From an uncultured Pirellula sp. (GTDB taxonomy: Bacteria; Planctomycetota; Planctomycetia; Pirellulales; Pirellulaceae), in NCBI GenBank assembly GCA_903820735.1, contig CAIJIZ010000674.1, positions 1 to 32,081 on the forward strand: DNA of 32,081 nucleotides. Direction: 5' to 3'. Below the pieces are notes generated by a model, which was not told the DNA's origin, did no database searches, and saw only the letters and a program-made list of their open reading frames with translations. Positions 1 through 32,081 of the stretch are shown here, piece by piece. The position numbers and the translations under genes were made by a program. Position 1 is the stretch's first letter, and each line of letters opens with the position of its first letter.

Positions 1-1653
1 AGCAACGTCGAATTGTTTTTGCTTGACGAATACTACGGATTGCCATCCTACAGCCCTCAGTCCCACAAAGCGTGGCTTGAAGAACATTTACTGCGTCACG
101 TCAATATTCCAGAGAAACAGATTCATTTTCTTGATGGCAATATTTCGGAAGACCAAGTCGAGACGCATTGTTTGCGTTTCGATGAGATGATCCACCGCTC
201 GGGCGGATTCGACTTGGTGTTGCTAGGAATCGGCACCAATGGCCACATCGGGTTCAATGAACCGTTTTCTTCGCGCCGCAGCCGAACACGCCGATGTACT
301 CTAGATCCTAGCACCCGTCGAAGTGTCGCAAGTGACTTTTTTGGTGAGTCGAACGTTCCAACGGAAGCTTTGACCGTGGGTTTGCACGCGATACTTGCGG
401 CAAGACGCATTCTGCTGCTTGCGGTCGGCGAGCACAAAGCCAAGATCATCGCGGAAACGATCGAGGGCCAAGCAACTGAACGCATTCCCGCATCGTTGAT
501 TCAGGACAACACCGACGTGCGAGTTTTGCTCGACACTCCAGCGGCAGCTAACCTCAAAGGAATTGCAACGCCCTGGCTCTTGCATCATGTCCACTGGGAT
601 GACGTGATGACCAAGCGAGCGGCGCTTTGGCTGTGTCAACAAACCGGCAAGTCGTTGCTCAAGCTTACCGATGAAGACTATCGCAATCACGATTTGCATG
701 ACTTGATCGGAACCAGAGGCTCCGCTGAATCCGTTTCGCAAACTGTATTTCAATGGATGATGAAAACCATCAACCATCATCCTGCCGGTCAAGAGTCCAA
801 GCGAGTTCTGTGCTTTAGCCCGCACCCAGATGACGATGTGATCAGCATGGGTGGGACCCTCATCCGATTAATCCAAGACGGGCACGATACGCATATCGCT
901 TATATGACCTCCGGAAACATTGCAGTTTTCGACCACGACGCTCGGATGGTCGCGGACCTTGTCTCTGAATACAACCGAATCTTTGGAATCGATTCCCAAA
1001 AGTCCTCAGAGATGGCGCAGCGGGTACGCGCAGATCTGGAAAACAAACAACCAGGGCAGCCCGACTCCGATGCAATCCTCCAAATCAAAGGGCTCATCCG
1101 GAAAAATGAGGCAAGAGCCGGTGCTCTGGAAATCGGGTGCCCCGAAGCGAACTTGCACTTCTTGGATCTGCCCTTTTATCGAACCGGAACCATCGCCAAA
1201 AAACCTGTTGGTCCGGAAGACATTGCCATCATCGACGAGCTTCTACAGCGTGTTGCTCCCGACCAAATCTATGTCGCCGGAGACCTTGCCGATCCGCACG
1301 GAACTCACCGCGTCTGCGCCGAAGCTATTTTTGCCGTCCTGTTCCGATGGCAGTCCGAAGGTCGCCCCCTTCCCGAAGTCCTCATGTACCGGGGTGCTTG
1401 GCAAGAATATCCACTTCATGAAATCGAAATCGCCGTGCCGCTTAGCCCAAGCGATTTGACGCTTAAACGCAATGCGATTTTCATGCACGAAAGCCAGAAA
1501 GATAAAGCGTTGTTCCCTGGAAGCGACCCGCGCGAATTCTGGCAGCGAGCTGAAGACAGAAACCGTGGGACCGCCGACAGCTACAACCGCCTCGGGCTTC
1601 CCGAGTTCTTTGCTATCGAAGCCTTCGCACGCTGGAAGGGTGCCCCGATCTAA
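1..1653 (+). CDS. NagB-LmbE fusion (glucosamine-6-phosphate deaminase-like + PIG-L deacetylase), 5' truncated by window
   Basis: The frame is open from base 1, so the true start lies outside; the ORF-track start at 13 is only an internal TTG. Visible residues 1-240 are NagB-like: LDEYYGL near residue 8 and the active-site loop GIGTNGHIGFNEP near 76-88, with Asn where E. coli NagB has Asp, as in some other NagB relatives. Residues about 265-550 are a LmbE/PIG-L N-acyl deacetylase, with the metal motif PHPDDD at 274-279 and a second metal-site segment DPHGTHR near 431. Proteins with this two-domain order are a known NagB-like family of roughly 650 residues, so about 100 residues are missing on the left. 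Inferred role: cytoplasmic deacetylation and deamination/isomerisation of amino sugars. The exact substrate cannot be read from the sequence. The stop TAA lies inside a 14-bp tandem duplication. Confidence 0.9.
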   Translation, partial: SNVELFLLDEYYGLPSYSPQSHKAWLEEHLLRHVNIPEKQIHFLDGNISEDQVETHCLRFDEMIHRSGGFDLVLLGIGTNGHIGFNEPFSSRRSRTRRCTLDPSTRRSVASDFFGESNVPTEALTVGLHAILAARRILLLAVGEHKAKIIAETIEGQATERIPASLIQDNTDVRVLLDTPAAANLKGIATPWLLHHVHWDDVMTKRAALWLCQQTGKSLLKLTDEDYRNHDLHDLIGTRGSAESVSQTVFQWMMKTINHHPAGQESKRVLCFSPHPDDDVISMGGTLIRLIQDGHDTHIAYMTSGNIAVFDHDARMVADLVSEYNRIFGIDSQKSSEMAQRVRADLENKQPGQPDSDAILQIKGLIRKNEARAGALEIGCPEANLHFLDLPFYRTGTIAKKPVGPEDIAIIDELLQRVAPDQIYVAGDLADPHGTHRVCAEAIFAVLFRWQSEGRPLPEVLMYRGAWQEYPLHEIEIAVPLSPSDLTLKRNAIFMHESQKDKALFPGSDPREFWQRAEDRNRGTADSYNRLGLPEFFAIEAFARWKGAPI

Positions 1654-1676
1654 AGAGGCAGTTCTAAAGAGGCTGT
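1649..1676. repeat. 14-bp tandem duplication spanning the nagB-lmbE stop codon
   Basis: The unit tctaaagaggcagt is followed directly by tctaaagaggctgt (13 of 14 identical). The first copy contains the TAA stop codon at 1651-1653. It is one of several 12-16 bp tandem repeats at gene ends in this window. Confidence 0.85.
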
Positions 1677-1690
1677 AAGTAAATCTTCTC

Positions 1691-1717
1691 AAGGTGGGTT
1701 GCATTCCCACTTTTCTC
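1691..1717 (+). terminator. Probable intrinsic terminator of the NagB-LmbE gene
   Basis: AAGGTGGG pairs with CCCACTTT around the 7-nt loop ttgcatt (one G-T pair), and the right arm runs into ttttct. The T-run is short, so termination may be partial. Confidence 0.5.
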
Positions 1718-1855
1718 CTAACTATTACAAAACTTTTTACCGGCATTTCCCATCTACGTAAGCAGCCGGAAATCCTGGGAACTGATTTAATTATTCGTTC
1801 TGTAGGGGTTATCCACAAACACTGTTGCGGATCGCCCCCGGATTCTTTAAATTAA

Positions 1856-1883
1856 TTGACGCAGCCTTCCTAAGCTGTAAACT
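1856..1883 (+). promoter_or_regulatory. Possible sigma-70-type promoter of the DUF1559 gene
   Basis: TTGACG at 1856-1861 and TAAACT at 1878-1883 are separated by 16 bp, about 50 bp before the start codon and just ahead of an AT-rich leader. The -35 is good and the -10 matches 4 of 6. The preceding stretch (1718-1855) holds no gene that I can see. Confidence 0.3.
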
Positions 1884-1934
1884 TTCGCGATTCACTATTT
1901 TTTCACATTTCATTCATTCAAGGAGACTTGTCAC

Positions 1935-3074
1935 ATGTCGCTTCGACGTCGACAGGGGTTCACACTCGTTGAGCTGTTGGTCGTGATCGCGATCATCGGC
2001 ATTCTTGTTGGTCTACTACTGCCAGCAGTGCAAGCAGCCCGCGAGGCCGCTCGCCGTATGTCCTGCTCGAACAACATTCGCCAACTCGCCTTGGCCGTAT
2101 TGAACTATGAGTCCGCTTACAAGAGACTCCCTGCAGGGGCAACTGGCCCTTGCTCGTACAACCCTTGGAGCGTCCACGATGCCGACATGAACGTCGGTCG
2201 CTTTCCAATCAACCGATACTCGCTGTTTGTCTCTGTCCTTCCAATGATGGAACAGAATCAGCTCTATACGCAGATCCAAGATCAACGCCCGTTTTTTCGG
2301 TCGACTTGGGACATGCAAGGAAACTTCACCCCTTGGCGCACCCAGATCGCTTCCCTGCGATGCCCTTCGGACCCAGGCAAGATGAACCCAGATGCGAACT
2401 GGGATTACGATGGTTCGGGCCGTGTGAATTACGCCGGTTGCTATGGGGATACGATCATCAGCGTCAACAACGCGTGGCACCCAGCAGCTAACCGTGGAGC
2501 ATTCCAAGGCCGATATGCCCGTCGATTGTCCGAAATCACCGACGGTGCTGCTTACACAATTCTCCTCGGTGAATTTGGAACCACCCCATCGTTGAACCTC
2601 GGTACAGGGGCTGGCAAACTGCGGATTCAAGGTGCTCGATGGCAAGCAGCCGGCTCTGGAAACGTCCAACCACCAAGTGGTTGCAAGCGCGTGCAACTAG
2701 GAGATCGCTACAACCCATCGATGGTTAACACCGGAGACCTGTGGCACTCGCAAGGGATGCGATGGCACGACGGCGATTACAATCACGCCTCCATCCAAAC
2801 CATCCTTCCACCGAACTCCCCTTCTTGCAACACATCCCTCTGGGACTGGGGTATCTCGTCGGCTTCGAGCTATCACGGCGCAGGAGCCCACGTCGTCTTC
2901 GCAGACAATAACGTCCGATTTATCCCCAACTCGGTCGATGCTGGCGATGCCGGACGATTGGGTCCAGAAGGAAACGACGGTCCTCGGTCCAACGAACCAA
3001 GTCCTTATGGAACATGGGGTGCCATGGGAACCAAGGATGCAGGGGATACCTGGGATGCTTCGTCGGTAGAATAA
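1935..3074 (+). CDS. DUF1559 domain protein with type IV prepilin-like N-terminus
   Basis: This is a textbook planctomycete DUF1559 protein (379 aa). The N-terminus RRRQGFTLVELLVVIAIIG is a class III prepilin signal: predicted cleavage between Gly8 and Phe9, Glu at mature position 5, then a hydrophobic helix and the family segment LLPAVQAAREAARR. The central part is rich in Asn, Gly and Trp. The C-terminus has the family-type HGAGAHVVFADNNVRFI motif. An AAGGAG Shine-Dalgarno sequence at 1920-1925, nine bases upstream, fixes the start, and a strong terminator follows the stop. Members are very numerous in planctomycete genomes. They are presumed to be exported, pseudopilin-processed envelope proteins, but the specific role of any one is unknown. 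Confidence 0.96.
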   Translation: MSLRRRQGFTLVELLVVIAIIGILVGLLLPAVQAAREAARRMSCSNNIRQLALAVLNYESAYKRLPAGATGPCSYNPWSVHDADMNVGRFPINRYSLFVSVLPMMEQNQLYTQIQDQRPFFRSTWDMQGNFTPWRTQIASLRCPSDPGKMNPDANWDYDGSGRVNYAGCYGDTIISVNNAWHPAANRGAFQGRYARRLSEITDGAAYTILLGEFGTTPSLNLGTGAGKLRIQGARWQAAGSGNVQPPSGCKRVQLGDRYNPSMVNTGDLWHSQGMRWHDGDYNHASIQTILPPNSPSCNTSLWDWGISSASSYHGAGAHVVFADNNVRFIPNSVDAGDAGRLGPEGNDGPRSNEPSPYGTWGAMGTKDAGDTWDASSVE

Positions 3075-3102
3075 TCTGCATTAGGCAGCTATACTTTTCA
3101 AT

Positions 3103-3137
3103 TCGGGCTGGGTTTACTCCCAGCCCGATTCTTTTTT
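3103..3137 (+). terminator. Strong intrinsic terminator after the DUF1559 gene
   Basis: A perfect 10-bp stem, tcgggctggg with cccagcccga, closes a 6-nt loop and is followed by ttctttttt. It lies 28 bases after the DUF1559 stop and before the rhodanese Shine-Dalgarno sequence, so it separates the two genes. Confidence 0.92.
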
Positions 3138-3194
3138 ATGCGATTGTTTTTAACAATTCACAGTCTCTACTCCAGCAACGAGAGAAGGTCCAAG

Positions 3195-3530
3195 ATGGAA
3201 ATCGATGTCCAAGTAGCCAAGCAGTGGCTCGATGCAACGGTCGACGATCAAGGAACGCCGGTCTACTTTCTCGATTGCAGAGAACCTGGTGAACACCAAA
3301 CTGCTAGTATCCCTGGAACGAACTTGGTTCCAATGAGCCAATGGCCCCCCTCCCAGGAGCACATCCAAGCAATGCAGGGCAAACGCATTGTGGTCTTCTG
3401 TCATCATGGGGGAAGGTCGCTTCGAGTTACCCAGTGGCTAAGACAAAATGGCTATCCAGAAACATTGAGCATGGCAGGTGGAATAGATGACTGGAGCTGT
3501 CAGATCGACCCCTCGATCCCAAGATACTAG
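3195..3530 (+). CDS. Single-domain rhodanese-like sulfurtransferase
   Basis: A 111-residue single rhodanese domain. The segment FLDCREPGEH (about 25-34) is the conserved D-x-R-E start of the fold. Cys69 in VVFCHHGGRS sits in a CX4R-type active loop, and AGGIDDW near the end is the closing family motif. The ORF-track start at 3138 runs straight out of the upstream terminator, whereas ATG 3195 has an agaagg Shine-Dalgarno sequence six bases upstream, so 3195 was chosen. Expected activity is transfer of sulfane sulfur through the Cys persulfide in the cytoplasm. The sulfur acceptor is unknown and the neighbours do not suggest one. Confidence 0.9.
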   Translation: MEIDVQVAKQWLDATVDDQGTPVYFLDCREPGEHQTASIPGTNLVPMSQWPPSQEHIQAMQGKRIVVFCHHGGRSLRVTQWLRQNGYPETLSMAGGIDDWSCQIDPSIPRY

Positions 3531-3578
3531 GAACTACTCTCATCTCCTCGAAGCAATCACAGGCTGTGTGACTACCTA

Positions 3579-3610
3579 TCTAGGTGGCGGGCCGTCTAGG
3601 TGGCGGGCCG
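3579..3610. repeat. 16-bp perfect tandem duplication downstream of the rhodanese gene
   Basis: Two identical adjacent copies of tctaggtggcgggccg, about 50 bases after the rhodanese stop. The rest of the 3531-3806 intergenic stretch shows no gene or recognisable site; it presumably carries the phosphatase promoter. Confidence 0.9.
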
Positions 3611-3806
3611 TCCAAGCTCGCCATATGAATGTCTGATGAATTACCTTCAAGCGATGGCTTGATCTCTCACGCCACTACAGCGAAACTGTTCCACTCTTGA
3701 GTCTGCTTGATAATAGTTCAGCTCAAGGTCATCGAGTATCTCGAGCCAATCGACGCAACAACCAAACTTCCTTATTCATTGCCCATTACCAATGGGGCAG
3801 CTAGCC

Positions 3807-5537
3807 ATGATGCAAATTTCAAAAAAACGATTACTCAGAGACTCTCTCGCTCTCTGCTTGACATTTCTTTCTGGCTCCCAAATAGGGCTTGGACAAGACA
3901 AAAAGGTCGAGGAAGTCCCCCCTCCTAGGCCGGAAGATGTGGTGATTCCTGCAGGCTTGGATTTGCTCGCTGCCAGGCAATATGTCGCCATCAAAGCGAG
4001 AACTGCAGACTGGGGCTACTGGGGAAATCGTCCGCAAAGCTACAGCAGCTGGACGAACCACTCGAACCGATTGATCCCCCTATATGTATTCGGCGATTCA
4101 CTGGCTCCTTATACACAAGCAAACAGCGTCTACCGCGATGCAACGCGACTTGAGAAACTCTACGGGCGCATGCCGGTAAATACACTTAATCCCGAAGCTA
4201 ACTACGCGGATCAAACCGATGTGTATCGCTTGCAGCGGCAAGCGATCGAAAGCGGCAAGAAGAAATACGTCTTTCTCGTCGTCTTCGACGGCATGGACTG
4301 GCAAACAACTTGGGCCGCTGCCATCTATCGAAATCGAAAGGTGGCTTACTCCCAAGGCCGGGGTAATGGACTGCTATTCCAAGACTATAACAAATGCCAA
4401 ACGGACTTCGGATACTTCGTTTCCTCCGCACTCGGCGAAGAAGTCGATACCGATGTCGATGCCCAATTGGACAAAAAGGAATCTACCAAGTTCGGTGGCT
4501 ACGATTGGCGATACGGTGGCAGTACGCCTTGGGAAACAGAAAGCGACCCTGAGTATCCAATCGGGCGAAACAAATCCTCTCCGCACGTTGTGACCGATTC
4601 ATCTTCGTCGGCTAGCTCCATGACAGCGGGTGTGAAAATTCTAAATGGAGCTTTGAATATTTACCCTGATCGCCGCCATGTCGAGACGATAGCTCACTGG
4701 GCTCAGAGAGACAAGGGATTCGCTGTCGGAACGGTCACCAGCGTACCGATCTGTCACGCAACTCCTGCAGCAGCCTACGCGGTAAACGTTAGTCGCGATG
4801 ACTATCAAGATATTACCAGGGACATGATCGGCTTGCCGTCGGTGACCCATAAATCCAATCCATACCCAGGATTGGATGTCGTTCTTGGAGCTGGCTACGG
4901 CGAGATGACCGATAAGAAAACAGGTCAAGGAGAGAATTTTATTCCAGGTAACCGGTACATGGCTGATGTTGATCGAGATGCCGTAGATGTTCGCAAGGGT
5001 GCCCCCGGCGCGAAATACATCGTAGCCGAACGCTCCACAGGCCGTACTGGTAGCGACGTCTTAAGCGAAGCAACCCGCAACGCCGTCGAGGGCAAGCACC
5101 GTTTGCTAGGGTTCTTCGGCGCAGTCAATGGACATCTTCCCTTTCAAACGGCCAACGGCGACTACCAGCCCGTCGAGACCGTCAAAGGTCCGGAAGTATA
5201 CAAACCGGAAGATGTCACTGAGAACCCGACCCTAAAGGAATTGACCCAGTCGGCGATTGCAGTCCTGGAAAATCGCTCGGATCGCTTTTGGTTGCTCGTC
5301 GAATCCGGGGATGTTGATTGGGCGAACCATGGCAATAACATCGATAGCTCGATCGGGGCTGTATACAGCGGTGAAGCAGCCGTAGCATCGATTTTCGATT
5401 GGATTGAAAAGAAAAATGCTTGGGACGATTCGCTTGTAATCGTAACCGCCGATCACGGCCACTTCTTTCATTTATCAAAACCCGAAGCGATGATCCCTGA
5501 AGAGCCAGTCGCTCAAGATGAGCCTGGTAAGCCGTAG
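3807..5537 (+). CDS. Exported alkaline phosphatase (PhoA-superfamily type)
   Basis: About 576 aa with a Sec signal peptide (MMQISKKRLLRDSLALCLTF, probable cleavage after GLG). Alkaline-phosphatase motifs appear in order: VVFDGMDW (metal Asp), TDSSSSASSMTAG (nucleophile Ser region, matching the family DSAATAT-type loop), CHATPAAAYA (His and Thr of the metal site), ESGDVDWANHGNN (Glu/Asp/His of the metal site) and TADHGH (Asp-His pair). It should hydrolyse phosphomonoesters outside the cytoplasm. The protein stops about 30 residues after TADHGH, so the last zinc-binding His of E. coli PhoA has no visible counterpart. Three ATGs are possible (3792, 3807, 3810). 3807 gives a compact signal peptide and has GGGG upstream; the choice is not firm. 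Confidence 0.88.
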   Translation: MMQISKKRLLRDSLALCLTFLSGSQIGLGQDKKVEEVPPPRPEDVVIPAGLDLLAARQYVAIKARTADWGYWGNRPQSYSSWTNHSNRLIPLYVFGDSLAPYTQANSVYRDATRLEKLYGRMPVNTLNPEANYADQTDVYRLQRQAIESGKKKYVFLVVFDGMDWQTTWAAAIYRNRKVAYSQGRGNGLLFQDYNKCQTDFGYFVSSALGEEVDTDVDAQLDKKESTKFGGYDWRYGGSTPWETESDPEYPIGRNKSSPHVVTDSSSSASSMTAGVKILNGALNIYPDRRHVETIAHWAQRDKGFAVGTVTSVPICHATPAAAYAVNVSRDDYQDITRDMIGLPSVTHKSNPYPGLDVVLGAGYGEMTDKKTGQGENFIPGNRYMADVDRDAVDVRKGAPGAKYIVAERSTGRTGSDVLSEATRNAVEGKHRLLGFFGAVNGHLPFQTANGDYQPVETVKGPEVYKPEDVTENPTLKELTQSAIAVLENRSDRFWLLVESGDVDWANHGNNIDSSIGAVYSGEAAVASIFDWIEKKNAWDDSLVIVTADHGHFFHLSKPEAMIPEEPVAQDEPGKP

Positions 5538-5562
5538 GCTTTTGTAGTTGCGAGCATTCGAT

Positions 5563-5586
5563 CATCGCAACTCTCATCGCAACTTT
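5563..5586. repeat. 12-bp tandem duplication between two convergent genes
   Basis: catcgcaactct is followed by catcgcaacttt (11 of 12 identical), 25 bases after the phosphatase stop. GTTGCGA at 5547-5553 and the copies of TCGCAAC also form a 7-bp inverted repeat. No T-tract terminator is visible between these convergent genes. Confidence 0.7.
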
Positions 5587-5675
5587 ATGGAGCAGCAACG
5601 GTACGCGATCCTTGGTTAGGTAGATCGAGTACCGAGCAAAAATCCACCGTCAGTCGCACGGCCCCTTAAACTAGA

Positions 5676-8351
5676 TTAAGCGGCTTTGACAGCGCGGCTA
5701 TGCTTTGACCATTCGATCCACGAGCGAACGCGTTGTCGATCCGGTGGATTGCCACCTCGAAGGAACCGCAAGCCTTGCTTGGTGCTCGCTGTGCGAACAA
5801 TGGCATCATAGAGTGGATCGGGCTTCGCTTCGGCAACCGCTTCGGCAGTCCTAAAACCGGCCGCTACCAATAACTGTGCGTCTTGACCACGCAAGTTAGG
5901 GATCCGGCAAACCAACATAGCCTGCGCTTGCCAGTTCTCGACAACGGCAAGAGTAACACTCTTCTCGCTTAGTGCGTCCGCGATTTCGGACGGTACGGCA
6001 CCGAGCAGGTCACCGATAGTTTTAACTTCAATCGCCTGAAGCTTCTCCGCCATTTTCGGGCCGATGGTGGGAGCATCGACAACTGGGCTATTGAGGTCGA
6101 GATAGAATTTCCAAACCGAGTCGGGACGACCTGGATGAATCGTGTATTCCGAAACGCTTTCCCCAGCATCTTCTCGAACATCGGGATCTTCTTCTATCGA
6201 CTCGGTATCCGTATCGGTTTTCGCCATCCGCACAACGGCTGTGCGATTGGATTTTCGCTGCAGCCGATCCCAGTCGAAATCAACTGAATCGCCATCGTTA
6301 AGGGTTCGAATGCCGTTCTGCTGATAAACGGTTTGGATCCAAGTACGCAAGCGAACTAGCTCCCCTCGCTCGGAAGTTTTCCGAAGCATTCTCCCTGCAT
6401 CTGTACTGAGGAATCGGTGCACACGCTTTGCTAGAACCAACGGCTCTTGGCTTGCGAGATCATTTGCATTGCAGATTCCGCAAGCAACCAAAACACGAGC
6501 ATCGAATACTCGCATCTGAGGAACTTTGCACATCAATTCAGCTACGCTCAATGTGTTTTGTAACCATTTGGTTCGCAAACCCGTGACTTGAGCAAGCCGA
6601 CCGAGGCTCATAGCAAACAGGTCGCTGACTCGATGCACGCCGACCGAACGTAGCCTCCGCAAAGTCTCCGTTCCTAATCCGGGGACAGTGTCGACCGGAC
6701 TTTCCTCTGAGAGGTAATACGTTTTCCCGTTTCGCTGTACAACAACCGGCGCGCTGCGAACTTGCGCCGCGGCGCGATTCCCAATCTGCCAAGGATCGAA
6801 TTGCCCATTTTGCTCGATTTCCACGTGTTCGTGTTCAAAAGCAATTCCGTCAAGGTGCCGATTCACTTCGCGATAATCGTGAAAGGCTTGCGAACCTTCG
6901 GCGGCACGATATTGGCTAATCATCGGTGCGCGATCCAAGACGGGATGAAGCCCCAAGTCCGTATCGGAATCAATGACATAATGCGGTTTCGCATAGCGAA
7001 GATTTTCATGAACTCGTGCAACGCATCCACCGTGGCCGGCGATACGACGAGCGATGTGCTCGTCAGCTGTGATCAACAAAACTTGCCAGCCATCGCGCGA
7101 GAAGTTCGCAAGGACATGGAGGATCTGTTCGAGAGGCTCGCCACGGAATCCATCGATCGAGTGTTCGAGCATAAATGGAATCCGGCCAATGCGAGATCGA
7201 GCGGACTGAGCAATTGCAAGTCGGATCGCTAGATCCACAAGACGACGTTGGCGAGTTTGTGCAGGAGGTAATTGCGTATCAATCGAATCGATTTGCAAGC
7301 CAGCATTCATCGATTCGGCTTGCATGTACGAAGCCTCCATGGCCCAAGCTGGTAGCTGTCGAACAGCACCGGCTGTAAGCTCGCTCAAGAATCGTTCGGC
7401 AGTTGGGATTAAAGAGCCACTGGAAATTCGACGATAGGGAGAACGGGTTTGCAGCAACGATTGGACTTGAGCAAGTCGTTGATGCCATTGTGCCCGCTGG
7501 TTCCATCGGTCGATCATCAATTCCGCATGGCTAAGCTGTTGGCTCAGTTGTGAATGATCCCATACGGCAGGTTTGGTAGAAGATTGCGGCGGCGAAGGTT
7601 GCTGCTGCGCACTTGCCGCTGCCGGAGCTTTGTCTAATGGAACGCTCGGTGTCGAATTACTTACTTGCAAAGTGTTGTTCACTTGCACATATTGCAATTC
7701 CGCGCGGAGTCGCTCTCGTTCGGCGATCCACCACGTCTGATCGTGGTCCACCGGATCCGAGTCTCGAAGTCGACTCAATAACGAGGATTCTTCATCCTTC
7801 ATGTGCTTGTACCCGTCGTCCAATTCACGCCGAGCTACACAGTGAACCCCAAGCTTGCTTGCCCCCCACCACAATTTCTCTGGTGATACCGATCCTAAAG
7901 GAGAGCAGAAAATCATCGACAACAGGTCTGCCCGAAGCTCATCCCAACGATGATCCTCGCCTTGACCTTCCCAAAACATGTTGCCCGAACCGCGAATTCG
8001 CTCGTCGTCATCTTGAAAGGCCGTTGGAACATTCAAAGAGTCTGAAGTGTTGCGATGGTTAAGAGCACGAGTGAGTTGGGCCAGCAATGGCTTGCCCCCA
8101 GCACAATCGAGCATGCGCAAATGCCCCGAAGCATCCACCCAAGTCAGCGAGCCGTCGATCGAAGCGAATTCTGAGTCATCGAATTCACCGAGCGTTTGGC
8201 CTCGGAATAACAAACTCTTGGTAAAGCGTGTCAGCAATGTGCTGTTCGCAACCAGAGGCGAGTAGATCGCATTTAGGCCAGCACCCAACGGGCCGACATG
8301 ATATTGTGAAGCAGCGTTTTTCTTATCGATATCCAAGCGAACCAAATGCAT
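5676..8351 (-). CDS. DUF4332 (helix-hairpin-helix) protein with a degenerate ABC/SMC-type ATPase N-terminus
   Basis: With ATG 8351 the product is 891 aa; a GGAGGA Shine-Dalgarno sequence lies about ten bases upstream. The ORF-track extension to 8429 only translates a tandem repeat. Residues 1-50 (MHLVRLDID, then GLNAIYSPLVANSTLL) follow the start of RecF/SMC/YhaN-like ATPases, but the P-loop glycines and the Lys-Ser/Thr pair are absent. A helical, Gln-rich middle follows. Near 360-425 are a signature-like PPAQTRQRRLVDLAIRLA, a Walker-B-like IPFMLEHSID lacking the usual Asp-Asp/Glu, and WQVLLITADEHIAR resembling the switch strand. Two DUF4332 modules follow: PGLGTETLRRLRSVGV (from about 553) and TIGPKMAEKLQAIEVKTIGDLL (from about 757), both with HhH-like GLG/IGP turns typical of DNA-binding hairpins. 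Inferred role: a structural, probably nucleic-acid-binding protein rather than an active ATPase. Its function is unknown. Confidence 0.85.
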   Translation of the reverse strand: MHLVRLDIDKKNAASQYHVGPLGAGLNAIYSPLVANSTLLTRFTKSLLFRGQTLGEFDDSEFASIDGSLTWVDASGHLRMLDCAGGKPLLAQLTRALNHRNTSDSLNVPTAFQDDDERIRGSGNMFWEGQGEDHRWDELRADLLSMIFCSPLGSVSPEKLWWGASKLGVHCVARRELDDGYKHMKDEESSLLSRLRDSDPVDHDQTWWIAERERLRAELQYVQVNNTLQVSNSTPSVPLDKAPAAASAQQQPSPPQSSTKPAVWDHSQLSQQLSHAELMIDRWNQRAQWHQRLAQVQSLLQTRSPYRRISSGSLIPTAERFLSELTAGAVRQLPAWAMEASYMQAESMNAGLQIDSIDTQLPPAQTRQRRLVDLAIRLAIAQSARSRIGRIPFMLEHSIDGFRGEPLEQILHVLANFSRDGWQVLLITADEHIARRIAGHGGCVARVHENLRYAKPHYVIDSDTDLGLHPVLDRAPMISQYRAAEGSQAFHDYREVNRHLDGIAFEHEHVEIEQNGQFDPWQIGNRAAAQVRSAPVVVQRNGKTYYLSEESPVDTVPGLGTETLRRLRSVGVHRVSDLFAMSLGRLAQVTGLRTKWLQNTLSVAELMCKVPQMRVFDARVLVACGICNANDLASQEPLVLAKRVHRFLSTDAGRMLRKTSERGELVRLRTWIQTVYQQNGIRTLNDGDSVDFDWDRLQRKSNRTAVVRMAKTDTDTESIEEDPDVREDAGESVSEYTIHPGRPDSVWKFYLDLNSPVVDAPTIGPKMAEKLQAIEVKTIGDLLGAVPSEIADALSEKSVTLAVVENWQAQAMLVCRIPNLRGQDAQLLVAAGFRTAEAVAEAKPDPLYDAIVRTASTKQGLRFLRGGNPPDRQRVRSWIEWSKHSRAVKAA

Positions 8352-8677
8352 GGCCAAGACTCCTCCATGAATCCTACTTGCAAATCCTTCTTGCCAAGAA
8401 TCCTTCTTGCCAAGAATCCTTCTTGCCAATCAGCGACAACAATTGGGGTAGCAACGTTGATTGGGTACCATAGCACAGAGAGTCAATTTGGGTAAATAGC
8501 AGAATCCCACTCGAAGCAATGGGTGAACGAAGCCCCGACGGGCTCGGAGCACTATTCGATGTGGGGCGCTGCGAAGGGATTAACGCGAGGAGTTATGCCC
8601 GATGGTCGATGGGCATGTGCAGCGTTGAAGAAAAAAAAGGCTCCCGGAGGTGAACGAGTCCCAGGGGGGACGGAGGA
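8352..8677. other. Gene-free stretch upstream of the DUF4332 gene
   Basis: Apart from the 16-bp repeat array at its left end I see no credible gene here. Its right half holds a nested inverted repeat: CGCTGC 8567-8572 pairs with GCAGCG 8619-8624, enclosing ATGCCC 8595-8600 with GGGCAT 8611-8616. It also holds most of the minus-strand terminator-like hairpin. The 80-codon plus-strand ORF at 8523 has a Lys/Glu-rich low-complexity product and crosses both structures, so I do not call it. Confidence 0.6.
8383..8430. repeat. 16-bp tandem repeat, three copies, upstream of the DUF4332 gene
   Basis: aatccttcttgccaag occurs at 8383-8398 and 8399-8414, with a third copy at 8415-8430 differing in the last base. 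A degenerate partial copy (aatcctacttgc) precedes them. The array sits just upstream of the DUF4332 start, where promoter or leader sequence is expected. It creates the false N-terminal extension MARRILGKKDSWQEG in the ORF track. Confidence 0.93.
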
Positions 8678-8890
8678 CTACGAGCTACATTTCCGGGAGC
8701 CAAAGGTTTGTACATTGACTCTATGCAATCGGTCAGCGGAAAGTCGCGAAATCAAATCCGTTTGATTCGCGAAATCCCTCGATCCTTGTCCACACCGAAT
8801 TACCACCGAGCACTCAAACCTAAGTTTGAAACACCCGCCGACAATCTCGTCATCAGAAGGGGGCACATCCATGTGCCAACTTCTGATACC
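8567..8890 (-). ncRNA. Candidate structured RNA region (hairpin cluster), competing with a small ORF
   Basis: Several strong hairpins lie close together. ATCAGAAG/CTTCTGAT (8852-8859/8880-8887) encloses a 2x2 internal loop, then GGCACA/TGTGCC with a 4-nt loop. TCAAAC/GTTTGA (8814-8829) has a 4-nt loop. An arm of about 12 bp at 8744-8772 (TCGCGA-TCAAA type, one bulge) also has a 4-nt loop. A perfect 10-bp stem (8639-8648/8692-8701) follows. On the minus strand the last stem runs into eight Ts, which makes that strand the likely transcript. The inner nested repeat at 8567-8624 lies beyond this T-run and may be separate. I do not recognise 6S RNA, RNase P RNA, tmRNA, SRP RNA or a known riboswitch. 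A minus-strand ORF overlaps most of it, so this may instead be coding sequence with a terminator. Confidence 0.35.
8631..8701 (-). terminator. Terminator-like hairpin with T8 tract on the minus strand
   Basis: Read on the minus strand, GGCTCCCGGA pairs perfectly with TCCGGGAGCC and is followed by eight consecutive Ts (A8 at 8631-8638 on the plus strand). The 43-nt loop is long for a simple terminator and contains its own small GTCCC/GGGAC-type arm, so it may be the 3' end of a structured RNA. It ends transcription coming from about 8.7-9.1 kb. Confidence 0.6.
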
Positions 8891-8959
8891 GTCCAGCTTG
8901 GGAAGCGAGACTCGAACCTGCTGACCTTGCAAAATCGATTTTCCAAAGAGCATGACCAT
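8678..8959 (-). CDS. Small hypothetical protein (weakly supported)
   Basis: From ATG 8959 this gives about 93 residues beginning MVMLFGKSILQG; the frame stays open upstream to 9094. Codon choice (TCG, CGA, TTG, GTC) resembles the neighbouring genes. GQQVRVSLPKLDG and VGGCFKLRFE loosely recall the beta strands of PilZ-like domains, but the RxxxR and D/NxSxxG motifs are not evident, so I do not name a family. In favour: the minus-strand terminator begins at its stop codon. Against: the reading crosses several strong hairpins, other frames in the region are also open, and no good Shine-Dalgarno spacing is seen. Confidence 0.28.
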   Translation of the reverse strand: MVMLFGKSILQGQQVRVSLPKLDGIRSWHMDVPPSDDEIVGGCFKLRFECSVVIRCGQGSRDFANQTDLISRLSADRLHRVNVQTFGSRKCSS

Positions 8960-9094
8960 CGATCGTGGGCGATCCTTCGCCTCGCCGTTCGACGACGGGG
9001 CAAAGGTTAAAAAAAACCGATGCCCCAGGTCAACATCGATTTGTAGGAATTTCCATTTTTCAACAATCCTTTGTATGCCACTTTGTAAAAACAA

Positions 9095-9717
9095 TCACCA
9101 CATCTCCGCAACCTGCCACTTTTGCTTCGCCCAAAGTGAGATTGCTATCATTTCAAACTGAGACTTCGGCAGTTTTTTTCAGCCTTTGCAAAGCGAAGAA
9201 TTCATTGCGACGCCTCGCTGATCATTCTGCTAGAGGCTGGAATGGGAAATTGGGGCATATACATCGACATCCATTTGGTAAACTAGCGAGCTTGCATCGG
9301 TCCTGAGGTTTTGGGTATAAGCCATCTCGACAGGATCGGAGTCGAATTCCGGGACTTGCTCGAGTTGACATTCGTTTTGGTACGCTGATTGCAACTTGGG
9401 TACGTTCGATGCGAAACGAAACGGGTACCGCATGCCACAACGTGCAAACACCCGCAACACCCGCATCATCGGTATAAACGGTAGGAGACCAAATTCGTTG
9501 AATTGTTGTAGAGATGTGACCGATGCAACGAGACGCTCGCGAAATGCGTTGTCTCTTTGCAAAGTCGCCCTGACCCAAAAGGCCTGGCCTGTACGGATGG
9601 TCTCTCTCTGCGACATGGACTGCGAAGAATGAATGGTGGATTTTTTCAGCTCCGCTGAACCACCCGCGAGTTTTTTAGCAGTCCAACCAACGAAGTATTT
9701 CACGGGAGATCTTGAAG
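9095..9717. other. Stretch of 600 bp with no confident gene
   Basis: It lies between the hairpin cluster and flgM and presumably includes the flgM promoter. A short stem AAACTG/CAGTTT with seven Ts (9155-9179, plus strand) could be a weak terminator. A 9-bp tandem duplication (acacccgca twice) is at about 9448-9465. A minus-strand frame of about 127 codons starting MSQRETIRTG is open across 9230-9620 but matches nothing I know and has no ribosome-binding site, so it is not called. Confidence 0.5.
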
Positions 9718-10008
9718 ATGCATATTTCGAATCAGTTTTCAGTGTCCGGAGTAGATGCAGTTCGCTCAACAGCAAAGGCTGCCGCACCAGCGGATACACA
9801 AGCCGCTGCCTCAACCGGATCGATCCAAGAACCTGTTGATCAACTCGAGCTTTCCGCAGAAGCTCTCGAAGTATCGCAAGCTTCTATCAGCGGATCGTTC
9901 CGAGCCGATAAAGTCGCTCAAATGCGCGAAGCAATCGCTTCCGGAAAATACGACACCGATGAGATGCTCGAAAAAGCCTTCGACCGAATGCTTGATCGAT
10001 ATCTGTAA
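9718..10008 (+). CDS. flgM: FlgM-like anti-sigma-28 factor
   Basis: A 96-residue protein with a low-complexity Ala/Thr/Gln N-terminal half and a helical C-terminus: FRADKVAQMREAIASGKYDTDEML followed by a short terminal helix. The R-x-D-K-V-x-x-M-R-x-A-I-x-x-G-x-Y pattern is the FlgM signature, which binds FliA (sigma-28) and holds back late flagellar genes until FlgM is exported. The ORF-track start at 9712 is a TTG two codons upstream. ATG 9718 has GGGAG nine bases before it and is preferred. No flagellar structural gene is in the window. The stop codon sits inside a 13-bp tandem duplication. Confidence 0.8.
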   Translation: MHISNQFSVSGVDAVRSTAKAAAPADTQAAASTGSIQEPVDQLELSAEALEVSQASISGSFRADKVAQMREAIASGKYDTDEMLEKAFDRMLDRYL

Positions 10009-10026
10009 TCTGGATCTGTAATCTTG
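10001..10026. repeat. 13-bp tandem duplication spanning the flgM stop codon
   Basis: atctgtaatctgg is followed by atctgtaatcttg (12 of 13 identical). The TAA stop of flgM is at 10006-10008 inside the first copy. Confidence 0.8.
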
Positions 10027-10038
10027 AAGAAGTCACAG

Positions 10039-10058
10039 ATCCCGACTTGAATCGGGAT
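10039..10058. terminator. Hairpin between convergent flgM and copper ATPase genes
   Basis: ATCCCGA pairs with TCGGGAT around the 6-nt loop cttgaa, and two more small inverted repeats follow before 10116 (GCAGAT..ATCTGC and GCATT..AATGC). There is no T-tract, so it is at best a weak bidirectional terminator. Confidence 0.35.
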
Positions 10059-10116
10059 ACTTGATGACGCAGATATTCAGATCGAATCTGCAAACAGACG
10101 CATTCCGAATGCTTCA

Positions 10117-12507
10117 TCAATTCGGAAACATCGTATAGCTCCTAAGTCGTAAGGCATTGCCTACGACTAGGATGCTCGAGAAACTCATTGCTAACGCTGC
10201 CATTACCGGTGTAAACGTCCAATCGGTCCAAGGTGAAAGCCACCCGGCCGCGAGCGGCAGAAGCACCAGGTTGTAGATAAAAGCCCAAAACAGATTTTGG
10301 TAAATGTTTCGCATCACCGCGCGAGATAAACCAATCGCTTCCGGAATCCGTTTGGGTTGACCTGTCGTCAGCACCACATCTGCCGTACTCATCGCTACTT
10401 CAGTTCCACCCCCCATCGCGATCCCTACATCTGCATTCGCCAAAGCTGGGGCATCATTGATCCCGTCCCCAACAAATGCCACTCGCTGCTTGAGCTGACG
10501 AAGCTCCTGCACTCTTCGTGCTTTGTCCTGGGGTAATTGCCCTCCGGTGAATCGATCAATCCCCAGGGCTTTCGCCACTTGGGCTACCGCTCCTGGATGG
10601 TCGCCAGAAAGTAATTCCGTTGTGATGCCGAAGGTCTTCAGAAGTTCTATCGCCTGCGGCCCATCGTCTTTCAATGGGTCGTCTACTCCGAAGACACCTG
10701 TAAGGGCATTGCCAACAGCAAGCCAACTTAGGCTCATACCCTGCTCGCCTAGCTTAAGATCAAGTCGATCCGATTCATCGTTTGTAATCCCGAGTTGTTT
10801 CATCCAACTGTAAGAACCCAGCGAGATCCTCCTTCCATCGCTCAGTCGAACTTGAACTCCACGACCGGGAACAGCCTTGCTCTCCATCAGTATCCCCTTG
10901 GCTCGCACCCCCTGAGTTCCTTCTCGTATAGCTAGTGCCACCGGATGATCGGAACTTCGTGAAGCGATAGAACCGAGACTATAAAGATCATCGAGAGAGT
11001 GTGAATTCCCAGAACTGGGGAGAACCCAAGCGCCACGAAACGTGGGCTTACCTTTCGTTAGCGTCCCCGTCTTATCCAAGACCACACTTTGGATAGACGC
11101 AAGCTTTTGAATTGCTTCTTGGGAACGAAATAAAATCCCCAGCTCAGCGCCGCGCCCCGAACCTACCATCATGCTCATCGGGGTCGCAAGCCCCAATGCG
11201 CACGGGCAAGCGACGACAAGAACAGCGACCGAATGAATCAACGCATTGCTAAGTTTATTCTCGCTGCTAAAAGTCCACCATCCGATTGCGGTAAGTAACG
11301 CAAGTACGACAACCGCTGGTGCAAAATAACGAATTATCTGATCGAGCAAACTTTGAATCGGTGGTTTGTTTGACTGCGCTTCAGCCACCATGTGGGTGAT
11401 TCGCGCAAGAAACGTCTGCGATCCAGTTGCCGTAACTTGAATCACTAGTCGACCATTTCCGTTGATCGTCCCTCCAATCACGCAATCACCTACTCCCTTT
11501 TCTTTCGGGATTGGCTCACCGGTAATCATGCTTTCTTCAAGAAAACTATTCCCCGATTCGATAAGCCCATCGATGGGAACCGAAGCTCCGGCGAGGATCT
11601 CTACTCGATCGCCAACCTTCAATTCCGATACCGGAACCTGCCGCGATTGCGGTTGATCACCAGCACCCGTAAGGAGCCACGCGGTGGCAGGCTGAAGCTT
11701 GCTCATCGACAAGATCGCGTCCTTCGTGAACTTCTTTGAACGCGCTTCAAGATACTTACCAAGTAATACCAAACAGATAACCACCGCCGATGACTCGAAC
11801 ATCACATGCAGCGGTACAGATCCATGTCGATCGCTAGCCCCCAATGCATTTGGGAAAAAAGTGATAAGGGTACTAAACAAGTATGCAGCGGAGGTCCCTA
11901 AAGCGACCAAGACATTCATGTCGGGTGACCAAGCTTTTAAGCTGTAGTACGCATTGCGATAAAAACGCCACCCCGGACCAAACTGGACCGGTGTGGCCAA
12001 TGCCCACAATAAAAAATTCCAGCTCTTCATGCTCATGAATTGCATGAGCCAATCCATCCAAGGTGGATACAACATCGGCCCCATCGAGAGCGCAAAAATA
12101 GGAAGCGCAAACATCAACGATATCAACCAATCCCGCCAGAGCTTTTGCGTTTGATCGAGAGTGGATTCTTGGGACACATCCGCGGCGGCAAAACCTACTT
12201 GCTGTGTTGAGACTTTCTCCCCTGGCCCGGGGATGACGCGTTGAGTTTCATAACCCGACTCCGAGATCGCTTCGATGACCTGACCGGAAACTTGTTTCGC
12301 GATATCAAGATCCGACGGGTCGACCTCGATGCTCGCCCGTTCGGTGGCCAGATTCACGCTGACCCTTCGCACGCCGGGAACTTTCGCCACCGCCCTTTCG
12401 ACCCGTCCAACGCACGCCGCGCAGGTCATACCACGAACCTCAAATTCAATTCGTAAGTTCTGGCTTGATTGTGTCTCGGAACCGGCTTTTTCGTTGCTGC
12501 TTGCCAT
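10117..12507 (-). CDS. copA: Copper-translocating P1B-type ATPase
   Basis: A full-length P1B-1 heavy-metal ATPase, about 796 aa from the chosen ATG. It has one N-terminal HMA domain with the Cu(I) motif GMTCAAC (about residues 26-32). The transmembrane segments include the ion-binding VACPCALGLATP (about 432). The phosphorylation site DKTGTLTKG is near 477, SSDHPVALAI corresponds to the SE/HP motif of the nucleotide domain, and GDGINDAPALANADVGIAMG is the hinge motif. CPC plus GMTCAAC indicate Cu(I) export across the inner membrane. An upstream ATG (12567) also exists, with AGGAGG only two bases before it. The family-like N-terminus MASSNEK at 12507 looks more natural, so the start is uncertain. 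No copper chaperone or CueR/CopY-type regulator is adjacent. Confidence 0.95.
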   Translation of the reverse strand: MASSNEKAGSETQSSQNLRIEFEVRGMTCAACVGRVERAVAKVPGVRRVSVNLATERASIEVDPSDLDIAKQVSGQVIEAISESGYETQRVIPGPGEKVSTQQVGFAAADVSQESTLDQTQKLWRDWLISLMFALPIFALSMGPMLYPPWMDWLMQFMSMKSWNFLLWALATPVQFGPGWRFYRNAYYSLKAWSPDMNVLVALGTSAAYLFSTLITFFPNALGASDRHGSVPLHVMFESSAVVICLVLLGKYLEARSKKFTKDAILSMSKLQPATAWLLTGAGDQPQSRQVPVSELKVGDRVEILAGASVPIDGLIESGNSFLEESMITGEPIPKEKGVGDCVIGGTINGNGRLVIQVTATGSQTFLARITHMVAEAQSNKPPIQSLLDQIIRYFAPAVVVLALLTAIGWWTFSSENKLSNALIHSVAVLVVACPCALGLATPMSMMVGSGRGAELGILFRSQEAIQKLASIQSVVLDKTGTLTKGKPTFRGAWVLPSSGNSHSLDDLYSLGSIASRSSDHPVALAIREGTQGVRAKGILMESKAVPGRGVQVRLSDGRRISLGSYSWMKQLGITNDESDRLDLKLGEQGMSLSWLAVGNALTGVFGVDDPLKDDGPQAIELLKTFGITTELLSGDHPGAVAQVAKALGIDRFTGGQLPQDKARRVQELRQLKQRVAFVGDGINDAPALANADVGIAMGGGTEVAMSTADVVLTTGQPKRIPEAIGLSRAVMRNIYQNLFWAFIYNLVLLPLAAGWLSPWTDWTFTPVMAALAMSFSSILVVGNALRLRSYTMFPN

Positions 12508-12628
12508 GCAAACTACTATCTTCCTCGTAAGGTTGTGAGACCATTTTCTCGCTTCAAGACCTTGCATCCCCTCCTACACTGGCATAGTCTCAAGGCATTC
12601 TATACTTTCGCAACAGAGGAACCAATCG

Positions 12629-14368
12629 ATGACTCGTCTAATCACTCCTTGGATGACCCCAAACCGGCAATCTCCAAAAAGTGCTTTTGCCATCCGTAGC
12701 CTTCTGCCTATCCTCTGTGCGGGGAGCGTTTTCGCTACACTCGGTTCCAGCTCGGTCTGCGGCCAAGTTATCTCCGACGCGCAAGGAAAGATTCGAGAAT
12801 CAACGCTTCGCGGACACATCCGATACTTGGCAGACGATCTACTCGAAGGTCGTGGGCCTGGAAGCGCTGGAGATGCAATGACTCAATTGTATCTGGAAAC
12901 ACATTTTCAAGCCCAGGGTCTGGAGGTAGTGCCCGCTATCGGCTCCTACCGCCAAGTCTTTCCGATGCTCGGACTCTCCAGCGATCCAGAAAAGACCTGG
13001 ACTTTACATGGAAAAAATGGCAACGAGAAGGAGTTCAAGTACTTCGACGATTTCATCGCTGTAGCTGGCAAGTCCGACGAAAAAATCGAATTGAAGGATG
13101 CTGAACTGGTATTCGTTGGTTACGGTATCGAAGCACCTGAATTTCGATGGGATGACTTCAAAGGGGTTGATCTTCAAGGAAAAATCTTGGTGATGATGAA
13201 CAACGATCCGGAGGATGATCCCGAACTATTCGGAGGTTCTCGCCGGCTATATTACGGTCGATGGGACTACAAGTACGAGAGCGCAGCGCGACAAGGTGCT
13301 GCGGGTGCCATCATTATCCATACCGATGCATCCGCCGGCTATCCATTCTCTGTGATCCAAACTTCCTGGACAGGCGAGGAATTCGAACTTAAAGATTCCG
13401 CCGGACCACGGCTCGATATGAAAGCTTGGCTCATAGAATCGGCAACCCGCGAACTGATCGCATTGGCAGGTTTGAATCTAGACACACTGCGCGCTCAAGC
13501 AAACCGAAGAGACTTTAAACCTGTTCCCTTGGGAATCAGCCTCTCTACACAGATCGAATGTTCGGCAAGAGAACGGATCACAGCAAACGTCCTAGGAGTC
13601 CTTCCAGGCTCCGATCCAAAGCTTGCTCAAGAATACGTTGTGTTCATGGCACATCATGATCACATCGGCTTGGCCGCTGATCGCGACGAGCGCGGCGATA
13701 ACATCTACAATGGCGCAATCGACAATGCATCGGGAACCGCAGCCCTTCTTACTATTCTTCAAGCGATTACCTCATCGGGTTACCAACCCAAGCGTTCCAT
13801 CTTGTTCGCTGCCGTAGGTGCGGAGGAGCAAGGACTCTTAGGGTCGAGATATCTAGCGGAACATCCTCCGATTCCAAATGGAAAGCTCTCAGCCTTGATC
13901 AACATTGACGGGATCAATTTCCTCGGTCCTACACACGATGTCCAAGTCATCGGACTGGGCAAAAGCACCATGGATCAACTCGTGCAAAGCGCAGCGACAA
14001 AACAGGGCAGGGTGGTTGTCGGCGATCTCGAACCAAGCAAAGGATATTACTACCGCTCCGATCAGTTCTCGCTTGCTAAAGTCGGGGTTCCAGCCGTGTA
14101 TCTCCACAGCGGACACGCCGTCCGAAATCAACCTGAAGGCTGGGGTAAAAGCCAATTGCAAAAGTGGACGGATAAACATTATCATCAACGATCCGATGAA
14201 TACGACCCAGCTTGGGATCTCTCAGGAGCCGTTGAGGATTTGCAACTTCTCACAGAAGTTGGCTTAGTAGCTGCCGACGCACCAACGATGCAGTCGTGGA
14301 AACCAGGGGATGAATTTGAACTCGCGCGAAAACAAGCGATCGATCAATCGCAAAAAGAAAATCCATAG
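12629..14368 (+). CDS. Exported M28-family zinc aminopeptidase with PA domain
   Basis: A 579-aa secreted peptidase. A long n-region and hydrophobic stretch (SLLPILCAGSVFATLGSSS) form the signal peptide. After LADDLLEGRGPGS, the usual opening of this family, a protease-associated (PA) insertion spans roughly 150-270 and includes ARQGAAGAIIIHTD. The di-zinc site follows: AHHDHIG (about 340), GAIDNASGTAALL, GAEEQGLLGS with the catalytic Glu pair, INIDGINFLG (about 426) and the late His in YHQRSDEY (about 519). It should remove N-terminal residues from peptides outside the cytoplasm. agagga lies eight bases before the ATG. The next gene, an exported asparaginase-type enzyme, starts 84 bases on in the same direction, so the two may be co-transcribed. 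Confidence 0.92.
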   Translation: MTRLITPWMTPNRQSPKSAFAIRSLLPILCAGSVFATLGSSSVCGQVISDAQGKIRESTLRGHIRYLADDLLEGRGPGSAGDAMTQLYLETHFQAQGLEVVPAIGSYRQVFPMLGLSSDPEKTWTLHGKNGNEKEFKYFDDFIAVAGKSDEKIELKDAELVFVGYGIEAPEFRWDDFKGVDLQGKILVMMNNDPEDDPELFGGSRRLYYGRWDYKYESAARQGAAGAIIIHTDASAGYPFSVIQTSWTGEEFELKDSAGPRLDMKAWLIESATRELIALAGLNLDTLRAQANRRDFKPVPLGISLSTQIECSARERITANVLGVLPGSDPKLAQEYVVFMAHHDHIGLAADRDERGDNIYNGAIDNASGTAALLTILQAITSSGYQPKRSILFAAVGAEEQGLLGSRYLAEHPPIPNGKLSALINIDGINFLGPTHDVQVIGLGKSTMDQLVQSAATKQGRVVVGDLEPSKGYYYRSDQFSLAKVGVPAVYLHSGHAVRNQPEGWGKSQLQKWTDKHYHQRSDEYDPAWDLSGAVEDLQLLTEVGLVAADAPTMQSWKPGDEFELARKQAIDQSQKENP

Positions 14369-14390
14369 TTCAACACATTTTCGACGAGTG

Positions 14391-14439
14391 TCAGCACAAC
14401 CTAAAACCAGCACAAGCTAGAGCCAGCACAACCTAGAGG
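14391..14439. repeat. 16-bp tandem repeat, three imperfect copies, between the two peptidase genes
   Basis: Three consecutive 16-bp units begin with cagcacaa: cagcacaacctaaaac, cagcacaagctagagc and cagcacaacctagagg. They fill most of the gap between the M28 stop and the next gene, and the last copy supplies the agaggt ribosome-binding sequence of the asparaginase gene. Confidence 0.85.
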
Positions 14440-14452
14440 TAAAGGTACACAT

Positions 14453-15583
14453 ATGGCGATCCTAAAAATCTTTAGCTTCCTTCTGAGTGCGATCGCGATA
14501 ACCGCACCCTTCTCAGGGTGCCAGCCATCAACTTCGAACAATGAACTCAATTCAAAACCAAAAGAAACAACTGTGAACTCCACCAACTCGCATACGAAAC
14601 TTGTTTCAACCTCCTCAAAACCACGCTGGAGCATTGCTATCCACGGTGGAGCCGGCGGTGACCTCGACCGATGGAGCCCTCAGCAGCGTCAAGCTCGAAT
14701 CGACGGTCTGCAACGCGCCCTGAGTAAAGGAAAGTCGATGCTCAGCAATTCAGCCAATGCGATCGATGTTGCAGAAGCCGTCGTGCGAGTGCTTGAAGAT
14801 GATCCAAATTTCAACGCAGGACGCGGAGCTGTCCTGAATGAAATTGGGGAATACTCCCTCGATGCAAGCTTGATGGACGGCTCGGACCTCTCGTGCGGAG
14901 CGGTCGCAAACATTCGCAAATCCAAAAACCCTATCTCGCTCGCTCGCGCTGTTCGAGATAAAACTCCACACGTGTTCTTGGTGGGCGACGAAGCTGACGC
15001 ATTTGGAATAGAAGCCGCTTTACCTACAGAAACAGCAGATTACTTCAAAACCCAAGAGCAAATCGATAGCTGGAACGAATGGCGTAAACGTCAAGACGCA
15101 AAGAAAAACACCACTTCAAGAAACGATCATAACAAACCAGAAGACCGTTTGTTCTACCTCGGAACGGTCGGCTGCGTTGTGATGGATGATCAAGGCGCGT
15201 TAGCGGCCGCTACCAGCACCGGAGGACTACTCGGCAAGAAATACGGGAGGATCGGGGATACTCCTATCATCGGTGCCGGAACCTACGCGAATAACAAGAC
15301 ATGTGCCGTAAGCTGCACTGGCATCGGTGAACTTTTCATCCGAAATCATATCGCATCAGCCGTTTCTTCCCGACTGGAATTTCTAAATGAATCACTTGAG
15401 CAAGCCTCTCGCTATGCGATTGAGAAGACTCTACCAGTCGACTCCGGTGGACTGATTGCAGTCGATGCCCAAGGAAACATCGAGACGATCTATAACACCC
15501 CGATCATGGCGCGCGGGCAAGCTAACAGCGAAGGACTCTATCGTGTGGGCTTGGCCGACTGGGTCGACGGAGAACCTAAATGA
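14453..15583 (+). CDS. Isoaspartyl peptidase / L-asparaginase (Ntn-hydrolase, T2 family), probable lipoprotein
   Basis: A 376-residue plant-type asparaginase/isoaspartyl dipeptidase. The N-terminus ends in the lipobox-like FSGC (Cys near residue 23), followed by a Ser/Asn/Thr-rich linker, so it is probably lipid-anchored outside the cytoplasm. The catalytic domain opens with IAIHGGAGGD. Thr238 in YLGTVGCV is the expected nucleophile freed by autocleavage after Gly, followed by AAATSTGG, GRIGDTPIIGAGTYA and CTGIGELFIR, all conserved in the family. It should cleave beta-aspartyl (isoaspartyl) dipeptides and asparagine. Cytoplasmic IaaA proteins are usually about 320 aa; the extra length here is the lipoprotein leader and linker. 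It pairs logically with the M28 peptidase upstream for use of exported or extracellular peptides. Confidence 0.92.
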   Translation: MAILKIFSFLLSAIAITAPFSGCQPSTSNNELNSKPKETTVNSTNSHTKLVSTSSKPRWSIAIHGGAGGDLDRWSPQQRQARIDGLQRALSKGKSMLSNSANAIDVAEAVVRVLEDDPNFNAGRGAVLNEIGEYSLDASLMDGSDLSCGAVANIRKSKNPISLARAVRDKTPHVFLVGDEADAFGIEAALPTETADYFKTQEQIDSWNEWRKRQDAKKNTTSRNDHNKPEDRLFYLGTVGCVVMDDQGALAAATSTGGLLGKKYGRIGDTPIIGAGTYANNKTCAVSCTGIGELFIRNHIASAVSSRLEFLNESLEQASRYAIEKTLPVDSGGLIAVDAQGNIETIYNTPIMARGQANSEGLYRVGLADWVDGEPK

Positions 15584-15738
15584 TTGGCTGGTAATGCGCA
15601 CGCTCCTCCTGGTTCGATGCGAAGCCCCAGCAAAATCCCTGCAAAGCCCCACAGCCAAAAAGATCGCTCTAGCGAACCTCACAGCCAGCTAGTTGTCATG
15701 GTTGCACGAAAGCCGGCTTAAGGAACGCGCATTAGCGG

Positions 15739-18700
15739 TTACTGTTTATTCAGTGTCTCGTCAAGGTTGAGAACAACCCGTGCGGCGAGCGTCCAAGCCG
15801 CTGCATCCTGGGGCGTGAGCCCCTGAGGTAGTTCAACAAGCTTACCTGGATCACCCGTAAGTACTTCGCGTGGGTTTATCCATCCGTCGGCTAATCTCTT
15901 GCGTTGTGCATTGAGAAAACTCAGCAACGCAGCTTGCTCATCAGAACTTGCTGGTCGACAAACAGCCAGAAGAAACGCTCGATCAATCCGAGCCAAGTCC
16001 GTTTGCACACCCGAAGCTCCTTCTGGGATGTTTGCGGAAGCCTCCCGAAGGATACGCAAAGCGAAGCCTCTGGCGGCTTCAACAAAAATAGGCTCATTTA
16101 ATCCTGTCAGAGCTGCTAAAGGAGTATTGGATCGAATGCGTCGTGCACATGATGCATCCCCGTTAGGTGCGTCGAGACTGCTCAATACTGGATCTGGCAT
16201 GGAACGCTTGCGAAACATGTAGATGGCTCGACGATATCGATCGGGCCCCTCAGCTGCTTTCCAATACCCAGGATAAACATAGTTGTAATCGAGAACATTC
16301 TGCGGAACCGGTGGAATCACACTCGGACCACCGACTTGATGATGTAGCATTCCTGCAATACTCAAGGCCATGTCCCTTAAGCTCTCTGCATCGCAACGGA
16401 ACCGCGGACCGCGTGTTAGCCATCGATTCTTCGGATCGACTTCTAACATCCCCGCCGTTGCAGCCGACGTTCGCTGATACGATTTGCTCAGCACGATGCT
16501 TCGGATCAATTTCTTGATACTCCAATTCGACTCCATCAACTCAACAGCTAGCTGATCGAGCACAACTTGATACTCAGGCACCGGAGTCCGTGTTCCAAAA
16601 TCTTCCGAGGTTTCTACCAAGCCTTCTCCGAAGATCTCTTGCCATACGCGATTGACGGCAACCCGAGCAGAGAGCGGATTGCGGTTATCCACAAGCCATC
16701 GAGCAAGTCGAAGACGGGCGGGTACTACGGGAGCTTCGAGAGAAGTCTCTGGCTGATGAAAACTAGCAAGTAGCTTTGGTTCCGTAGGCGCATTGGGTTG
16801 ATCCCAGCTCCCTCGTACCAGGCTATACGTGGTGCGAGCGTTCTTTCCATCCCGCTCGGTCAAATGCAATACGCTGGTTTTGGCATTCGGAAACCGCTTC
16901 CACTGATTCTCGATTGCGCTATGAACATCCTTCGCATCTTCGCGATTAGCAAGCCAAGCTGTCATCAACGGTTGCGGGATGGATAATGCAGCTGAATTTG
17001 GCGACCCATTGTTTTCAACCATCGCAAGTACCGCATCATGATCGATCGCAGGTGCTTGAGGATTCACCCCATCGGTGATGCTGATACGACAGCACCCAAC
17101 CATGTCTCCCTGCCTCCAAACAACTTTTAACTTATGTCCATCGAGGTTCTCAAGAGGTTTCTCCAAAACCAGAACTGCTACCGAAGATTGATTGCGTCGA
17201 CCGAGTCCACGGTCGGACTTCCAAACTGTCTCGTCCTTGCCATCGATAAGGTACGTTGCAGGCCCCGATGCATTTTTCCCATCCGCAGACTTCTGATCCG
17301 GATCACTATGGTCCGCACTCGCTGTAGAGAATTTCTGCTTCTCCCACTCCGCACTACCGGGCTTCTGCACAAACAATTCAATTTCCCGAAGGTCCCACAT
17401 ACCAACCGCATTGCGCCCCGGACCTCGGAATGGTAATTCGCCATGCGTTAAGACTTCAAATTGAAGTCCGGTAATGGTTGGCAAACTCGCAGTTGCGGTT
17501 AGAAACACATCATTGCTTGAGTGTCCAATCATCAATATCGAATCATCCTTTTCCTGAACGGGATGATTCAATCCACTGACGGTCTCAAGCAATTCAGCGC
17601 GCAGAGGAATCCATTTAGGTCGCGAGGCGAGGACTTTGTCCTGCCAATCTTTCAATGCAGCTTTCCAATCAGGATGGGATGTCTGGTAATCCGAAAGCGA
17701 TTTCTCAATCGAATCGCGGATTTCGCGAATGCTCTGAAGCTGCTCCGGGGTGTAGACCCACGACTTCGACTCGTACGTGTTATTTAAGAATGCGAACATT
17801 CCATAGTATTCGTCATGGGTAATCGGATCAAATTTGTGCGTGTGACACTGAGCGCACTGCAAAGACATCCCAAGTACGGCTTTTCCAAGGCAATCCATGC
17901 GGTCGAACATTTCAACCATGCGAAACTGCTCTGGAACAATCGCTCCTTCTTCGTTGATCATGCTATTGCGCAAAAATCCCGTGGCGATGATCTGTTCCTG
18001 AGTTGCATTGGGTAATTGATCACCCGCTATTTGCTCGATCACAAACTGATCGTAAGGCATATCGCGTCGGATCGCATCAATAACCCAATCTCTCCAAGCC
18101 CATTGATCGCGTTGCAAGTCCTTCTCGTATCCATTGGTATCAGAGTATCGCGCGACGTCGAGCCAAGGCCGAGCCCACTTCTCTGCATATCGCTCGTCGG
18201 CCAACAGCCGATCGACCGTCGCTTCAACCCCCTCGACTTGGAACTGCTGGACTTGCTCGGGCGTCGGCGGAATACCGATTAGATCTAGATAAACCCGCCG
18301 AGCGAGTTCCCAAGGTTGAGCGGGGCCTGCGGAGTCCCATCCCTTTTGCGTCAATGTTGACGATATCGATGCATCGATGCTTTTGCGCCCATCGTGAGGT
18401 AGCGAAACAGGTGGCTCGAATGCCCAATGCTTCGCGTAATCGGCTCCTTGATCGATCCATCGAGAAAGTAAATCCGCCTGCTCTTTGCTTAAAGGCTTCT
18501 GAAGACTCGGTGGCGGCATAAGTACCTCCGGGTCCGTCGCAAGGATTCGATGGATTAATTCACTCTGCGCGGAGCTACCGACCACAACGGCAGGCTTGCC
18601 AGAATCCCCTCCCGAAATAGCGGCATCGCGAAGATCCAGTCGCAATCCTCCTTCACGGGTCCCCTCGTCGACTCCGTGGCACTGCGAGCAGTGCTCACTA

Positions 18701-18840
18701 AGGATCGGCTGGATCTGGGTTCGAAAGTCAATCGATTGAGCAAAGCCATCTGCGACGGTTCCTAAAACGAACACGACGCAACAAGCAAATGCTGTAGGTT
18801 GCCAATACAGTTTCTTGGTCAAACCTGAGATTGCCATCAT
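15739..18840 (-). CDS. Planctomycete PSD1 cytochrome (PSCyt1 + PSCyt2/DUF1549 + PSD1/DUF1553)
   Basis: A 1033-aa exported protein. Its start is set by GAGGA eight to nine bases before ATG 18840, not at the ORF-track 18909. The signal peptide ends near GFA-QS. PSCyt1 has a haem c motif CSQCH at 51-55. PSCyt2 (DUF1549) covers roughly 150-370, with WLDVARYSDTNGYEKD, NEEGAIVPEQFR and a second CxxCH, CAQCHTHKFDP (about 329). A variable, probably beta-rich middle follows. PSD1 (DUF1553) occupies the C-terminal 380 residues, with RLARWLVDNRNPLSARVAVNRVW, FGEGLVETSEDFGTRT and LVLSKSYQRTS-like segments. The family is nearly confined to Planctomycetes and relatives. It probably acts in periplasmic electron transfer linked to polysaccharide use, but no substrate is proven. 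The usual DUF1501 partner gene is not next to it. Confidence 0.95.
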   Translation of the reverse strand: MMAISGLTKKLYWQPTAFACCVVFVLGTVADGFAQSIDFRTQIQPILSEHCSQCHGVDEGTREGGLRLDLRDAAISGGDSGKPAVVVGSSAQSELIHRILATDPEVLMPPPSLQKPLSKEQADLLSRWIDQGADYAKHWAFEPPVSLPHDGRKSIDASISSTLTQKGWDSAGPAQPWELARRVYLDLIGIPPTPEQVQQFQVEGVEATVDRLLADERYAEKWARPWLDVARYSDTNGYEKDLQRDQWAWRDWVIDAIRRDMPYDQFVIEQIAGDQLPNATQEQIIATGFLRNSMINEEGAIVPEQFRMVEMFDRMDCLGKAVLGMSLQCAQCHTHKFDPITHDEYYGMFAFLNNTYESKSWVYTPEQLQSIREIRDSIEKSLSDYQTSHPDWKAALKDWQDKVLASRPKWIPLRAELLETVSGLNHPVQEKDDSILMIGHSSNDVFLTATASLPTITGLQFEVLTHGELPFRGPGRNAVGMWDLREIELFVQKPGSAEWEKQKFSTASADHSDPDQKSADGKNASGPATYLIDGKDETVWKSDRGLGRRNQSSVAVLVLEKPLENLDGHKLKVVWRQGDMVGCCRISITDGVNPQAPAIDHDAVLAMVENNGSPNSAALSIPQPLMTAWLANREDAKDVHSAIENQWKRFPNAKTSVLHLTERDGKNARTTYSLVRGSWDQPNAPTEPKLLASFHQPETSLEAPVVPARLRLARWLVDNRNPLSARVAVNRVWQEIFGEGLVETSEDFGTRTPVPEYQVVLDQLAVELMESNWSIKKLIRSIVLSKSYQRTSAATAGMLEVDPKNRWLTRGPRFRCDAESLRDMALSIAGMLHHQVGGPSVIPPVPQNVLDYNYVYPGYWKAAEGPDRYRRAIYMFRKRSMPDPVLSSLDAPNGDASCARRIRSNTPLAALTGLNEPIFVEAARGFALRILREASANIPEGASGVQTDLARIDRAFLLAVCRPASSDEQAALLSFLNAQRKRLADGWINPREVLTGDPGKLVELPQGLTPQDAAAWTLAARVVLNLDETLNKQ

Positions 18841-18908
18841 CAAGAGTATCCTCGCGTGCGAGTCAAAGCGGTTGGAAAGGGGAGGCGTGGTGCGCCAAGC
18901 AACATTCA

Positions 18909-20066
18909 TTATCCACGGAATTCGGTAACCGAAAAGCGAATCGCACCAGGAATTAGCGAGTTACCGAGCGGCAAAGGGGATCCAAGAATAGCATCTGCAA
19001 GCCCAGGGCCGTAGCAGTGACGATATCCAAGGTAGCTTGACGTAAGCCTCGCGTTGATTTCCAACGGATACCATGCGTCGGAAGAAGTTCTCACGAAATC
19101 GATCCCGATCCATCCATTTCCCTCACCTGGGATCGCTTGCAGCAGCTCCGTCGCGAAACGCTGAAGTCGGTCACTGGACAGATCAAGCGGGCCAACACCT
19201 CCAACGTAAGATCCGTCCCGTCCGAATTGCTGATCCATTGCACCAAGCAGACGTATCGGTCGCCCCTCAGCAGCGAGGATCGCAAGACTCGATGCTTGAC
19301 CGCAGATCCAAGGCTGAACGATGAACGCTTCACGTGTTGAATTACCCCCTTGCAACAGAGCCTCGCTAGAATCCCATCCTGCAAGTTCTGCGTTCCACGG
19401 ATGCAGGCTCTCGATGTGTGCTGCTAAATCGTCCGCATGAGGGAACCGAAGCATATCGACTCCGCCCGCGCCTAACCGCCGCTTGATCACCCATCCGTCT
19501 GTCGGAGTATCTGATGAACCGGAATGAATCTGCCCAAGTTGAAACGCTTGATACCAGTGTGTTGCTAACCAAGTCGGAATCGTCAGCAACGAACTACTTG
19601 CCCAAGCTTGGGCTGTTTCCCACTTATCCGTAGCGCAGTCGAGAAATCTCTGATCCGGAGCAATCACATTCACGCCGAAGGAACGTAAGCGATCAACTAA
19701 GCGACTCAACACTCGATCGATTTCAGGAGCGATTAGGATCACCGCATCGCAATCCTCGGACTCGGCTCGCCATCGATCGGCAATTCGATCCAGTGGTTGA
19801 ATGTCGCTCTGAAGATCGCTTCCTGTGGGCAATGGCCCGCAATTGAACAAACGGTGCGACTTTATGTCGATCTGCCGGCGTGATAACTCACCCGCGATCG
19901 TGAGCTCAATCGATGTAGTGACTCGATGACCACTTCTTGCTAAATCATTGCACAAGGCTACCAGCATCGCAGCACCTTCCTCCAGAAGGGCCATACCAGC
20001 GCAATTGGTTCCATCCAATTGAAGCAAACCGCTCGAGCAAACGAATTCAAAAATAGCAATCTTCAA
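18909..20066 (-). CDS. ATP-grasp ligase of the COG1821/MfnD type
   Basis: About 386 residues from a TTG start. MKIAIFEFVCSSGLL matches the opening of COG1821 proteins (MKIxxFEYxxGGG), followed by EEGAAMLVALCNDLARSGHRV, AVILIAPEIDRVLSRL and a DKWETAQAW stretch. The ATP-grasp metal motif PLEINARLTSSYLGYR stands near the C-terminus after GWIGIDFV. MfnD in archaea is tyramine-glutamate ligase of methanofuran synthesis. Bacterial relatives occur with the tetrahydromethanopterin C1 pathway, which many planctomycetes carry. The ORF track extends to 20174 with a Pro-rich leader translated from a 15-bp tandem repeat and no ATG; I think that part is untranslated, but the start is uncertain. It runs 68 bp ahead of the PSD1 gene on the same strand. 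Confidence 0.78.
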   Translation of the reverse strand: MKIAIFEFVCSSGLLQLDGTNCAGMALLEEGAAMLVALCNDLARSGHRVTTSIELTIAGELSRRQIDIKSHRLFNCGPLPTGSDLQSDIQPLDRIADRWRAESEDCDAVILIAPEIDRVLSRLVDRLRSFGVNVIAPDQRFLDCATDKWETAQAWASSSLLTIPTWLATHWYQAFQLGQIHSGSSDTPTDGWVIKRRLGAGGVDMLRFPHADDLAAHIESLHPWNAELAGWDSSEALLQGGNSTREAFIVQPWICGQASSLAILAAEGRPIRLLGAMDQQFGRDGSYVGGVGPLDLSSDRLQRFATELLQAIPGEGNGWIGIDFVRTSSDAWYPLEINARLTSSYLGYRHCYGPGLADAILGSPLPLGNSLIPGAIRFSVTEFRG

Positions 20067-20109
20067 TCGCGACTCATGTTTCGCAGAAGGAACAACTCGA
20101 AGCGGAATA

Positions 20110-20139
20110 GGAGGAGGCGGACGAGGAGGAAGCGGACGA
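20110..20139. repeat. 15-bp tandem repeat at the 5' end of the ATP-grasp gene
   Basis: ggaggaggcggacga is followed by ggaggaagcggacga (14 of 15), with a partial earlier copy at 20100-20109. Purines dominate one strand. If translated in the ORF-track frame it gives RPLPPRPPPPIPL; otherwise it lies in the leader or divergent promoter region facing the glycosyltransferase genes. Confidence 0.8.
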
Positions 20140-20292
20140 GAACGCAGAGTAGGGAGTTTAGGGGGATAAGGCAATCCATCTTGAACTTAGACCAAGAGAT
20201 TTGCTAGAACGAACTGGTCGACAATGTTCTCCGACGTCGGATTGGGGTGTCTACGGCATTATTGGTACTTTGATAGCATTACTTTTCACTCT

Positions 20293-21495
20293 ATGAATTC
20301 GACGCCGAAGCCGAGAATCCTGTGGATTTTGAACCATACCACCCTGATGGAGTGGGAGGTTCCAATGCTTATGGAGCTTGGGTTTGAGGTTTACGTCCCT
20401 AAGCATTTGCCGAGTGGTCCAAATAGCAGAACTGCATCGGTCACGACCAAGTACGACAGCACTCTGAGTATCCCGGCAGAGGATCTGGAATACCTGAACA
20501 CACTGAACTTCTACGAAGACCCGATTTCCAAGAAAACCGCCGAGGTTCTCAACCGTCACTTCAGCAATTGCATATGTGCGTACATTTTCCCAGGACTGTA
20601 TTACATGCTGCAGTCCTTCACCGGTCGCATTTTCATGCGAGCTTTCGGACATGCGGGAACGATCGACTACGAAACTGCCACTGACACCGTCCCTGCTTCG
20701 TCGCTTCGCGATGGATATTCGAAACCTTTGCATCGGCTTCAAAAAAAATTGCTTGGGTTCAACAACCGCCTTGTGCGTTTTGCTGGTATCCACAGCAAAA
20801 ACTCGATCATGCGTGAAATGCTGCTTGCTAAAGATCGCGTGTTTCTAGCCGCAGCCTACCGTGAAATCATCGAAAACGAGAAGCCCTTTCTCAAGAGTCG
20901 GTCGCTTTACATGCCATTGGCATTACCTGAGTCGATCACGAATCGCGCCGGGTCTTGGAAGGGTGGAGACCCTCGAGTCTTCTTCGTTTGCCCGAACATC
21001 GACCAAATCGATTACTACCGCCGCATTTATCAACGATTCGTCGAGGAACTCGGGAGCTTTCCTTACTGCATCGGCGGTCGGCAAGATCTTGGGCAACCAG
21101 CCGCTGAACCGGAAACAAAGGATCCGAACATCCTCGGTTATATAGATCGAGCCCGCTATAACGAACTGATCAATACCTGTTCGTGCATGTTTTATCACTC
21201 CCAAGAAGAACGGCACCTTCACTACCATCCCCTCGAAGCCATTGTCAGCGGAATGCCATTGGTGTTCATGTCAGGCGGGCTCTTGGAAAAGTGTGGTGGC
21301 TCAGACCAACCAGGTCTTTGCCGAACCTACGACGAAGCTCGTGAAAAAATCAACCGGCTGCAATCTGATGATCAAGCCTTCAGGCAATCGATCCAGAAGT
21401 CACAAACGAAAATTTTAGAATCGTTCGAGTCCGAATTCTGTACCGAAGAATGGAAGAAAAACTTTCTTCCGCACACTATCAGGAAGTTACCATGA
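20293..21495 (+). CDS. GT-B-fold glycosyltransferase-like protein
   Basis: 400 aa from ATG 20293 (the ORF-track start at 20224 adds an unlikely Trp/Tyr-rich leader). RILWILNHTTLMEWEVPMLM is a typical first strand-helix of GT-B enzymes. The C-terminal half carries VFFVCPNID, ILGYIDRARYNELINTCSCMF, and HYHPLEAIVSGMPLVFMSGG, which matches the EAx(4)GxP-type donor-binding segment of family GT4. The N-terminal domain is divergent. No signal peptide is seen, so it probably works in the cytoplasm on envelope or exopolysaccharide precursors. It overlaps the next glycosyltransferase by ATGA, indicating translational coupling. Donor and acceptor sugars are unknown. Confidence 0.75.
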   Translation: MNSTPKPRILWILNHTTLMEWEVPMLMELGFEVYVPKHLPSGPNSRTASVTTKYDSTLSIPAEDLEYLNTLNFYEDPISKKTAEVLNRHFSNCICAYIFPGLYYMLQSFTGRIFMRAFGHAGTIDYETATDTVPASSLRDGYSKPLHRLQKKLLGFNNRLVRFAGIHSKNSIMREMLLAKDRVFLAAAYREIIENEKPFLKSRSLYMPLALPESITNRAGSWKGGDPRVFFVCPNIDQIDYYRRIYQRFVEELGSFPYCIGGRQDLGQPAAEPETKDPNILGYIDRARYNELINTCSCMFYHSQEERHLHYHPLEAIVSGMPLVFMSGGLLEKCGGSDQPGLCRTYDEAREKINRLQSDDQAFRQSIQKSQTKILESFESEFCTEEWKKNFLPHTIRKLP

Positions 21496-22757
21496 AGATA
21501 CTCCTTTGGCATCCGACATACGTTTTGGGTGGAGGCTATCTCCTGCTGACAAAACTCATCGAAGAACTCGGCAAACATCCTGGTGTTACCCGAGTAACGG
21601 CCGCCATTCATCGCGATTACCAAGAGTTGATTACAAAAGATCGCTTTTCCTCAAAAGTCAACTTGGCTTTTGTTTACACCGGCCAACCCATCGACGATGT
21701 GATGAGTTCTGACGATATCCTCTACATGCTCTGGCCGCACGGAGTGGCTATCCCACAAGTCCGAATTCCAACGGTTTGCGTTTTCCAAGACACCATCCTG
21801 CTCGACGCTTTCGGCGCCCACACCACAGATGCTTTCCTTGGTAGTATGCAACAAGCGGTCAAAGATACCGTATCGCGATATTCAAGAGTTATCGTGACTT
21901 CGCAATACACTAAAAATCGCTTTACGGAAATTGCGGGACCGGTCGCTGCCCATAAAGTCGACGTGCTACCTCATATTGCAAGCGATCCGAACGCGAAAAT
22001 CCTACAACTGTCGACCGCCGCAACTTCATCCAATCCATCGAGCAATTTCGATCACACTCGATCAACGAACCAACCGTTCCTGCTCTACCCAGCAAACGTA
22101 TCCGAGCATAAGAACCACTTAGCACTGATGATTGCCTTGAGCAAACGCAAACGCAAGGATGTTTCGCTCACCTTGTGCGGTTACGGAAGCGAATTGGTGG
22201 GAGCAACTCAATTAACGCCAAATCCTTATCTGAATCGCCTGAACAAGACCATTTCAGACCGCGGACTCAAACAAGACTTGGACTATCGAGCTCTTGGATA
22301 TGTAGATGACGCATCATCTGAGGAACTGATGGATCAAGCTATGGGCTTGATCATGCCAACAAGGGCCGAAGGAATGGGATTGCCAATCCACGAAGCACTC
22401 GAGCGAGGGCTACCGGTTATCGCATCGGACTTGCCCGTCCTCCGGGAGCATTTCGGCAGCCGATCGGACGCAATCCTCTGGGTAGACCCCGAATGCCCGA
22501 CGGAAATCGCAGCAGCTTGGGATGAACTGTGCAATCGACACGCAGAACTCTCTCGCACCGCTGAAGCGAACCGAAGTTGCGGTGTGACTTGGAGCGATCT
22601 TGCTGACAAGACTTTCCAAATCCTGCAACAAGAAGTTCACCGCGCACCGAGAACCATCCGTATCCCCGGCTTCGGCTCCGCTGGACGAGAGCCGCGGAGT
22701 CGCTGGTTCAAAGGGGTCGAACGCTCGATCAAGAGACTCTGGCGCCGAGCCGGTTAA
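21492..22757 (+). CDS. Group 1 (GT4-like) glycosyltransferase
   Basis: 421 aa starting at ATG 21492, whose last two bases begin the TGA stop of the preceding gene; AGGAAG lies just upstream, so the longer ORF-track start at 21450 was rejected. N-terminal LLWHPTYVLGGGYLLLTKLIEEL is the glycine-rich acceptor-side loop. The C-terminal domain has LLYPANVSEHKNHLALMIAL, LTLCGYGSEL, LGYVDDASSEELMDQAMGLIMPTRAEGMGLPIHEALERGLPVIASD, with the paired Glu (EGMGLPIHEA) of GT4 donor binding, and LWVDPECPTEIAAAW. It is a retaining sugar transferase of envelope polysaccharide assembly by family. The C-terminal tail is basic (RRAG) and might touch the membrane. The specific sugar is not predictable. Confidence 0.9.
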   Translation: MKILLWHPTYVLGGGYLLLTKLIEELGKHPGVTRVTAAIHRDYQELITKDRFSSKVNLAFVYTGQPIDDVMSSDDILYMLWPHGVAIPQVRIPTVCVFQDTILLDAFGAHTTDAFLGSMQQAVKDTVSRYSRVIVTSQYTKNRFTEIAGPVAAHKVDVLPHIASDPNAKILQLSTAATSSNPSSNFDHTRSTNQPFLLYPANVSEHKNHLALMIALSKRKRKDVSLTLCGYGSELVGATQLTPNPYLNRLNKTISDRGLKQDLDYRALGYVDDASSEELMDQAMGLIMPTRAEGMGLPIHEALERGLPVIASDLPVLREHFGSRSDAILWVDPECPTEIAAAWDELCNRHAELSRTAEANRSCGVTWSDLADKTFQILQQEVHRAPRTIRIPGFGSAGREPRSRWFKGVERSIKRLWRRAG

Positions 22758-22765
22758 TTCGGCTC
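22747..22765 (+). terminator. Hairpin over the glycosyltransferase stop codon
   Basis: GAGCCG (22747-22752) pairs with CGGCTC (22760-22765) around gttaatt, which contains the TAA stop codon. No T-tract follows, so it may slow the polymerase or protect the 3' end rather than terminate on its own. It lies between convergent genes. Confidence 0.3.
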
Positions 22766-22851
22766 AGCACCTGCGCTCGCTCTTGCACTAGCAACGAAGA
22801 CCTTCGCAAAACACGGATACGTGAATCGCAAGCCTGGGATACTTGAGCACC

Positions 22852-23385
22852 CTATGCACAGCGTTCCATCGGCTCAGAGATGATCATCGCTGAACTGCTG
22901 GCAACTGGCGTCAAACCCGGTTCGCTTGAACCGCTCGCTACGATCTCCAAAAGCTCACTGACATGCAATTCGCTTTCCGAGGACAAATGCTGCGAAGAGG
23001 GTGAATTCGAAGATTCGCCGGTTTTCGTACCTGCAGCGTGCGTACCTACAGCGTGCGTACCGCCACTGAGTAACGCTTTGGCAAAATCCCGAAGCGACTG
23101 ACGAGCCATCACTCGCTCTGCGACCGTTGCTTCCCCAACACTCGCCGTTCCGGACTTGACCCCTCCGCGATCTTTCTTCGCCTTGACTCCCCCTACCCGC
23201 TTGGACTTCGTCCCTCTAGGCTCCGAATCAATCTCTACTTCAAGCAACTCCTCACGCATCACCAGCATGTCCGAAGGTGCTTCGATTCCGATCACTACCC
23301 TGCCAGGCAAAACCCTGCTGACGGTAATCGTGATGTTCTCGCCAATAACAATCTTTTCACCTGCATAACGACTTAATACTAGCAT
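22852..23385 (-). CDS. csrA: CsrA-family RNA-binding regulator with long C-terminal extension
   Basis: Residues 1-58 are CsrA: MLVLSRYAGEKIVIG, ITITVSRVLPGRVVIGIEAPSDMLVMREEL. The conserved first-strand Leu/Arg and the Arg of the last strand (RNA contact positions) are present. AAGGAGG eight bases upstream fixes ATG 23385; the ORF-track extension to 23862 is leader sequence. CsrA normally has 60-80 residues, but this protein has 177. Its tail starts with a basic segment (KSKRVGGVKAKKDRGG), includes a 5-residue repeat (GTHAV GTHAA GTKTG) and ends in a Ser/Glu-rich helix-like part. CsrA dimers bind GGA in hairpin loops and control translation, including that of flagellin in other bacteria. No fliW or flagellar gene is next to it. 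Confidence 0.9.
   Translation of the reverse strand: MLVLSRYAGEKIVIGENITITVSRVLPGRVVIGIEAPSDMLVMREELLEVEIDSEPRGTKSKRVGGVKAKKDRGGVKSGTASVGEATVAERVMARQSLRDFAKALLSGGTHAVGTHAAGTKTGESSNSPSSQHLSSESELHVSELLEIVASGSSEPGLTPVASSSAMIISEPMERCA
23026..23063. repeat. In-frame 15-bp repeat inside the csrA tail
   Basis: gcgtgcgtacctaca (23036-23050) is followed by gcgtgcgtacc and preceded by the similar cgtacctgca, about 2.5 units. Because the unit is 15 bp, the reading frame is kept and the protein shows the repeat GTHAV, GTHAA, GTKTG. Confidence 0.8.
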
Positions 23386-23393
23386 CTCTAATT

Positions 23394-23400
23394 CCTCCTT
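23394..23400 (-). promoter_or_regulatory. csrA ribosome-binding site with overlapping GGA motifs
   Basis: On the minus strand AAGGAGGA precedes ATG by eight bases. It contains two GGA triplets, the core CsrA target. In other bacteria CsrA represses its own translation through such sites; here that is inference. Confidence 0.55.
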
Positions 23401-23906
23401 GATGGCCCGCGACGTCTTTCGAACACCACAGGCTACAGTGCATGAAACGGGTTTCGAAATCCAAGAACCCAGCCGTCGTGCCGAGGTCACCCCCCGACAC
23501 ATCTTGGATGCAACAAAAGCAACTCCAGTTCCAAGAACCAGTTTTGCACGGGAATTTGCTGCCCTTTTTCTGGATTCATTCAAGTCCCCATCGTTTCCCG
23601 CAAAAGTTTTGGCTTTACGTGTCGCGATGGATCCCCTCGGAGCCGAGTGCTCACCGACGATTTGCTCCAGGGAGAGCTGGTCATTGAAAGTTTCAGCAGA
23701 ACCATTGTAAAAAAGTCCATTTGCTGAATTCTCGCTACCATCTCTCCAGGCTGGCTGTTTCCAGGCTCGGTGATAACCTTCTCGCTGAGGTTGTGTACAA
23801 TGTGCATTCTCCTTGTGACACCTTTGGTCACTGACTCCCCCCCGCAGGGGAGAAAAAGGCAATTTTTTTCGGATGACTTCGCACTCGCAGTAAAGATTAC
23901 TTCACG
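23401..23906. other. 500-bp leader region between csrA and the ThuA-like gene
   Basis: No recognisable gene. The csrA frame stays open upstream for 159 codons, but its product (Arg/Ser/Cys-rich, no motif) looks non-coding. A plus-strand 103-codon ORF (23399) and a minus-strand 83-codon ORF (23580-23831) also lack recognisable features. Two small hairpins stand near the right end: CTCCCC/GGGGAG (23835-23852) and GTGAC/GTCAC nearby. The stretch probably carries divergent promoters and a long csrA leader. Confidence 0.5.
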
Positions 23907-24863
23907 ATGACTTCGTTATTGCTGAACCGGATTGTTCGTTACACGCTGTTGCTCTTCGGTTTTTCATTGGCCGGGATGCTCCAACTCAACGATGCTCGAA
24001 GCGATGAACCCATCGCTCGCAAACGGATCGTCCTGATCGCCGGACGACCATCGCACCCACCTCGCATGCACGAATTCAACGCCGGGGTACAACTGCTCGC
24101 CGGCTGTTTAAAAGAAAGCGGTTTGCCAATCGAAGTCGATTTCGTTTTGAACGGTTGGCCAAAAGACGAGTCGATCCTAGAGAAAGCCGATGCAATCGTC
24201 TTCTATATGGATGGAGGTGGCGGTCACGAAGCCGTTCAGGAGTCGGGACGCCGCTTGCAAATGATCGACCGCTTGGCAGCCAAAGGAGTCGGCATCGGTT
24301 GTATGCACTACGCCGTTGAAATCGTACCTGACCAAGCCGGCAAGGAATTCAAAAAATGGATCGGCGGACACTACGAGCATATGTTCTCCTGTAACCCAAT
24401 CTGGTCCCCGGAATTTAATCAGCTTCCCGAACACCCAATCACTCGAGGTGTAGAGTCCTTTAGCGCAAAAGACGAATGGTATTTCAACATGCGTTTCGTC
24501 AACGATCTTCCTGGAGCAGCCTCAGCAAAAACTCCCCAAGGTCTCTTCGTTCCGATCCTTGTCGCCGGCCCCTCCGATGCAGTACGCAACGGCCCCTATG
24601 TCTACCCACCAGGCCCCTATCCGCACATCCAAGAAAACAAAGGTCGCGCCGAAGCAATGCTCTGGTCGATCGAACGACCTGATGGCGGACGCGGTTTCGG
24701 GTTCACCGGCGGTCACTTCCACGACAACTGGGGAAATGATTCTTTTCGTAAACTAATTCTCAACGCTTGTCTTTGGTTGGCAAAAGCAGAAGTTCCAACT
24801 CAAGGGGTCGCTTCCAGCATCTCCCCAGATCAACTCAACGCAAACCTTGATCCGAAAAAGTAA
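23907..24863 (+). CDS. Exported ThuA-like domain protein
   Basis: A 318-residue protein with an N-terminal signal peptide (RYTLLLFGFSLAGMLQL, probable cleavage near ARS-DEP). The ThuA fold, a class I glutamine-amidotransferase-like flavodoxin fold, follows: KRIVLIAGRPSHPPRMHEF, ADAIVFYMDGGGGHE, LAAKGVGIGCMHYAVE, a metal-like HYEHMF, EHPITRGVESF, DEWYFNMRF and the terminal FGFTGGHFHDNWGNDSFRKLILNACLWLAKAEVP. ThuA-like proteins are frequent in planctomycetes and are linked to carbohydrate use through the trehalose-utilisation genes of rhizobia, but the reaction is unproven. An MFS transporter starts 90 bp downstream on the same strand and may form a unit with it. Confidence 0.9.
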   Translation: MTSLLLNRIVRYTLLLFGFSLAGMLQLNDARSDEPIARKRIVLIAGRPSHPPRMHEFNAGVQLLAGCLKESGLPIEVDFVLNGWPKDESILEKADAIVFYMDGGGGHEAVQESGRRLQMIDRLAAKGVGIGCMHYAVEIVPDQAGKEFKKWIGGHYEHMFSCNPIWSPEFNQLPEHPITRGVESFSAKDEWYFNMRFVNDLPGAASAKTPQGLFVPILVAGPSDAVRNGPYVYPPGPYPHIQENKGRAEAMLWSIERPDGGRGFGFTGGHFHDNWGNDSFRKLILNACLWLAKAEVPTQGVASSISPDQLNANLDPKK

Positions 24864-24953
24864 TCAAGCACTCCTTACGCCCTACCTCGACCCCTATCTC
24901 TACCCCTCTTCCTCTCCCTCCCCTGACTTCCTCTCAGCATTGGCGCGATCGCA
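24864..24953 (+). other. Pyrimidine-rich intergenic tract
   Basis: About 24870-24935 is almost entirely C and T on the plus strand (cccctatctctacccctctt and similar) and reads as loose 12-13 bp repeats. It lies between the ThuA-like gene and the MFS transporter. No Shine-Dalgarno sequence is visible before the transporter ATG. Confidence 0.6.
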
Positions 24954-26408
24954 ATGAGCAACTTCTCCAACGATGGCAGTAAACCATCCGTCAATCCCTA
25001 TCAACCCCTACCCCATAACACCTCCACTTCTAAGTCGTCATCGGATTCGACTCAGGCCTCGAACCAATCGTATTTGAATTCGGCAATTCTCAAAGCCTAC
25101 CTTAGGCTCCTGCCTATCCTCTTCGTCTGTTACATCATCGCCTACATCGATCGCAACAATGTGGCGATCGCCAAACTGACGATGGAAGAGGACATGCCAA
25201 GTTTCGATGCATCGGTCTTCGGATTCGGGGGAGGTATTTTCTTCCTCGGATACTTCTTGCTCGAAATCCCTGGCTCACTGATCGTCGAACGATGGAGTGC
25301 AAGGAAATGGATCTGCCGCATTATGGTCACTTGGGGCTTCATGGCCGCTCTGACCGCGTTCGTGAAAACACCTACCCACTTCTACACCGTGCGGTTCTTG
25401 CTCGGGATGGCCGAGGCCGGATTTTTCCCCGGTGTGATCGTTTACTTAAGCCACTGGTTTCCGCAAAAGGAACGCGCGCGAGCGATCTCCTATTTCTTGA
25501 TCGCTTCTCCTATCGCCATGATCATCGGCCCCGCAGTTTCACAATTATTCATCGATTACGGTCGCACCATAGTCGATGCCAAAACCGGTGAGATAACCAA
25601 AATAATCCCCGATCTGCTTGGCTTGAAAGGCTGGCAATGGATTTACATCATCTGGGGTGTTCCCGCCGTTGTTTTCGGCCTCTATGTCCTTTTCGGGCTA
25701 ACGGACAGGCCTTCACAAGCCAAGTGGCTCACCGACGAAGAAAAAGGGGCTTTAGAAGGCGAACTAGCTCGAGAGAAAGCTATGCATAAGACTGGAGGTC
25801 ACATGACGCTTCTGCAAGCCTTATCCAGCCCTCGTGTCCTGCTCCTGTCCTTCGCTTACTTTGGAATCGTTACCGCAAATTACGGTATCGAACTCTTTCT
25901 GCCGAGCGTGATCAAAAATTGGTACCCTGAACTCGAACCCTCACGCATCGCCCTACTGGGTATGATCCCGTCGCTCTTGGTCATCCCTGGCCAACTCTTT
26001 ATCGGATGGTCCTCGGATAAGATGCAAGAACGCCGCTGGCACTCGGTGATTCCCGTTGTCATCGGCGCCTTGTTCTTAGTCCTCGTGACATTTACACAAG
26101 GATACTTATGGGCAACGATCTTCTGCTTTACGATCGCTGCCACAGGTATGAAATCCTATATGCCTGCCTTCTGGGCTTTGCCAAGCCTATTCCTGACTTC
26201 CACCGCCGCCGCAGGTAGCGTTGGGATGATCAACTCGATCGGAAACCTCGGTGGCTTCCTCGGCCCATATGTCATGGGGGCCGTGCAGAAAAACTTGAAT
26301 TCGTACACCTACGGCCTTCTGTTCCTCGCCTGCACTAGCACCCTGTCCGCCGCTCTTATCTGCTGCTTGCCACTCCGACGCCCCCTCCCGACGGACGTCG
26401 ATGACTAA
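24954..26408 (+). CDS. MFS transporter, anion:cation symporter (ACS) family type
   Basis: 484 aa: a Ser/Asn/Pro-rich cytoplasmic N-terminus of about 45 residues, then 12 predicted membrane helices. The first helix LPILFVCYIIAYIDRNNVAIAKLTM is the ACS-family signature (YxDRxNVxxA). It is followed by GFGGGIFFLGYFLLEIPGSLIVERWSARKWI and the GMAEAGFFPGVIVYLSHWFPQKERARA segment of motif A/B, both typical of hexuronate, phthalate or tartrate-like organic-anion transporters. A central cytoplasmic loop (LTDRPSQAKWLTDEEKGALEGEL) separates the halves, and WxGWSSDKMQERR repeats motif A in the second half. It should move an organic acid or sugar acid with protons across the inner membrane. The substrate is unknown. 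Its stop is 21 bp from the convergent kinase gene. Confidence 0.92.
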   Translation: MSNFSNDGSKPSVNPYQPLPHNTSTSKSSSDSTQASNQSYLNSAILKAYLRLLPILFVCYIIAYIDRNNVAIAKLTMEEDMPSFDASVFGFGGGIFFLGYFLLEIPGSLIVERWSARKWICRIMVTWGFMAALTAFVKTPTHFYTVRFLLGMAEAGFFPGVIVYLSHWFPQKERARAISYFLIASPIAMIIGPAVSQLFIDYGRTIVDAKTGEITKIIPDLLGLKGWQWIYIIWGVPAVVFGLYVLFGLTDRPSQAKWLTDEEKGALEGELAREKAMHKTGGHMTLLQALSSPRVLLLSFAYFGIVTANYGIELFLPSVIKNWYPELEPSRIALLGMIPSLLVIPGQLFIGWSSDKMQERRWHSVIPVVIGALFLVLVTFTQGYLWATIFCFTIAATGMKSYMPAFWALPSLFLTSTAAAGSVGMINSIGNLGGFLGPYVMGAVQKNLNSYTYGLLFLACTSTLSAALICCLPLRRPLPTDVDD

Positions 26409-26429
26409 GCATCAACACCCTGCGGATAA

Positions 26430-27902
26430 TTAATCCCCGTGGTCGAGAACTCCGTGGTCGATAACTCCGTGGTCGAGAATCTGCGTGGTCGAGGTATCTA
26501 AAGGTAATCGAACTGTTACCAACGTGCCTCGACCAAGCTCACTGCTGATTTGGAAGCTTCCCTGCATCGATTGAACGATATTCAAAACGATGCTTAAACC
26601 TAATCCAGATCCCCGGGGAGTCTCCGCCGAATTCCTCCCAGAATTGCTTCGGAAAAACCGTTGGCCAATCCGCTTCTGATCCTCCTGCGAGATCCCTATC
26701 CCCGTGTCTTGCACCCTTAATACCGCTTCTTTTCCGTCCTTCTCAGCCCGCAACTCCACATCAATCGTCCCACCTTCACTTGTGTACTTGATGGCATTAT
26801 CTAAGACATTTTGAATGATGAATCGCAAGTGATCGGGATTGCCTTGCACCGCCGCGCTATCGATCTGACTCGAACGAAGCAATACCCCTTTCTCCTCTGC
26901 TAGTGCTTCAAAAAAATCGACCGCTTGCTGAACTTGGCGATCCCAAGCTACCTGCACGCGCATCGATTCCTTGCAGTCCGACTTGGTTTCTCCTAGCAGT
27001 AACAACTGATTGACGATCTTCTTCAAATAATTGCACTCGACCGTGACTTTCTCAAGCATCTGCACTGCCTTCGGATCCTTAGCTCGATCCGCGCAAACCT
27101 CGATATTGCTCATGATTGCCGCTAAGGGACCTCGAAGCTGATGAGCTGCGTTCGCAAGCCAATCTTCGTTGAGCTGAATGCTCTCTCGTGTACGCTGCAG
27201 TAGGCCATTGACGGTTATCGCTAACCGGTCGATGTCATCCCCGTTCAGCGATCGGGATATCCAACGGTCTTCATGGATCTGCACCGCATCAGTCTCCCTT
27301 GTCAGCTGCCTCAGCGGTAACAACAACCAACCAGTAATCAGCCATGCCAACGGCGGAACGACGACAAGCAACCAAACCACTACGGGCAGAATCCACTTAT
27401 CGAGCTCTCGCATGGCTGTCTTCGCAAGATCCATCGCACAACCGACTTGCATCGTGGCCCCCTTCCGAGAGACTTCCTTCTTCGTCTCGGCATCGACTAG
27501 CCTAAGCTCGATGGGCTGATGCACCACACGGAATTGTCCGATGGTCTGATGGGAATCATTTCCGATATTCAATTTGCCAAAGGGAGGCGGTGCAGTGATG
27601 GAACTCCACAATGCCTTGCCTTCCTGATCGATCACATGCACAAAAATACGATGCGTCGGATGAATCGCCAGTCGACGATTCCAACGCGATATCTGCGCTT
27701 CGGTAAACGGAAAACGTTCCTTGTGGAGGATCGTATAGAAGTCTCTCGAGTCGTCGGTCAACTCGATGTCGATATAGCGGTGCACCAAATATTGAAACGC
27801 AGATCGACTAGCCAAACCTATCAGCGCTGCCGATACCCAAGTCGATATGGTAAGGATCAAGGCTGTCTTGGTTTTTAGGGTAAGCGTACGCCATCGAAAC
27901 AT
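26430..27902 (-). CDS. Two-component sensor histidine kinase
   Basis: 490 aa from ATG 27902, preceded by aggggaag; the ORF-track start is seven codons earlier. An N-terminal membrane helix (ALILTISTWVSAALIGLA), a periplasmic sensor region of about 140 residues and a second helix (ILPVVVWLLVVVPPLAWLITGWLLL) are followed by HAMP (LRQLTRETDAVQ..). The phosphoacceptor His is about residue 254 in AAHQLRGPLAAI, and the ATPase boxes are QNVLDNAIKYT (N), VQDTGIGIS (G1), FFRSN (F) and RGSGLGLSIV (G2). It lies 57 bp downstream of the response regulator gene and is its likely partner. The extreme C-terminus is a repeat, ILDHG-VIDHG-VLDHGD, from a 15-bp tandem duplication. Confidence 0.94.
   Translation of the reverse strand: MFRWRTLTLKTKTALILTISTWVSAALIGLASRSAFQYLVHRYIDIELTDDSRDFYTILHKERFPFTEAQISRWNRRLAIHPTHRIFVHVIDQEGKALWSSITAPPPFGKLNIGNDSHQTIGQFRVVHQPIELRLVDAETKKEVSRKGATMQVGCAMDLAKTAMRELDKWILPVVVWLLVVVPPLAWLITGWLLLPLRQLTRETDAVQIHEDRWISRSLNGDDIDRLAITVNGLLQRTRESIQLNEDWLANAAHQLRGPLAAIMSNIEVCADRAKDPKAVQMLEKVTVECNYLKKIVNQLLLLGETKSDCKESMRVQVAWDRQVQQAVDFFEALAEEKGVLLRSSQIDSAAVQGNPDHLRFIIQNVLDNAIKYTSEGGTIDVELRAEKDGKEAVLRVQDTGIGISQEDQKRIGQRFFRSNSGRNSAETPRGSGLGLSIVLNIVQSMQGSFQISSELGRGTLVTVRLPLDTSTTQILDHGVIDHGVLDHGD
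26438..26494. repeat. 15-bp tandem repeat at the 3' end of the histidine kinase gene
   Basis: cgtggtcgagaactc, cgtggtcgataactc and cgtggtcgagaatct are consecutive, then after one extra base a partial cgtggtcgagg. The array ends six bases before the stop codon (plus-strand order) and encodes the DHG pentapeptide repeats. Confidence 0.9.
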
Positions 27903-27959
27903 TTCGCTTCCCCTAAATTCCAAATCATACCCTCTACCTCAAGAATTCCGCGCACGCTC

Positions 27960-28706
27960 TCACGGAGTCACTGGTGCAGTTTGTACTGCCGCCCCTGACT
28001 CAGACTCGTCGACCGGTATAGCAGAAGAGGGGTTCTCCGAGAGCATGTATCCCCGCCCTCGAATCGTATGTACCAAAGGATTTGGAAATCCCTTATCTAC
28101 TTTGCTTCGCAAACGATTGATATGAACTTCGATGACATTCGTTTCGCTCTCCCAATCGCTCTCCCAAAGCTGATGATAAAGCATCTTTCTGGAAAGAACT
28201 TGGTTCTCGCGTCGAATGAAAAGCTCCAGCAACGAGATTTCGGTCGGAGAAAGCTTCAGTTCCTTACCATCCCGAAACGCTCTTCGCGTAGTCAATTCCA
28301 ATCGCAATGGGCCAAAGCTCAATATCGGGCCTTCTTGCCTCTGACTTCGCCTCACCAACGCAACGATGCGAGCGTACAGCTCTTTGATTTCAAAAGGCTT
28401 GACCAAGTAGTCATCGGCACCGGCAAGCAATCCTTTGACTCGCTGCTCGGTGGTGCCCAAGGCACTGATGATGATGATCGGTGTCTGATCGCGATGCGAT
28501 CGCACGGTGCGCAATACATCAAGCCCAGACTCCCCGGCCAACATCAAGTCGAGAATAAGCGTATCGGGACGCTGCGTCCGCATCGCTTCCAAAGCCTCTG
28601 AAACACTCGAAACACCGACCGTGATGATTCCTTCATCGGACAACCCCTCCCGGATCGCATCGGCCAATACGGGATCATCTTCGACTAAAAGGACTTTTGT
28701 CGCCAT
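27960..28706 (-). CDS. OmpR/PhoB-family response regulator
   Basis: 248 aa. The receiver domain has VLLVEDDPVLA (acidic pair), phospho-acceptor Asp53 in LILDLML, IIISALG (switch Ser) and VKPFE (conserved Lys). The DNA-binding winged helix (about 130-225) has FGPLRLELTTRRAFRDGKEL, LSPTEISLLELFIRRENQVLSRKML and the wing HINRLRSKVDKGFPNPLVHTIRGRGYML. This is a standard transcription regulator, and the kinase gene follows in the same transcription unit. About 22 extra C-terminal residues after GYML are acidic and Ser/Ala-rich. No target gene can be named, as the flanking genes are convergent or unrelated. Confidence 0.95.
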   Translation of the reverse strand: MATKVLLVEDDPVLADAIREGLSDEGIITVGVSSVSEALEAMRTQRPDTLILDLMLAGESGLDVLRTVRSHRDQTPIIIISALGTTEQRVKGLLAGADDYLVKPFEIKELYARIVALVRRSQRQEGPILSFGPLRLELTTRRAFRDGKELKLSPTEISLLELFIRRENQVLSRKMLYHQLWESDWESETNVIEVHINRLRSKVDKGFPNPLVHTIRGRGYMLSENPSSAIPVDESESGAAVQTAPVTP

Positions 28707-28803
28707 GCTTTTCTCAGTTAATCTACGTGGAATCGATTTATCGGTACTGCTTGGCGAAAACAGGTTCTGGTATACGACTGATTGCTACCAACCAAAAACG
28801 GAA

Positions 28804-30018
28804 CTAGGTCTTCACCCGACTCTGCAACAATGCTGCTGCATAACCAAGCACATCACCTCGCTCCTTCGCATGGTCCATCATCGGTTGAAACTCTCCAGAA
28901 ATACTCGCGAGCTCGATCAGCGAAGGGGCAATTCCAAATGGTCGCATGCCCTCTGGCATCGCTCGCATGAGAAACTTCGATGCCTCCGACGCTCGCCCAA
29001 CTCTGGCTAGCAAGTCTGCATACGTTTCAATTCCAATCGTTCCATGCTCCTGGCTGTCAAGCGACTCGGCCTTCTGCCGAAACAACCGCAATGCGGCTTC
29101 GACATTCTCCCCCAACAACGCTCGAAACCAAGCAAGACTCATTGGATAAAGGTCTGCAAAAGGTTCCTCGCTGCTGTATTGGTACTGAGCATGAAGCTGC
29201 CTGCCATACTCGGCTAAATCAGCTGCAAGCCGCAAAGTATCGGAGTTATCCAATACCCTCGCAAAACGTACCGTGGAAGCTAAGTGAGTCGTGTCCAAGT
29301 GGTAGGTCCCATCGCGAAGCAATCCGGGCATGATTCCAAGCCAATCGACGATGCGACCCGTATCCAATCCTTGAACCTCCGGCTTGCGCCGTCGCACATC
29401 GGCAACGAGATTAGCCAAAAGTTCTTGATGGACGTGCCTTACCAATGCCCCCACCGCCGCCTGCTGATCCGCTCGACCGCGCATCGCGACCACCGAATCC
29501 AACATTGTGATGGTATTGCATGTCCCCCGCATTCGCAGAGACAAATCCGTTCCTCGCCCAACATCGATCCCCTCATGGACATACAAGTTCAAAAGCAAGT
29601 CGAGATTCTCTTGCGTCGGCTCAATGCCCTCCATGGCTTGCGCCGCGAAAGCATCGTCACCCACCGCCCGAAGATACATCCAGCCTTCTTGCAACCGGCC
29701 AGAACGCATCAACCCCGAACCAACTTCGCGACAAGCATCCAACAGACGCTTGTCCAACTCGTCTTGTACTTGCGGATCAAGCTTGGACGACTCCGAACGT
29801 TCATTGTCCCCACCCTGTAGGCCGGGTACATGCACCGGAGGCAAACCTAATTCAATGCGATGCAACATCTTCCTTGCTTCAAACAACTCCGGATACCGCT
29901 CCTCACTCCGCATCGTTTCGACAAGAGCTCGCGCAGCCTCTTCGGCTCCCCGCTCCTGGGATAACTTCAACAGCATGGTGAACGTATCGTTATATTGCGA
30001 TTCGGTTAAGTTTTGCAT
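28804..30018 (-). CDS. Hypothetical alpha-helical repeat protein
   Basis: 404 aa from ATG 30018 (the ORF-track start is a TTG five codons upstream). There is no signal peptide or membrane segment. The sequence is helical throughout. Near residues 95-130 ACREVGSGLMRSGRLQEGWMYLRAVGD, and towards the end ALLGENVEAALRLFRQKAE and YADLLARVGRASEASKFLMRAMPEG, resemble TPR-type helical hairpins, though a regular 34-residue period is not clear. It may be a protein-interaction scaffold, but I do not recognise a named family. It starts 23 bp after the U32-family gene on the same strand, so the two are probably co-transcribed, hinting at a shared role. Confidence 0.8.
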   Translation of the reverse strand: MQNLTESQYNDTFTMLLKLSQERGAEEAARALVETMRSEERYPELFEARKMLHRIELGLPPVHVPGLQGGDNERSESSKLDPQVQDELDKRLLDACREVGSGLMRSGRLQEGWMYLRAVGDDAFAAQAMEGIEPTQENLDLLLNLYVHEGIDVGRGTDLSLRMRGTCNTITMLDSVVAMRGRADQQAAVGALVRHVHQELLANLVADVRRRKPEVQGLDTGRIVDWLGIMPGLLRDGTYHLDTTHLASTVRFARVLDNSDTLRLAADLAEYGRQLHAQYQYSSEEPFADLYPMSLAWFRALLGENVEAALRLFRQKAESLDSQEHGTIGIETYADLLARVGRASEASKFLMRAMPEGMRPFGIAPSLIELASISGEFQPMMDHAKERGDVLGYAAALLQSRVKT

Positions 30019-30041
30019 TGCGTTTTTCGCCAACCTTTAAA

Positions 30042-32081
30042 CTACAAAATTGCCAAAGGGTTTCGCGGATGTTCCAAAGTTCCTCGAGTTACCCCCACCC
30101 TATTCTCTGCCCGCAAGCTCCGCCAGACACTCGAACCCTCTGTTTTCCCAGCAATTAACTGGGAATACAGGGTCCAAAGCCGCTCAAGCTCCTGTTCGGG
30201 GGCGTCCCGAAGAATTTCTATCCGAAATCTTCTTACACCCCTCTCCAGCAAGGCTGGTACTACCTCCGCCCCACTCTGAGCATTCCCGTTGTACAACGTA
30301 TTACGACATCCAACGTCGGCATGAAGCACATGTTCGACCCCAATGCGATCCCGAAGCTTCACGTCGTGTACGTCACAAGGTCGCCCGCAATTAGATTTGT
30401 TTGTCCCAGGCGATAGCACCGTGCAAAAAACACAATGCTCCATATGGAACATCGGCATATGCTGGTGGATCACCACCTCTAATGCTTCCGCCCGCACCGC
30501 AGCTACCAATTCAAGCAACTGATCTCGATTCAGATCATACGAAGCGGTCACGCTGCCGGCCCCAGCCTCCATCAACCACTGCGCTGTCAGTGGGTTGGTG
30601 ACATTCAAAGAGAAATCGCAATCTGCACGAATCCCCCTATCGACCGCATATCGCAACGCCGCCAGATTGCGCACAAGCCATCCGTCCGCAGGATGCTTTT
30701 CCAAAGCCCGAAACAACCCTGCCTCGCCCGCCTTGAGAATCCGCAGCGTTGCTAGGTAAATCCTCGCCCCATGTTCATGCGCTCGCTCTACCGCTAACCG
30801 GTACTCTCGAATGTCATGAAATTCGACCGCTAACTCCTTCGCTCCCGCCTTAAGCATACACTCAAGCTGCTTGAGTGTACGGCACAGAACTCGCAACTGC
30901 GGTCCCTTCGGCTCAACAACACCCTGTACTTCCACAACATCCTTCGAATCTACCGCACTGCGATGCCCAGTGACTTGGACATCCGCAAGCATCCTTGCCG
31001 CAACGCCGTCGGGACGAATTGTCCGCTCTGGGATGCTTTGCCTTAAACCATCAACCTGCTGAACAAGCTGCTTGCGCAACTCACCAAGCACCGAGAGCGG
31101 TATCATCGGTTCGCCGATGATCTGAATATCAACCGCACCAATCGCATACGGGGTATTCCCCAATCGTCCTAGCTGCTGCTCGATCGCTTCGACACTCACG
31201 GGATGTTTCTGCGCTCGCTCCGGCACGTGATCACTCGTTACGCTGATCTGAAAATCTTGCTGAGAGATTCCCTCGCGCTGCTCACTCCAAACAACCTGAA
31301 ACTCCAAGGGTTCGCCAACTTGAACGCGGCCCGAGATATTCAACCGAAGCTTGCGCAGAAAACGCTCGGAAGCAAAAGTCTGCCGCCATGCTTTCGTCTG
31401 CTTCGGCGCATCTGTTTGCCATATCGATTGCCCCTCATATAACTCTGCGTCGCGAATCAACCCTCGCTGAAACTCCAATTCGACCCGACCACTGACGGCT
31501 TGCTCGGCAGGCCTATGATTGACGAGAATCTGAAAAATCCGCCCGCCAACCTCCGTCCCCGCCGCTCGATCTCCCTCGAATACGAGCCCGTCTCCTTTGC
31601 TCAACGGTGCATCTAAATCGACCACCACCCGATCACCCTTCTTGCGCACCAACCGACCTACCAACACACCTCGCTTGGAACTGCTGCGACCAGGCACCAA
31701 CCGCTTGTGATTGCATCCTTCCAGCCATCCCGGTGAAAATCCTCTCGAGAAACTCAACTCCATCTCGCGCTGGGTTTCAACCGTGAAACGCTTTCGCTCT
31801 CCGAGCATCGCGGCATCGATCGCTTGGCGATAATGATGAACGATGTTTGCGACGTATTCCGGTGACTTCAACCTTCCTTCTATCTTCAATGAAGCAACCC
31901 CAGCATCGATCAAGTCAGGGATGCATTCATAGGCTGCCAAGTCCTGCGGTGAGAGCAGATACTTCACATCACCTAGGTCGACGTCTATGCCGTCGCTGAT
32001 CAACTGATAATCTAACCGACAAGCTTGCGCACACTGCCCCCGGTTCGCAGAACGCCCCCCGAGAGACTCACTGGTAAGGCA
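30042..32081 (-). CDS. U32 family peptidase / RNA hydroxylase-type protein, 5' truncated by window
   Basis: The frame is open to the right edge (680 codons visible); the ORF-track start at 32003 is only an internal TTG. Right at the edge LGGRSANRGQCAQACRLDYQL is the conserved U32 motif, followed by LLSPQDLAAYECIPDLIDAGVASLKIEGRLKSPEYVA, which is diagnostic of the U32/COG0826 family. The middle (about 110-400) resembles the beta-barrel plus DUF3656 region of RlhA-type proteins. The C-terminal 290 residues look like a second barrel segment with a Cys group (HCVFC about 548, then NCGRPC). E. coli members RlhA and TrhP hydroxylate 23S rRNA or tRNA; older annotations call them collagenase-like proteases. 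The Cys groups fit an iron-sulfur cluster site, which is inference. Confidence 0.9.
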   Translation of the reverse strand, partial: CLTSESLGGRSANRGQCAQACRLDYQLISDGIDVDLGDVKYLLSPQDLAAYECIPDLIDAGVASLKIEGRLKSPEYVANIVHHYRQAIDAAMLGERKRFTVETQREMELSFSRGFSPGWLEGCNHKRLVPGRSSSKRGVLVGRLVRKKGDRVVVDLDAPLSKGDGLVFEGDRAAGTEVGGRIFQILVNHRPAEQAVSGRVELEFQRGLIRDAELYEGQSIWQTDAPKQTKAWRQTFASERFLRKLRLNISGRVQVGEPLEFQVVWSEQREGISQQDFQISVTSDHVPERAQKHPVSVEAIEQQLGRLGNTPYAIGAVDIQIIGEPMIPLSVLGELRKQLVQQVDGLRQSIPERTIRPDGVAARMLADVQVTGHRSAVDSKDVVEVQGVVEPKGPQLRVLCRTLKQLECMLKAGAKELAVEFHDIREYRLAVERAHEHGARIYLATLRILKAGEAGLFRALEKHPADGWLVRNLAALRYAVDRGIRADCDFSLNVTNPLTAQWLMEAGAGSVTASYDLNRDQLLELVAAVRAEALEVVIHQHMPMFHMEHCVFCTVLSPGTNKSNCGRPCDVHDVKLRDRIGVEHVLHADVGCRNTLYNGNAQSGAEVVPALLERGVRRFRIEILRDAPEQELERLWTLYSQLIAGKTEGSSVWRSLRAENRVGVTRGTLEHPRNPLAIL

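Follow-up and report, generated by a model that had tools for sequence, protein, structure and literature searches.

We identified a previously uncatalogued small-RNA gene that is common to hundreds of planctomycetes and whose product is probably a trans-acting small RNA, a planctomycete functional counterpart of CsrB/RsmY/RsmZ that captures CsrA. The gene was found in a stretch of 32,081 nucleotides from an uncultured Pirellula sp., which is analysed here as a whole and is referred to as the window. The gene itself, its conservation, its structure, the enrichment of GGA in its hairpin loops and the presence of CsrA genes in every sampled genome are established. A conserved gene for a GGA-hairpin RNA occurs in most Pirellulales. 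Should the proposed function hold, control of CsrA by RNA would have originated, or persisted, in a distant phylum, next to FliW and several CsrA copies per genome.

Structure and predicted promoter of the RNA gene

An earlier sequence-only reading of this DNA had described a cluster of strong hairpins and proposed a structured minus-strand RNA outside the known families, and both the structure and the absence of an Rfam family match were borne out. The named elements are all present: the perfect 10-bp stem (8639-8648/8692-8701), after which the minus strand reads T8 (8638-8631), the two-part stem at 8852-8887 with its UGGA tetraloop, the arm at 8744-8772 with its CGGA tetraloop and the 6-bp hairpin at 8814-8829. 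These hairpins exceed chance, with the 3' hairpin folding at -30.8 kcal/mol versus -18.6 +/- 2.7 in shuffles (z -4.5) and the 372-nt stretch reaching z -3.1 versus shuffles. The limits of the RNA had to be revised: the 5' start lies farther upstream, where there are an extra AGGA hairpin (8981-8968) and a promoter at 9033-9004. The inverted repeats at 8567-8624, which had been included in the cluster, are outside the RNA, located 3' of the terminator and with no visible conservation in relatives. The features are listed in Table 1.

Table 1 Features of the RNA gene and two other genes in the window.
Feature	Position	Strand	Details
Noncoding RNA, ~367 nt	8631..8997	-	start inferred from promoter, end from T run
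Predicted promoter	9004..9033	-	-35 TTGACC (9033-9028), 18-bp spacer, -10 TAACCT (9009-9004)
Upstream element TTACAAA, a possible UP or activator site	9082..9088	-	nearly invariant in the genus alignment
GGA hairpin 1, GGCGA-AGGA-UCGCC	8968..8981	-	
GGA hairpin 2, GGCACA-UGGA-UGUGCC	8862..8877	-	lower stem extends to 8852-8887
Hairpin UUCAAAC-UUAG-GUUUGAG	8813..8830	-	loop without GGA
AAGGAU, additional GGA motif	8782..8787	-	outside any perfect hairpin
GGA hairpin 3, GAAUCAAA-CGGA-UUUGAUUU	8749..8768	-	longer arm 8744-8772
3' terminator-like hairpin and T8	8631..8701	-	inner stem AGUCCU/GGGACU (8679-8657), C-rich loop 8673-8663
flgM	9712..10008	+	divergent neighbour, outside the RNA; Pfam FlgM E 2.4e-8
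csrA-family gene	22852..23385	-	Pfam CsrA E 6.8e-17; ATG at 23385 after AGGAGG

DNA searches of relatives returned two conserved blocks on the same contigs, one at 8631-8711, found in nearly all genus members, and one at 8992-9043, which stands at about the expected distance from the first. In the genus alignment the upstream block corresponds to a sigma-70-type promoter, TTGACC-N17/18-TATCTT. Each of the 20 genus homologues, and the majority of those from the order, have the ATCGNNNTTGAC motif and a spaced -10, which is TATCTT or TATTCT in most relatives where the window copy has TAACCT. The length between the promoter block and the 3' hairpin block is variable, and transcripts of ~223-460 nt are predicted for the genus homologues. 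The promoter and the terminator-like end are, as judged by sequence conservation, features of a free-standing gene, and we infer that the RNA is transcribed from its own promoter. Farther 5', TTACAAA and TTTTCAAAA are conserved about 20 bp apart (window 9082-9125; equivalents in L002-L020), and the pair suggests a transcription-factor or UP site. When the alignment of the genus was inspected by eye, upstream of the promoter, for the TGTAAG-N6-CTTACA box associated with BarA-UvrY/GacS-GacA control, it showed TTACAAA and TTTTCAAAA and no full palindrome.

GGA motifs are enriched in hairpin loops

Several GGA motifs in hairpin loops, a feature of CsrA-binding regulatory RNAs, were found in this RNA. 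The 20 genus homologues contained 40 hairpin loops with GGA, compared with 6.5 in dinucleotide shuffles (maximum 12 in 100 sets), and when all 64 triplets were used as control, GGA ranked first by far in the genus (37 versus 4.0). In 33 homologues from other families GGA likewise headed the enrichment (51 versus 9.1). A count restricted to NGGA tetraloops with four or more closing pairs gave 45, with 13 for the next triplet, and these tetraloops comprised 25 different stem/loop combinations, the commonest being ACA-NGGA-UGU. As a control, E. coli CsrB was passed through the same test and gave 9 GGA loops versus 1.4. Such counts are not independent events because the homologues are phylogenetically related, although their stems differ, and one order homologue (L052) had no GGA loop.

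The window copy has three perfect NGGA-tetraloop hairpins; most of the remaining copies have one or two. In GGA hairpin 2, ACAUGGAUGU differs by one letter from the CsrA SELEX core ACARGGAUGU. Taken by itself, the window RNA has a GGA excess that is either significant or borderline according to where the RNA is presumed to start: the excess was reached by 1 of 200 shuffles with a start at 8997 and by 14 of 200 with a start at 8990. Three GGA loops were attained by 3 of 860 tiles across the 32-kb window, and two of these tiles were the RNA gene. The sole other 296-nt tile with three GGA hairpin loops is located at 15358-15653 on the minus strand.

A conserved central domain outside the genus

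In other families the body of the RNA consists of a central domain, CCACGUGGAUGGGUCUGCA-hairpin-UGCGGACC-RCGAAGC-[CCGCCGGCANGGANGCCGGCGG]-ACGCUUCG. The base-pair covariation that would mark a structured RNA was seen in this domain of the relatives, for which RNAalifold gave 20 pairs, 11 of them with two-sided changes, and all five covariation measures beat 500 of 500 shuffles and every slid control. Both GGA motifs of the domain were invariant or nearly so. The central-domain model R3 alone matched 14 of 249 class genomes, and in the 11 matched genomes with a 3' hairpin position also listed, the R3 match was just upstream of the hairpin; because some of the matched genomes were relatives of training sequences, these matches are support and not independent proof. 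R3 gave no match on the body of the window RNA itself, and the body in the genus has diverged, with only the GGA hairpins retained.

A second conserved module, the 3' hairpin

A covariance model of the 3' hairpin, R1, was searched in 297 sampled Pirellulales genomes and matched 245 of them, including 183 of the 207 good ones, almost always once per genome. The good genomes without a match, about 12%, reflect gaps, divergence or true loss. Model R2 matched a family of another order in the same class (f21) with E down to 7e-11, and in the f21 copies GGA motifs and a promoter-like TTGACC are present. Elsewhere in the phylum, beyond the class, R2 gave only matches with E > 1e-5, which were treated as noise. 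A pattern search through named genomes yielded at least 118 loci; with two exceptions these fell in planctomycete or unclassified-bacteria records, with genera including Bythopirellula, Rhodopirellula, Botrimarina, Thermogutta, Rubripirellula and Mariniblastus. The two non-planctomycete pattern matches (Holophagaceae UBA692 and Neoroseomonas) were given no confirmation by R2.

The stem of the 3' hairpin is kept across families, with two pairs changed on both sides, and its sequence is conserved far more strictly than termination would require. Across 20 families the outer arm GCTCCCGGA and the loop GTCCT..CCCCCCT hardly vary, and they are far more conserved than the GGA stems. Sequestration of CsrA gives no account of this extreme conservation, and the near-invariance suggests sequence-specific pairing or protein binding. 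It is somewhat unlikely that the RNA acts by base pairing through its invariant C-rich 3' hairpin (GUCCU..CCCCCCU, anti-Shine-Dalgarno-like), with CsrA on the GGA hairpins as chaperone or regulator and not titrated. There is a precedent for such pairing in SR1 of B. subtilis, cited in PMC9029176 as a case in which CsrA can promote sRNA-mRNA pairing, but the GGA hairpins are the other constant feature of the RNA and, in the domain of families f2-f20, are as invariant as the 3' loop.

The conserved structure also bears on whether the locus encodes a protein, the rival explanation raised by the sequence-only reading itself. That the hairpins reflect a minus-strand coding sequence followed by a terminator is scarcely credible. 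An ORF of 138 codons does exist at 9094-8678, but it has no Pfam match and no clear protein conservation, its best match (28% identity, E 8e-5) lying within a stretch that is homologous at the DNA level. Against coding, moreover, the RNA promoter falls inside the ORF, the conserved 3' hairpin shows 1- to 5-nt indels between relatives, and compensatory base pairs occur in the relatives.

CsrA, FliW and the proposed function

CsrA genes were found in all 297 sampled order genomes, with 1-15 per genome, and as CsrA is universal in the order, its co-occurrence with the RNA has no discriminating power. The known antagonist of CsrA, FliW, was found in 54 of 60 relatives. The source genome has CsrA whose RNA-binding residues are intact: all four copies keep L4 and R44, both critical for CsrA RNA binding (PMC7652899), and the window copy (22852-23385) keeps L4, R6 and R44. 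The product of the window csrA gene is presumed to be the type of partner protein for the RNA. This paralogue, one of the four csrA copies, has an unusually long low-complexity C-terminal extension.

Since the RNA carries the hairpin-loop signal of CsrA, it probably soaks up CsrA. It would be transcribed from its own promoter and end at the strong terminator-like hairpin; its NGGA-tetraloop hairpins would serve as CsrA binding sites and capture CsrA-family dimers, leaving less free CsrA, and CsrA-regulated mRNAs would be relieved by this capture. A single RNA has one to three strong GGA hairpins, where CsrB has GGA in nine of its 14 loops; it would thus accommodate roughly one or two CsrA dimers and, to act as a sponge, would have to be abundant (or of high affinity).

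The GGA tetraloops might in principle bind a protein other than CsrA. This is improbable, as the loop and its closing pairs match the CsrA SELEX consensus RUACARGGAUGU, in which GGA lies in a hairpin loop (PMC7652899), and CsrA genes are present in all order genomes sampled. As for the 3' hairpin, its C-rich loop may pair with G-rich target sites, or it may bind a protein. We tentatively consider, with the balance still against it, that the capture of CsrA is one half of a bifunctional RNA class spanning at least two planctomycete orders, in which the GGA hairpins would capture CsrA and the CCUNNGCCCCCCU loop of the 3' hairpin would pair with G-rich, Shine-Dalgarno-like sequences or bind a dedicated protein. 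If this is true, CsrA control and direct pairing would be joined in one molecule, in bacteria that carry FliW.

Relation to known RNAs

The RNA appears to work like CsrB/RsmZ while being unrelated to them in sequence and outside the Rfam CsrB, CsrC and Rsm families. Rfam at the gathering threshold gave no family match in the window, including CsrB, CsrC and Rsm, and at E<=10 it gave only chance-level pieces, among which the sole CsrB/CsrC/Rsm echo was RsmV (an 18-nt piece with one GGA hairpin, E 2.7). The near-misses STnc240 (E 1.3) and suhB (E 7.4) were well below their own gathering scores. No tRNA or tmRNA was matched by ARAGORN or Rfam, and a tRNA T-arm-like stretch at 8905-8925 on the minus strand, GGTTCGAGTCTCGC, was without support from either.

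Like CsrB and CsrC of E. coli, the RNA is free-standing and of similar length (about 367 nt, versus 369 nt for CsrB), has GGA in hairpin loops and an intrinsic-terminator-like end, and occurs with CsrA in the same cell. Unlike them, its body contains far fewer GGA motifs (8, versus 22 in CsrB), it has a conserved C-rich 3' hairpin, no BarA-UvrY box was recognised by eye in the genus alignment, its distribution is planctomycete, and FliW is present in most relatives. The few GGA hairpins and the ACA-NGGA-UGU-type tetraloops resemble those of RsmX/Y/Z/W/V of Pseudomonas, whereas there is no family match over the length and the overall architecture differs. SR1 of B. subtilis offers a likeness in the possible joining of CsrA sites with a pairing region, which is putative here. 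FliW would act on the same protein, CsrA, but is itself a protein and acts allosterically via the CsrA C-terminus (PMC7652899). Capture of CsrA by an RNA has so far been known mainly from Gammaproteobacteria. BarA-UvrY, which drives CsrA-antagonist RNAs, has been regarded as a hallmark unique to that class, and FliW has been suggested as the planctomycete route (Zere et al. 2015, PMC4682653).

A literature search found no planctomycete small RNAs or Csr RNAs within its coverage, outside which most subscription journals and preprints lay. Three covariance models are now offered for this RNA, which is absent from Rfam 15, and an almost invariant 3' hairpin has been brought to light. As a single-copy gene, it is amenable to deletion or overexpression in cultured planctomycetes, among which Bythopirellula polymerisocia Pla144, Rhodopirellula solitaria CA85 and Botrimarina colliarenosi Pla108 have it.

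Gene neighbourhood

At 19 of the 20 genus loci, flgM lies upstream of the RNA in divergent orientation. Beyond the genus the RNA has other neighbours, with no flgM found in the stretches examined, so that it is not the leader of one gene. In the window a DUF4332 gene (8429-5676) lies downstream of the RNA on the same strand, as would be expected if the RNA were its long 5' leader or attenuator. This is very improbable and largely ruled out by synteny: the DUF4332 orthologue of relatives lies elsewhere with its own conserved upstream element, and the RNA stays beside flgM in the genus and is found elsewhere in other families. The 3' end of the RNA, a strong hairpin followed by a T run, likewise argues against a DUF4332 leader.

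The element upstream of the DUF4332 gene is 25 nt long (AGTCAATTTGGGTAAATAGCAGAATCC, 8481-8505 in the window), is conserved where the gene lies elsewhere (L218-L220), and is probably the DUF4332 promoter or leader. Short tandem repeats, TTCTTGCCAAGAATCC, occur at the start of the DUF4332 ORF (8376-8429); homology begins at residue 16, and the true start of the gene is probably downstream of these repeats.
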